The position numbers and the translations under genes are program-made. The notes beneath the pieces are model-generated. The model worked only from the letters and a program-made list of their open reading frames with translations. It ran no database searches and was not told the origin of the DNA. This document shows positions 1 to 45,894 of a stretch of 45,894 bases of DNA, one piece after another. This DNA is from an uncultured Lachnospiraceae bacterium (lineage in GTDB: Bacteria; Bacillota; Clostridia; Lachnospirales; Lachnospiraceae). Within the stretch, counting starts at the first letter, position 1; every line of letters begins with the position of its first letter. The stretch lies in assembly GCA_902775555.1 (NCBI GenBank), contig CACYMQ010000007.1, positions 1 through 45,894 on the forward strand. The letters are read 5' to 3'.

Positions 1-378
1 CACTCCGTCCTGCATCTCAAAGCTGACATTTTTGTAGAAATAAGGGAGTTTGCCTGCGGTCAGGACTCCGCCGTAGACCAGGCAGGTAACGAAGAAGAAT
101 GCCACACGGACCGGTTTCGGAAGCTCCATATTACAGCGGTCCAGTAAGCTCATCATGATAAACAGAATCAGGAAACAGCCCAGATACTTGATATCATTTG
201 CGAGGATCGCCTCTTCCAGATTGACGGAAAGCACGCCAAGCAGGAAGCCCAGATTGGTAATGGGTACGAAGGTGAATATGAGGGTAAAATGGACATCAAA
301 ATGCTTGTGCCAGATCTGGACATATACCAGACTCAGCACAAGCGATATAGCAAAGGTTATAGAATAATACGTGACCAT
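1..378 (-). CDS. 7TM sensor protein, N-terminal part (cut by window edge)
   Basis: The visible 126 residues are the N-terminus of an integral membrane protein that runs off the left edge. About four hydrophobic helices are visible, with the pattern LGVLSVNLEEAILANDIKYLG that resembles the N-terminal 7TM sensor region found in many clostridial histidine kinases and GGDEF or HD-GYP proteins. The output domain lies outside the window, so the function stays open; a cyclic-di-GMP or kinase output is an inference from the family. The start at 378 is supported by AGAGGG seven bases upstream and by a well-formed promoter at 417-445. The gene is transcribed separately from the ABC genes to its right. 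Confidence 0.7.
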   Translation of the reverse strand, partial: MVTYYSITFAISLVLSLVYVQIWHKHFDVHFTLIFTFVPITNLGFLLGVLSVNLEEAILANDIKYLGCFLILFIMMSLLDRCNMELPKPVRVAFFFVTCLVYGGVLTAGKLPYFYKNVSFEMQDGV

Positions 379-416
379 GCGATAACCCTCTCAACTCCGT
401 AATCTGCAACACATTT

Positions 417-445
417 ATTGTACCTTAAAAAGCACTGTTTCGCAA
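417..445 (-). promoter_or_regulatory. Promoter of the 7TM sensor gene
   Basis: On the minus strand, TTGCGA (440-445) and TACAAT (417-422) are separated by 17 bp, about 40 bp upstream of the start at 378. It has sigma-A type spacing and good matches to both hexamers. Confidence 0.6.
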
Positions 446-478
446 GGGAAAGGGCATATCGGGCCAACATTCTCCGAC

Positions 479-1474
479 TCATTCTTCCTTCGAGATCACG
501 ATCTTTCCGTCTACTACCTCTATCTTCACGCGGTTACCGTCAATGCCGGCCTCCTCACGCATTTCCTGAGACAGCTGCAAACGTCCGGCACGGTCCATGA
601 CCACGAATTCCTCGTGGGTATCCTCTCCTGTAAAATGTGCTCTCTCCTCCAGGGCCTCGGCTTCCGCCGCTGCACCATCCGTGAAGAGCGCTCCGCCTTC
701 TCCTCTTCGTTCCGCAAGTGCGTCGATCTTCTCCCTGTAAGCTTCCTTGATGACGCGCTCACTGCTGATCTTGCCGTCCGCGATCATGACCACGCGGTCC
801 ACCTTATTTGCCAGGCTGAGATCATGCGTAACGATAATGACCGTTACACCCCGTTCCCGGTTCAGGGCACGGAACAGGTCCTGGATCCGCTCTGAGGTTG
901 CGGAGTCCACAGCCCCGGTGGGCTCATCTGCCAGAAGGAGATCCGGATCATTCATCAGGGCGATGGCGATGGCAACCCGCTGCTGCTCTCCGCCGGACAT
1001 CATCCGGGGATAGCTGTCCGCTCTTCCCTCCAGGCCCACGGCCTTCAGAAGCTCCATGGCCTTCTTACGGCGTTCCTTCTTTGAGACCGGAGAGAACATA
1101 AGGGGGAGCTCCACATTTTGAACCGCAGTAAGATATGGCAGCAGATTGTCCGCATTCTTCTGCCACACAAAGCCTACCCGTTTCTTTCTGTAGTGATTCA
1201 TCTCCTGCTCCGTCAGTTCGGACAGACTGATGCCGTCAAAGGTGATCCTGCCTGCGCTGGGGCGCTCCAGCCCTCCGATGATATTGAGAAGCGTGGATTT
1301 CCCACTGCCGGATTTTCCGATGATCGCCAGAAGCTCGCCCCTCCGGATCGTAAGGTCCAGACCCTGAAGAGCCATAACCTCCAGATCCTGGGTCTTATAG
1401 ATCTTCACGAGACCATCACAGTCGATCAGGATATCTGACGCAGATTCATTTGTATTATTCATATCCGTACTCAT
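479..1474 (-). CDS. ABC transporter ATPase with C-terminal AbrB-like domain
   Basis: This is a 331-residue ATPase of the MacB/LolD type that powers an FtsX-type exporter at the cytoplasmic face. Walker A is GKSGSGKST, the signature is SGGEQQRVA and Walker B ends in LLLADEPTGAVD. After the nucleotide-binding domain comes an acidic linker and then residues about 288-331 (FVVMDRAGRLQL ... VKIEVVDGKIVI), which match the swapped-hairpin AbrB/SpoVT fold. After the signature the sequence reads IAIALMND where relatives normally have IARALMND. The start at 1474 has GAGGAG nine bases upstream; a longer frame to 1567 would be translated from repeat sequence and is unlikely. It is the last gene of the efflux operon. 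The role of the AbrB tail is unknown; it may mediate dimerisation or act as a regulatory element. Confidence 0.88.
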   Translation of the reverse strand: MSTDMNNTNESASDILIDCDGLVKIYKTQDLEVMALQGLDLTIRRGELLAIIGKSGSGKSTLLNIIGGLERPSAGRITFDGISLSELTEQEMNHYRKKRVGFVWQKNADNLLPYLTAVQNVELPLMFSPVSKKERRKKAMELLKAVGLEGRADSYPRMMSGGEQQRVAIAIALMNDPDLLLADEPTGAVDSATSERIQDLFRALNRERGVTVIIVTHDLSLANKVDRVVMIADGKISSERVIKEAYREKIDALAERRGEGGALFTDGAAAEAEALEERAHFTGEDTHEEFVVMDRAGRLQLSQEMREEAGIDGNRVKIEVVDGKIVISKEE

Positions 1475-1526
1475 GATATACTCCTCAGCCACCGAAACTC
1501 CTCCATACAGAGGCACTCCGGAATCT

Positions 1527-1633
1527 CGGGATGACAGGGCTGCAAAAAGATCCTTCGCTGCACTCAAGATGACAGGACTGCAAAAAGATCCTTCGCTGCG
1601 CTCAGGATGACATTGGGCGTCAGGATGACATCC
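1527..1633. repeat. Dispersed repeat, TGTCATCCTGAG family, copy 1
   Basis: Two direct copies of a 38-bp unit (starting near 1530 and 1568) contain CTGCAAAAAGATCCTTCGCTGC followed by CTCAGGATGACA. A third partial copy (CAGGATGACA) lies at 1621-1630 and overlaps the stop of the ATPase gene on its right. Relatives lie near 9476, 20807 and 32118. Confidence 0.85.
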
Positions 1634-2420
1634 CCTGTATCATTCCGTCTTCGATCTCATAGACCACATCCCCCAGCTCCATCAGCCCGGGGTCATGGGT
1701 CGTCATCACGATGGTGATCCCTTCCTTCTCCGTAAGGTCTTTGAAGAGCTGGGTCACCGCCAGTCCGGCCGCCGTATCCAGCGCACCGGTAGGCTCATCT
1801 GCAAAAATGATCTCCGGCCTGTGGGCGATGGCTCTTGCGATGGCCACCCTCTGCTGCTCCCCGCCGGAGAGCTGGGCCGGCATATGCTTCATACGCTGAT
1901 CCAGACCCACCGCTGCCAGTACCTCCCTGATCCGCGGGTCTCTTTCTCCCTGATAGCCGGCGGTCCGAAGACCGAAATCCACATTTTCATAAGCGGACAT
2001 GATGGGCACCAGGGCTACGGACTGGAAGACAAATCCCATATGGAATCTGCGCAGCCGGTCTCTCTGTGCATCCGACAGACCGGAATAGCGGATCTCCTCC
2101 GTTGCATTTTCGGCCTGTCCCTCCGTACTTTCTCCCATTTCTCCTTCTCCGGCGCCTGCCCCGGCTTTTTTTCCCGCTCCGCCGCCCGGCTTTTTTTTGG
2201 TCCTCTTCCTCGCACGGAAGAACACTTCCCCGGAAGTGGCGGGATCCAGCGCACTCAGGATGTTCAGCAGCGTGGTCTTGCCGGAACCGGACCTTCCCTT
2301 GATGATCACAAGGCTTCCCTTCGGTATCTCCAGAGTGATCCCCTTCAATACCGTCAGTTCGCCCCCCGCCACCGGAAAGGTTCTTATGATCTGTTCAGTT
2401 GTCAGGATCATCTCGTTCAT
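1620..2420 (-). CDS. ABC transporter ATPase with low-complexity insertion
   Basis: This is a 266-residue MacB/LolD-type ATPase and the second nucleotide-binding protein of the operon. Walker A is GRSGSGKT (42-49), the Q-loop is FVFQS (Q133), the signature LSGGEQQRVAIARA, Walker B IIFADEPTGALD and the switch histidine TTHD. Between Walker A and the Q-loop, residues about 70-112 form a Lys-rich then Gly/Ala/Glu-rich stretch that the family lacks at this place. The last residues (MSS) and the TGA stop are read from a dispersed repeat, so the native C-terminus may have been replaced. AGAGGA precedes the start. Because the operon has one full-length permease and two unlike ATPases, a heterodimeric ATPase pair is likely. 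Confidence 0.9.
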   Translation of the reverse strand: MNEMILTTEQIIRTFPVAGGELTVLKGITLEIPKGSLVIIKGRSGSGKTTLLNILSALDPATSGEVFFRARKRTKKKPGGGAGKKAGAGAGEGEMGESTEGQAENATEEIRYSGLSDAQRDRLRRFHMGFVFQSVALVPIMSAYENVDFGLRTAGYQGERDPRIREVLAAVGLDQRMKHMPAQLSGGEQQRVAIARAIAHRPEIIFADEPTGALDTAAGLAVTQLFKDLTEKEGITIVMTTHDPGLMELGDVVYEIEDGMIQGMSS

Positions 2421-2446
2421 TTATCTATCCTCTATCCGATAATGAT

Positions 2447-5272
2447 TCAGTCCTCACCGAGTTTCAGGGCTTCCGTGATCTTCATCCGCCGTACGATCTG
2501 CCGTATGATGATAAAGCATGCGATCATTACGCCGCCGATGATCAGTCCCAGCCGAAGGAAATCTCCTCCGGAAATGTGCATGGCCAGTTCCACCGCGTGC
2601 TTTTCCGGAAGATAGACCACCGCGAAAAGCTTTGCAAAAAGTACGGTAGCCACCGAGCCGGCACCGATACCCGCAAGTACCGGTCCCAGCGACAGGAACA
2701 GCTGCTCCAGCGTAAGCATCCGGCTGACCTCGCGCATGGAGATACCCATGGCACGGTAGATACCGAACAGCAGCTCCCTGTCCCGGATGGATGTGATCCA
2801 GTAAATGAGATACCCCAGTACGCACAGCATCAGTGCGATCAGAACATCCAGTGTGAAAAGTCCGTTCGTGATCAGCGTGATGGAGCTGCTCTGCATGGCA
2901 CGGATCTCCTCCTCGGCACTCCTCAGTTCATCCAGGCTGCGTCCCGCGGGCTTCAGCCATTCGTTCAGGGTCTCCCTTAGCTTCTCCCCGCTTTCGGAGG
3001 AACGGATCCAGACACTGTACGGTGATTTCTCAAAGCTGCTGACTACGGTGCTGTAGTTCATGACGATGAGATACCGGTCCTTCTCGGTCATCTCCCCTTC
3101 TTCATTGTACGCATATTCATGGGTATCATATCCCGGAAATGCATCCACGATCCCCACGATCTTTCCTGCAGAGGACGCATAGATCTGTTCCTCTTCCACC
3201 GGCGAATACCGGGAGCAGGTGAGGGAATCCCCCACCTTCAGGTCGTATTTCTCTGCCAGATTCCGGGAGATCAGCATCCCGTTCGTCACCTGGGACAATT
3301 CATTCAGGTAGTTGAACCAATGCTCATCCGTGATCCCGTCCTTCAGACGGGCCGTCTCTCCGAATTCCTTCGTCTGGATCCCCATCAGGGTTCCGGTCTC
3401 CTGTTCTCCTCTGCCGGCCTTGATGACCGCCTTGTCATCCCGGATCACACGTGTCACGGACTCTGCCAGGCCCTCGTCTACCAGCTTCTGGTAGACCTTA
3501 TAATCCGGCTCCGTATATCTCCAGCGCTTGGGTGTCTCACTGCTGAGTACCAGCAGCTTCCACGGTTCCGTGGTAACCGCATCCGCGCCCATATCATACT
3601 CGATCCGTTCCACCTGGTTGGCACTGACGGTACGCGCCATATTTGCATGAAATACGCTCATGGCGATGGTCAGAACCAGAAAGACGGAAATGACGCCCGA
3701 ACCACGACGGGTACGGATGATCTGCAGAAATGCCGCATAGGTCGGTGAAGAAAAACGGTTTCTTCCAAGACGGAAGATCAGCCTTACCAGATAGGAGATC
3801 AACCGCAGGATCAGCAGTCCGCAGGACAGCAGGAAGAGTGTAGCCGTGAGGAAGATCATGGGGTCGATCCCCTCGCCCGAAAGAACGGACAGCTTCAATG
3901 CATCCAGCTGCTTTGTAAAATCATAGAGCAGGTAGAGGGATACCGCCAGCAGCGCCAGATCCAGGAAGAATTTCTCCCAGACCGGGATCCCGCTCACATG
4001 CTTTCTGTTCTTATTCTCAACGATGGTACCGCCGGAGCGCCGGAATACGGGAGCCAGCGTGACAAATGCCGCCAGAAGTGCGGCCAGCGCCGATACCAGG
4101 ATCATTCCCGGATAGATCCCATAACCCGATACCGCTTCACCGGAAAATGTGAGGAAGCCCGTAGCTGCCGCTGCCAGCCGCCCCGCAAGATACCCGAGCA
4201 GAAGTCCGGGCAGGAACGCCACTCCGGCTATGATCAGGGACTGTACCAGATAGATCCGGATGATCCTTCCCCTGGTGGTTCCCCGGCTGTGCAGCATAAC
4301 GATCTCACTCTGTTCCGAATCGATGATCCGGACGGAGATCATACTGATGAAAAGCATCACCAGCAGAAGCAGGGGTACCGAGACCGCGTAAAGGACAGCC
4401 ATGGCGGAGTCGCCCTTCTGCCGCGCCTTTACCAGCGCATCCGTCAGATTCTCCGTCAGATCCTCATCCTTTTCACGGAACTGCTTCAGATAATCCTCCA
4501 CTGCAGACGCGTTGTCCACCGTGATCTTTCTGTAATCATACAGCCGTCTGGTCTCACATTGCAGTTCCTTCGTCTCCAGCTGTCTGACCACTCTGCTGAA
4601 GTCGTCTTTGGTAAGCCAGATCATGAGTCCGTTTTCTTCCAGACTCCTCTGCCAGAAATAATCCCCGGTTCCTGCCTCCTCGAAGATCCCGACGATCCGG
4701 AAGGTCAGGGGTGCATCACCATCCATGGAATTCTGCGTGAGGGTTTCTCCTACCGCAAAATGCTTTACATCCATCAAATGCCGGTCGATCATGACCGGGA
4801 TCACTCCTTCGGGAAGATCCTTTGCCTCAGCCGGCGCGGATCCGTCCAGTATCCGGAAATGCTCTCCGTTATAGTCCGTATCCATATAACCGAAATCCAG
4901 GAATCCGTCTTCTCCGCGGTAGGAGAAGGCCAGCCTGCGCCCCTTCATCCACAGGATCCGCTGGGTATTTACCACAGGGAGTTTCAGGTACTTGTCCCAG
5001 GTGGATTCGTATCCTTCCAATTCGGAAAGCGCATCCTCCGCGGCATGTTCCGAGCCCGTAGGATCCATCATGCTCGTCCTTGTGATCACTGCCGGATAGG
5101 TGCCCTCCTTCTCATAGCTCTCACGGAATTCACTCTGGATCAGCCGGTCCAGGGAACCCTTGCGGAGCATCATGACCACACCGAATACCGCGATCATGGA
5201 GATCACGCCTACCATAAGAGCGAGATACAGCTTATATTTATTTTTGATCTTGGTAACTATAAATCTCAGCAC
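2447..5272 (-). CDS. FtsX/MacB-type ABC exporter permease, full length
   Basis: This 941-residue membrane protein is the transmembrane part of the exporter. It has one helix near the N-terminus (18-38), a large extracytoplasmic domain, three FtsX-type helices (about 290-410), two central helices, then a second copy of the plan: a helix near 527-547, a second extracytoplasmic domain and three closing helices (after about 800). Such doubled permeases work alone with ATPase dimers. A GTG at 5281 overlaps the stop of the adaptor gene, but AGAGGAG would touch it directly. The next GTG at 5272 sits eight bases after the same AGAGGAG, so I prefer 5272. Translation is coupled to the upstream adaptor gene. 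Confidence 0.9.
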   Translation of the reverse strand: MLRFIVTKIKNKYKLYLALMVGVISMIAVFGVVMMLRKGSLDRLIQSEFRESYEKEGTYPAVITRTSMMDPTGSEHAAEDALSELEGYESTWDKYLKLPVVNTQRILWMKGRRLAFSYRGEDGFLDFGYMDTDYNGEHFRILDGSAPAEAKDLPEGVIPVMIDRHLMDVKHFAVGETLTQNSMDGDAPLTFRIVGIFEEAGTGDYFWQRSLEENGLMIWLTKDDFSRVVRQLETKELQCETRRLYDYRKITVDNASAVEDYLKQFREKDEDLTENLTDALVKARQKGDSAMAVLYAVSVPLLLLVMLFISMISVRIIDSEQSEIVMLHSRGTTRGRIIRIYLVQSLIIAGVAFLPGLLLGYLAGRLAAAATGFLTFSGEAVSGYGIYPGMILVSALAALLAAFVTLAPVFRRSGGTIVENKNRKHVSGIPVWEKFFLDLALLAVSLYLLYDFTKQLDALKLSVLSGEGIDPMIFLTATLFLLSCGLLILRLISYLVRLIFRLGRNRFSSPTYAAFLQIIRTRRGSGVISVFLVLTIAMSVFHANMARTVSANQVERIEYDMGADAVTTEPWKLLVLSSETPKRWRYTEPDYKVYQKLVDEGLAESVTRVIRDDKAVIKAGRGEQETGTLMGIQTKEFGETARLKDGITDEHWFNYLNELSQVTNGMLISRNLAEKYDLKVGDSLTCSRYSPVEEEQIYASSAGKIVGIVDAFPGYDTHEYAYNEEGEMTEKDRYLIVMNYSTVVSSFEKSPYSVWIRSSESGEKLRETLNEWLKPAGRSLDELRSAEEEIRAMQSSSITLITNGLFTLDVLIALMLCVLGYLIYWITSIRDRELLFGIYRAMGISMREVSRMLTLEQLFLSLGPVLAGIGAGSVATVLFAKLFAVVYLPEKHAVELAMHISGGDFLRLGLIIGGVMIACFIIIRQIVRRMKITEALKLGED

Positions 5273-5277
5273 GCTGC

Positions 5278-7779
5278 TCACTCCTCTGCGATCACGTCGC
5301 CCACGGAAAGCCCGGCCAGGATCAGCCTGTCATCCGAATACTGACCTACCGGAAATACCGTAACATTCTGCTTGGAAAGACCGTTCTCCGTAACCCTCCA
5401 CACAAAGCTTGTGGTCTGCTGTGTGAGAGGATCCTGCTCGGTATATACACATTTGGCAGGAACGACGATCCCGCCCTTTACGGAGACTCCGTCGAAATGT
5501 ACCTTCCCCTTCGGAAGCTCCTCTCCCGCGAAAAAGCCGTCATCATCCGTCTTCACGATGAACTGCCCGCCTTCTCCCTCGGGGTAGGTGGTAAGATGTG
5601 CCTCCCCGTCACGAGTAAAGAGGCATACTCTGCTGCCGGCGGATTCCGCGACGCAGACCCCTGCATAGTCCTTCCCTTCCGTGGAAATGACCAGCTTCTG
5701 TCCCGGCAGGGCAGGACCGGATTCCATCTTCCCTCTCTTAACGGGCATATTGACCTTCAGAAGCTTCTCTCCGGGACTGCTGATGGTATACAAGTACTGC
5801 CCTGCAACGACGGAGATATCCTTCGTCGGTATATTCTGTCCGATGGTTCCGCTGCTTTCCGCCTTGATGGAGACGGTTCCTCCGGAGCCCGCCGAGGACT
5901 CGGCCAGCGCCGCCTTCACCTCCGCAAGGCCTGCATTATATTCCACCGCTTCCATCTTCCGTTCTTCAGCCAGGATCTCCAGCTCCAGCCGGTTCTCCTC
6001 TTCGGCATATCTGCCTTCCAGATATGCCTGTTTTTCCTCATCCGTCACGCCGTCTTCCCCGCCGGTCTCCGCTTCGTCATCATCTGCCCCGTCAGTTGCG
6101 GTTTCCGTCTGCTCCTTTTCCTGTTCCTTCCCGTGAGTTGCGGTTTCCGTCTGCTCCTTTATCTCTTTGTTCCCGTCGTTCCCGTCGGATGCGGTTCCCG
6201 TCTGTTCCTTTGCCTCTTCGTTCCCGTCGTTCCCGTCGGATGCGGTTCCCGCCTGTTCCTTCTCCTCTTTATTCCCATCGGACTTCGGAACGGGAACCGG
6301 GATCTTCCCGGCCTTCTTTGCGGCCTCGATCGCCGCCTTCGCAGCCTTCTCCCTTTCATCGAACTCTGCAAGACTGGCCTTATGGCCCTGCTCGATATCC
6401 GTTATGGTATTCTTCTGCTCCGCCTGTTCTCCCTTGCCTGACGGAACAGCGATCGTAAGCAGCTCCTGTCCCTTGGTCACAGCCGCGCCAGCCGATACTT
6501 TGACCTCCTGCACGGAGCCGGTGGTCTCCGCCAGACGGATCGTATGCTCCGTCTCCAGAAGTCCGTAATACTCGGTCTCCGCCTCCTCCGTATACACACC
6601 CGGCTTTACCTGGTATTCCTTATATTTCGTCGGCATGACCGCCTTATTGTCATAAAGGACCTGTTCTCCCTCGCTGAGGCCGGACTTAACCTCCGAATAG
6701 AGAGAATCCCTTACACCCAGTTCCAGCTCTCTTCTTTCTCTCTGTCCTTCGCTGTCCTGGACGTAGCAGTAATAAACCTCACCTTCCTGATACACCGAAT
6801 CATTTCCCACAGCCAGCACATCGGTACAGCTGTTTTTTGTAAAATAGATCGGAACGACGGATCCGGCCTCCTGCGTCAACCCCTTTGCACGGAACCGGAC
6901 GCGGGGATACCTGTTCACATTTTTCGCGTAACTCAGTTCCGCCTGTGTATAGGCATACTCTTCCACCGGATACTTCTTTCCGTCCGACATGATATATTTT
7001 TCCTGATAATCCGCGTATTTATAATCATTCGTCTCTTCTTCCGACTCGATATACAGGTCACTGAAATCAGAGATCACGGCGATATTCGAATTCGCCATCA
7101 CCATACTTCCGGAAGAGGATGCGATATCCACCAGATACGTAACCTGACCATCATGCGGTGCCGTAAAGGTAAGCTTTCCCCGTGCTTCCTTCAGCTTGGA
7201 GATCTGCTTCTCCAGCTCCGCTATGGCTGCATCATCCTGTGCCAGAGTGTAGCGCCGGTTCTCCTGTTCCTTCCGGATTGCCATATCATAAGCTGCTGCT
7301 TCCTCCGTGAAACCGGCTTCTTCGGCCGCCTTCTTCCGGTATCCCAGCTTCTCTTCCGTCTTCTTCGAAATGATTTCTTTGGATGCCCGTTCCTGTCTCA
7401 GTACTTCCATCTGCTTTGTGCAGGCACTGATCTCCTTCTCCGCCTCACGGGTATCTCCCACCGCGATGACATCCCCTTTCTTCACCTGATCACCGGGATT
7501 CACCTTCAGCTGATAGATGAAGATGGTGTCTTTTGAGAATACAGGGTAACTCTCCGGTACCACGGTCCCGTTCAGATAGCTGACCTCACCGATATCCCGC
7601 CGTTCCACGGGGCGATAAGAGTCCGTAAGAGCAACCGGCGTAAGGAGTTCCGGAGCCGCTGCCGTTTCCTTCGTTCCACAGGAGCTTACCGAAAGCAGCA
7701 GGGCAGAAAGGAGGGCGAGTGCGGCCCCTTTACGGACCGCACCACGCTTTATGAAATTATTGGATGTCCTTTTCTTCAT
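5278..7779 (-). CDS. Lipoprotein membrane-fusion adaptor with two lipoyl/hairpin sets
   Basis: This 833-residue HlyD/MacA-like adaptor is anchored outside the membrane. A basic N-terminus and hydrophobic stretch end in the lipobox SVSSC. A first lipoyl-like half (GTVVPESYPVF ... VNPGDQVKKGDVIAVGD) is followed by a coiled coil (about 110-210) and a beta domain. A second lipoyl-like half (LAETTGSVQEVKVSAGAAVTKGQELLTI) starts near residue 405, then comes a charged, repeat-rich linker and another coiled segment, so the adaptor is effectively doubled; usual members are 350-450 residues. Residues about 500-575 hold 14-17 residue tandem repeats (EQTGTASDGNDG type). ATG 7800 abuts the upstream stop; ATG 7779 has AGGAG 12 bases upstream. 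The choice is uncertain. The partner is the permease downstream. Confidence 0.85.
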   Translation of the reverse strand: MKKRTSNNFIKRGAVRKGAALALLSALLLSVSSCGTKETAAAPELLTPVALTDSYRPVERRDIGEVSYLNGTVVPESYPVFSKDTIFIYQLKVNPGDQVKKGDVIAVGDTREAEKEISACTKQMEVLRQERASKEIISKKTEEKLGYRKKAAEEAGFTEEAAAYDMAIRKEQENRRYTLAQDDAAIAELEKQISKLKEARGKLTFTAPHDGQVTYLVDIASSSGSMVMANSNIAVISDFSDLYIESEEETNDYKYADYQEKYIMSDGKKYPVEEYAYTQAELSYAKNVNRYPRVRFRAKGLTQEAGSVVPIYFTKNSCTDVLAVGNDSVYQEGEVYYCYVQDSEGQRERRELELGVRDSLYSEVKSGLSEGEQVLYDNKAVMPTKYKEYQVKPGVYTEEAETEYYGLLETEHTIRLAETTGSVQEVKVSAGAAVTKGQELLTIAVPSGKGEQAEQKNTITDIEQGHKASLAEFDEREKAAKAAIEAAKKAGKIPVPVPKSDGNKEEKEQAGTASDGNDGNEEAKEQTGTASDGNDGNKEIKEQTETATHGKEQEKEQTETATDGADDDEAETGGEDGVTDEEKQAYLEGRYAEEENRLELEILAEERKMEAVEYNAGLAEVKAALAESSAGSGGTVSIKAESSGTIGQNIPTKDISVVAGQYLYTISSPGEKLLKVNMPVKRGKMESGPALPGQKLVISTEGKDYAGVCVAESAGSRVCLFTRDGEAHLTTYPEGEGGQFIVKTDDDGFFAGEELPKGKVHFDGVSVKGGIVVPAKCVYTEQDPLTQQTTSFVWRVTENGLSKQNVTVFPVGQYSDDRLILAGLSVGDVIAEE
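6095..6290. repeat. In-frame minisatellite within the adaptor gene
   Basis: Imperfect tandem units of about 42-51 bp encode variants of KEQTGTASDGNDGNEE. The two best copies (GAAC/TCGG-rich, around 6175-6280) are 51 bp apart and nearly identical. The unit length is a multiple of three, so copy-number changes would keep the frame. Confidence 0.8.
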
Positions 7780-7800
7780 CGATCCGATACTCTCCTGCAT

Positions 7801-8826
7801 TTAAGGCATTTCCAGCTTCTCTCCGCCGGACAGGCCTTCCTTGATGACCACATCATCTCCCACCGTGACACCGGGGATCACCTCGACCACATCCCGCATA
7901 TCATCCTCCCGGACCACATATGCGAAGTATTTATCCCCGTTTCTGTAGATCGCCAGATGATTTACATGGCACACGTCCTTCATTTCCGGTAGGTCAAACT
8001 CCAGTTTCAGGCTGTTCTCCGGCATCCTGCCTTCCGCATCCAGCGGGCGGAAATAGACCGGCCCGTCCTTTTCTCCCTCCGGTGTCTCAATCACCTCCAG
8101 CCGTGTGGCTGTCTCCCCGGTACCGACCGTATAGGTTTCTCCCGGTTTAAAGGTATACAGGTCGGAGGGATCCATGAAGTAGATGCCCTGACTCTGATCC
8201 ACGATCACCAGATCATTTGCGGGAATCACATATCCTTCATGCAGGCTCTCATTTACCACGCTCACATATCCGTCCACCTCGGAGATCAGGTTCATCTTCT
8301 GATAGGTATCCCGGATATCCGAGATATACAGCTTCGCCACCTGGATCTCACGGTTCAGCCGGTCGATCTCGGCCTTATGATCTTCGGAAGCATCGATACC
8401 CGAGAGCTTCTTCAGATGCTCGATCTCCAGACTGTCCTTCTCTATCTTCTTCTCGTTATCCCGGATCTGCTGGTCCAGTACTTCGGAGTGGAAGGATACC
8501 AGCACATCCCCTTTATGCACATATTTTCCGACATCTACTTTCACTTCATCGATCTTCATCTTGTAGACCTCGAACATTTCTTCATACTGTCCGGGAGAGA
8601 TCTGATAACGTGACTGCTCAAATCCAAGCAAATGCAGGCTGGCAGAAAACTGAGGTGTCAGATCTCCTCTGATCACCTCTGTTACTTTCGGCACCACAGC
8701 ATTGTATACCGGAGCATTTTCGGGAACCAGCGCTTCCTCCGACGATGCACCGCATCCTGTCAGGGTAAGCGCTGCCACACATGCATACGCCGCTATATTC
8801 AGTTTTTTAAACCTTTTTCCTGACAT
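7801..8826 (-). CDS. Lipoprotein membrane-fusion adaptor (MacA/HlyD-like)
   Basis: This 341-residue exported adaptor has the lipobox TLTGC, a first beta/lipoyl segment (VDVGKYVHKGDVLVSFHSEVLD), a coiled-coil hairpin (DNEKKIEKDSLEIEHLKKL ... DRLNREIQVAKLYI), the second half of the lipoyl fold (ISEVDGYVSVVNESLHEGYVI) and a C-terminal beta domain ending in GVTVGDDVVIKEGLSGGEKL. It is the first gene of the adaptor-permease-ATPase operon, and its stop touches the next frame. An ATG at 8841 is possible, but the predicted transcription start from the -10 at 8848-8853 falls near 8841. The ATG at 8826 with AAAGGA six bases upstream is therefore the better start. Confidence 0.85.
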   Translation of the reverse strand: MSGKRFKKLNIAAYACVAALTLTGCGASSEEALVPENAPVYNAVVPKVTEVIRGDLTPQFSASLHLLGFEQSRYQISPGQYEEMFEVYKMKIDEVKVDVGKYVHKGDVLVSFHSEVLDQQIRDNEKKIEKDSLEIEHLKKLSGIDASEDHKAEIDRLNREIQVAKLYISDIRDTYQKMNLISEVDGYVSVVNESLHEGYVIPANDLVIVDQSQGIYFMDPSDLYTFKPGETYTVGTGETATRLEVIETPEGEKDGPVYFRPLDAEGRMPENSLKLEFDLPEMKDVCHVNHLAIYRNGDKYFAYVVREDDMRDVVEVIPGVTVGDDVVIKEGLSGGEKLEMP

Positions 8827-8847
8827 GGCTTTTCCTTTCATGCACCC

Positions 8848-8890
8848 ATCCTACACAGGAAATGTATCGAAAATGCATCAAAAAGCATCA
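8848..8890 (-). promoter_or_regulatory. Adaptor operon promoter with three phased GATRC half-sites
   Basis: Read on the minus strand, GATGC, GATGC and GATAC (complements of catc at 8886-8889, catc at 8876-8879 and tatc at 8865-8868) are spaced 10 and 11 bp, each followed by an A/T-rich run. The -10 TAGGAT starts exactly 15 bp after the last GATAC, and no clear -35 is present. Tandem direct half-sites of 10-11 bp in place of a -35 are typical of activation by OmpR-family regulators. The same arrangement occurs at 14841-14872. Confidence 0.65.
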
Positions 8891-8914
8891 TTTTCAAAAA
8901 AATTCTTCCTTTCA

Positions 8915-9439
8915 TCATTTCCGGATCTTCGATTCCTCCAGAAGCGTTCCACCCTCGGTGATATAGTATTCATGGATTTCCGATCCGTCATATTTGGTAA
9001 AGGTCACCCTCCAGTAAACCGCCATATAGGTTGCAAATGTAGTATCCACCGCCTTATACGCCTCGGCCTGCCAGGTATACCACTGCTGGTACTTCGAGAC
9101 CACGGGATAGGTAAAGCCGGTCACAACCTCATATTCCGTCAGACTGCATTCGCTCCCGGAGGCCGGTGAGATCTCACTCTCCCACTCCCCGTAAATAAGC
9201 CGGATCCGCTGCTCCTCTGTCAGCTGACGGGATGCATTCTTTACGACCGCATCCGAAGGACCGGAATAATACGCTGCAGGAACCGCCATGACCACACCCT
9301 GATCTCTCCTGGCGCCTCTCTTCATCAGAAGGCCCGGCAGAACCAGGGTAGCCGTCACCACAGTCGCTGTCAGCAAAAGCGCGATGACAGAGATCACATA
9401 GGAAATGATCTTTCTCCTTCTTTTTTTCTCTTCTACCAT
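8915..9439 (-). CDS. Small membrane protein with extracytoplasmic domain, unknown
   Basis: I do not recognise a family for this 174-residue protein. A very basic N-terminus (VEEKKRRRK) is followed by one strong transmembrane helix (about residues 12-36) and a roughly 130-residue extracytoplasmic domain rich in Tyr and Trp with a single Cys. AGGAGG nine bases before ATG 9439 fixes the start; a longer frame would read through repeat sequence. It lies between the sensor kinase and the adaptor gene, separated from the kinase by two palindromic repeats, and directly upstream of the adaptor promoter. A role as accessory sensor or immunity-like factor is only an inference from position. Confidence 0.7.
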   Translation of the reverse strand: MVEEKKRRRKIISYVISVIALLLTATVVTATLVLPGLLMKRGARRDQGVVMAVPAAYYSGPSDAVVKNASRQLTEEQRIRLIYGEWESEISPASGSECSLTEYEVVTGFTYPVVSKYQQWYTWQAEAYKAVDTTFATYMAVYWRVTFTKYDGSEIHEYYITEGGTLLEESKIRK

Positions 9440-9475
9440 GTGCCGTTCCTCCTTTCTTCCGGATGCTGATCCCCT

Positions 9476-9640
9476 GTCATTCCGGGCGCTGCGAAGAATC
9501 TTTCCGAACAAGATCCTTCGTCGCTTCGCTCCTCAGGATGACAATCCCCCTGTCATTCTGAGCGCTGCGAAGAATCTTTCCGAACAAGATCCTTCGTCGC
9601 TTCGCTCCTCAGGATGACAAGCTCACTGTCATTCTGAGCC
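9476..9640. repeat. Dispersed palindromic repeat, TGTCATCCTGAG family, copy 2 (tandem pair)
   Basis: Two near-identical units of about 68 bp each run from TGTCATTCTGAG to CTCAGGATGACA and can fold into long hairpins (GAAGAATC ... GATCCTTC inside). A third end-fragment at 9629-9640 contains the stop codon of the sensor kinase. Confidence 0.9.
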
Positions 9641-11098
9641 CGCAGGCAGTGTCACCATAAATGTGGTTCCTTCCCCTTCCTTACTTTCCAGGTTGATGGT
9701 CGCGCCGTGCCGCTCCAGGATCACCGCCACAAGGGACATTCCCAGTCCCGCTCCTCCGGCCTGCCGGGTCCGGGACTTATCCACCATAAAGAATTCATCG
9801 AAGATCTTCTTCTGATCCTCCTCGGCAATCCCGATCCCGTGATCCTGAACCAGGAAGCGATATCCTCCCTCTGCAGGCTCTCCCAGGAATTCCACCGTAT
9901 CTTCCGGTTTCGATGCCTTTCTCGCATTATCCAGAAGGTTGATGAAGACGGACTGAAGAAGCTCACTGTCCCCCTCAAAGGTTCCCGGCTTCACATCCGT
10001 CCGGAGACGGATCCCCGAGTTCTTCATCAACGGAGCCATACTTGCGGCGATCCTTTCCGCCAGCCCCGCTGCCTGTATCGTTTTTCTTTCTATAGGGTGA
10101 TCCTTCAGATACAGAAGGTCGAACAATTTCAGAGACATGGATTCCAGACGCTTTCCTTCCGAGAAGATATAGCCCAGCGCCGTCTGCTGCTCCTCCCTGG
10201 AAAGATCCATGGACCGGAGTGTATCCGCATACCCGATGATACTGGTCATGGGCGTTTTGATCTCATGGGTAAAGTCGGCCACGAACTGCTCTCTCCGGTG
10301 AACCATATCGTTCAGCTCCTCCACATGGTCCTCTACCGACTCCGCCATCATGTTGAAACGATCTGCCAGCTGACCCACCTCATCCGTGGACCGGATGTCC
10401 GTCCGGGCGGTATAGTCCCCGGCAGCAAAGGCATTTGTCGTGGTACTGAGGCGCTCCAGCGGTCTGGTAAGCAGCCAGCTCAGTACAAAGAGAAGAAGGG
10501 TGGCTACACAGAGCAGCACCAGCGTAAACTGCCGATACTCCTTGATACTCCGGTCCAGAAGCCTGCTCAGCTCCGTGATATCCCTCTTCGTGATGATATT
10601 GAGCGGTTTTTCATCCACCATGGTTTCCGAAGTGACAAAGAGGCTGACCGCCTCATTTTCCTCCAGGATCAGATAGTTCTTTCTGGTCTCCACCGGAAAT
10701 GTAAAGAATTTCTCCGAATGGCTTCCCAGGATCTCATCCTCTTCTCCGGAGAGATCCTCCGTTATGACTTCATTCTTTGATCCTTCAGTTTCTCCCCGGT
10801 ACAGATACTTCCCTCCATACCGGATATAAAGGGATTCCTCCCCCGACAGCATCCCGCTGTACACTTCCTGCCCGATCTCCGGAAGGCTCCGTCCCAGATC
10901 ATAGTTTCCGGAATTCACGACCTCCAGCAAAGAATATTCCACAGAGGACTGGACCAGATTATTTTCGGTCACGGCGGATTTGATCTCGGTATTCATGGTC
11001 AGATCATAACTCCGCTGCATCAGATTAAAGCCCACGATCCCTGTCGTGAGCGAAAGAAGTACAAGATTCAGAAGTATTACCTTGTAGCGAAATTTCAT
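9629..11098 (-). CDS. Two-component sensor histidine kinase
   Basis: This 489-residue membrane kinase has a helix at residues 6-26, an extracytoplasmic sensor of about 165 residues, a second helix (about 192-212), then HAMP, HisKA with the H-box FTHEIKTP, and HATPase_c with NLLDNARKAS, DHGIGI and GAGLGMS. It should autophosphorylate on the H-box histidine and pass phosphate to the regulator encoded just upstream (gap of 6 bp, weak ribosome binding site, so probably translationally coupled). The last residues GSE and the TGA stop are read from a dispersed repeat (CTCAGAATGACA), so the C-terminus was probably trimmed or rewritten by the insertion, although all catalytic boxes remain. The signal is unknown; the neighbourhood suggests envelope or toxic-compound stress. 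Confidence 0.93.
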   Translation of the reverse strand: MKFRYKVILLNLVLLSLTTGIVGFNLMQRSYDLTMNTEIKSAVTENNLVQSSVEYSLLEVVNSGNYDLGRSLPEIGQEVYSGMLSGEESLYIRYGGKYLYRGETEGSKNEVITEDLSGEEDEILGSHSEKFFTFPVETRKNYLILEENEAVSLFVTSETMVDEKPLNIITKRDITELSRLLDRSIKEYRQFTLVLLCVATLLLFVLSWLLTRPLERLSTTTNAFAAGDYTARTDIRSTDEVGQLADRFNMMAESVEDHVEELNDMVHRREQFVADFTHEIKTPMTSIIGYADTLRSMDLSREEQQTALGYIFSEGKRLESMSLKLFDLLYLKDHPIERKTIQAAGLAERIAASMAPLMKNSGIRLRTDVKPGTFEGDSELLQSVFINLLDNARKASKPEDTVEFLGEPAEGGYRFLVQDHGIGIAEEDQKKIFDEFFMVDKSRTRQAGGAGLGMSLVAVILERHGATINLESKEGEGTTFMVTLPAGSE

Positions 11099-11104
11099 AG
11101 GGTC

Positions 11105-11770
11105 TTACCGTTTATCATCCTCCACCAGCCGATATCCCATATTGTATACAGACTTCAGATTCTCCTTCAGTCCGAGTTTCCTGCGCAGTCTCTGTACATG
11201 AAGATCCAGAGTCCGGGTATCTCCCATCCATTCCGCTTCCCACACCGATTCGTACAGACGCTCACGGTAGAGTGTGATATTCAGATTCCGCACGAACATC
11301 GTGAGAAGATCAAATTCCTTCGGTGTCAGTTCGATGGCGTTACCGTCTCTGGTAACGGTCCGGTTCTCCACATCGATGTCAAGATCCTTGAAGTGAAGCT
11401 CCGTCTCCGTCTTGTTATAACGACGGAGTACGATATTGATCCGGGCAAGCAGCTCCACCACCTCGAAGGGTTTTACCAGGTAATCCTCCGCCCCCGAGGT
11501 AAGCCCCTTCATCCGGTCATCCAGAGAATTCTTCGCCGTTATGAAGATCACCGGGATCCCCATGGGCCGGATATATTCCATCAGCTCATATCCATTGATC
11601 CCGGGGAGCATGATATCCAGAAGGATGAGATCATAGATATGGTCCTCCAGAAGATCCGCTGCCACCTGCCCGTCATAAGCTGTGGTGCATTCATATCCGG
11701 CCTTGGTCAGATTCAACCGGATCAGATCCGATATGGGTTTTTCATCTTCGACGATCAGAATCTTCAGCAT
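11105..11770 (-). CDS. OmpR-family response regulator
   Basis: This 221-residue regulator has a receiver domain (VEDEK, phospho-acceptor D52 in LLDIMLPG, ITAKN, VKPFE) and a C-terminal winged-helix DNA-binding domain (ELTPKEFDLLTMFV ... TLDLHVQRLRRKLG). It is paired with the adjacent kinase. GGAGG nine bases upstream supports ATG 11770. The phased half-sites at 8848-8890 and 14841-14872, which flank this gene on both sides, are the obvious candidate targets; this is an inference. It has its own promoter at 11815-11844. Confidence 0.95.
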   Translation of the reverse strand: MLKILIVEDEKPISDLIRLNLTKAGYECTTAYDGQVAADLLEDHIYDLILLDIMLPGINGYELMEYIRPMGIPVIFITAKNSLDDRMKGLTSGAEDYLVKPFEVVELLARINIVLRRYNKTETELHFKDLDIDVENRTVTRDGNAIELTPKEFDLLTMFVRNLNITLYRERLYESVWEAEWMGDTRTLDLHVQRLRRKLGLKENLKSVYNMGYRLVEDDKR

Positions 11771-11814
11771 GGTGCGGTTCCTCCCTCCGGTCCCGTAAAA
11801 GATACATCCATCTT

Positions 11815-11844
11815 ATCATATTCATCCTGCCGAATCCATGTAAA
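11815..11844 (-). promoter_or_regulatory. Promoter of the response regulator-kinase pair
   Basis: TTTACA (11839-11844) and TATGAT (11815-11820) on the minus strand are separated by 18 bp, just downstream of the stop of the lipoprotein gene. No GATRC tandem array is present here. Confidence 0.5.
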
Positions 11845-11849
11845 TCCTG

Positions 11850-13283
11850 TCAAATGGTGTATATGATCTCGACCATACTGCCATCCACTGCATTTACCAG
11901 CACATAAGCCACGGTCCCGTTGCTGGTGGCAGGGAGTATCCATACAGGGATCAGCGTATACTCACCCGGATGCTCCTCCGATGATATGGGATAGTACCCG
12001 AGGATCGCAGTATCAAAGGAAAGCTCCTGTCCGTTCACCTTTGACATCTCAAAATCCGTCTTTATCACTTCCCGGAACGCTTCCATGAGGTTATCGAAAG
12101 CGAGGATCTGCACCTGATCCGCCAGCTGCTCCTCCGCTTCCATCCTGTATCGGATATATCCCCCGGTGACACCCCGGTCCGTAACCGCGAAGCGCCCGTC
12201 ATTCCCGTAAAGCCATGTCAGATTCTGTTCTACGGACTGGTAGGCATGATCCATATCATAGATCACCTCATACCCATCCAAAACAGCTTCGTCCAGATTC
12301 CCGGAATAAGCGTCCTCTTCGTTGAAGAACAGCACCTCCTGCTTTACAGGATCTCCCATTCCCTTCCCGATGGTAAGTTTCAGATCCTCTGCAAGGATCG
12401 GTGTCTTCAGCTTATCTTCCGCAAAACTCCTCACTGCTTCCTTCAGCGTATCCTCATCACCCTGAGTCCGGTTCGGCCGGTCCTTCATGGCTTCCCATAC
12501 ATTTGTACCGGACCAGATCTCCGTATTGATCCCCTCAATGTGATTGGGGATCGGCTGGGCCAGATCCACCGATGAAACCCCTACCAGATCTCCGGGATTC
12601 TTCGGCCAGAAACTGATCTCCTTGCTTCTCTCCTCCCCCGAATAGAATATCGTCAGCTGATAGGGCACATCCATATAGGATCCCTCATATGTATGATAAT
12701 AAAGATCGCCTGCGTCTTCCCAGGATGCTACAGGGTCTTCGGAATATCCCGCTACCCCTGCTTCCTCCGGGTGGAGGTTATAACGGAATCCCCGGATCTC
12801 TTCCACCAGATACATGCTGTCTCCATCCTTTCGGGAAATGTCCCTGTGAACTTCCTGTGCGTTATCCCCAAGGATATTTTTCACGACCTCCTTCTCGTAG
12901 ACCATATCCTTCGAGACGGACTTCAACCGATAGGAGTGAAGAGAATCCATATCTCTGGAAAGCGTTTTTATTCCGATCTTTACCTGCTTCCCGTCCCTTG
13001 CAAAGCTGTCTTCCCACAGAGGTGCGCCGCCGGCCTGTATATCAGGGAGAGTGGAGGATTTCTTAGCCGCCGTGGTATCGGAGGTCTTTCCTGCTCCGGC
13101 TGCATTGCCCGTGTCACCTTCTGCCGAGCCTGTACCCGAACTGTCTTCCTTAGCGCCTGCTTTCCCGGAGCTATTTGCCCCATAATCCGTAACCTTTTCC
13201 GGCTTACTCCCGCCACAGGCCGTAAGGGCCAGTGAAAGACCGAGTACCGTGGCCACTATTCTTCCGTATCTGTTCCTCTTCAT
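11850..13283 (-). CDS. Exported lipoprotein, paralogue of its upstream neighbour
   Basis: This 477-residue lipoprotein has the lipobox ALTAC (Cys23), a Ser/Gly/Thr-rich tether and a large extracytoplasmic domain. The C-terminus (GYYPISSEEHPGEYTLIPVW ... VNAVDGSMVEI) has the strand pattern of PepSY/YycI-like folds and closely matches that of the gene upstream, as does VTDYG after the lipid Cys. The two are diverged tandem duplicates. ATG 13283 is preceded nine bases upstream by AGGGAG; an ATG at 13304 overlaps the previous stop but has a ribosome site too close. The function is unknown. Its place upstream of a kinase suggests a signal-binding or kinase-modulating lipoprotein. Confidence 0.8.
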   Translation of the reverse strand: MKRNRYGRIVATVLGLSLALTACGGSKPEKVTDYGANSSGKAGAKEDSSGTGSAEGDTGNAAGAGKTSDTTAAKKSSTLPDIQAGGAPLWEDSFARDGKQVKIGIKTLSRDMDSLHSYRLKSVSKDMVYEKEVVKNILGDNAQEVHRDISRKDGDSMYLVEEIRGFRYNLHPEEAGVAGYSEDPVASWEDAGDLYYHTYEGSYMDVPYQLTIFYSGEERSKEISFWPKNPGDLVGVSSVDLAQPIPNHIEGINTEIWSGTNVWEAMKDRPNRTQGDEDTLKEAVRSFAEDKLKTPILAEDLKLTIGKGMGDPVKQEVLFFNEEDAYSGNLDEAVLDGYEVIYDMDHAYQSVEQNLTWLYGNDGRFAVTDRGVTGGYIRYRMEAEEQLADQVQILAFDNLMEAFREVIKTDFEMSKVNGQELSFDTAILGYYPISSEEHPGEYTLIPVWILPATSNGTVAYVLVNAVDGSMVEIIYTI

Positions 13284-13300
13284 CTTTCTTTTCTCCCTGT

Positions 13301-14785
13301 TCATTCTCCGTATTCCATCAGGATGATGCTGCCATCCATGGCATTCATGACTACCTGTCCCACACAGTATGCTTCGCCGGCATAGATATACATATCCCAT
13401 ACGGGGATATAGGTATATTCATCCGGATTCTCGGGTGAAGGGACCGGATAGTAACCGATCCGTGCATCCCTGAACACAGGGCTTCTCCCCTTTGCCTTCG
13501 TTACATCAAATTCCTTTGCCATATTTTCCTGGAACACATCCATAGCAGTTTCGAAGGGAAGGATGGCAACCTGTTCCGATAAACACTCATCGAAATCCAC
13601 AGAGACCACGAGGTTGAAGCCGATGACATCCCCTCCTGCCACCAGTATGTTCCCGGCGTTGAAACGCCCGGGTTCCTCGGAAAATCCCCGCATGACCACA
13701 TCCTGTCCGCTGATGGACTCACTGAGTTCCAAAAGATAACCGTTGATCGTTGCACTCGGAAATCCCTGGGCATCCACTGAGCTCTCCGGATAAAAGATCA
13801 GCTGTTCTGCCGGCTTGTCTTCATCGTTCACGGTTATGGTTCCGCCTGCGTTCTCCGAATAAATGCCTGCTCTTCTGGACTGGCAGATCCCTTCCTTCTG
13901 CAGCCGCAGCTCCAGATCCTCCTTCGCCATCTTCCCTGCAGCAGTAAGTGCATCCTCTTTGCTCAGCTTTGCATGGTTTTCCTTATCCGTAAGCTCCTCC
14001 GGTTTCTTCTCAACAGCCCCACGTTCCCCGCGCTTTTTTACGAATATTACATCCCCGTCCCATCTGGTCATCTCCGTCAGCTGAGGATCGCCGATTGCAT
14101 CTCCCCAGTTCTTCGGCCCGAAGCCTATGGCTTTCGTCTTCTCATCCTTAAGATAATAAATACTCAGCTGATAATCGACCCCGTTTCTCTTCCCCTGATA
14201 GGTGTGAAGATAACTTTTCTCCCCATCCGTCCATGCCGGAACCTCCGACGGCTGCTCTGCGGAATCCGGATTTCCGTCCCCGTAGTTAAAATAGTAATCC
14301 TTGCATTTCTCGAAAGCATTCTCGGAATCGCCGGCTGTACAGCTGATATTTCCCCTTACCTCTTCCGCCGAGTCCCCCAGCAGGGCTTTTACCGTCTCTG
14401 CTTCATGAACCCGGTCCTCCGTGATGGCACTGAGCTTGTAGGACTCCAGTGTCGGCGAATCATTTTCCACCTCATAGTTGATCTCCATCTTTGCCACTGT
14501 ATTTCCGATCTGGAAATCCGTGGTCCGGGTAAGGGTCGTTCCGCCAAGCTGATCAGACAGGGTCTTTCCGTTCCTGGCCGCCTGTCTCCCGGAACCCTCC
14601 GTAGATCCCGCTTCGGTCTTTCCTTCTGTCCCTTCCGTACTTTGTCCTGTCGTATCCTTTGCACTGCTTCCCGAACCTGCCCCCTGTCCGTAATCCGTAA
14701 CATTTTCCGTTCCCTTTGATCCGCAGCCGGTGAGAAGCAGCGAAGCCGCGAGCATAACAGCAATGATATTCTTTCTTCTGATCAT
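13301..14785 (-). CDS. Exported lipoprotein of the sensor-efflux cluster
   Basis: This 494-residue lipoprotein has the lipobox LLTGC and a tether rich in Gly, Ser and Thr (about residues 25-65). The following domain is predicted extracytoplasmic and shares with the next gene the YKLSAITED/YRLKSVSKD, QLSIYYL/QLTIFYS and GYYPVPSPE/GYYPISSEE segments. The C-terminal PVWDMYIY ... VNAMDGSIIL resembles PepSY-like modules. No catalytic motif is seen. AGGAGATG six bases before ATG 14785 fixes the start. It is transcribed from a promoter with GATRC half-sites at 14841-14872, which ties it to the adaptor operon. Confidence 0.8.
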   Translation of the reverse strand: MIRRKNIIAVMLAASLLLTGCGSKGTENVTDYGQGAGSGSSAKDTTGQSTEGTEGKTEAGSTEGSGRQAARNGKTLSDQLGGTTLTRTTDFQIGNTVAKMEINYEVENDSPTLESYKLSAITEDRVHEAETVKALLGDSAEEVRGNISCTAGDSENAFEKCKDYYFNYGDGNPDSAEQPSEVPAWTDGEKSYLHTYQGKRNGVDYQLSIYYLKDEKTKAIGFGPKNWGDAIGDPQLTEMTRWDGDVIFVKKRGERGAVEKKPEELTDKENHAKLSKEDALTAAGKMAKEDLELRLQKEGICQSRRAGIYSENAGGTITVNDEDKPAEQLIFYPESSVDAQGFPSATINGYLLELSESISGQDVVMRGFSEEPGRFNAGNILVAGGDVIGFNLVVSVDFDECLSEQVAILPFETAMDVFQENMAKEFDVTKAKGRSPVFRDARIGYYPVPSPENPDEYTYIPVWDMYIYAGEAYCVGQVVMNAMDGSIILMEYGE

Positions 14786-14840
14786 GAAAAACATCTCCTT
14801 TTTTCTGTCGGTTCTGTGTGTCTTCGTTCTGTCACTTCCC

Positions 14841-14872
14841 ACCATAATCCGTAAAAGCATCAAAAATGTATC
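14841..14872 (-). promoter_or_regulatory. Lipoprotein operon promoter with phased GATRC half-sites
   Basis: On the minus strand GATAC (complement of 14869-14872) and GATGC (14858-14861) are 11 bp apart, each followed by ATTT or TTTT. The -10 TATGGT (14841-14846) begins exactly 15 bp after the start of GATGC. This is the same geometry as at 8848-8890, and no -35 hexamer is evident. Confidence 0.65.
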
Positions 14873-14891
14873 AATACGGAAAAAAATGCAG

Positions 14892-14924
14892 AAAAAGCGG
14901 AACCTCCTATCCGGAGAATTCCGC
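14892..14924 (-). terminator. Terminator of the HD-GYP gene
   Basis: On the minus strand GCGGAA ... TTCCGC, with an inner CTCC/GGAG pairing, is followed by TTTTTC. It lies 40 bp after the HD-GYP stop and isolates it from the lipoprotein promoter. Confidence 0.85.
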
Positions 14925-14963
14925 CTTCATTCTCTGCTATGTCATTTGCGGTTTCTTTGCATT

Positions 14964-17900
14964 CTAATCCTTTGCATTCCGGTCCTTTGCGTTCTTCTCT
15001 TCTTCCTTCTCGTACTTCTTGTGGATATTATCGATATCCTCCGTAGTTCCGCCTCCATGATCCTCAGGATCCCGGAACTCTCCTTTCTCCACAAGGCGAA
15101 GGAACGCGTCCACCACGTCTGCCGTCAGCTGTGTACCCGAGACCTCCTTGATAATGGACACGGCCTTATCGAAATTCATCCTCTTTCGATACGGACGATC
15201 GGAGTACATGGCATCAAAGGTATCCGCAACCGCAATGATCTGTGCCACACGGGGGATATCTTCTCCCTTGAGACCCTTGGGATAACCCTTTCCATCCGGA
15301 CGCTCATGATGGTAACCGGCTCCAATGGCCAGCTCCGGCATGATACTGATGTCCTTCAGCACACGGAAGCCCTGAGACGAATGGGATTTGATGATCTTGA
15401 ACTCATCGTCCGTCAGCTTGCCGGGCTTATTCAGGACCTCCGGCGGGATAGCGATCTTTCCGATATCGTGCAGCAATGCGATATTGTAATAATTCTCCAC
15501 GACCTCCTCGTCATATCCCAGTTCCTTCGTCAGCATGGCCGTATATTCCGCCACTCGGGTCGAATGACCATTGGTGTACTTGTCCTTCATATCGATGGTC
15601 TTTGCGAAGGCTTCGATCATCTCACGAATGAAGATCTTGTTCTCTGCAGCCTTTTTCTTCAGTTTCTTTACCCTGCGCTGTACATACAGGAGTACGATGC
15701 ATGCCAGAACCGCAATGCCGATAATGACCGCCAGCACCCGGAACCAGGTTTTCTCATACATGGACTTGGTCTTGACGATGGATACGGACAGCTGCTTGTT
15801 TCCCCTGCCCATGGCATCGGAAAGCTCCATAACGAACTGATACTCTCCACCCGGCAGGTTCGTGTAGTCAAGGGGTTCCAGGTTCGTCCGGTTGATGGTC
15901 ACGCTGCTCCGGTCAAATCCCTCCAGGTGATAGGTCACCTTCGGATTCATCAGCGAATAGGTATATACGAAGCTGTAAATGGTCACCCTCTTGGTATCCG
16001 CCGGAACGGTAATGGTCCCTGCGTCATCCGCGTAAATCATTTCCCCGTCGGCTTCCACAAAGGGAACCGCCATCTTGATATCATCCACGGTATCAAAGGT
16101 CTTTTCGATATTTACCTTTGCCACACCGCTGCTCCCGGCGATATACATCGTCCCTTCCTCGTCCACACAGCTGAAGGAGTTCGCCGTAGTCAGATAGGGA
16201 AGACCATTATCCCTGTTATAGAATACCGGCATGACCTCCTCATTTTTGATCAGCTCGTCTGCCTTGGCCACGTAGACTCCGTTACTGCTGAGGACCCATA
16301 TCTCTCCCTTGCTGTTCCAGTACAGGTCAAAGTTATTGGAGTAAGGGAACTTCTGAATGGTCGTCACCTTATAGTCCGGTGTCATATATGCCAGGGAATT
16401 ACTGGTGATGACCCAGTAGATATTTCTCTCCGTATCCTTACGGATCCGCATGATCACTTCCGAGCCGAGTCCTGCTTCCTTACCGATATTGGTAACCTTC
16501 TTGTCGTTGATGATATAGATCCCGTCTCCGTCGGAGCCCACGATCATATCGCCGTTGTCCGCCTCAACCACTGTCAGCGGCTCCGTATTCGCAAGGCCGG
16601 AATCCTCCGTATAGACTTCGGTCACCACCCCGTCCTTCAGGATGGCAAGTCCGCCGCTGCAGGCCACCACAAAGGAACCATCCGCTCTCTCGCAGACGGT
16701 ACGTGCCCTGCTGCTGGGAAGCCCGGAATCCGCAGTATAGCATGTCACGTCGCCATGATCATACAGTACCAGGCCGCATTCGCTGTAGGTCCCGAACCAT
16801 AAACGGTCCTTCGAATCACGTATGATGGAACGGATCCTGCATCCTTCCAGGAGTCTGAGCAGATCCTTTACATTCTGCTTCTCGGCAGGTGCTCCCTTTA
16901 CACTCTTCAGAGGATAGGTCCCCTTCACCGTGTTTTCCCCGATAATGGTAGCGCCCGTATCGGTTCCGATAAAGAGCTCATTTCCCATCCTGCAGGTTGC
17001 ATTCACTACAGCACTGTCCAGGCCATACCATTCATACAGATCCGTAAACTGATTCGGGACGATCTTCATAACACCCTGTCGATTGGATGTAAACCAGAGA
17101 TTTCCCTGATAATCCGTCAGCATATGTCCGATGGAATTGTTCATCGGGATATTACCCAGACGGACGAAACTGTCATTTTCAAAAAAACCGACTCCGTCCT
17201 TCGTACAAACCCAGATCTGATCCTTAAAATGCTCGATGGAATTGACGTAGGAAAGTGCGCCGATACTAAGTGTCTTTCGATCCGTGAGTCCGTTCTCCAG
17301 CTTGCCGTGGATGATCTCCGACCCTTCGGTACCGAGATAGACATACCCGTCCTTCTTCGGATCCGGAAGTACCGTGGTGATCACTCCGATCCCCAGCTTA
17401 TTTCCGTCATAGAAGCCGGTCACCTTCCCGTCCTCCATGGTGAAGACCGCGCCGTTCATGGTCTCCCCATAGATCACTCCGCTCAGCGACGCTCGGAGCT
17501 CACAGATATATTCATCATTGATCTGGGATTCATTGACTGCATGGAGCTTCAGATCCGTATCGACCATTCCCATGCCGTGAGTCGTTGCGATATAGATATT
17601 TCCCTTAGGATCCTCTACAAAGGACCGGATGGAATAGGATTTCAGATAATCCTCATTCTCATAGCGCGTGATCTTCCCCTTCTCCATCATGGCCACGCCG
17701 TTATCATTGGTTCCGATCCACAGCCGGTCCTTGCTGTCTACATAGAGGCTGACCACACTGGTGACGCCGGTGGTGGAATCAATACGTTCAAATGTATTTC
17801 CGTCATAACGGATCATACCACTGTAGCTTCCGATCCAGATGAAGCCTTCTCTGGTCTCCGCTATGGCATTCGCTTCCGATGTGGGAAGTCCGTTGGTATT

Positions 17901-18149
17901 GTCGTAAAGAACCGCGGAAAAGCCCTCTTTCTTACCGGTGGGATCCACATGGATATCCTCATTTTCATCACCGGAAATGGTTTCCGCATAGACCGTTCCG
18001 CTGTTCCACGGACCGGGCTCTCCCGGATATACAGCTGCAAAAAGCCCCAGGATCATCATAAGGGAAATGCCGATGATCCCCCGTCTGCACGTCTTCCCCC
18101 TCCGGGATCCCTCATTGTTCAGACTTTTAAATATCCTGCTCTTCTTCAT
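14964..18149 (-). CDS. Beta-propeller receptor with HD-GYP cyclic-di-GMP phosphodiesterase output
   Basis: This 1061-residue transmembrane protein has an N-terminal signal (helix about 23-42, likely cleavage after VYA), then about 14 Reg_prop-type blades (for example GFIWIGSYSGMIRYDG, DRLWIGTNDNGVAMM, GNLWFTSNRQGVMKI). These make two seven-bladed propellers and are followed by a Y_Y_Y domain. After a second helix (about 801-822) and a short coiled segment comes the HD-GYP domain with HDIGKIAIP (H894, D895), HSSQG, HHERPDGKGYP and VADTFDAM, so all metal and GYP residues are present. It should hydrolyse cyclic-di-GMP in response to an external ligand. The sensor half matches hybrid two-component sensors known for polysaccharide sensing. 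GGAGG eight bases upstream selects ATG 18149. The tail ends in NAKDRNAKD. Confidence 0.9.
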   Translation of the reverse strand: MKKSRIFKSLNNEGSRRGKTCRRGIIGISLMMILGLFAAVYPGEPGPWNSGTVYAETISGDENEDIHVDPTGKKEGFSAVLYDNTNGLPTSEANAIAETREGFIWIGSYSGMIRYDGNTFERIDSTTGVTSVVSLYVDSKDRLWIGTNDNGVAMMEKGKITRYENEDYLKSYSIRSFVEDPKGNIYIATTHGMGMVDTDLKLHAVNESQINDEYICELRASLSGVIYGETMNGAVFTMEDGKVTGFYDGNKLGIGVITTVLPDPKKDGYVYLGTEGSEIIHGKLENGLTDRKTLSIGALSYVNSIEHFKDQIWVCTKDGVGFFENDSFVRLGNIPMNNSIGHMLTDYQGNLWFTSNRQGVMKIVPNQFTDLYEWYGLDSAVVNATCRMGNELFIGTDTGATIIGENTVKGTYPLKSVKGAPAEKQNVKDLLRLLEGCRIRSIIRDSKDRLWFGTYSECGLVLYDHGDVTCYTADSGLPSSRARTVCERADGSFVVACSGGLAILKDGVVTEVYTEDSGLANTEPLTVVEADNGDMIVGSDGDGIYIINDKKVTNIGKEAGLGSEVIMRIRKDTERNIYWVITSNSLAYMTPDYKVTTIQKFPYSNNFDLYWNSKGEIWVLSSNGVYVAKADELIKNEEVMPVFYNRDNGLPYLTTANSFSCVDEEGTMYIAGSSGVAKVNIEKTFDTVDDIKMAVPFVEADGEMIYADDAGTITVPADTKRVTIYSFVYTYSLMNPKVTYHLEGFDRSSVTINRTNLEPLDYTNLPGGEYQFVMELSDAMGRGNKQLSVSIVKTKSMYEKTWFRVLAVIIGIAVLACIVLLYVQRRVKKLKKKAAENKIFIREMIEAFAKTIDMKDKYTNGHSTRVAEYTAMLTKELGYDEEVVENYYNIALLHDIGKIAIPPEVLNKPGKLTDDEFKIIKSHSSQGFRVLKDISIMPELAIGAGYHHERPDGKGYPKGLKGEDIPRVAQIIAVADTFDAMYSDRPYRKRMNFDKAVSIIKEVSGTQLTADVVDAFLRLVEKGEFRDPEDHGGGTTEDIDNIHKKYEKEEEKNAKDRNAKD

Positions 18150-18240
18150 ATTCATGTCCTCCGAACGGCAGAAATCTCCGATCTTTCCGCCAAACGTCAA
18201 CCGTTTCCCCTGCCTGTATCCGTCAGGGATATACCCGTCT

Positions 18241-18269
18241 ATTTTACCATACCGGCTCGGAATACTCAA
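18241..18269 (-). promoter_or_regulatory. Promoter of the HD-GYP gene
   Basis: TTGAGT (18264-18269) and TAAAAT (18241-18246) are separated by 17 bp on the minus strand. The promoter directly follows the tRNA-Ser terminator. Confidence 0.6.
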
Positions 18270-18270
18270 T

Positions 18271-18302
18271 GAAAAAGGCTGAAATCCATATGGATCCCAG
18301 CC
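18271..18302 (-). terminator. Terminator of tRNA-Ser
   Basis: GGCTG ... CAGCC with an inner ATCC/GGAT pair is followed by TTTTTC on the minus strand, five bases after the tRNA 3' end. Confidence 0.85.
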
Positions 18303-18307
18303 CTGTG

Positions 18308-18395
18308 CGGAGACGGAGGGATTCGAACCCTCGTGCCGGTTGCCCGGCTAACTGATTTCGAGTCAGCCCCGTTATGACCACTTCGATACGTCTCC
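18308..18395 (-). tRNA. tRNA-Ser(CGA)
   Basis: This 88-nt class II tRNA has acceptor GGAGACG/CGTCTCC, discriminator G, a long variable arm (GCCGGGCAACCGGC) and T-arm GAGGGTTCGAATCCCTC. The anticodon loop CTCGAAA gives anticodon CGA, which reads UCG. The 3' CCA is not encoded. It has its own promoter (18471-18499) and terminator (18271-18302). Confidence 0.95.
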
Positions 18396-18470
18396 TGATC
18401 TATGACCCGGTGTGCCGTCCCCGATACCGGTTTCCCTTCTTCTTCGGATGTGCACTCCCGACGTTGCATA

Positions 18471-18499
18471 AGTGTATCAGATTTTCGGGGATTCTTCAA
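18471..18499 (-). promoter_or_regulatory. Promoter of tRNA-Ser
   Basis: TTGAAG (18494-18499) and TACACT (18471-18476) are 17 bp apart on the minus strand, about 75 bp upstream of the tRNA. Confidence 0.5.
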
Positions 18500-18575
18500 G
18501 TTCTTTCTGGCTATTCCTTTTCGCTTTCCTGCTTATCGCCTCCGGGAGCCGGTATCGTCAGCGGGGCGCATCGGG

Positions 18576-19430
18576 TCATCCCTTCCTGCCCAGCTTCCAG
18601 TCATCCGCCGGATGTTCCGTCAGAAATGCCTCCAGGATCCGATAGGATCGGTCAGACAGTTCCGCTGTCTTCTCCGCCTTTACCACCTCCGCCGGAATGA
18701 TCTCCAGGATATCCACATGGATATGGATCGGACGGAAGGTGAAGGCTCTCCGGAAAATGTGATCCGAGTTACGGATCGTCGACAGCACGATCTGGCAGCC
18801 TGCGTCTTTTGCGATCTTCAGTGCCCCTGCGCGGAAGGGCAGCAGGGGATCATGGGTCTTGTTCTCCCATCCTTCGGGATAGATCCCGTAGTTTGCATAG
18901 CCGTTCTTAATATTCTCCGCCGCTTTCCGGATGGTCCGCACCGCATTTTTCGGATTGTCCCTGTCAAGGGGAAGACAGCCTACAGCCGCGATAAAACGTC
19001 CGACAAACGGGATCTTCAGATTCTCCTGCTTGGAAACATAGGCAAGGTCATAGGGCTTAAACTTCACCAAACCCACCAGTGGGTCGAAGATGCTCCTGTG
19101 ATTACTCACCATAAGGTATGGCTCTCCCACCGGCATTTTCTCCATCCCGTGCATGTGGATCCTCACCCGGAGCGTCCGCATGAACAGCCACAGCGTCTCA
19201 AAACCGTACCAACGGTAGATCGTGTGGATATCCTTCGGCAGTTTCTCCGGCCGTATGGTATAGCCCATGATGGCAAAAACCAGAAGGTGCAGCAGGAAGC
19301 AGAGCAGGAAGATCCCCAGGGAATATAGCAGGAAAAGTCCCGCCATTGCGGGGATTCCCGTCACGTCTCCCTTATATACCAGCCAGCCTCCCGTGCACAG
19401 GCTGACACCCAGATATACGAAAAACAACAT
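18576..19430 (-). CDS. 1-acyl-sn-glycerol-3-phosphate acyltransferase family (PlsC-like)
   Basis: This 284-residue membrane-associated acyltransferase is expected to add an acyl chain to a lysophosphatidic-type acceptor in phospholipid synthesis. Two hydrophobic helices (about 1-20 and 30-56) precede the catalytic domain, which has NHRSIFDP (H111, D116; the HX4D catalytic motif), a KIPFVGR stretch, LDRDN and the GIYPEGW block equivalent to FPEGT. It is somewhat longer than the usual 200-250 residues because of the N-terminal helices. AAAGGT precedes ATG 19430. The gene is divergent from tRNA-Gly, with a palindrome at 19476-19499 between them. It may act on another lysolipid; the family is clear, the substrate is not. 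Confidence 0.88.
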   Translation of the reverse strand: MLFFVYLGVSLCTGGWLVYKGDVTGIPAMAGLFLLYSLGIFLLCFLLHLLVFAIMGYTIRPEKLPKDIHTIYRWYGFETLWLFMRTLRVRIHMHGMEKMPVGEPYLMVSNHRSIFDPLVGLVKFKPYDLAYVSKQENLKIPFVGRFIAAVGCLPLDRDNPKNAVRTIRKAAENIKNGYANYGIYPEGWENKTHDPLLPFRAGALKIAKDAGCQIVLSTIRNSDHIFRRAFTFRPIHIHVDILEIIPAEVVKAEKTAELSDRSYRILEAFLTEHPADDWKLGRKG

Positions 19431-19475
19431 GACCGATTTACCTTTCTTTTGTTAAAAATCCGTAAACATGTAAGA

Positions 19476-19499
19476 AAAAGGTGGATTTTTTCACCTTTT
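19476..19499. promoter_or_regulatory. Palindrome between plsC-like gene and tRNA-Gly
   Basis: AAAAGGTG, eight bases, CACCTTTT form a perfect 8-bp inverted repeat just upstream of the tRNA -10. It could be an operator or, read on the minus strand, a weak terminator because TTTTT follows. I cannot decide. Confidence 0.4.
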
Positions 19500-19503
19500 A
19501 TGT

Positions 19504-19509
19504 TATAAT
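19504..19509 (+). promoter_or_regulatory. -10 box of tRNA-Gly
   Basis: A perfect TATAAT lies 42 bp before the tRNA. The -35 region overlaps the palindrome and matches poorly. Confidence 0.5.
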
Positions 19510-19550
19510 ACCACAAGGGCATCTGAGAATGTACCACTTTTGAACGATTT

Positions 19551-19621
19551 GCGAATATGGTGTAATGGTAACACGTCTGCTTCCCAAGCAGGCACTGCGG
19601 GTTCGATTCCCGTTATTCGCT
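19551..19621 (+). tRNA. tRNA-Gly(CCC)
   Basis: This 71-nt tRNA has acceptor GCGAATA/TATTCGC with discriminator T, anticodon stem TCTGC/GCAGG and loop TTCCCAA, giving anticodon CCC. The T-arm is CGGGTTCGATTCCCG. CCA is not encoded. A hairpin terminator follows at 19628-19663. Confidence 0.94.
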
Positions 19622-19627
19622 TGACAA

Positions 19628-19663
19628 ATGCCGGAATGTTTCAGTCCTGACACATTCCGGCAT
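19628..19663 (+). terminator. Terminator of tRNA-Gly
   Basis: ATGCCGGAATGT and ACATTCCGGCAT form a perfect 12-bp stem with a 12-base loop. The following TCTTAT is only a modest U-tract. Confidence 0.75.
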
Positions 19664-19680
19664 TCTTATCATCGGTACCC

Positions 19681-19694
19681 TGACACGCGTGTCA
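19681..19694. promoter_or_regulatory. Perfect 14-bp palindrome upstream of the CmpB-like gene
   Basis: TGACACGCGTGTCA is a complete palindrome 86 bp upstream of the start at 19780. It may be a dimeric regulator site, but I recognise no known consensus. Confidence 0.35.
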
Positions 19695-19779
19695 GCCATT
19701 CCCCGCTGCTGATCTCTTTACAGGTCCCAACGACCGGATCCATGCTGCATTACTGGCGGGACATACTACGGAAGATCAT

Positions 19780-20568
19780 ATGGATACGATAAAATCAATC
19801 GCATTTATTTTTATAGTGGGCAGTACCGGCGGCTGGGTACTTGAATTCTTCTATCGCCATTTCGTACCGTCCATCGGTCAGACAAAAAAATGGGTCAATC
19901 CCGGATTTCTGTCAGGTCCATGGCTCCCCCTGTACGGGACAGGGCTTTCCTGTCTCTATCTCATGTCCTTTATCACATTTCCGGGCATGGATCCTGAGGG
20001 TTGGGGGACAAAGGTCCTGGTCCTTCTTATCATGGTCGTCGCCATGACCATCATCGAGCTGATCACCGGATATATCTTCATCATTCGACTGAATATGCGC
20101 CTATGGGACTACACGGACAACCGTTTCAATTTCCATGGGATCATCTGCCCTCTGTATACTTTTTTCTGGGGGATCATTTGTGCGATCTACTACCTGATCG
20201 TGCACAAGCCCATGCTGAATCTTCTGGATACAATGATCAACCTGCCCGGTTACAATCTCTTCATCATTGCATTCTTCGCTGTATTTATACTTGACTTCCT
20301 GCATGCCATCAAGTTCCTGCGCCTTGTAAAGAAGCTGGCGAAGGAATACAACATCGTCGTTCTCTTCACTGCATTCCGCGGGAAGATCAATGAAGTAAGA
20401 AATGCTTCGAAGGAAGAGAGTCATTTCTTCCGCCCCTTCGAGCTGAAGTCCCTCTCCATGCGTGCTTTCTTCATAAAGTACAAGGATGCCTTCACCTTCT
20501 CGAAGCTGCGCGGCAAGATCTCCGATATGAAGGACCGTCACAGTTCACGCACCGACAATTCCGCCTGA
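19780..20568 (+). CDS. CmpB-like putative ABC-transporter type IV membrane protein
   Basis: This 262-residue integral membrane protein has about five helices. The pattern GWVLEFFYRHF ... WVNPGFLSGPWLPLYGTG matches the family annotated as putative ABC transporter permease (CmpB-like, PF06541-type), which is very common in Clostridia and has no firmly established function. A soluble basic C-terminus of about 75 residues follows the last helix. The ribosome site (CGGAAG) is weak. The gene stands alone between tRNA-Gly and a bidirectional terminator and is convergent with the GH3 gene. Confidence 0.8.
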   Translation: MDTIKSIAFIFIVGSTGGWVLEFFYRHFVPSIGQTKKWVNPGFLSGPWLPLYGTGLSCLYLMSFITFPGMDPEGWGTKVLVLLIMVVAMTIIELITGYIFIIRLNMRLWDYTDNRFNFHGIICPLYTFFWGIICAIYYLIVHKPMLNLLDTMINLPGYNLFIIAFFAVFILDFLHAIKFLRLVKKLAKEYNIVVLFTAFRGKINEVRNASKEESHFFRPFELKSLSMRAFFIKYKDAFTFSKLRGKISDMKDRHSSRTDNSA

Positions 20569-20615
20569 GACAGCCGGCGATCCGCCATGGTTTCGGCAGC
20601 AGCGATCCACCACGG

Positions 20616-20690
20616 CTCCGGCAACGATGATCCAACGGTGCTCCGGCAACGATGATCCAACGGTGCTCCGGCAACGATGATCCAACGATG
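20616..20690. repeat. Three tandem 25-bp repeats
   Basis: Units at 20616-20640, 20641-20665 and 20666-20690 are identical except for one base in the last (CTCCGGCAACGATGATCCAA core). Degenerate copies (TTCGGCAGCAGCGATCCACCA) precede them from about 20590. There are no spacers, so this is not a CRISPR array. Confidence 0.9.
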
Positions 20691-20694
20691 AAAG

Positions 20695-20737
20695 AAAAGT
20701 TCCGTCCGTACGATCAGGTACGGACGGAACTTTTTTT
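20695..20737. terminator. Bidirectional terminator between CmpB-like and GH3 genes
   Basis: GTTCCGTCCGTAC and GTACGGACGGAAC form a perfect 13-bp stem with a 6-base loop, flanked by AAAA on one side and TTTTTTT on the other, so it serves both converging transcripts. Confidence 0.92.
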
Positions 20738-20806
20738 CACCCGCAGTTCCACAGAGCGTATGACCCCCGGGGTGCAGGCCCGATGCCACCCGGGATGCAG
20801 TCGGGT

Positions 20807-20935
20807 GTCATTCCGGGTTGCAGGTCAGGTGTCATTCTGAGGAGCGCAGCGACGAAGAATCTTGTCGGCAAAGATCCTTCGCGTTGCTCAGGATGACAAT
20901 GAGGTGTCATTCTGAGGGCGCATGCCCGAAGAATC
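20807..20935. repeat. Dispersed repeat, TGTCATCCTGAG family, copy 3
   Basis: Several ends (TGTCATTCCGGG, TGTCATTCTGAG, CTCAGGATGACA, TGTCATTCTGAG) and inner GAAGAATCTT/AAGATCCTTC arms form overlapping hairpins. The last arm ends four bases before the TAG stop of the GH3 gene. Confidence 0.85.
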
Positions 20936-20938
20936 TTT

Positions 20939-23179
20939 CTATTTCTGCAGCTGCTTCTCCACATGCTCCTTCAGATCCGTTACGATGGAATCGATCTCCT
21001 CATTCGTGATCTGCAGGAAGCTTCTGAGGGACCGGAGCGGCATGAACCGGACCACAGCTTCCACCATTTCTTCAGTCTCATTGGCATTGCTCCGGAATCT
21101 GTCCATGTATTTCTTCATTCGTTCCATGGTATATTCTCTGGTATACGGACTCTGCAGAAGTTCACCCAGCTGTACATCCGGTGTGATCACCGGCGGCTTC
21201 TCCCTGCTTCCGATGATATGAACCTCTGCCGTATACTCGATCTGTCTGGAAGAACGTCCCACTTCGATGGTATAGCTTCCGTTGGCGGCATACCAGTCAC
21301 CGGATTCCGTGTCATACCATGCGAAGGCCCGGCTGTCCAGTTTAAATGTGGCAGTTTTCGTCTCTCCCGGTTCCAGTGACAGCTTGCAGAACCCCTTCAG
21401 TTCATGTACCGGACGGACCGCACTTCCTGTCCTGTCCGCCACGTACAGCTGCACGATCTCCTTCCCTGCCCGGTCTCCGGTATTTGTCACATCCACCGAT
21501 ACGGTGACTCCTTCCGATGCCGTGAAGCTGTCCCGGCTGACCCGGAGATTCGCATAACGGAAATCCGTATAGGAGAGACCGTAGCCAAAGGGGAACCTTA
21601 CATCCATCTGCTTTGTATCATAGTACCGGTACCCTACGAAAACTCCCTCTGCATAGTTCACCTTATGCCCGGTTCCCGGGAAGTTCAGGTAACTTGGATT
21701 GTCCGATAATTTCCGGGGGAAGCTCTCTGCCAGCTTGCCGGAAGGATTCACATGTCCGTAAAGCACATCCATGACTGCTTCTCCGATCCCTTCTCCTCCC
21801 AGATAGGCTTCCACGATCCCTGCCACATCATCTGCCCAGGGCATTTCCACGGGTGAACCGTTGTGAAGCACAACGATCACCGGCTTCCCCAGTGTCGTAA
21901 GCTGAGTGATCAGCCTGTTCTGGCATGCCGGGAGCTGCATATGCTCTCTGTCATAGGCCTCGGACTCAAATACATCCGGAAGTCCGGCGAATACCACGAT
22001 CTTATCCGCCTCAGCCGCTGCAGCCAGCGCCTCCTTCTGCAGTTCCTCATCCGTCTCATCCTTCTCCGGAGAGAATCCCCGGTTATATGTGAAGGCTCCG
22101 TACCTTTCGGCCACGGACAGGGCGGATACCACCCGGAAGCTGTTGATATGGGAGCTGCCGCCTCCCTGATATCTGGGGCTCTCGGCAAAGCCGCCGATCA
22201 GGGCGACCTTCTCCTCCTTTGCCAGAGGGAGAACCTTCTCTTCATTTTTCAGAAGCACGATACATTCCTTTGCGGCATCCACTGCTTTGGCATGATCCGC
22301 CTCCGGATCAAAGGTTTCCTCCTTTCGTCCCGAGACAAATCTGTCCACCATACGGAGGATATTTGCCACTGCAGCATCCAGCGCCTCCTCGGAAAGGGTC
22401 CCTTCCTGAACCGCCTTTACGATGGACGCATTATTGACACCGCCGGATCCGGGCATATCCAGATCCAACCCTGCGGCGATACCTGCGATCCGGTCGGATA
22501 CCGCACCCCAGTCGGACATCACCAGACCCTCAAAGCCCCATTCCTTCCGGAGCACATCCGTGAGCAGCCACGGATTCTCCGAAGAATAGGTTCCGTTGAT
22601 CCGGTTATAGGAGCACATCACCGTCCATGGCTGTGACTCCTTTACCGCGATCTCAAAGGCCGGGAAGTAGATCTCACGCAGCGTTCTCTCATCCACCTCC
22701 GAGCTGCCGTACATTCTCTCAAATTCCTGATTGTTGGCCGCAAAATGCTTGATGGACGTACCCACATTCTCGGCCTGGACACCGCGGATCAGTGCAGCGG
22801 ACAGTTTCCCTGCCACATAAGGATCCTCGGAGATATACTCGAAATTTCTTCCGCAGAGCGGAGATCTTTTGATATTTACCGCAGGTCCCAGGATCACACC
22901 CACATTCTCGGCCTGGCACTCCTTTCCCAGCGTGTGGCCGATCTCCTCAAGCAGCTCCGTGTCGAAGCTGCAGGCGGATGCACTGGCAGCCGGAAAGCAG
23001 ACAGATGTGATGGTCTTACCTTCCCCGTACATTTTCCGGAGGCCGTGGGGGCCGTCGCTTACCTGGATCTCCGGGATCCCCAGCTCAGGGTATGCCTGAG
23101 TAAACCAGACGAGATTTCCTTCTACGGCTTTTGCCTTTTCTTCCAGAGTCATTTTCTTTACTGTTTTTTCAACATCCAT
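20939..23179 (-). CDS. Glycoside hydrolase family 3 beta-glucosidase
   Basis: This 746-residue enzyme without signal peptide probably hydrolyses imported beta-glucosides or related oligosaccharides in the cytoplasm. The GH3 N-terminal barrel (1 to about 290) contains SDGPHGLR, the KHFAANNQE block and VMSDWGA with the nucleophile D223. The GH3 C-terminal domain (about 305-530) has GGGSSHIN and GLPDVFESEAYDRE. A fibronectin-like domain (about 575-665, VTNTGDRAGKEIVQLYV) and an extra C-terminal helical tail of about 75 residues follow. AAAGGAGG before ATG 23179 is strong. The promoter region holds a palindrome, CGAAATCCCGGTTTCG (23222-23237), that could bind a sugar-responsive regulator. The exact glycosidic specificity cannot be read. 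Confidence 0.94.
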   Translation of the reverse strand: MDVEKTVKKMTLEEKAKAVEGNLVWFTQAYPELGIPEIQVSDGPHGLRKMYGEGKTITSVCFPAASASACSFDTELLEEIGHTLGKECQAENVGVILGPAVNIKRSPLCGRNFEYISEDPYVAGKLSAALIRGVQAENVGTSIKHFAANNQEFERMYGSSEVDERTLREIYFPAFEIAVKESQPWTVMCSYNRINGTYSSENPWLLTDVLRKEWGFEGLVMSDWGAVSDRIAGIAAGLDLDMPGSGGVNNASIVKAVQEGTLSEEALDAAVANILRMVDRFVSGRKEETFDPEADHAKAVDAAKECIVLLKNEEKVLPLAKEEKVALIGGFAESPRYQGGGSSHINSFRVVSALSVAERYGAFTYNRGFSPEKDETDEELQKEALAAAAEADKIVVFAGLPDVFESEAYDREHMQLPACQNRLITQLTTLGKPVIVVLHNGSPVEMPWADDVAGIVEAYLGGEGIGEAVMDVLYGHVNPSGKLAESFPRKLSDNPSYLNFPGTGHKVNYAEGVFVGYRYYDTKQMDVRFPFGYGLSYTDFRYANLRVSRDSFTASEGVTVSVDVTNTGDRAGKEIVQLYVADRTGSAVRPVHELKGFCKLSLEPGETKTATFKLDSRAFAWYDTESGDWYAANGSYTIEVGRSSRQIEYTAEVHIIGSREKPPVITPDVQLGELLQSPYTREYTMERMKKYMDRFRSNANETEEMVEAVVRFMPLRSLRSFLQITNEEIDSIVTDLKEHVEKQLQK

Positions 23180-23284
23180 GAACTGTCCTCCTTTGCACGT
23201 CCTATACTGACTAAAATATAACGAAATCCCGGTTTCGGTTCTATCACTTCCATGTGGTTTTCATGAAAAATGTGTCCTGTCCGT

Positions 23285-24292
23285 CTATATTCTTTGCATC
23301 AAAAGCCGCATATATGCTGTCTCCTCCGTCATCCCGCTGAGTGGGATCGCTCCATTGGCGAGAAGCTCCGAGGTGGTTTCATAATGGCAGTTTTCCGGCT
23401 CGCAGGGCAGGATATAGCAGGGTATCTTCGCTTTCCTGCACCGGTCCAGAAATCCGGCCAGTTCCTTTGGTGCAGTGGATGAATGGTACAACGTGTGCAG
23501 TACCGCACGGACCCCCTCCGTTACGATACAGTCATAGCGGATCCCCACATACGGATGGAGCAGCAGCACATCATTTGTGATCCGCAGGCCCGGGACCTTC
23601 CACATTTCCGGCTCGCTGCCTTCTTCCGGAAGTTCCTCCTCCCTGCTCACCCGGCGGACCACCCCTCCGGTCATGCTGTCGCAGGGTCTCATCCCTTCGC
23701 TGAAGAAATCATCCGTACCGGGTTCACACTGTCTCAGTTCCTCCGCCCGATGAAGATACATGATCCCGTCGGAATTCCGGTAAGTCACGAAGACCCCGGG
23801 TTCCGGTGTATGTCCCAGCAGCTTCAGCGCCGCCAGAAAGTTCTCCGTTCCGTTGCTCTCCGGATCATCCAGAGGCCTCTGGGATGCCAGCAGGAAGACC
23901 GGAACCGGGCATCCCCGCAGGAGTTCCGCCAGATAGGCCGCCGTGAAGGCCAGAGTGTCCGAGCCGTGGGTGATGAAAATGCCATCATAGCGGGACATTT
24001 CCTCCCCCCTCAGACAATCCCCCAACGCATTGAGATAGTCCGTAGTCATATGCTCACTGAGGACCTGATAAGGGATCCGGATATCCGCTTCCGGTTCGTA
24101 TTCCGGTGCAAGCCTTCGAAGGGATGTAAGAAGCAGCGGCTCCGATCCCACATTCGACACGACTCTTCTCTTCCCGTCGCTCCCGGACATGGTGCCGATG
24201 GTCCCGCCGGTCAGCACAAGCAGGATCCGGAGCCGACGATTGCTTTCCGGTGCCATATATTCCTGATTTATATTCTCTTTTTCCATATCCAC
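23285..24292 (-). CDS. L-asparaginase family amidohydrolase (type I-like)
   Basis: This 335-residue cytoplasmic enzyme is of the asparaginase/glutaminase fold, which hydrolyses asparagine to aspartate and ammonia. It has the N-terminal TGGTIG with the catalytic Thr, the second catalytic block THGSDTLAFTAAYL (normally HGTDT, so a Thr-to-Ser change) and LASQRPLDDPESNGTENF. The C-terminal domain (YVGIRYD ... GFLDRCRKAKIPCYIL) is of the usual length. The start is uncertain: GTG 24292 (AGGAG 12 bases upstream), ATG 24286, or ATG 24256 with AGGA close upstream; only the last residues before RILLVLTGGTIG differ. It is co-directional with the peptidase gene upstream and may share its transcript. Confidence 0.88.
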   Translation of the reverse strand: MDMEKENINQEYMAPESNRRLRILLVLTGGTIGTMSGSDGKRRVVSNVGSEPLLLTSLRRLAPEYEPEADIRIPYQVLSEHMTTDYLNALGDCLRGEEMSRYDGIFITHGSDTLAFTAAYLAELLRGCPVPVFLLASQRPLDDPESNGTENFLAALKLLGHTPEPGVFVTYRNSDGIMYLHRAEELRQCEPGTDDFFSEGMRPCDSMTGGVVRRVSREEELPEEGSEPEMWKVPGLRITNDVLLLHPYVGIRYDCIVTEGVRAVLHTLYHSSTAPKELAGFLDRCRKAKIPCYILPCEPENCHYETTSELLANGAIPLSGMTEETAYMRLLMQRI

Positions 24293-24371
24293 GTATTTAT
24301 AATTCTCCTGTTCGATACTCTCGTGTTGCCTTTTTTACAGTATGTTTCGGTCACTGCCGGTCAGTCTTTCG

Positions 24372-25058
24372 TTATCCCGCAGGACGGATGTAGAGAATGC
24401 TGCTGAACAGGAAATTATCATTCTCCTTTACATACCTCAGATACTCTTCTTGGTTAACATAATATTCTTCGCCCCAGGAAGAGATCCTCCACATCCACCC
24501 TTCCTTTTCCTCCCTCCGGCCGGTCACTGTCACATAATGATCCCGCATGGAGGCAGTCTTCTTATATCCTCCCTGTTCATCCGGCCGGTATAAAGGCAGC
24601 CTTGCCTTCTTATGAAAGAATCCGGGGCCTACGGACAGAAGCACCGGGATGTCCTTCGCCAGCATTTCCGGAAGCCTTCGTTCCAGATGCCGCCTTCCGA
24701 TGGACCATTTTACCCGGTAGGGCAGACCCTCTTTCCGGAAGATCCTCCTCATTCTTCTGGCGAGTCCGAACCCGGTGATCCCGAGCGCTCCCCGGATCCG
24801 AAATACTTCCGACAGTTCCCTCAGCTCTTCCAGATAGGTTTCCTTGCTGAGATGGGCTTCTCTCCCATCCTTTTCAGGCTTTCCGCCTATCCCTTCCTTT
24901 TCTCTCAGATATCGGAGGATGTCCGCCGCTGCGATCAGACCACAGCCGAAGGAGCGCTCCGCCTCCGTCCCGAGCCAGGACTGGTCCCCTCCGTAGGACA
25001 GCCTTCCCGAGTCCGTTTTTACTGTTATATAAGAATGCTGCAGCATTTCCTGTTTCAT
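24372..25058 (-). CDS. C39-like cysteine peptidase domain protein, cytoplasmic
   Basis: This 228-residue protein has no signal peptide. It has SFGCGLIAAADIL around C39, DHYVTVTG around H174 and ISSWGEEYYV near the end, which is the order Cys-His-(Asn/Asp) of papain-like C39 peptidases. At the third position the usual NPWG or DSWG is SSWG, so a Ser stands where Asn or Asp is expected and activity is uncertain. The middle is very basic (RRMRRIFRKEG). GGAG five bases before ATG 25058 supports the start. It is divergent from the ACT gene. Possible roles are an intracellular peptidase or an inactive binding domain; the substrate is unknown. Confidence 0.65.
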   Translation of the reverse strand: MKQEMLQHSYITVKTDSGRLSYGGDQSWLGTEAERSFGCGLIAAADILRYLREKEGIGGKPEKDGREAHLSKETYLEELRELSEVFRIRGALGITGFGLARRMRRIFRKEGLPYRVKWSIGRRHLERRLPEMLAKDIPVLLSVGPGFFHKKARLPLYRPDEQGGYKKTASMRDHYVTVTGRREEKEGWMWRISSWGEEYYVNQEEYLRYVKENDNFLFSSILYIRPAG

Positions 25059-25143
25059 ACCTTCTCCGATATCCGTATTTCTCCGCTGCGTTCATTCAGC
25101 AGAAGAAACGACTGGATTTTATTTACCGATTATATTAAAATAG

Positions 25144-25172
25144 TTCGCAACAACACATGGTTCTATTATACA
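25144..25172 (+). promoter_or_regulatory. Promoter of the ACT-PLP operon
   Basis: TTCGCA (25144-25149) and TATACA (25167-25172) are 17 bp apart and 16 bp before ATG 25188, which carries TTTGGAGG. Confidence 0.45.
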
Positions 25173-25187
25173 GTTTGGAGGTAATAA

Positions 25188-25592
25188 ATGGTAGAACAGA
25201 TTTCTATTTTTGCGGAGAACCGAAAGGGCTCCATGCGCGAGATCACGGAGCTTCTGACGGAGAATGACCTGAACATATACTGCGCCATCACTAACGACAG
25301 CGCTGAGTACGGGATCGTACGGCTGCTGGTGGATGAGACGGAACGGGCTTATAAGCTGCTGAAGGAGAACGGATTCACCTGCAAGGTATCACGGGTGATC
25401 GGCGTTAAGATCCCGGATGATGTAGGCAGCCTGAACAAACTGCTGCGAGATATCGAGGACAGCAATATCAATCTGGATTATCTCTATGTATCCTACAGCC
25501 GCGAGGATGCAACACCGGTCGCCATTCTTCACTCTTCCGGCTACGCTGAAGTGGAAGCGTGCCTTAAGAGCCGCGGTTATTCTACTCTGTAA
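25188..25592 (+). CDS. Tandem ACT-domain protein
   Basis: This 134-residue protein consists of two ACT domains (about 1-68 and 69-134: ISIFAENRKGSMREITELL and VIGVKIPDDVGSLNKLLRDI). Stand-alone ACT pairs bind amino acids and act as regulators. No enzyme or DNA-binding part is present. GGAGG precedes the ATG. The PLP-enzyme gene begins 34 bp downstream on the same strand, so the two are very likely one operon. The ligand may be an amino acid related to that enzyme's substrate (inference). Confidence 0.9.
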   Translation: MVEQISIFAENRKGSMREITELLTENDLNIYCAITNDSAEYGIVRLLVDETERAYKLLKENGFTCKVSRVIGVKIPDDVGSLNKLLRDIEDSNINLDYLYVSYSREDATPVAILHSSGYAEVEACLKSRGYSTL

Positions 25593-25626
25593 AATAAAGA
25601 TTTCCTAAGATCAAGGAGGATATTTT

Positions 25627-27108
25627 ATGAGAAAAGGGTTTAGCTTAAGAAGAAAGATCATGATCTATACACTGGTAGGATGGATGGCATTTTCCACCAC
25701 GCTTACCGGATGTGCGAAGGATAAGGAAACCGGAACCACCGCCGCCGCAACGGCTGCAGCCAATGCCGAGGTCAAATACTCCATCGAAAGCATCCGGAAC
25801 GAAGTAGTCGGTATCGATCAGCCCATCACCCTGGCAGACGGGACCACCCGTGCACAGATCAACTTCGATAATGCTGCCACAACGCCGGCACTGAAGGCCG
25901 TACAGAATGCCGTAAATGAAGAGCTGAACATGTATGGTTCCATCGGCCGCGGTTACTCACAGAAATCCGATCATTCCTCCCAGCTTGTGGAAGAAACCCG
26001 GGAGAAGGTCCTGAAGTTCGTGGGTGCGGACAACGGCGACTACACCTGCGTATTCACCAACTCCACGACAGACGGTCTGAACAAGCTGGCTTCCGCAGTG
26101 ATCAAGGACAAGAAGGACATCGTCCTCACCACACGTATGGAGCATCACGCGAATCTTCTTCCCTGGCGGGAGCGTGCATCCGTAGTCTATGCGGACTGTG
26201 ACGAAAAGGGCCGCCTGAAATACGAAGACATCGAAGCACAGCTGAAGTCCAACAAGGTAAAATTCGTTACCGTCACTGCAGCATCCAATGTCACCGGCTA
26301 TGTGAATGACGTTCACCGCATTGCCAAGCTGGCTCATCAGTATGGCGCAAAGATCATCGTGGATGGTGCGCAGATCGTCGCTCACCGTGAATTCTCCATG
26401 GTAGGTGCTACTCCGGAGGAGAATATCGACTTTCTGGCATTCTCCGCCCATAAAATGTATTCTCCCTATGGTGGCGGTGCACTGATCGGACTTACCGAAG
26501 TCATGAATGAAAACATGCCCCAGTTCTACGGCGGAGGAACCGTACATATCGTTGCCGACGACTGGCAGAGCTATAAGAATGCACCCGCAAGCTACGAGGC
26601 AGGTTCTCCGAACTATCCCGGCATCGTAGGTCTGGGCAAAGCCATCGAGATCCTTCAGGAGGTTGGCTTCGATAAGATCCAGGCTCATGAGAAGGAACTG
26701 AATGCCAAGCTGGTAGAGGGTCTGAAGAAATTTGACAATATCACGATCTACGGCGATTCCGAGAATCTGGATGACAGAGTCGGCGTGGTATCCTTCAACT
26801 TCAAGGATATTAACTCCCACTATATGGCAGAACAGTTAAAGGAAGTCGGCGGCGTGGCTACCCGGCGTGGTTCCTTCTGTGCACATCCTTATGTATGGCG
26901 TCTGATGCACATTCCGAATGACAGCCTTGGTGCTTATGAAGGCTGCGAAGGCGCATTTGTCCCGGGTATGATCCGCATCAGTTTCGGTATCTACAATACA
27001 CCGGAAGAGATCGATGAATTCCTGGCAGTTGTTCCCGATTCCAAAAAGAAAGCGGAAAAGGCAGTTTCCGAGGCGGAGACCTCCAAGCCCATTGACCCTG
27101 AATTCTAG
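25627..27108 (+). CDS. PLP-dependent class V aminotransferase/SufS-like enzyme with lipoprotein signal
   Basis: This 493-residue protein contains the hallmarks of a group II cysteine desulfurase or relative: INFDNAATTP, EHHANLLPW (H173/H174), VDGAQ with D246, SAHKMYSPYGGG with the PLP lysine K276, and RRGSFCAHP with C418 at the place of the persulfide cysteine. Before this core stands an export signal: SLRRKIM, a hydrophobic stretch and the lipobox LTGC (C29), then an Ala/Thr tether. RRKIM fits the twin-arginine rule (RR, x, two hydrophobics), which would allow export of a folded, cofactor-loaded enzyme. AAGGAGG eight bases before ATG 25627 makes the long start certain. The C-terminus carries a charged tail. 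An external PLP desulfurase or lyase would be unusual. The reaction is not proven. Confidence 0.85.
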   Translation: MRKGFSLRRKIMIYTLVGWMAFSTTLTGCAKDKETGTTAAATAAANAEVKYSIESIRNEVVGIDQPITLADGTTRAQINFDNAATTPALKAVQNAVNEELNMYGSIGRGYSQKSDHSSQLVEETREKVLKFVGADNGDYTCVFTNSTTDGLNKLASAVIKDKKDIVLTTRMEHHANLLPWRERASVVYADCDEKGRLKYEDIEAQLKSNKVKFVTVTAASNVTGYVNDVHRIAKLAHQYGAKIIVDGAQIVAHREFSMVGATPEENIDFLAFSAHKMYSPYGGGALIGLTEVMNENMPQFYGGGTVHIVADDWQSYKNAPASYEAGSPNYPGIVGLGKAIEILQEVGFDKIQAHEKELNAKLVEGLKKFDNITIYGDSENLDDRVGVVSFNFKDINSHYMAEQLKEVGGVATRRGSFCAHPYVWRLMHIPNDSLGAYEGCEGAFVPGMIRISFGIYNTPEEIDEFLAVVPDSKKKAEKAVSEAETSKPIDPEF

Positions 27109-27125
27109 CTCCCGGCCGACCATTG

Positions 27126-27300
27126 TATAACTATTCGCCGGCTGCTCCGGCCGACCGCCATCCGGTCGCTTCGCGTCCGCCGCGCCTCCGGCGCTTTCAA
27201 TGGCGGCGGTCGTTCGCAGGGTTATGACAACAAAAAAAGCGATCCCTCTCATGCAAGCATGAGGGACCGCTTTTTTTATTGTCATCGGGGAATAGTTATA
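27126..27300. repeat. 175-bp element bounded by perfect 11-bp inverted repeats
   Basis: TATAACTATTC (27126-27136) and GAATAGTTATA (27290-27300) are exact inverted copies. The interior is GC-rich, holds a second inverted pair (CGACCGCCAT/ATGGCGGCGGTCG) and the terminator at 27231-27282. The right end overlaps the DAHP synthase stop codon. The element at 38691-38809 has matching ends and the shared core CCGACCGC..CCATCCG. Confidence 0.7.
27231..27282. terminator. Bidirectional terminator between the PLP and DAHP synthase genes
   Basis: AAAAAAAGCG-A-TCCCTC ... GAGGGA-C-CGCTTTTTTT forms a long, slightly imperfect hairpin with an A-run on one side and a T-run on the other, suited to the two converging genes. 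Confidence 0.85.
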
Positions 27301-28327
27301 GCTCTTCAGCCAGGTCCTTGATCAGGGTTTCGGTTTTGGTCCAGCCGAGGCAGGGATCCGTGATGGACTTTCCGTATACACCCTCCCCGATCTTCTGGGC
27401 ACCGTCTTCGATGTAGCTCTCGATCATCAGGCCCTTCACCAGTTTGCGGATGTCATTGGAGACACGGCGGCTGTGAAGCACATCCTTTGCGATACGGATC
27501 TGCTCCAGATACTTCTTTCCGGAATTGGAATGGTTCGTATCTACAATGCAGGCCGGATTCTTCAGTTCACTCTTCTCCGCATATGCATCCAGCAGCTGTT
27601 TCAGATCCTCATAATGATAATTCGGGATACTGCGTCCGAACTTATCCACGGAACCACGCATGATGGAATGTGCCAGCGGATTACCCGGTGTCTCCACCTC
27701 CCAGCCTCTGTAAAGGAATCGCTGGGTACTCTGTGCGGCAATGATGGAATTCATCATGACCGACATATCTCCGCCTGTAGGATTCTTCATTCCCACCGGA
27801 ATACCGATACCGCTGGCTACCAGACGGTGCTGCTGGTCCTCAACGGAACGGGCTCCGATGGCCACATAGGAAAGCAGGTCCGACAGATATCTGTGATTCT
27901 CGGGGTAAAGCATTTCCTCCGCACAGGTGAAACCGGTCTCACGTACGACCCTTGCATGCATCTCACGGATGGCAATGATCCCTGCGAGCAGATCTTCCTT
28001 TCCTTCCGGATTCGGCTGATGCAGCATTCCCTTATAACCGATACCCGTGGTTCTCGGCTTATTGGTATAAACACGGGGAATGATAAAGATCTTATCCTTC
28101 ACCTGCTCCGCCACCTTTGCCAAACGGTGCATATAGTCAAGAACGGCCTCCTCATTATCGGCTGAGCAGGGACCGATGATCAGGAGGAACTTGTCGCTCT
28201 CTCCCGTGAAGATCCTGCGGATCTCCTCGTCTCTCTTCTCTTTTGCAGCCTTGATCTCTTCGCTGATGGGGAATTCCTCCTTCAGCTCCTGAGGCGTCGG
28301 TAATTTACGGATGAAATTCATATCCAT
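27296..28327 (-). CDS. 3-deoxy-7-phosphoheptulonate (DAHP) synthase, type I
   Basis: This 343-residue cytoplasmic enzyme condenses phosphoenolpyruvate with erythrose-4-phosphate, the first step of the shikimate pathway. Motifs are IIGPCSADN, RVYTNKPRTTGIGYKG, the EDQQHRLVASG block, MKNPTGGD and the metal/substrate segment IVDTNHSNSGKK. The length and the N-terminal segment before GPCSA match the AroF/G/H class; there is no ACT or chorismate mutase domain. Feedback control is expected through the core fold, but its effector cannot be read. AGAGGA eight bases before ATG 28327 supports the start. The exchanger gene ends 34 bp upstream on the same strand, so co-transcription is possible. Confidence 0.96.
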   Translation of the reverse strand: MDMNFIRKLPTPQELKEEFPISEEIKAAKEKRDEEIRRIFTGESDKFLLIIGPCSADNEEAVLDYMHRLAKVAEQVKDKIFIIPRVYTNKPRTTGIGYKGMLHQPNPEGKEDLLAGIIAIREMHARVVRETGFTCAEEMLYPENHRYLSDLLSYVAIGARSVEDQQHRLVASGIGIPVGMKNPTGGDMSVMMNSIIAAQSTQRFLYRGWEVETPGNPLAHSIMRGSVDKFGRSIPNYHYEDLKQLLDAYAEKSELKNPACIVDTNHSNSGKKYLEQIRIAKDVLHSRRVSNDIRKLVKGLMIESYIEDGAQKIGEGVYGKSITDPCLGWTKTETLIKDLAEEL

Positions 28328-28361
28328 TTTCTGTTTCCTCTTTCCTTTGTATTACTTTCAG

Positions 28362-29360
28362 TCATCGAACGATGGCAAATGCCATATCTGCCGCATACAT
28401 AAGCACCATCAGGATGCCCTCACCCCTTGTGATCTTCCGGTTGTTGAGGCAGAAGAACAGCACCACCAGACTCACGATAAGCAGATATGCGATATCACAG
28501 ATGCTTGCCAGGTTCACACCTATGGGATGGATCGCGGAAGATACACCCAGGATCAGCAGTATATTGAAAATGTTGGACCCAACCACATTTCCTACAGCCA
28601 TTCCCGTCTGACCTTTTCTTGCGGCCACGATGGACGTTACCAGCTCCGGAAGACTGGTCCCCAGGGCTACGATGGTAAGTCCTACCAGCGTCTCCGTCAT
28701 ACCTGCTGCAAGCGCGATATTCTTTGCTCCATATACAACAGCTTCGCCGCCGCCGACGATACATCCGATCCCCACAAGGATCAGAACTACGCATTTCCAG
28801 GCAGGCATGGGATTCTCTTCCGGTTCGTCGTCGGTCTTATTCTTCTTCGCCGCGCGTATCAGGAAGAAGACATATCCCGCAAAGATCAGAAGGGCCAGGA
28901 TCCCGTACCAGCGGCTGACTTCTCCGACCTGTTCCCGCATAGCTGCGGAAAAATCCAGATCGGGAACCAGTGTCCCCGCAAGAAGTCCCGGAAGTCCGAC
29001 GAACAGGAGCAACAACAGCGTGATACCCAGATTCACGGGATAATCCCTCTTCACGATGGGCTCATCCACAGGTACCGCATGGATGATGGCACATACACCC
29101 AGAACCATCAGAAGGTTAAACAGATTGGAGCCGGCCACATTACTGATGGCGATCTCATTGGATCCGCCGATGGCCGCTGCCGTACTTACCGCGAGCTCCG
29201 GAGCCGAGGTTCCCATAGCTACGATCGTAAGACCGATGATCACTCCCGGGACCCGGAATCTTCTTGCCACCGCTGCACTGCCGTCTACAAACCAGTCCGC
29301 ACCCTTGATCAGCGCAACGAATCCGACCAGCAGGATCAGAATATCTAACAGTATCTTCAT
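28362..29360 (-). CDS. Ca2+/Na+ (CaCA family) cation antiporter
   Basis: This 332-residue membrane antiporter probably exports Ca2+ in exchange for Na+ or H+. The two inverted alpha repeats are clear: GLTIVAMGTSAPELAVS ... NVAGSNLFN and GLTIVALGTSLPELVTS ... NVVGSNIFN, each within a block of about five helices, separated by a charged loop (KKNKTDDEPEENP). The length is typical of the YrbG-like branch. Two ATGs are adjacent (29363 and 29360); GGAGG is six bases before the second, which I prefer. The promoter is at 29404-29432. Confidence 0.95.
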   Translation of the reverse strand: MKILLDILILLVGFVALIKGADWFVDGSAAVARRFRVPGVIIGLTIVAMGTSAPELAVSTAAAIGGSNEIAISNVAGSNLFNLLMVLGVCAIIHAVPVDEPIVKRDYPVNLGITLLLLLFVGLPGLLAGTLVPDLDFSAAMREQVGEVSRWYGILALLIFAGYVFFLIRAAKKNKTDDEPEENPMPAWKCVVLILVGIGCIVGGGEAVVYGAKNIALAAGMTETLVGLTIVALGTSLPELVTSIVAARKGQTGMAVGNVVGSNIFNILLILGVSSAIHPIGVNLASICDIAYLLIVSLVVLFFCLNNRKITRGEGILMVLMYAADMAFAIVR

Positions 29361-29403
29361 CATGTTCCTCCACTTAATTGAAGAGAATAAAAAGCACCTA
29401 TAT

Positions 29404-29432
29404 AGACTATTCTATTTTCCCATGAACGTCAA
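29404..29432 (-). promoter_or_regulatory. Promoter of the cation antiporter gene
   Basis: TTGACG (29427-29432) and TAGTCT (29404-29409) are 17 bp apart on the minus strand. Confidence 0.5.
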
Positions 29433-29538
29433 GCAGATTCCCTGTACGAAAACACCTTCGTCATTGTTCTTTTCCGCCGATGCTTTATCACTTTACCGCA
29501 TTAAATCGTAAAAGTCAAGTATTTATTTTCATCTCTTT

Positions 29539-29576
29539 TTAATAAAACGTTAATGTAAATCCAAAGATGAATTAAT
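29539..29576 (+). promoter_or_regulatory. Phased TTAAT direct repeats upstream of the second FtsX permease
   Basis: TTAAT occurs at 29539, 29550 and 29572, that is at 11 and 22 bp, one and two helical turns. A -10-like TTAGAT follows at 29586. This layout suits an OmpR/PhoB-type regulator. The stretch is A+T-rich, so chance is possible. Confidence 0.4.
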
Positions 29577-29638
29577 TTACGGGTATTAGATTATTCATGT
29601 CGGCAACACACAAATGAATTTCAAACGGGGAGGAAAAA

Positions 29639-32110
29639 ATGAAGGTTTTTTTGAAGTACATTTCAAAAAATATGTTTGAGAAGAAGGGAAGGTTCTTCCT
29701 GCTCCTCTTCTCCATCGCGATCAGCGCGGCACTGCTGGTAGCCAGCACGGGAATGGTTGATATCATTCTGGACAGCTTCAGCGGCGATGCGGCAAAGGTT
29801 GCGGATGTTACGATCGTCTCGAAAGCAGATGATCCGTACATGAAAAAGGAAAATGTGGATACTTCCGGTCTGAAGGATCTGACCTATGAGCTGCAGACCA
29901 CCGGTATCAAGAATGAAGATGACAAGATCAAGTACGTCGGCCTGCACGGCAGGAAGAGCTACGACGGAGCCATGGTTGAAGGAACGGCAGAGTTCCTCGA
30001 CCGGACCGGTTTCGAAGATCAGCCCTCCTGTATCCTGTCGAAGCGGATCGCCGACGAGCTTGATCTGAAGACGGGAGACAGTCTGAAGCTGTTCCTGGCC
30101 GGTGAAGAGATCGCCTTTAAGATAGAGGCCCTCAGCGCAAATGAGAATCTCTTCTACGGAGATACGAAGACACAGTACAATATCCTGGTCCCATATGAAT
30201 ATATGGATCAGAAGCTGCAGGCGGACGGCGGATACAACGCCATCCTGGCAAATGTAGAGGAAGGGACCTCAGCGGATTTTGTAAAGAGCTTTAATGAAGC
30301 CAATAAAGATCTGGAAGCCATCGATCATATGACAACCGTGATGGTGGACAGTTCCCTGAATATCGGGCTTTACTCCATGATGGCCATCGTCGTGATCGTA
30401 AGCTGCATCATCATCCACGGAGTGTTCAAGCTGATCATGACCGAACGGCTTTCCGTGATCGGAACCTTCATGAGTCAGGGAGCTACGAAGAAGAAGGTGG
30501 AACGGATCGTTCTTCTGGAGGGTCTCCTCTACGGAGTCCTGGGCGGTATCGCAGGATGTATCATCGGAGAGGTTCTTCTCTTTGTGATCGGACGGATGAC
30601 CTCCCCGCTTGCGGATTACGGCATCTACAACGAGTTCCGTATCAACCCCGCATTTGTGGCCATCGGGATGATCTCCGCGATCGTACTCTCCGTGGCATCG
30701 GCTTACTTCCCGGTACGGTCGATAAGAAAGCTGGAGGTAAAGGACGTGATCCTGAACCGTGCAGAGAAGAAGCGCAGCAACCGGATCATAAAGCCGGTCA
30801 TCGGAGCGGCACTTCTGGGATTCTCCGTCGTGGTCTTCTTCCTGAATGACACCACGATCAATGTAACAACAGCACTCGGTTTCTTCGGAGCCTATGCAGG
30901 CGCCGTGCTCCTGATCCCGACACTGGTGAAATGGATCGCCGGCCTGCTGGCGGGAGTCTTTAAAGGGAATGCAACCATTTTCCTGGCACTGAATAACATC
31001 CGGAGCTCCAAGCTCCTTCGTAACAATATCGTACTGATCGTGGTTTCCCTCGGTTCCGTTCTGATGATCGGATCCTTCGGTACGAGCATGACACAGCTGG
31101 TAAAGGATGCCTATAGCAAGATGGCATATGACTATGATGTGGACACCATCATGAGCATCGATCCGAACCATGTAACCACAGACATGATCATGGAAAAACT
31201 GAAAACAACCGATGGGATCGACAAAGAGTCCATCTGCCCGGCATACTATGCGGAAGCAAAAGCGGACGGAGAAATGGTGCTGGCAACCGGCGTGGATCCG
31301 GAGGCAAATGAGTCGCTGCTGGACGCATACTTCCACTTTTCAGAGAATGAAGGCTATCAGGAGTTTAAAAAAGCAGAAGGAAATGTGATCGTTCTCACCA
31401 CCAAGATTGCGGACAAGATCGATAAGAAGATTGGCGATACCGTAACACTGGATATCAAATCCCACGAGGTTCCCTTCCGGGTGATCGGGATCTACGACGG
31501 AAAGGCCTTCAATAACGGCCTGTCCATCCTGGTGAACCAGGACGTACTGAAGCAGGAGTTCAATATCAGGGAAGCCAATAACATTTATTTCAGTGTATCC
31601 GGTGATCCTGTAAAGGTAGAGAACAGTCTTAAGTCCTATCTGGCATCTCTGGGATCTACCTATATGACCAAGTCCGAGCAGGAAAAGCGGAATGATGATA
31701 ACAACCAGCAGATGGTAACTCTCTTCGAGATCATTTCCTATCTGGCCATGATCATCGCATCCATCGGAGTCTTCAACAATATCACGATCTGCTACCTGCA
31801 GAGAAAGAGGGAGCTGGCGGTGATGGCCTCCGTAGGAATGAACAAGGGCGGACGCAGACGCCTGATCCTCGCAGAAAGCCTGATCTCAGTGATACTCAGT
31901 ATCCTGATCGCTACACCGTTTGCCTTCCTGTTGGCAGACATGCTGACCGGCTTCTGCTACTTCATCGGAGTCGCCATGGACATCGTCTTCGACTGGAGTA
32001 CCGTACCGCTGTACGCGGCAGTCATCACGGGGATCATTTTCATCGCATCCCTCTCGACCATGGTGAAGAGCCGGCGGCTGAATGTTGTACACGAATTAAA
32101 ATATGAGTAA
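29639..32110 (+). CDS. FtsX/MacB-type ABC exporter permease
   Basis: This 823-residue permease has an N-terminal helix (about 18-38), an extracytoplasmic domain of about 200 residues, three FtsX-type helices (about 240-365), a second half starting with helices near 385-450, another extracytoplasmic domain and three closing helices (about 700-815). The plan is that of a doubled permease working with the ATPase 70 bp downstream. GGGGAGG before ATG 29639 is strong. There is no adaptor gene or two-component pair next to it, unlike the other two exporters in the window. The substrate could be a peptide, lipid or drug and cannot be told. Confidence 0.92.
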   Translation: MKVFLKYISKNMFEKKGRFFLLLFSIAISAALLVASTGMVDIILDSFSGDAAKVADVTIVSKADDPYMKKENVDTSGLKDLTYELQTTGIKNEDDKIKYVGLHGRKSYDGAMVEGTAEFLDRTGFEDQPSCILSKRIADELDLKTGDSLKLFLAGEEIAFKIEALSANENLFYGDTKTQYNILVPYEYMDQKLQADGGYNAILANVEEGTSADFVKSFNEANKDLEAIDHMTTVMVDSSLNIGLYSMMAIVVIVSCIIIHGVFKLIMTERLSVIGTFMSQGATKKKVERIVLLEGLLYGVLGGIAGCIIGEVLLFVIGRMTSPLADYGIYNEFRINPAFVAIGMISAIVLSVASAYFPVRSIRKLEVKDVILNRAEKKRSNRIIKPVIGAALLGFSVVVFFLNDTTINVTTALGFFGAYAGAVLLIPTLVKWIAGLLAGVFKGNATIFLALNNIRSSKLLRNNIVLIVVSLGSVLMIGSFGTSMTQLVKDAYSKMAYDYDVDTIMSIDPNHVTTDMIMEKLKTTDGIDKESICPAYYAEAKADGEMVLATGVDPEANESLLDAYFHFSENEGYQEFKKAEGNVIVLTTKIADKIDKKIGDTVTLDIKSHEVPFRVIGIYDGKAFNNGLSILVNQDVLKQEFNIREANNIYFSVSGDPVKVENSLKSYLASLGSTYMTKSEQEKRNDDNNQQMVTLFEIISYLAMIIASIGVFNNITICYLQRKRELAVMASVGMNKGGRRRLILAESLISVILSILIATPFAFLLADMLTGFCYFIGVAMDIVFDWSTVPLYAAVITGIIFIASLSTMVKSRRLNVVHELKYE

Positions 32111-32117
32111 AACATAC

Positions 32118-32152
32118 CATGTCATCCTGAGGGCGCAGCCCGAAGGATCTTA
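32118..32152. repeat. Dispersed repeat, TGTCATCCTGAG family, copy 4 (single arm)
   Basis: ATGTCATCCTGAGGGCGCAGCCCGAAGGATCTT lies eight bases after the permease stop and before the ATPase, splitting an operon. Only one arm is present, with a small inner hairpin (GGGCGCAGCCC). Confidence 0.8.
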
Positions 32153-32180
32153 AATGAAAAATATCTAGGAGGAATAGAAA

Positions 32181-32882
32181 ATGAACGCAATCGAAGTAAA
32201 GGGATTAAACAGATCTTTTGTAAACGGAAAGCAGACCACAGAGGTCCTGAAGAATATCAATCTCACAGTGAAGAAGGGCGAATTCGTATCCATCATGGGG
32301 CCCTCCGGAAGCGGTAAATCCACGCTCCTCTATCTGCTCGGCGGTCTGGACCAGCCGACGGAAGGAAGCGTATCCGTAAATGATCAGGATCTCTCCTCTC
32401 TCTCGGATAAGAAGCTCTGCAATATGCGGAATCATACGATCGGCTTTGTATTCCAGTTCTATAATCTGGTGCCGAATCTGAATGTGGAGGACAATATCGC
32501 GCTTCCCATTATGCTGGCAGGAAAGAAGAAATCCGCCTATAAGGAACGGATCGACGAAGTTCTGGAGCTGATCGGAATGTCGGACAAGCGGAAGCTGACT
32601 CCCCGTGAACTCTCCGGCGGTCAGCAGCAGCGTGTAGCCATCGCCCGTGCACTGGTCTTCGATCCGGACATCCTCTTCCTGGATGAGCCCATCGGAAATC
32701 TGGACAGCAAAACCGGAATGAAGATCATGGATCTCTTCCGTACGATCAACCGCAAATACGGGAAGACCATCGTACAGGTAACCCACTCGGAGGAAGCAGC
32801 CTACTACGGCACCAAGCTTGTACATATCGTGGACGGAGAGATCGATTCGATGAAGAATATCGGAAGAGGGCTTTCCGCCTGA
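32181..32882 (+). CDS. ABC transporter ATPase (MacB/LolD type)
   Basis: This 233-residue ATPase is the partner of the permease encoded upstream. Walker A is GPSGSGKST (40-48), the Q-loop FVFQFYNLVP, the signature LSGGQQQRVAIARA and the switch VTHSEEAA. Walker B ends in FLDEPIGNLDS, where the family nearly always has DEPTGNLD. The Thr-to-Ile change lies just after the catalytic Glu and should be tolerated. TAGGAGG precedes ATG 32181. The dispersed repeat between permease and ATPase leaves the operon intact. Confidence 0.95.
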   Translation: MNAIEVKGLNRSFVNGKQTTEVLKNINLTVKKGEFVSIMGPSGSGKSTLLYLLGGLDQPTEGSVSVNDQDLSSLSDKKLCNMRNHTIGFVFQFYNLVPNLNVEDNIALPIMLAGKKKSAYKERIDEVLELIGMSDKRKLTPRELSGGQQQRVAIARALVFDPDILFLDEPIGNLDSKTGMKIMDLFRTINRKYGKTIVQVTHSEEAAYYGTKLVHIVDGEIDSMKNIGRGLSA

Positions 32883-32916
32883 TCCCGGGCTTGCCATCCA
32901 CCGGACTTTCCTTTAT

Positions 32917-32963
32917 GATAGAACCGTGATCCGGCTTCCCCCGGGTTACGGTTCTATCTTATT
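32917..32963 (+). terminator. Terminator of the second exporter operon
   Basis: GATAGAACCGT and ACGGTTCTATC form an 11-bp stem with an inner CCGG/CCGG pairing, followed by TTATTT. Confidence 0.8.
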
Positions 32964-32979
32964 TCTGTAAAGGACATCC

Positions 32980-34044
32980 ATGTCAATGAAACTGTATTTT
33001 GCCCCCATGGAGGGGATCACGGGATATGTATTTCGAAATGCCTACGCTGCCTGTTATGGTGGCGTAGATGCCTTTTTCACACCCTTTTTATCCAATCCGG
33101 TACTGAATCAGATCGAACTACACGATATCCTGCCGGAGAACAATCAGGGGATCCGGGTGATCCCGCAGATCCTCACGAACCGGCCGGAGACCTTCGAGGC
33201 CATCGCAACGACCCTGAAGGATTATGGCTATCCGGAGGTGAACCTGAATCTGGGCTGCCCTTCCGGAACCGTAGTTGCAAAAGGCCGTGGAGCCGGAGCA
33301 CTTCGGGAACCCCGGACACTGGACCGGTTGCTCTACGGGATTTTTGAGAAGTCTCCGCTTCCCCTGTCCGTAAAATGCCGGATCGGCATTTTCTCGGAAG
33401 CGGAATGGGAGGACATCCTGGAGGTCCTTCTGAAATATCCCATGACCGAGCTGATCATCCATCCAAGAGTGCAAAAGCAATTCTACAACGGAGAGGTTCA
33501 TATGGAAGCCTTCCGGACCGCTTACCGACAAATAATCACGGAACCATTCGGTTCAGCCGGGGATGAAGTAGCTTCCCATGCCGCCTGGGCCGCCGCCGGG
33601 GATACCCGGGGTGAAGCTTCTCTCCGTCTCTGCTACAACGGGGACATCCGGACCCCAGCGGATCTTTCCTCCCTGATGTCTGAATACCCCGGAGTCTCGG
33701 CCGTTATGCTGGGGCGCGGACTGCTCTGGGATCCGGAACTGGCGGAACGGTATCTAAAAACCGCAGCAGCCCCGGACCTTTCGAAGAGTAGTGACGCCGC
33801 AGCAGCCCCGGACCTTTCGAAGGTCCGTGTTGTCCCGGACCGGGAACGTCTCCGCCGGTTCCTCGGTCTTCTCTATGACGGTTATAAAAAAGAAATGGAC
33901 CGGGAAGGACCGGCCCTGATGAAACTGAAGGAATTATGGAAATATCTTCAGGTCTATACCGGACATACGCCCCAGGAAATGCGGCCGCTATGGAAAGCCC
34001 GCACGCTCCCGGAATACAGGGACGTGGTTTCGATGCTGGTATAA
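32980..34044 (+). CDS. tRNA-dihydrouridine synthase
   Basis: This 354-residue flavoenzyme reduces specific uridines in tRNA D-loops. The TIM-barrel motifs are FAPMEGIT, NLNLGCPSG with the catalytic Cys, SVKCRIG, IIHPRVQKQFYNG (HPR instead of the usual HGR), YNGDI and MLGRGLLWDP, followed by the helical C-terminal domain. Two stretches look inserted: a Gly/Ala-rich segment near residues 187-206 and an in-frame duplication AAAPDLSK ... AAAPDLSK near 262-281, produced by 25-bp repeats at 33762-33786 and 33798-33822. AAAGGA precedes ATG 32980. The gene converges on the GGDEF gene with only 16 bp between stops and no clear terminator. Confidence 0.93.
   Translation: MSMKLYFAPMEGITGYVFRNAYAACYGGVDAFFTPFLSNPVLNQIELHDILPENNQGIRVIPQILTNRPETFEAIATTLKDYGYPEVNLNLGCPSGTVVAKGRGAGALREPRTLDRLLYGIFEKSPLPLSVKCRIGIFSEAEWEDILEVLLKYPMTELIIHPRVQKQFYNGEVHMEAFRTAYRQIITEPFGSAGDEVASHAAWAAAGDTRGEASLRLCYNGDIRTPADLSSLMSEYPGVSAVMLGRGLLWDPELAERYLKTAAAPDLSKSSDAAAAPDLSKVRVVPDRERLRRFLGLLYDGYKKEMDREGPALMKLKELWKYLQVYTGHTPQEMRPLWKARTLPEYRDVVSMLV
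33762..33822. repeat. 25-bp direct repeats inside the dihydrouridine synthase gene
   Basis: The 25-bp unit starting CGCAGCAGCCCCGGAC recurs exactly after 36 bp, a multiple of three, and adds 12 residues between the barrel and the helical domain. Confidence 0.9.
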
Positions 34045-34060
34045 GCCAAAAGAAGAGGGG

Positions 34061-35422
34061 CTAGAGCCGGATCCTCCGCTTTTCTTCAATATTTCCCGTA
34101 TCTCCGGAAACCTTTTCCGCATCAAAACGGATCACCGTCTTATCATGGTAACCCGATTCCTTCCATGCATTTCGAACACGTGCGAATACGGATTCCGCAA
34201 ATTCATCCTGCAGCTCGGGAAGGATCACCAGGAACTGGTTCATCCGGTTCTGCATCATAAAATCACTCTTCCGAAGGGAGCGGTCTATCACATTTCCAAA
34301 CTCATCCGTGATCTGACGGAAGAGTTCATCCCCCATGGCGGGATCCTTCTTCTCAAGCGTCACCAGCACACGATATACCGAACTGTGATAACTCTGGATA
34401 AACCGGATCATAAAACGATATGCGATCCCGAAGGAGTCCTTATCCAGCCATAATGCGGAATTCTTTACATTTCTCTCCTCCAGTACCTGACAGATCCGAT
34501 GCAGCTCTTCCAGGGAGGCAACGGCCTCGTCCGCCTTCTTTGCCAGCTCATCCCGGTGGAAGCCGATCCCGTGCTTGCCGTTCTTCTTCACGATATACAG
34601 GGCGCGATCCGCCTTCTGGATCAGCTTATCATAATCTCTTCCCTGCTCCGGGACCATAACTCCTCCAAAAGAAGCCCCGAGCGGGATCTCCATATCCTCT
34701 CCCATCAGTTCCTTTGCCATCGCCACGATCTGCCGGTTCACGCGGGCCGCCATCTCACGGAGAACCGTCTCATCCTTCATTCCCTTCACGAACATGGCGA
34801 ATTCATCTCCACCCACGCGGCAGCGGATGTCCTTGACCTCCGTATTGCTGACCAGGATCGTAGCAAAGCCCTTCAGAACTCTGTCTCCCATATCATGACC
34901 ATACAGATCATTGACCAGCTTAAAGCTGTCCAGGTCCACCATGAACAGCGTTCCGGATTCCTTCTGGCACGCTGCGGCAAGCACCTTCGCCGAACTGTCC
35001 TTATTCAGAAGTCCTGTCAGACGGTCGATGGTGGCTTCCTCTGTCAGACTGCTGATCTGTTCCAGGTTCTCCATGATATTCTCCACCCGTCGCAGCAGGG
35101 ATTCCGGCCGGAAGGGCTTACGGATGAAATCGGAGGCTCCGAGATCAAATCCCTTATCCTCCACATCCTCTGCATCATCCGCAGTCATATACATGATCCG
35201 CACATCCTTACCGTATTTCTCCTGCAGGATCTGATGCATCTCAAAACCGTTCATATCGGGCATCAGCAGATCGGAAAGGATCAGATCCGGCTGTTCCTTC
35301 TCATAGACCTCAATGGCCTCCGGACCCGAAGATGCCAGAAGCACCTCATAATCCTTGGACAGGATCCTGCGTGCGATCATGCGCATCATTTCCTCGTCAT
35401 CCACCACAAGTATTCTTCTCAT
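34061..35422 (-). CDS. Response regulator with GGDEF diguanylate cyclase domain
   Basis: This 453-residue cytoplasmic protein has a receiver domain (VVDDEE, phospho-acceptor D51 in LSDLLMPDMNGFE, K in IRKPFRP), a GGDEF domain (about 145-300) with RVGGDEFAMF intact, and a C-terminal domain (about 315-453) that looks like a degenerate second GGDEF (RKSDFMMQNRMNQFLVILPEL). It should make cyclic-di-GMP when phosphorylated. The inhibitory RxxD motif five residues before GGDEF reads EVKD, so product inhibition is probably lost. GGGAGG seven bases before ATG 35422 fixes the start. No kinase gene is adjacent, so it is an orphan regulator. It is transcribed from the promoter at 35521-35550 with a leader of about 90 nt. 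Confidence 0.93.
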   Translation of the reverse strand: MRRILVVDDEEMMRMIARRILSKDYEVLLASSGPEAIEVYEKEQPDLILSDLLMPDMNGFEMHQILQEKYGKDVRIMYMTADDAEDVEDKGFDLGASDFIRKPFRPESLLRRVENIMENLEQISSLTEEATIDRLTGLLNKDSSAKVLAAACQKESGTLFMVDLDSFKLVNDLYGHDMGDRVLKGFATILVSNTEVKDIRCRVGGDEFAMFVKGMKDETVLREMAARVNRQIVAMAKELMGEDMEIPLGASFGGVMVPEQGRDYDKLIQKADRALYIVKKNGKHGIGFHRDELAKKADEAVASLEELHRICQVLEERNVKNSALWLDKDSFGIAYRFMIRFIQSYHSSVYRVLVTLEKKDPAMGDELFRQITDEFGNVIDRSLRKSDFMMQNRMNQFLVILPELQDEFAESVFARVRNAWKESGYHDKTVIRFDAEKVSGDTGNIEEKRRIRL

Positions 35423-35520
35423 ATCGAACCTCCCTATCGCATTACGCCTGACGGAAAAACTGATGGAAGCTTTCTCCGAAAATAACCCGTAATCGTAACA
35501 AATTTTCTCCCCATAGAAAC

Positions 35521-35550
35521 ATTTTACCACTACCGGCATAAATATCGCAA
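35521..35550 (-). promoter_or_regulatory. Promoter of the receiver-GGDEF gene
   Basis: TTGCGA (35545-35550) and TAAAAT (35521-35526) are 18 bp apart on the minus strand. Confidence 0.55.
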
Positions 35551-35580
35551 TGTAAAATGTGCCACCTTACTTCCCCAAAC

Positions 35581-35619
35581 GCAAGAAATCCGCTTCATAC
35601 TACGAAGCGGATTTCTTGC
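35581..35619 (-). terminator. 16-bp hairpin spanning the exonuclease stop codon
   Basis: GCAAGAAATCCGCTTC and GAAGCGGATTTCTTGC are a perfect inverted repeat. The coding strand enters the stem with the codons for KKSAS, and the TAG stop (35600-35602) lies in the 7-base loop. The following tract is GTTTGGGG, so termination may be weak and the hairpin may instead protect the 3' end. Confidence 0.7.
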
Positions 35620-36625
35620 TTGGAGTTTTTCTCCTTTTTCTGGCCCGTCTGGCCTTGGATTTTCTCTTTTCGGATTCGTGTCGTTTCAGTCTTTTTTTCT
35701 CCCGGAGCTCTTCCTGCCTTGCCTTAAGTCCTTCGAATCCTGCTTTATTCGTCCGAGTGATCTTCTTTATCGCATATACGGTATCGTCGCTTCCTTCGGT
35801 TGCACGGAAGCGAATGCGTCCCTGTACGTATCCGTGATAGAAGCATTTTCCGACTGCCATTTCGGTATTCTGCGCATTGCTGAACCACTGCACCTTCAGG
35901 CTGAGCCGGCGTCCGCACTTGGGACATCTGAGTTCTGCCACATCCTCATCCGCCATGGCCACTGCCCGGCTGGGATACTCCACGGAAATGTAATCGATCA
36001 CATTTGCATGACGCTCATTTATGACATCCTCGGGCTTCTTCGGACGTTGGTAAATATCTACCGTAAACTTGTCTTTGATATTTCCAAGCTTTGCCGCCGC
36101 CAGAACCTTTGCCGTGTACCTCGCATCACTGATCGCAGCATGGAAAGGCTCCATGACCGGGATCTTCAGGGCCTCCACGGCTTTCTCCAGCTTACAGATA
36201 TTTTGGTCCGGATCATACTTGTCCGCGTAGATCTGCTGGATGTTGTAATAGCGTACCGGATACGGAAGCTTGTCCATGTAGTAGAAGTCCATGTTGTTCT
36301 GCAGATAGAAGAGGTCTGACATTCCCCAGGTGCAGAAGACGGAGTCCTCACCGCACCAGTCCAGGAAACGCTTACACACATCCTTGAACGGCTTTCCCTC
36401 CCGCTGCAGGTCCTTCTCGTCATAATTCAGCATATTCCGAATGGTATGATGTAATTTTCTGTAAATCTTCGGTGTGATCAGCTCTCTGAATTCCGATTCC
36501 AGCCGGTATTTATGATCCAGCTTCACGGCGCCGATCTCGATGATCTCAAATGGAAGCCGCGGGTGCTCACCGGCTCTTCCGTAAGCACTCTGGTTCCATT
36601 CCAGATCCAGCACGATATACTTCAT
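35600..36625 (-). CDS. DEDDh 3'-5' exonuclease with zinc ribbon and basic tail
   Basis: This 341-residue protein has an N-terminal DnaQ-like exonuclease domain (1 to about 180) with DLEWN (D7, E9), TWGMSDLFYL and HAAISDARYTAKVL, which supply the DEDDh metal ligands. It is followed by a segment with CPKCGRR and later single Cys/His residues (KCFYHG) that resembles a zinc ribbon, and a very basic C-terminus of about 45 residues (KKRLKRHESEKRKSK ...). Such proteins trim RNA or single-stranded DNA; the basic tail suggests nucleic-acid or ribosome binding. AGAGGA nine bases before ATG 36625 supports the start. The promoter is at 36672-36700. Confidence 0.88.
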   Translation of the reverse strand: MKYIVLDLEWNQSAYGRAGEHPRLPFEIIEIGAVKLDHKYRLESEFRELITPKIYRKLHHTIRNMLNYDEKDLQREGKPFKDVCKRFLDWCGEDSVFCTWGMSDLFYLQNNMDFYYMDKLPYPVRYYNIQQIYADKYDPDQNICKLEKAVEALKIPVMEPFHAAISDARYTAKVLAAAKLGNIKDKFTVDIYQRPKKPEDVINERHANVIDYISVEYPSRAVAMADEDVAELRCPKCGRRLSLKVQWFSNAQNTEMAVGKCFYHGYVQGRIRFRATEGSDDTVYAIKKITRTNKAGFEGLKARQEELREKKRLKRHESEKRKSKARRARKRRKTPSKKSAS

Positions 36626-36671
36626 ACAGTGAATTCCTCTAAGTTCCGAACTAAGTCACATAACTTTCGTC

Positions 36672-36700
36672 ATTTTATCACTTTTACGTGGGTGATGCAA
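36672..36700 (-). promoter_or_regulatory. Promoter of the exonuclease gene
   Basis: TTGCAT (36695-36700) and TAAAAT (36672-36677) are 17 bp apart on the minus strand, immediately after the mnmG stop. Confidence 0.6.
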
Positions 36701-36710
36701 GACCTGCGGA

Positions 36711-38660
36711 TCAGTACCGGAGATACAGCATGATCTGTGTCACATCCGCAGGAGATACACCGGAGATACGGGAAGCCTGCCCGATCGACCGGGGCCGTAT
36801 CTCCTCCAGCTTCTGACGCGCTTCCTTCCTGAGGTTCCGGATCTCTCCGTAGTCCAGATCTGCAGGGATCCTTTTCTCCTCCATTTTCAGAAAATGTTCC
36901 ACCTGCTGTTTCTGTCGTTTGATATAGCCCTCATATTTTATGGAAATGTTGATCTGCTCCGCCACCTCATCCGTTACGCCTTCTGACGGCCGATCCGGAT
37001 CCAGCGGCTCCAGCGTTTCATAGGAGAATTCCGGTCTTCGGAGCAGGTCCGCAAGCGTTACGCCTGTATGAAGCGGTGCACTGCCGTGGGATTCCAGAAA
37101 TGCCTGTGTCTCCTTCGAAGCTCCGATGGGAGTACTCTCCAGGCGTTTGATTTCCGACTCGATCCGCTGCTTCTTCTCCAGGAAGCGCTGGTATCTGTCC
37201 TCCGGGATCAGCCCGATCTCATAACCGATGGGGGTAAGCCGGAGGTCGGCATTGTCCTGCCTGAGAAGCAGACGATATTCTGCACGGCTGGTCATCATCC
37301 GATAAGGCTCCTTCGTCTCCTTTGTCACCAGATCGTCGATCAGAACGCCGATATATCCGTCGGACCGGGACAGAACGACAGGTTCCTTCCCCTGCAGTTT
37401 TCGCGCGGCATTGATCCCCGCCATAAGGCCCTGCGCTCCCGCTTCCTCATAGCCGGAGCTTCCGTTGATCTGGCCTGCGGCAAAAAGGCCCTCCACTCCC
37501 TTGAATTCCAGAGACGGACGAAGCTCCGTAGCGGAAATGCAGTCATACTCGATGGCATAGGCATTTCGAACGATCTTCGCGTGTTCAAGCCCCGGAACGG
37601 AATGGACCATACGGTACTGCACATCCTCCGGAAGAGAGGAGGGCATGCCGTCGAGGTACATTTCATCCGTGAATTCACCTTCCGGTTCGATAAAGAGCTG
37701 ATGACGGTCCTTATCCGGGAACTTCATGATCTTATCCTCGATGGAAGGACAGTACCGGGGGCCGGTTCCCCGGATCACGCCGGAGTACAGGGGGGAACGG
37801 TCGATATTTTCCCGTATGATCTGATGCGTCTCCTCATTCGTATAGGTGAGCCAGCAGGAGATCTGCTCTCTGGCGATATCCTCTGCTTTATTCTCAAAGG
37901 AGAAGGGAACAATCTTCTCATCTCCCTTCTGCTCCACGGTCTTGGAAAAATCAATGGATTTCCGGTCGATCCTGGGCGGGGTACCCGTCTTAAACCGCCG
38001 GATCCCGATCCCGGTATCCGCCATGGAATCCGAAAGATGATTGGCTGCCGAAAGCCCGTTGGGGCCGGTGTAACTGATGGTGTCTCCGTAGATACAGCGT
38101 GCCTTCAGGTAAACACCGGTGCAGAGGATCACTGCCTTCGCATGATAAACGGCTCCGGAACAGGTGCGGACGCCAACGACTTTCCGGGCATTCCGGGGTG
38201 CGGTCGGTGTAAGGTCCTTCGCGTTATTCAGGGGTGCATCGTCTGCGGTATTCTGCGCTGCCGGTTCCACCAGGAGTTCCGTCACCTCCTGCTGTCTCAG
38301 GGTCAGCTTCGGCTCCCGCTGCAGGGTGCGGCGCATTTCCTTGGTGTACTCTCCCTTATCCGCCTGTGCGCGGAGGGAATGTACCGCCGGCCCCTTGGAC
38401 ACATTCAACATTTTAGACTGGATGTAGGTCTTATCGATATTCTTCCCCATCTCTCCGCCCAGGGCATCGATCTCCCGGACCAGATGGCCCTTGGAGCTGC
38501 CTCCGATATTGGGGTTGCAGGGCATCAGCGCCACGCTGTCCATGCTCACCGTAAAAAGGATGGTTTCAAATCCCAGCCTGGATGCGGCAAGCGCCGCCTC
38601 ACAGCCGGCATGTCCCGCGCCGACAATAACGATATCATATGTTTCTTCTACATGCGTCAT
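36711..38660 (-). CDS. mnmG: tRNA uridine 5-carboxymethylaminomethyl modification enzyme MnmG
   Basis: This 649-residue FAD enzyme acts with MnmE to add the (carboxymethyl)aminomethyl group to U34 of certain tRNAs. Signatures are the dinucleotide site [78 protein letters not shown] and [27 protein letters not shown]. The C-terminal helical domain ends [15 protein letters not shown] polar insertion of about 25 residues (around 134-160) interrupts the usually short loop after VTELLV. GGAG nine bases before ATG 38660 is present. mnmE lies upstream on the same strand as expected, but is separated by 477 bp of repeats and A+T-rich DNA, and rsmG does not follow, which is unlike the classical arrangement. 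Confidence 0.97.
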
Positions 38661-38690
38661 ATCATGACACTCCGTTCATTTATTCTTCTA

Positions 38691-38809
38691 TACTATTCAC
38701 AACCACCTCTCCGACCGCAGCCCATCCGTGCTCCGCAGATCACATAGAACCGATTGCGATTTTGCGTGCAAGCACGCAATCGCTCGGTCCTATTTGATCG
38801 TGAATAGTA
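38691..38809. repeat. 119-bp element bounded by 10-bp inverted repeats
   Basis: TACTATTCAC (38691-38700) and GTGAATAGTA (38800-38809) are exact inverted copies. The interior contains CCGACCGCAGCCCATCCG, which aligns with the element at 27126-27300, and a long hairpin centred on GCGTGCAAGCACGC. It is probably a small non-autonomous dispersed repeat. Confidence 0.65.
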
Positions 38810-38818
38810 ACTCTTACT
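38800..38818. repeat. Left direct repeat flanking the A+T-rich segment
   Basis: GTGAATAGTAACTCTTACT matches GTAAATAGCCACTCTTACT at 39124-39142 in 16 of 19 positions, at an offset of 324 bp. The right copy contains the mnmE stop codon. Confidence 0.7.
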
Positions 38819-38838
38819 GGTTATTTTATGATTCATGG

Positions 38839-38867
38839 TTGACAATCGAACTGTTGTTCGATATAAT
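38839..38867 (+). promoter_or_regulatory. Consensus promoter with LexA box in its spacer
   Basis: TTGACA (38839-38844) and TATAAT (38862-38867) are perfect hexamers 17 bp apart. The spacer is the palindrome ATCGAAC-TGTT-GTTCGA(T), which fits the Firmicutes LexA site CGAAC-N4-GTTCG exactly (38847-38860). LexA bound here would block RNA polymerase until DNA damage. On the opposite strand TTGTCA (38887-38892) and TATTAT (38863-38868), 18 bp apart, form a second promoter towards mnmG that would share the same operator. Confidence 0.75.
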
Positions 38868-38873
38868 ATATTT

Positions 38874-39110
38874 GTATATAGTTCATTGACAAGTTAAGAT
38901 ATGCGGTTTCTATCACAAATTTGATCTATATTACTTAGATTTCCTTGATAGTGTAAAATCTTAAAGGTATATAGGCTGAAACTGAACAAAGGCCAACTCA
39001 CTATATACAAATCACTATATAAGTAGCCTGAATTAGATCAGGTAGAGGCATCAGGCTAGTGCCATTAAAAGACCGGAATGATGTAATTTATTTCGGGAAT
39101 TTATCAATAT
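38874..39110 (+). ncRNA. Candidate SOS-regulated small RNA
   Basis: Downstream of the LexA-box promoter no open frame exceeds a few codons, yet ordered structure is present. TAGCCTGA (39024-39031) pairs either with TCAGGCTA (39051-39058) or, through CCTGA, with TCAGG (39038-39042), so two exclusive hairpins are possible. CACTATATA occurs twice (38999-39007, 39013-39021). CCGGAA/TTTCGG forms a last hairpin near 39073-39095. The RNA would run towards the mnmE 3' end in antisense orientation. Both ends are guesses; no strong terminator is visible. Confidence 0.4.
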
Positions 39111-39137
39111 CAACCATGAGTTGGTAAATAGCCACTC

Positions 39138-40616
39138 TTACTTGCCCATGCAAAATTCCGCAAAGATTTTATCCGCCAGGTCGTCCTCCAGGGTTTCTCC
39201 CGTGATACGGCCAAGGGCTTCATAGGCTGCCAGCAGATCGATGGTATAGAAATCCTCTCCCACGCCTGCCTCCAAACTGTCCTCCACACGCCCGAGGGCT
39301 TCGTCCGCATCGGAAAGCGCTTCTGTATGGCGCGCATTCAGCAGGTAGGTCTCCTGGCTGTCGGAAAGCGTTCCGGCAAAGAAGAGTCCACGGACAGCTT
39401 CTGCCAGGCTGTCTCTTCCCTCTCCCGTTGCCGCGGAGATTTCCAGCACGCGGGTAACAGGTGTATCCGAACCGGACTTCCAGGTCTCCAGCTTCTGTTC
39501 TATCTCAGGAACGGAAACCACGGTCGCAAGATCATTTTTATTCAACAGGATCAGAATGGGCGCTGCTTCATTTCTTCCGGAGAGTTCCGCCCCGTCTTCC
39601 GGACCTTCCGCCTCCGGACGTTCTCCCGTCAGACTCCGGAGTAAGGCCTCATCCTCTTCTGACAAGGCCTCGGCCGCATCAATGACCATCAGGATCAGGT
39701 CTGCGGTCTCCAGGGCCTCCTTTGCCCGCTTCACACCGATCTGCTCCACCACATCCCGTGTTTCACGGATTCCCGCCGTATCGATCAGTACCAGCGGTAC
39801 ATCTCCCAGTATGGCCTTCTCCTCCAGTGTATCCCTGGTGGTTCCGGCGATCTCCGTCACGATGGCCCGCTCCTCTCCCAGAAGAAGATTCAGAATGGAG
39901 GACTTCCCGGCATTCGGGCGTCCCACTATAGCGGTGCGGATCCCGGTCCGAAGCAGACGTCCTTCCCGTTCTCCTGCCAGCAGCCGGCGGATCCTTAACC
40001 TGCTCTCCTCCAGAATGGGGCGGATCCTGTCCCCATAGTTCTCCAGAGTATAATGCTCCGGATCATCCAGAGCGGATTCAATATATGCCGTCTCATAAAG
40101 AAGCTTCTCTCTCAGCTCCGTCACCGCATTTCGAAGACTTCCCCGAAGCTGCCGGAGGGAAGCTTCCAGAGCCCTGTCGGATTCCGCCGCGATCACATCC
40201 ATGACCGCCTCAGCCTCCGAAAGGTCGATCCGTCCGCCGAGATATGCTCTCCGGGTAAATTCACCGGGCTCCGCCAGACGTGCCCCTGCCTTCAGCGCTT
40301 CCTCCAGTACACGATGCAGCACCAGAGGACCTCCATGGCAGGAAAGCTCCACCACATCCTCCGTTGTATAGGTGTGGGGTGCCCGCATGACCAGAGCGAT
40401 GACCTCATCCAGCGCCTCGCCCTCCGACGGACCGTTTACCTTCACCAGCTGTCCGTAGGCTGCGGTATAGGTATTCATTTCCGACAATCTGCGCTTTCCG
40501 CGGAACATGCGGTCTGCGATCCCGATGGAATCCGGGCCGCTGAGCCTGACGATACCGATACCGGCACTTCCCGTTCCCGTTGCTATGGCGCAAATGGTGT
40601 CCTTTTCCGAAATCAT
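39138..40616 (-). CDS. mnmE: tRNA modification GTPase MnmE
   Basis: This 492-residue GTPase is the partner of MnmG in U34 modification. It has an N-terminal tetrahydrofolate-binding domain (DTICAIATG ... GIGIVRLSG), a helical domain, a G domain with GRPNAGKSS (232-240), DTAG and NKND, and the C-terminal CMGK ending, where the conserved Cys is present (usually CIGK). The G domain has a long acidic insertion (SLTGERPEAEGPEDGAEL ...) before the NKND motif, making the protein about 35 residues longer than usual. GGGAGG seven bases before ATG 40616 fixes the start; upstream in-frame sequence overlaps the neighbouring gene. The stop codon lies inside the right 19-bp direct repeat. Confidence 0.97.
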   Translation of the reverse strand: MISEKDTICAIATGTGSAGIGIVRLSGPDSIGIADRMFRGKRRLSEMNTYTAAYGQLVKVNGPSEGEALDEVIALVMRAPHTYTTEDVVELSCHGGPLVLHRVLEEALKAGARLAEPGEFTRRAYLGGRIDLSEAEAVMDVIAAESDRALEASLRQLRGSLRNAVTELREKLLYETAYIESALDDPEHYTLENYGDRIRPILEESRLRIRRLLAGEREGRLLRTGIRTAIVGRPNAGKSSILNLLLGEERAIVTEIAGTTRDTLEEKAILGDVPLVLIDTAGIRETRDVVEQIGVKRAKEALETADLILMVIDAAEALSEEDEALLRSLTGERPEAEGPEDGAELSGRNEAAPILILLNKNDLATVVSVPEIEQKLETWKSGSDTPVTRVLEISAATGEGRDSLAEAVRGLFFAGTLSDSQETYLLNARHTEALSDADEALGRVEDSLEAGVGEDFYTIDLLAAYEALGRITGETLEDDLADKIFAEFCMGK

Positions 40617-40627
40617 AATGCCTCCCG

Positions 40628-40984
40628 TCAAATGTCGATCCATCCGAGACCGAAGCAGATACCTCCCAGGACCACCACCTTCAGGCAATCCCACCATTTG
40701 CTTCTGTGCCAGATCTTCGTCGGATGTTTCGGGTTCACAAGGATCGAATGGGTTCCTTCCTTCTTCCACCCCTTGGCATGGATGCGGGCTTCGATCTCAT
40801 ACCGATGACCGTCCACGGAATAACGAAGGACCGGCTGCTTCACGGAACCGATCCCCGGCCGGTGTTTGACAAGGTCCACCATTCGTGCTTCCACCGGTTT
40901 GGAACAGCCGAAACGTTCTGAAAGTGTAAGAATGAGCTGCAGAAGGATCACGATCCCTCCCAGCGCCATCATAATGATTCTCAT
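40628..40984 (-). CDS. Small two-helix membrane protein, DUF3592-like
   Basis: This 118-residue protein has an N-terminal helix (about 5-21), a central beta-rich part with VEARMVDLV ... PVLRYSVDGHRYEIEARIHAKGWKKEGT and NPKHPTKIW, and a C-terminal helix (about 100-116). The pattern resembles DUF3592 proteins, whose function is unknown. AGGAGA precedes ATG 40984. It ends 11 bp before mnmE and is co-transcribed with it from an extended -10 promoter (TGCTATAAT at 41032-41040). Confidence 0.75.
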   Translation of the reverse strand: MRIIMMALGGIVILLQLILTLSERFGCSKPVEARMVDLVKHRPGIGSVKQPVLRYSVDGHRYEIEARIHAKGWKKEGTHSILVNPKHPTKIWHRSKWWDCLKVVVLGGICFGLGWIDI

Positions 40985-41031
40985 AGTATATCTCCTGTGG
41001 GGCTCCCCTGTCCGGGGACATGCCAGCTCAA

Positions 41032-41040
41032 ATTATAGCA
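41032..41040 (-). promoter_or_regulatory. Extended -10 promoter of the DUF3592-like/mnmE unit
   Basis: TGC directly before TATAAT on the minus strand makes an extended -10. The -35 region is poor. Confidence 0.5.
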
Positions 41041-41175
41041 CACTGCCCTCCGTCCCGCCACCCACAACTCGCACTGCATATATGATGCACGTCATGCGGC
41101 GATAACACCTGCTCTCACTGCCCGCACCATACACGGTACCGGGCGCATAACGATGATATGAATCTGTCATAAACA

Positions 41176-41203
41176 GAAAAAGACGGGGTATCAAAACCCC
41201 GTC
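41176..41203 (-). terminator. Terminator overlapping the permease stop codon
   Basis: GACGGGGT and ACCCCGTC form an 8-bp stem followed by TTTTTC on the minus strand. The left arm encodes the last codons and the TGA stop lies in the loop. Confidence 0.9.
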
Positions 41204-42285
41204 ACATCCGCCTTTCCCATGCGTCGTCCCTTGGAGAGGATGACCGGCACCAGGATCAGTGTCTCACAGATCAGGAATCCCAGAAGACCGATTCCCGAGA
41301 AGTAGAGAAGATGCAGTCCTTTTTCTTCATAGATCAGTGCATTTACAAGATACGTATAGAGCAGGATGACAGCCGCTCCGACCAGAACGGCAAGCAGGTT
41401 CATGAAGAGCACTTCCTTCGCCACCTTACGCCGGATCTCTCCTTTGCTTCTGCCCAGCGCCCGATACACGCCGAATTCATAGGTTCTCTTCATGTACTGT
41501 CCCGTCATTACGGAATTGATCGTAACCGCAAGCACCACTGCTACCAGCGCCACCATGGCATAGAAGATCACGTACAGGATCGTCATTTCCGGCATGACCT
41601 CTTTCCTGTAGGGCTGCAGTACCTGAACCTTTCGGTCCCCGGCCAGCTTCTCCACATGACGATATAGTTCCTCTCCCTGCAGGGAATCACTGAAAATGTA
41701 AAGCCGGAAGAGATTTTCCGGATTATCAAATATGTAGAACATGCCATATCCCGGATCCTCCGCCAGGGAATCCACCGTGAATTCCCAGGCCAGATTTCCG
41801 TTGTAGGATTTATCCAATACATCCCCGCGCTTCAGCCCCAGGTTCTTTGCCAGATCCTCTGTCATGATAACGGACCTGTCCCCGCATCCCGAAAGGTCTG
41901 CCCTGATCCCCAGATGATCAAAAACCTTTTTCGCATCCTCCGCGGAGTTGAACACCATACAGGTATCGTATATGTCCAGCCCCAGCACCGTCCCATGGGA
42001 CAGGGAAGGGAAGCCGAGTGCACTGTATCTCACATATTCCAGCTCCGGGTCTGCCTTCACATCCTCCACAAAGGCTTCAAAATCCTTAAACTCTTCGTCC
42101 GTGGTCTGGGCATTTACCCTCACAACCCTGTCGTAGTACTCAAAGGACCTGCTGAAGGAGCGGATCATGGAATCCACATAGTTTCCCGCAAGGAACATCA
42201 TGGTGCCGAGAAACATCATGAATATGCAGAGGGCCGCACGGCCTTTATTTTCCCGTATATAATATAACGATGAAAAGGGGTTCAT
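41191..42285 (-). CDS. FtsX-type ABC permease, half-size (second of a pair)
   Basis: This 364-residue permease has one N-terminal helix (about 17-38), an extracytoplasmic domain of about 190 residues and three FtsX-type helices (about 238-262, 290-318, 328-350), with the conserved EFGVYRALGRSKGEI coupling segment. It is the last gene of a permease-ATPase-permease operon, so the exporter is probably a heterodimer of this and the 386-residue permease around an ATPase dimer, as in LolCE-like systems. AAAGGAG precedes ATG 42285. The terminator overlaps the stop. Confidence 0.9.
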   Translation of the reverse strand: MNPFSSLYYIRENKGRAALCIFMMFLGTMMFLAGNYVDSMIRSFSRSFEYYDRVVRVNAQTTDEEFKDFEAFVEDVKADPELEYVRYSALGFPSLSHGTVLGLDIYDTCMVFNSAEDAKKVFDHLGIRADLSGCGDRSVIMTEDLAKNLGLKRGDVLDKSYNGNLAWEFTVDSLAEDPGYGMFYIFDNPENLFRLYIFSDSLQGEELYRHVEKLAGDRKVQVLQPYRKEVMPEMTILYVIFYAMVALVAVVLAVTINSVMTGQYMKRTYEFGVYRALGRSKGEIRRKVAKEVLFMNLLAVLVGAAVILLYTYLVNALIYEEKGLHLLYFSGIGLLGFLICETLILVPVILSKGRRMGKADVTGF

Positions 42286-42315
42286 ACTATCTCCTTTTGT
42301 CTAAAATGTCATACT

Positions 42316-42978
42316 TCACTTCACCGCACTTAGACGTCCGTCCCACATTTCCACGGTCAGATCCACGTCCTTCAGGATGCTGTGGTCATGGGTCACCACG
42401 ATCACCAGGCGGTCCTCGGAATACTTCTTCAGGATCTTCATCACGTTAAATGCATTCTCGTGGTCCAGGGACGCGGTGGGTTCGTCAGCAAAGATCACCT
42501 TCGGGTCATTGATCATGGCACGTGCGATGGCAACTCTCTGACACTGTCCGCCGGAAAGCTTCGCCGGACGCTTGCCGAACTCCCGCTCGGACAGTCCGAA
42601 GGCCGAAAGACATTCCGCTGCCTTCTCCTTCAGCTCCTTCTGTTCGCCGACACCGGCCACGATCACATTGTCCATTGCCGTCATGTAGGGCACCAGATAA
42701 TGCTTCTGAAAGACAAAACCGAACTCCCTGCGGCGCACCTGCTCCCTCTCTTTATCGGAAAGAGTCGTGATCTCCCGGTCATTGTACCGGATACTGCCCT
42801 CCGTCGGCTTCTTCAGCGTGGACATGCAGTACATGAGGGTGCTCTTTCCGCTTCCGGAGGGTCCGATGACGCCCACCAGTCCCTTGTCCGGGAGCTCTAG
42901 CGAGAAGCCGTTCAGCGCGTAGAGCTTATCATCGGATTCCATATCATAGATCATGCTGACATTTTCTATCTTGTACAT
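42316..42978 (-). CDS. ABC transporter ATPase (MacB/LolD type)
   Basis: This 220-residue ATPase has Walker A GPSGSGKST, Q-loop FVFQKHYLVPY, signature LSGGQCQRVAIARA (Cys where Gln is common), Walker B VIFADEPTASLD and switch VTHDHS. Its ribosome site GGAGG is formed by the last codons of the upstream permease gene, whose stop lies one base before this ATG, so the two are translationally coupled. It powers the two flanking half permeases. Confidence 0.95.
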   Translation of the reverse strand: MYKIENVSMIYDMESDDKLYALNGFSLELPDKGLVGVIGPSGSGKSTLMYCMSTLKKPTEGSIRYNDREITTLSDKEREQVRRREFGFVFQKHYLVPYMTAMDNVIVAGVGEQKELKEKAAECLSAFGLSEREFGKRPAKLSGGQCQRVAIARAMINDPKVIFADEPTASLDHENAFNVMKILKKYSEDRLVIVVTHDHSILKDVDLTVEMWDGRLSAVK

Positions 42979-42979
42979 A

Positions 42980-44140
42980 CTATTCCTCCATCATATCTAT
43001 GGTTCTGATCCTGTGAATGGTCGTAAGGATCGGCAGCTGCAGCAAAGCGACGATCGCCACAAAGGCCGCCAGGATCCGAAGCAAATGTTCCGGATAAATG
43101 AATTTGCAGATCAGGCCCAGCGGTTTCATCATGCATTCCCCCATGATCACCATGGCGATTCCCGAGAACACCGCTCCCAAAAGAAGACTGAGTCCGAAAA
43201 TGATCCCGATCTCCCGCATGATCATGCTGTACACATCCATCCTGCTGAAGCCGATGGATGTATAGAGACAGTACTCGTTGGTCCGGTTCCGAAGGAAGGA
43301 AACATATGCCACCAGGATGGAGATCGCCAGGAACACGGTCACAACCAGCAGGATCCCCAGCAAAGCGCCATCCATCACATCCGTGATCTCTTCCTTGTAC
43401 ATCTTTGCCCAGTCCTTCACATCACAGATTGTGTCATATTCCCCGGGATGGATCCCGATGTCTTCCAGCTCCGGCAGCATTTCCGCATGCTCCGGTTCGC
43501 AGAGCACCACATAATACCATCCGGTGTTGGCATACCCCTGCGGTGTACCCACACAGGTAAAGTTGTCGGACTCCAGGACACCTACCACCCTGAAGTTCTT
43601 CCCCCAGGCGCTCTCCAGAAAGTACCCGTTCAGTTCCATGTTCTGGTTCTTCATAATGGTGCTGTCCACCAGGATCTCTCCGTCTCCTTCCGGCAGCCGG
43701 CCTTCGATCAGCTTTGCCCCCATATGCTCCAGATAGGCCGGGATCTGCTCCCGGGAAAGAAGCGGGAAATCCGCCCAGATCTCACCGATGAGACCTGCAT
43801 ACCGGAAGGAAAGCGTCTGTGTGTAGTACACCTCTTCGATGCCTTCCCTTGCCTTCAGATCGTCGATCAGCTTCTGACGCGCTGTCCTCATCGCCTCCGC
43901 CTTCTCTTCGTCGGTCCCCGGGCCTTCCGGATCTATGCCCAGCGTCTTCCAGTCAAATTCCATCACCGCCAGCCTCTTCGGCATTTCGAAGAAGACTCCC
44001 TTAAAACTCTCCTCAGTCGTCAGCAGCATGAAGTTGATCAGATACATGGTCATAAATGTAAGCGACAATGCGATGATCATCACCCAGACCTGTCTTTTGT
44101 TATTACGCACGTATTTCCATGCGGAAAGTCGTGATCTCAT
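42980..44140 (-). CDS. FtsX-type ABC permease, half-size (first of a pair)
   Basis: This 386-residue permease has one N-terminal helix (about 19-41), an extracytoplasmic domain of about 220 residues and three C-terminal FtsX-type helices, with the coupling segment EYCLYTSIGFSRMDVYSM. It differs clearly from the partner at 41191-42285, so the exporter is a heterodimer. It is the first gene of the operon and ends MMEE, overlapping the ribosome site of the ATPase gene. The ribosome site is a run of AGGA motifs, and ATG 44140 is the best start. The regulator and kinase genes upstream are separated by a terminator. Confidence 0.88.
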   Translation of the reverse strand: MRSRLSAWKYVRNNKRQVWVMIIALSLTFMTMYLINFMLLTTEESFKGVFFEMPKRLAVMEFDWKTLGIDPEGPGTDEEKAEAMRTARQKLIDDLKAREGIEEVYYTQTLSFRYAGLIGEIWADFPLLSREQIPAYLEHMGAKLIEGRLPEGDGEILVDSTIMKNQNMELNGYFLESAWGKNFRVVGVLESDNFTCVGTPQGYANTGWYYVVLCEPEHAEMLPELEDIGIHPGEYDTICDVKDWAKMYKEEITDVMDGALLGILLVVTVFLAISILVAYVSFLRNRTNEYCLYTSIGFSRMDVYSMIMREIGIIFGLSLLLGAVFSGIAMVIMGECMMKPLGLICKFIYPEHLLRILAAFVAIVALLQLPILTTIHRIRTIDMMEE

Positions 44141-44211
44141 TCTCCTGTCCTTCCTCCTCCCAACCTCCGTGAGTGATCTGTTGAGTCTAATCTATCATGT
44201 CCCCCGGAAAG

Positions 44212-44252
44212 AAAAAAGTGACCGCAGTCATATCTTACATATGACCACGGTC
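44212..44252 (-). terminator. Terminator of the NarL-type regulator gene
   Basis: GACCG, two bases, GTCATAT, five bases, ATATGAC, two bases, CGGTC form a long hairpin followed by ACTTTTTT on the minus strand. It separates the two-component genes from the exporter operon. Confidence 0.88.
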
Positions 44253-44322
44253 GTATCTTATACTCTGTTCCTGCGGGAAATGCATCCGCTTCCATAAGCG
44301 GTGGTGGCTGACCCTCCGAATA

Positions 44323-44976
44323 TCATCCCTTCAGTTCCACGATCAGCTTCACTCTGTCATGGATCCCCGTCTTGTCGTAGATATTGGAAATGTAGTTCTT
44401 CACGGTACCCTCGGAAATGTACAGCCGGTCCGCGATCTGGCGGTTGGTCAGGCCCTCTACCATCAGGGTACAGATCTCCTGCTCCCGCCCGGTCAGCTCC
44501 TCGGCGAATTCCTTCGTCGCGGGTTCCTTCTCTGCCGGCTTCCCTTTACCGAGGTTCTGATTCATCAGTGCCGTGAGCCGCAGCATGACCTTCTGATCCA
44601 GCACGGTGGTTCCGCCCATGATCTGATTCACGGCTCCCAGGATGGCGTCCTTCCCGCTGTCCTTCAGCAGATATCCGTCCGCCCCTCCCGCGATGGCCTC
44701 CGTAATATTTTTATCATCGTAAAATGTGGTCAGGACCAAAATCCGGATCTTCGGATATCTCTCCTTCATGACCCGGATCAGCTCGATGCCTCCCATTCCC
44801 TTCATATTCAGATCCACCAGGGCGATATCACACGCAAATCCCGGGGAGGACAGCAGCTGCAGCGCCTCATTTCCGTCATTTGCCTTCCCGGCGATCTCCA
44901 TGCCGTTCAGGGACAGGATGATCTCCAGACTGTCCAGAAGCAAATTCTCATCATCTACCAGTAATACCTTGTACAT
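44323..44976 (-). CDS. NarL/LuxR-family response regulator
   Basis: This 217-residue regulator has a receiver domain (LLVDDEN, phospho-acceptor D55 in LVDLNMKG, LTTF, LLKDSG) and a C-terminal LuxR helix-turn-helix (LTGREQEICTLMVEGLTNRQIADRLYISEGTVKNYISNIYDKTG). The cognate kinase should be the DesK/LiaS-like kinase immediately upstream, which appears damaged. GAGGA seven bases before ATG 44976 supports the start. It probably controls the exporter operon downstream, as in many such clusters (inference). Confidence 0.95.
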   Translation of the reverse strand: MYKVLLVDDENLLLDSLEIILSLNGMEIAGKANDGNEALQLLSSPGFACDIALVDLNMKGMGGIELIRVMKERYPKIRILVLTTFYDDKNITEAIAGGADGYLLKDSGKDAILGAVNQIMGGTTVLDQKVMLRLTALMNQNLGKGKPAEKEPATKEFAEELTGREQEICTLMVEGLTNRQIADRLYISEGTVKNYISNIYDKTGIHDRVKLIVELKG

Positions 44977-45021
44977 ATTCTTTCCTCGCTCTATTCCTGC
45001 CGGATGCAGGGTCCCATGTCC

Positions 45022-45112
45022 CCAAGTCGTCTCCGTCTAAGCTTTTTCCGTCTTTGCCTTCTCCGTTTAAGTCTTCTCCTTCTTAGCCCTCTCCATACTA
45101 AGGCTCCGCCAT
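45022..45112. repeat. 15-bp imperfect minisatellite between kinase and regulator
   Basis: Six units start at 45022, 45037, 45052, 45067, 45082 and 45097. The minus-strand consensus is ACGGAGAAGGCTTAG, with GGAG or GGAA kept at the same place in each. The region lies between the kinase stop and the regulator start and has no credible gene. Confidence 0.8.
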
Positions 45113-45159
45113 ACTGTGGCTTCGTTCTCTTAGTCTCCCCCCTCTTTCGGATGACATTT

Positions 45160-45894
45160 TCAAGAAGTTGCCGTATAGATCGGAAGCTCCACCATGGACC
45201 GGAAGCCGTGTTCATTCGAGAATTCCGCTTTCCCGCCGTTCTTCTCTGCATAGGATATGATCTTCTTAATCCCGAAGCCGTTCCGGATACGGCTGTCCCG
45301 GTTTTTCTCCGTGAAATCCCCGTTCCCGTTGTCGGAGACCTCCAGACGGATATGGGCAGTATCTCCCATCATGGTCACCACGAATTCCGTCGCCTGTCCG
45401 TGCTTCACTCCATTTGTCAGGAATTCCTGCAATGCTCCGGTCAGGAAGACCGCATGCTCTCCCGGAACCTTTCCGCCCTCCGGCAGCCGGCTGAAATCCC
45501 GGTCCACCCGGAAGGTATGGTCCATGACGAACTCATGTATGATGCTTTCCATATCTGCCACAAGGTCCGAAACGGCAATCTCCGTTGCCTCCTCATCCAG
45601 AACCCTGACTGCCCGTCGTATGGATTCCAGACTGCCGCGGATCCTTTCGCGGCGTCCAGAGTCATGATCGCTGCCGTAATGGAATGTCCCACACTGTTGT
45701 GAATATTTCTGCTGATATTTTCACGCTCCACCAGACGCGCATTTTTCTCCGCCAGTACATTTTGCCGGAGAAGCTCCTCATTTGCCTGCTTCTCATGCAT
45801 TTCACTGACATTGGAAGCGCGGATCCTCTCTTCCTCCTTCTGCTTCTGCGCCTTCATCCGTCGGATCAGGATGAAAATGCATTCAAGAATTATG
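45160..45894 (-). pseudogene. DesK/LiaS-like sensor histidine kinase, frameshifted and cut by window edge
   Basis: Reading from the right edge there is the end of a hydrophobic helix (IILECIFILIRR), a coiled coil (45857 to about 45720) and the H-box ENISRNIHNSVGHSITAAIMTLDAA. Right after LDAA the frame is wrong. The next frame resumes with ERIRGSLESIRRAVRVLDEEA, which is the second helix of the same dimerisation domain, and continues through the ATPase domain (LTGALQEFLTNGVKHG, VSDNGNGD, GFGIKKI) to the stop at 45160. Besides the shift near 45648-45655, the roughly 15-20 residues that normally join the two helices are missing. Either an out-of-frame deletion between short repeats (GACGCCGC) or a sequencing collapse would explain this. 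If real, the kinase is inactive. Confidence 0.75.

What the first reader, a model, noticed from the sequence alone, without database searches (positions are those of the whole stretch)
38839..39110. LexA-controlled consensus promoter driving a gene-free, structured A+T-rich segment
The promoter has perfect -35 and -10 hexamers at 17 bp, and its spacer is a perfect CGAAC-N4-GTTCG site. Such a strong promoter under tight SOS control should make an abundant damage-induced transcript, yet no open frame of more than a few codons follows. Two mutually exclusive hairpins and repeated CACTATATA motifs suggest a functional RNA. The transcript would run antisense into the mnmE end, linking DNA damage with tRNA U34 modification, or it may be a remnant of a mobile element.
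Basis: partly seen in the sequence, partly recalled or inferred. Interest (0 to 1): 0.78.

Follow-up and report, generated by a model that had tools for sequence, protein, structure and literature searches.

The report
DNA-damage-switched mobile guide-RNA unit
The stretch is a 315-base mobile element that carries only a promoter of the DNA-damage-controlled kind and what looks like the guide RNA of a transposon-borne, CRISPR-like nuclease (TnpB), so DNA damage may switch on an RNA that points a nuclease at the element's own insertion site.

Summary
Window 38819-39133 is a 315-bp non-autonomous transposon (MITE) with imperfect terminal inverted repeats and a 9-bp target duplication, at the stop codon of mnmE. 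Own genome and relatives hold further copies and autonomous parents: an IS1595-family transposase followed by a TnpB (RNA-guided nuclease) gene. The MITE keeps the parent's left end (a promoter with a LexA-type box in its spacer) and its last 111 bp, which overlap the tnpB stop codon, vary in a compensatory way in 35 distinct sequences and end in a hairpin 8 nt before the flank. That is the anatomy of a TnpB guide RNA (omegaRNA); the guide would be the flanking chromosome. All 44 distinct left ends, picked by their repeats, hold GAACNNNNGTTY; host recA and lexA carry that box too. All 51 distinct left flanks have TAA exactly 8 or 9 bp from the element; its mirror image stands at 10 of 46 right flanks: a candidate target-adjacent motif. 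Transcription, LexA binding and cleavage were not tested, and no intact tnpB is assembled in this genome. An unrelated TnpB family in the genus also has the LexA-type promoter. The tRNA-modification link is not supported.

The parts
38810..38818 (.). left copy of the 9-bp target-site duplication ACTCTTACT
   Evidence: identical to 39134-39142
38807..38810 (+). GTA|A, candidate target-adjacent motif (TAA, with TA ending just before the TSD)
   Evidence: TAA at 8 or 9 bp in 51 of 51 distinct left flanks
38819..38842 (+). left terminal inverted repeat
   Evidence: 25-nt arms 38818-38842 / 39110-39134, 76% complementary
38839..38867 (+). promoter TTGACA-17-TATAAT shared with the transposase promoter of the autonomous parents
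   Evidence: parents
38847..38860 (+). LexA-type operator CGAAC-TGTT-GTTCG in the promoter spacer
   Evidence: a GAACNNNNGTTY box is present in 44 of 44 distinct left ends (32 in the spacer, 12 just after the -10)
38869..39022 (+). MITE-specific inner RNA domain, no significant match to the autonomous elements; 13-bp perfect inverted repeat 38870-38882/39000-39012
38945..38973 (+). possible second promoter TTGATA-17-TATATA (weak; the C14 copy has TATAAT)
   Evidence: read from the sequence; not reported
39023..39133 (+). presumed omegaRNA scaffold of the TnpB family (same as the 3' end of tnpB plus right end in the parents)
39110..39133 (-). right terminal inverted repeat; contains the last hairpin of the scaffold
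39134..39142 (.). right copy of the target-site duplication; covers the mnmE stop codon
39134..39153 (+). presumed guide (flanking DNA read after the right end), antisense to the end of mnmE
   Evidence: inferred from TnpB guide rules (PMC8612924, passages)
39138..40769 (-). mnmE (neighbour)
   Evidence: TIGR00450, 337 bits, cut-off 252.6
36711..38660 (-). mnmG (neighbour)
   Evidence: TIGR00136, 859 bits, cut-off 524.85

Best explanation
A non-autonomous IS1595-family element (MITE) that works as a mobile, LexA-controlled guide-RNA unit. SHOWN by sequence: element, copies, parents with IS1595 transposase + TnpB, shared promoter and operator, shared 111-nt structured right end, target duplication and oriented TAA motif. 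INFERRED: LexA represses the promoter; on DNA damage an RNA of about 260 nt plus flank is made; TnpB from an autonomous copy binds the last 111 nt as its omegaRNA; the flank (ACTCTTACTTGCCC...) is the guide; the RNP cuts the empty site, where TA|A stands beside the target, and spares the filled site, where the element's own GCC stands there instead; repair from the element-bearing sister restores the element. Transposase, nuclease and guides would thus be released together by DNA damage.
For: Own genome: seven further strong matches at E up to 1.3e-14 (C14, C31, C20, C45, C15, C35, C63). Parent in G002: transpos_IS1595 156 bits (cut-off 75), guided_TnpB 149 bits (cut-off 100) (Pfam). 35 TnpB relatives in clostridial genomes and MAGs; transposase sequence, whole or partial, in 30 of 35 loci. 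21 of 21 full-length tnpB frames checked are open. The predicted fold matches Cas12f and TnpB structures (E 4e-13 and 4e-11). The MITE's match to the G002 parent starts at the scaffold start GTAGCC. Covariation: 45 cells changed on both sides against 19.3 shuffled; 92.1% of cells pair against at most 42.3% when slid. The last hairpin ends 8 nt before the flank; Nety et al. report a hairpin within 10 nt of the scaffold's 3' end in almost all orthologs (PMC10278001, section 13). LexA box: in 44 of 44 distinct left ends, with 26 different central tetramers among the 32 spacer boxes. The seven CGAACNNNNGTTTG sites of the own genome are recA, lexA, a yneA-like LysM gene, two copies of this element and two TnpB genes. 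Target motif: 51 of 51 left flanks against 10 of 46 right flanks.
Against: No expression, binding or cleavage data. In the own genome the one readable autonomous copy (C4) has a broken transposase frame and an N run, and only the first 123 tnpB codons before the contig ends; 14 short contigs held no tnpB. The RuvC-II glutamate is replaced by G324; only a shifted E371 remains, and the zinc-finger cysteines are gone, so nuclease activity is not assured. Helix 1 of the pseudoknot has no double change. Of 29 elements with both ends located 10 show no exact target duplication (L097 among them is cut by the contig end). tnpB is interrupted or partly missing in L097, L106, L107 and L110. IS1595 transposase is found in 3 of 61 genus genomes, the RNA in 9 of 61. 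No Rfam match in this stretch.
Confidence: 0.66

Rival explanations
1. Ordinary MITE: the retained right end serves only as a cis site for the transposase and the promoter is a leftover; the RNA has no function in this copy.
For: The right end contains the TIR; no intact tnpB is assembled in the own genome; MITEs usually arise by internal deletion (recalled).
Against: The variable hairpin changes sequence while keeping pairs, which a DNA-binding site would not be expected to do; the two ends are complementary over 25 nt only; the match to the G002 parent begins at the scaffold start (to L090 it begins 13 nt earlier); MITE copies keep the operator.
Confidence: 0.24
2. The GAACNNNNGTTY box is bound by another protein (the transposase or another host repressor) or is an anti-readthrough hairpin, not a LexA site.
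For: 10 of 32 left ends with the spacer box hold a second box at +58/59 that could pair with the first in readthrough RNA.
Against: The two tetramers often do not match each other; 22 of 32 have no second box in the 75 nt looked at; recA, lexA, a yneA-like gene and uvrA carry the box in these genomes (recA named and lexA, the others by my reading); an unrelated TnpB family has it too.
Confidence: 0.1
3. The TAA motif is the target preference of the IS1595 transposase and not the motif read by TnpB.
For: It is present in 51 of 51 sites, cleaner than selective retention alone should give; in IS200/IS605 both proteins share the motif (PMC10278001, section 14).
Against: The asymmetry is unusual for a symmetric DDE synapse (inference); two TnpB-less IS1595 relatives with a TSD have TTT|A and GTT|A (n = 2).
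Confidence: 0.35
4. Cis-antisense or trans small RNA that links DNA damage to mnmE and tRNA U34 modification.
For: The transcript would enter the mnmE end in antisense.
Against: The element is mobile and sits in many unrelated places, so that no pairing with mnmE can be conserved across copies.
Confidence: 0.03

Closest known systems
ISDra2 TnpB-reRNA of IS200/IS605 (PMC8612924, abstract and passages)
   Same: RNA from the right end of the transposon guides TnpB next to a transposon-associated motif; guide = flanking DNA; proposed role is to restore the element at the empty site
   Different: there a TnpA 'peel and paste' element (no TIRs or TSD: recalled); here a DDE IS1595 transposase, TIRs, 8-9 bp TSD, a LexA-type promoter, and a guide unit separated from its nuclease
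Fanzor in eukaryotic DNA transposons with TIRs and TSDs (PMC10711439, passages)
   Same: TnpB relative carried by a cut-and-paste element; a rearranged RuvC-II glutamate is described for related TnpBs
   Different: eukaryotes and their viruses; the non-autonomous SfAV element still encodes its Fanzor protein; no LexA control is mentioned in the passages seen
IS1595 family insertion sequences
   Different: carries TnpB and its RNA; no title or abstract start in the listings describes this pair
LexA-controlled ISCR transposases (PMC13393415, abstract and section list); IS50/Tn5 (recalled)
   Same: SOS control of an IS transposase
   Different: no RNA-guided nuclease or guide-RNA MITE is mentioned in what I saw
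TnpB clades with rearranged RuvC-II (RII-r3/r5; PMC10278001, sections 13-14 and passages)
   Same: displaced RuvC-II glutamate; one RII-r5 ortholog cleaves DNA
   Different: the study left out TnpBs linked to transposases other than Y1 or serine types; the clade of the present family (NAD-x-N in RuvC-III) was not determined here

Membership tests
IS1595-family MITE | terminal inverted repeats shared with an autonomous IS1595 element | tested here: met
IS1595-family MITE | 8-9 bp target-site duplication | tested here: met
   this copy 9 bp; 19 of 29 elements with both ends located have an exact duplication of 8 or 9 bp
IS1595-family MITE | no transposase gene of its own, several copies | tested here: met
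TnpB omegaRNA (OMEGA) system | TnpB gene of the guided_TnpB family in the parent element | tested here: met
   (L063, L188); Pfam OrfB_IS605 and Cas12f1-like_TNB; fold
TnpB omegaRNA (OMEGA) system | RNA overlaps the tnpB 3' end and runs to the right end of the element | tested here: inconclusive
   the conserved structured DNA does; the transcript itself was not seen
TnpB omegaRNA (OMEGA) system | hairpin within 10 nt of the guide | tested here: met
   columns 87-103 of 111
TnpB omegaRNA (OMEGA) system | fixed motif beside the target in the left flank | tested here: met
   TAA in 51 of 51; whether TnpB reads it is untested
TnpB omegaRNA (OMEGA) system | intact RuvC D-E-D | tested here: inconclusive
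   D232 and D412 invariant in 19 of 19 aligned; canonical E replaced by G324, displaced E371 invariant
TnpB omegaRNA (OMEGA) system | RNA-guided cleavage | not testable with these tools
   needs an assay
LexA regulon | GAACNNNNGTTY operator overlapping the promoter, as near host recA and lexA | tested here: met
LexA regulon | LexA binding and induction by DNA damage | not testable with these tools
   needs gel shift and RNA-seq
Rfam families | match to a curated model | tested here: not met
   no match in this stretch at the gathering score (two tRNAs elsewhere in the window) nor at E up to 1

The most novel reading that the evidence does not exclude
DNA damage fires a distributed RNA-guided network: one LexA signal releases transposase, TnpB and many scattered, protein-free guide-RNA MITEs, each aimed at its own empty site, so that elements are copied back exactly when breaks and excision make them vulnerable. 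Two unrelated TnpB families in this genus came under LexA independently, which would make SOS control a general way of running TnpB elements.
Probability: 0.45. Interest if true: 0.88.

Novelty: new variant of a known kind. Interest (0 to 1): 0.78.

Why it matters
TnpB is regarded as the ancestor of Cas12, and when it acts in its transposon is little known. A DDE element with TnpB, an oriented target motif, protein-free guide units and an SOS switch would tie nuclease timing to DNA breaks and sister-chromosome repair, and gives a ready experimental system (guides in trans, natural target sites, natural inducer).

Tried and rejected
Rejected: tRNA-modification regulator (element is mobile); known Rfam RNA (none in this stretch); phage or plasmid origin (no match in those collections); inner MITE domain as a deleted piece of the parent (best E 0.30 against six autonomous elements and the incomplete C4 copy); anti-readthrough hairpin as the reason for the box (tetramers often do not match). 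My first left-end scan (79 rows) mixed in right ends; it was redone (45 rows, 1 dropped, L043, a chance match). My first right-flank scan caught only 7 ends and was redone (46). One search listed 18 elements with TSD, with a wider filter 19. The 35 right ends of the alignment were picked by a pattern that fixes parts of the core and the last bases, so conservation at those columns is partly built in; the variable hairpin is not in the pattern. The control for TAA in IS1595 elements without TnpB rests on 2 elements (10 loci looked at); the genus search gave only the three genomes that hold this family. Papers: ten searches; in the listings no title or abstract start describes an IS1595-TnpB pair, a LexA-controlled TnpB or a protein-free omegaRNA MITE. 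Five papers hold both words IS1595 and TnpB and were not opened. PMC11061315 was searched for six terms without a hit. Only open-licence PMC papers are covered, and the TnpB classification study cited as reference 8 by PMC10278001 was not read.

Full report
1. Observation. TTGACA-17-TATAAT lies at 38839-38867, with CGAACTGTTGTTCG at 38847-38860 in the spacer. The bare box is no more frequent than chance: 2 sites with up to one mismatch in the window against 1.37 expected; genome-wide, 2 places for CGAACNNNNGTTCG against a reversed control of 1 + 1 and 7 for CGAACNNNNGTTTG against 4. Joined to a -10 it is: 8 against 0 in the own genome, 39 against 0 in 61 genus genomes. No + strand frame of 30 codons or more lies wholly inside the segment, and a repeated CACTATATA unit is present.

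2. It is a transposon. Flanks and ends read ...GTGAATAGTA-ACTCTTACT-GGTTATTTTATGATTCATGGTTGA ... TCAACCATGAGTTGGTAAATAGCC-ACTCTTACT-TGCCC: a 9-bp duplication around a 315-bp element with ends that are 76% complementary over 25 nt. The 351-bp query has 19 matches in its own genome at E up to 10, itself included: copies in C14 (85%), C31 (74%) and C20 (two pieces), right ends at the contig ends of C45, C15 and C35, a partial copy in C63, left ends in C10, C4 and C89, a fragment in C18, a promoter match in C1, and weak rows that look like chance. Of 99 genomes searched with the DNA, the own included, 16 have a match at E up to 0.01, the weakest probably by chance. A covariance model of the right end finds 9 of 61 genus genomes and 3 of 391 in a sample of the class, the own included; both calls used strict filters.

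3. The parent. In G002 (one contig) a 2626-bp element has the same left end, an open 360-codon frame of the IS1595 transposase family (156 bits, cut-off 75) and an open 442-codon TnpB (guided_TnpB, 149 bits, cut-off 100). A scan of genome contigs with that TnpB gave 35 loci at 59-100% identity; the record titles name Lachnospiraceae, Eubacterium, Saccharofermentans, Ruminococcaceae, Candidatus Scatonaster and unnamed Clostridiales or Clostridia. tblastn finds transposase sequence in 30 of the 35, often truncated or broken; L085, L098, L101, L103 and L104 show none, the last four because the locus begins inside tnpB. All 21 full-length tnpB frames checked are open, some behind truncated transposases. 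The rest were not in that check: most are cut by a contig end, and L097, L106, L107 and L110 have interrupted or partly missing tnpB. Since the loci were found by tnpB, this is not an unbiased sample.

4. What the MITE keeps. Its first 50 or so bp match the parents' left end and its last 111 bp their right end; the bases between give no significant match (best E 0.30) to six autonomous elements and the incomplete C4 copy. The right-end match to G002 begins at GTAGCC, the last codons of tnpB (to L090 it begins 13 nt and to L102 2 nt earlier). Among eight full MITEs of two size classes the inner part is recognisably shared.

5. The RNA. 35 distinct right ends, picked by a pattern that fixes part of the core and the last bases, were aligned. 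A structure of 30 pairs, pseudoknot included, is formed in 92.1% of cells (shuffled 87.9; slid versions at most 42.3); 45 cells changed on both sides (shuffled mean 19.3, 0 of 500 as high) and 9 pairs have such a change (8 of 500 shuffles as high). The changes lie in the variable hairpin (6 pairs), the last hairpin (2) and helix 2 (1); helix 1 is nearly invariant and gives no support by covariation. I drew the structure from these same sequences, which favours it. RNAalifold alone preferred another pairing of the first 21 nt and a small covariation term (-0.65). The last hairpin ends 8 nt before the flank, the one feature that Nety et al. found in almost all omegaRNAs (PMC10278001, section 13).

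6. The nuclease. The AlphaFold2 model (mean pLDDT 74, pTM 0.62) matches Cas12f and TnpB structures. D232 and D412 are invariant in the 19 proteins aligned and align with RuvC-I and RuvC-III aspartates; at the canonical RuvC-II glutamate stands G324, and an invariant E371 stands before the former zinc finger. A rearranged RuvC-II glutamate is described for TnpBs (PMC10711439, passage), and one RII-r5 ortholog cleaved DNA (PMC10278001, section 14). Activity here is untested.

7. The switch. Of 44 distinct left ends, chosen by TIR similarity and not by the box, 32 have GAACNNNNGTTY at one fixed place in the spacer and the other 12 (one TIR type) at +56, just after the -10; none lacks it. The middle tetramer takes 26 forms in the 32. 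(That GAAC and GTT do not vary within the 32 follows from how they were sorted.) The own genome's lexA (240.8 bits) has CGAACATCCGTTTG upstream, recA has CGAACGTATGTTTG, a yneA-like LysM gene has CGAACGGTTGTTTG (name by resemblance). Of the 39 sites in the genus, by my reading of the sequence and downstream frames, 23 belong to this element, 11 to another TnpB family, 2 to uvrA, 1 to a UvrD/PcrA-like helicase and 2 to other genes.

8. The target motif. In 51 of 51 distinct left flanks TAA stands with its TA ending exactly 8 (32) or 9 (19) bp before the element (L043 dropped). The right flanks all begin with A (46 of 46), but the mirror motif at 8 or 9 bp is seen in 10 of 46. So the motif is oriented with the element and lies where a TnpB motif should lie: immediately 5' of the sequence that the RNA would read as its guide. 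In the filled site the element's end (GCC) replaces it. Exact duplications of 8 or 9 bp were found in 19 of 29 elements with both ends located. Two TnpB-less IS1595 relatives have TTT|A and GTT|A and no operator, too few to separate transposase from TnpB preference.

9. At this locus. mnmE and mnmG are named by NCBIfam; the insertion keeps the mnmE stop codon inside the duplication. The presumed guide begins ACTCTTACTTGCCC. No terminator-like site was found. Whether the window genome has a working TnpB is open: only its first 123 codons are assembled, the readable transposase copy is broken, and 14 short contigs (13 whole, C82 9000 of 9587 bases) held no tnpB.

10. Verdict. My odds: mobile-element identity about 0.97; omegaRNA identity of the 111 nt about 0.88; LexA control about 0.85; active guide in trans about 0.6.

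Noticed in passing
G000 C54:14472 (L168) and C55:112 (L169); L146, L147, L153, L154, L165-L167 and others: A second, unrelated TnpB family (L167: guided_TnpB 299 bits; IS200_TnpB 348 bits, under its cut-off of 425) has the LexA-type box in its promoter at 11 sites of the genus.
   Followed up: partly
same loci: The central four bases of the LexA box differ between copies more (0.56 per site in 11 copies; 0.63 in 5 of them) than third codon positions of tnpB in those 5 copies (0.25), while GAAC/GTTY do not differ, as the search pattern demanded (L166 left out of the coding part). Only four sites, ungapped comparison; unexplained.
   Followed up: partly
G000 C1:36519 (L068); G002 C1:386775 (L141): The same LexA-type promoter stands before a small cysteine-rich protein gene and before a secreted protease-like gene (named by my reading).
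   Followed up: no
L077, L078, L081, L010, L012, L013, L074, L080, L082, L106: Ten of 32 spacer-box left ends have a second LexA-type box at +58/59, in several just before a GGAGG-like stretch ahead of the transposase frame.
   Followed up: partly
window 38870-38882 and 39000-39012: A 13-bp perfect long-range stem encloses the inner domain of the MITE RNA; the shorter MITE class appears by eye to form a different stem at the same place.
   Followed up: no
L083, L084, L085, L087, L088, L094, L108: Elements with a truncated or missing transposase but a full open tnpB and RNA end: a middle form between the parent and the MITE.
   Followed up: no
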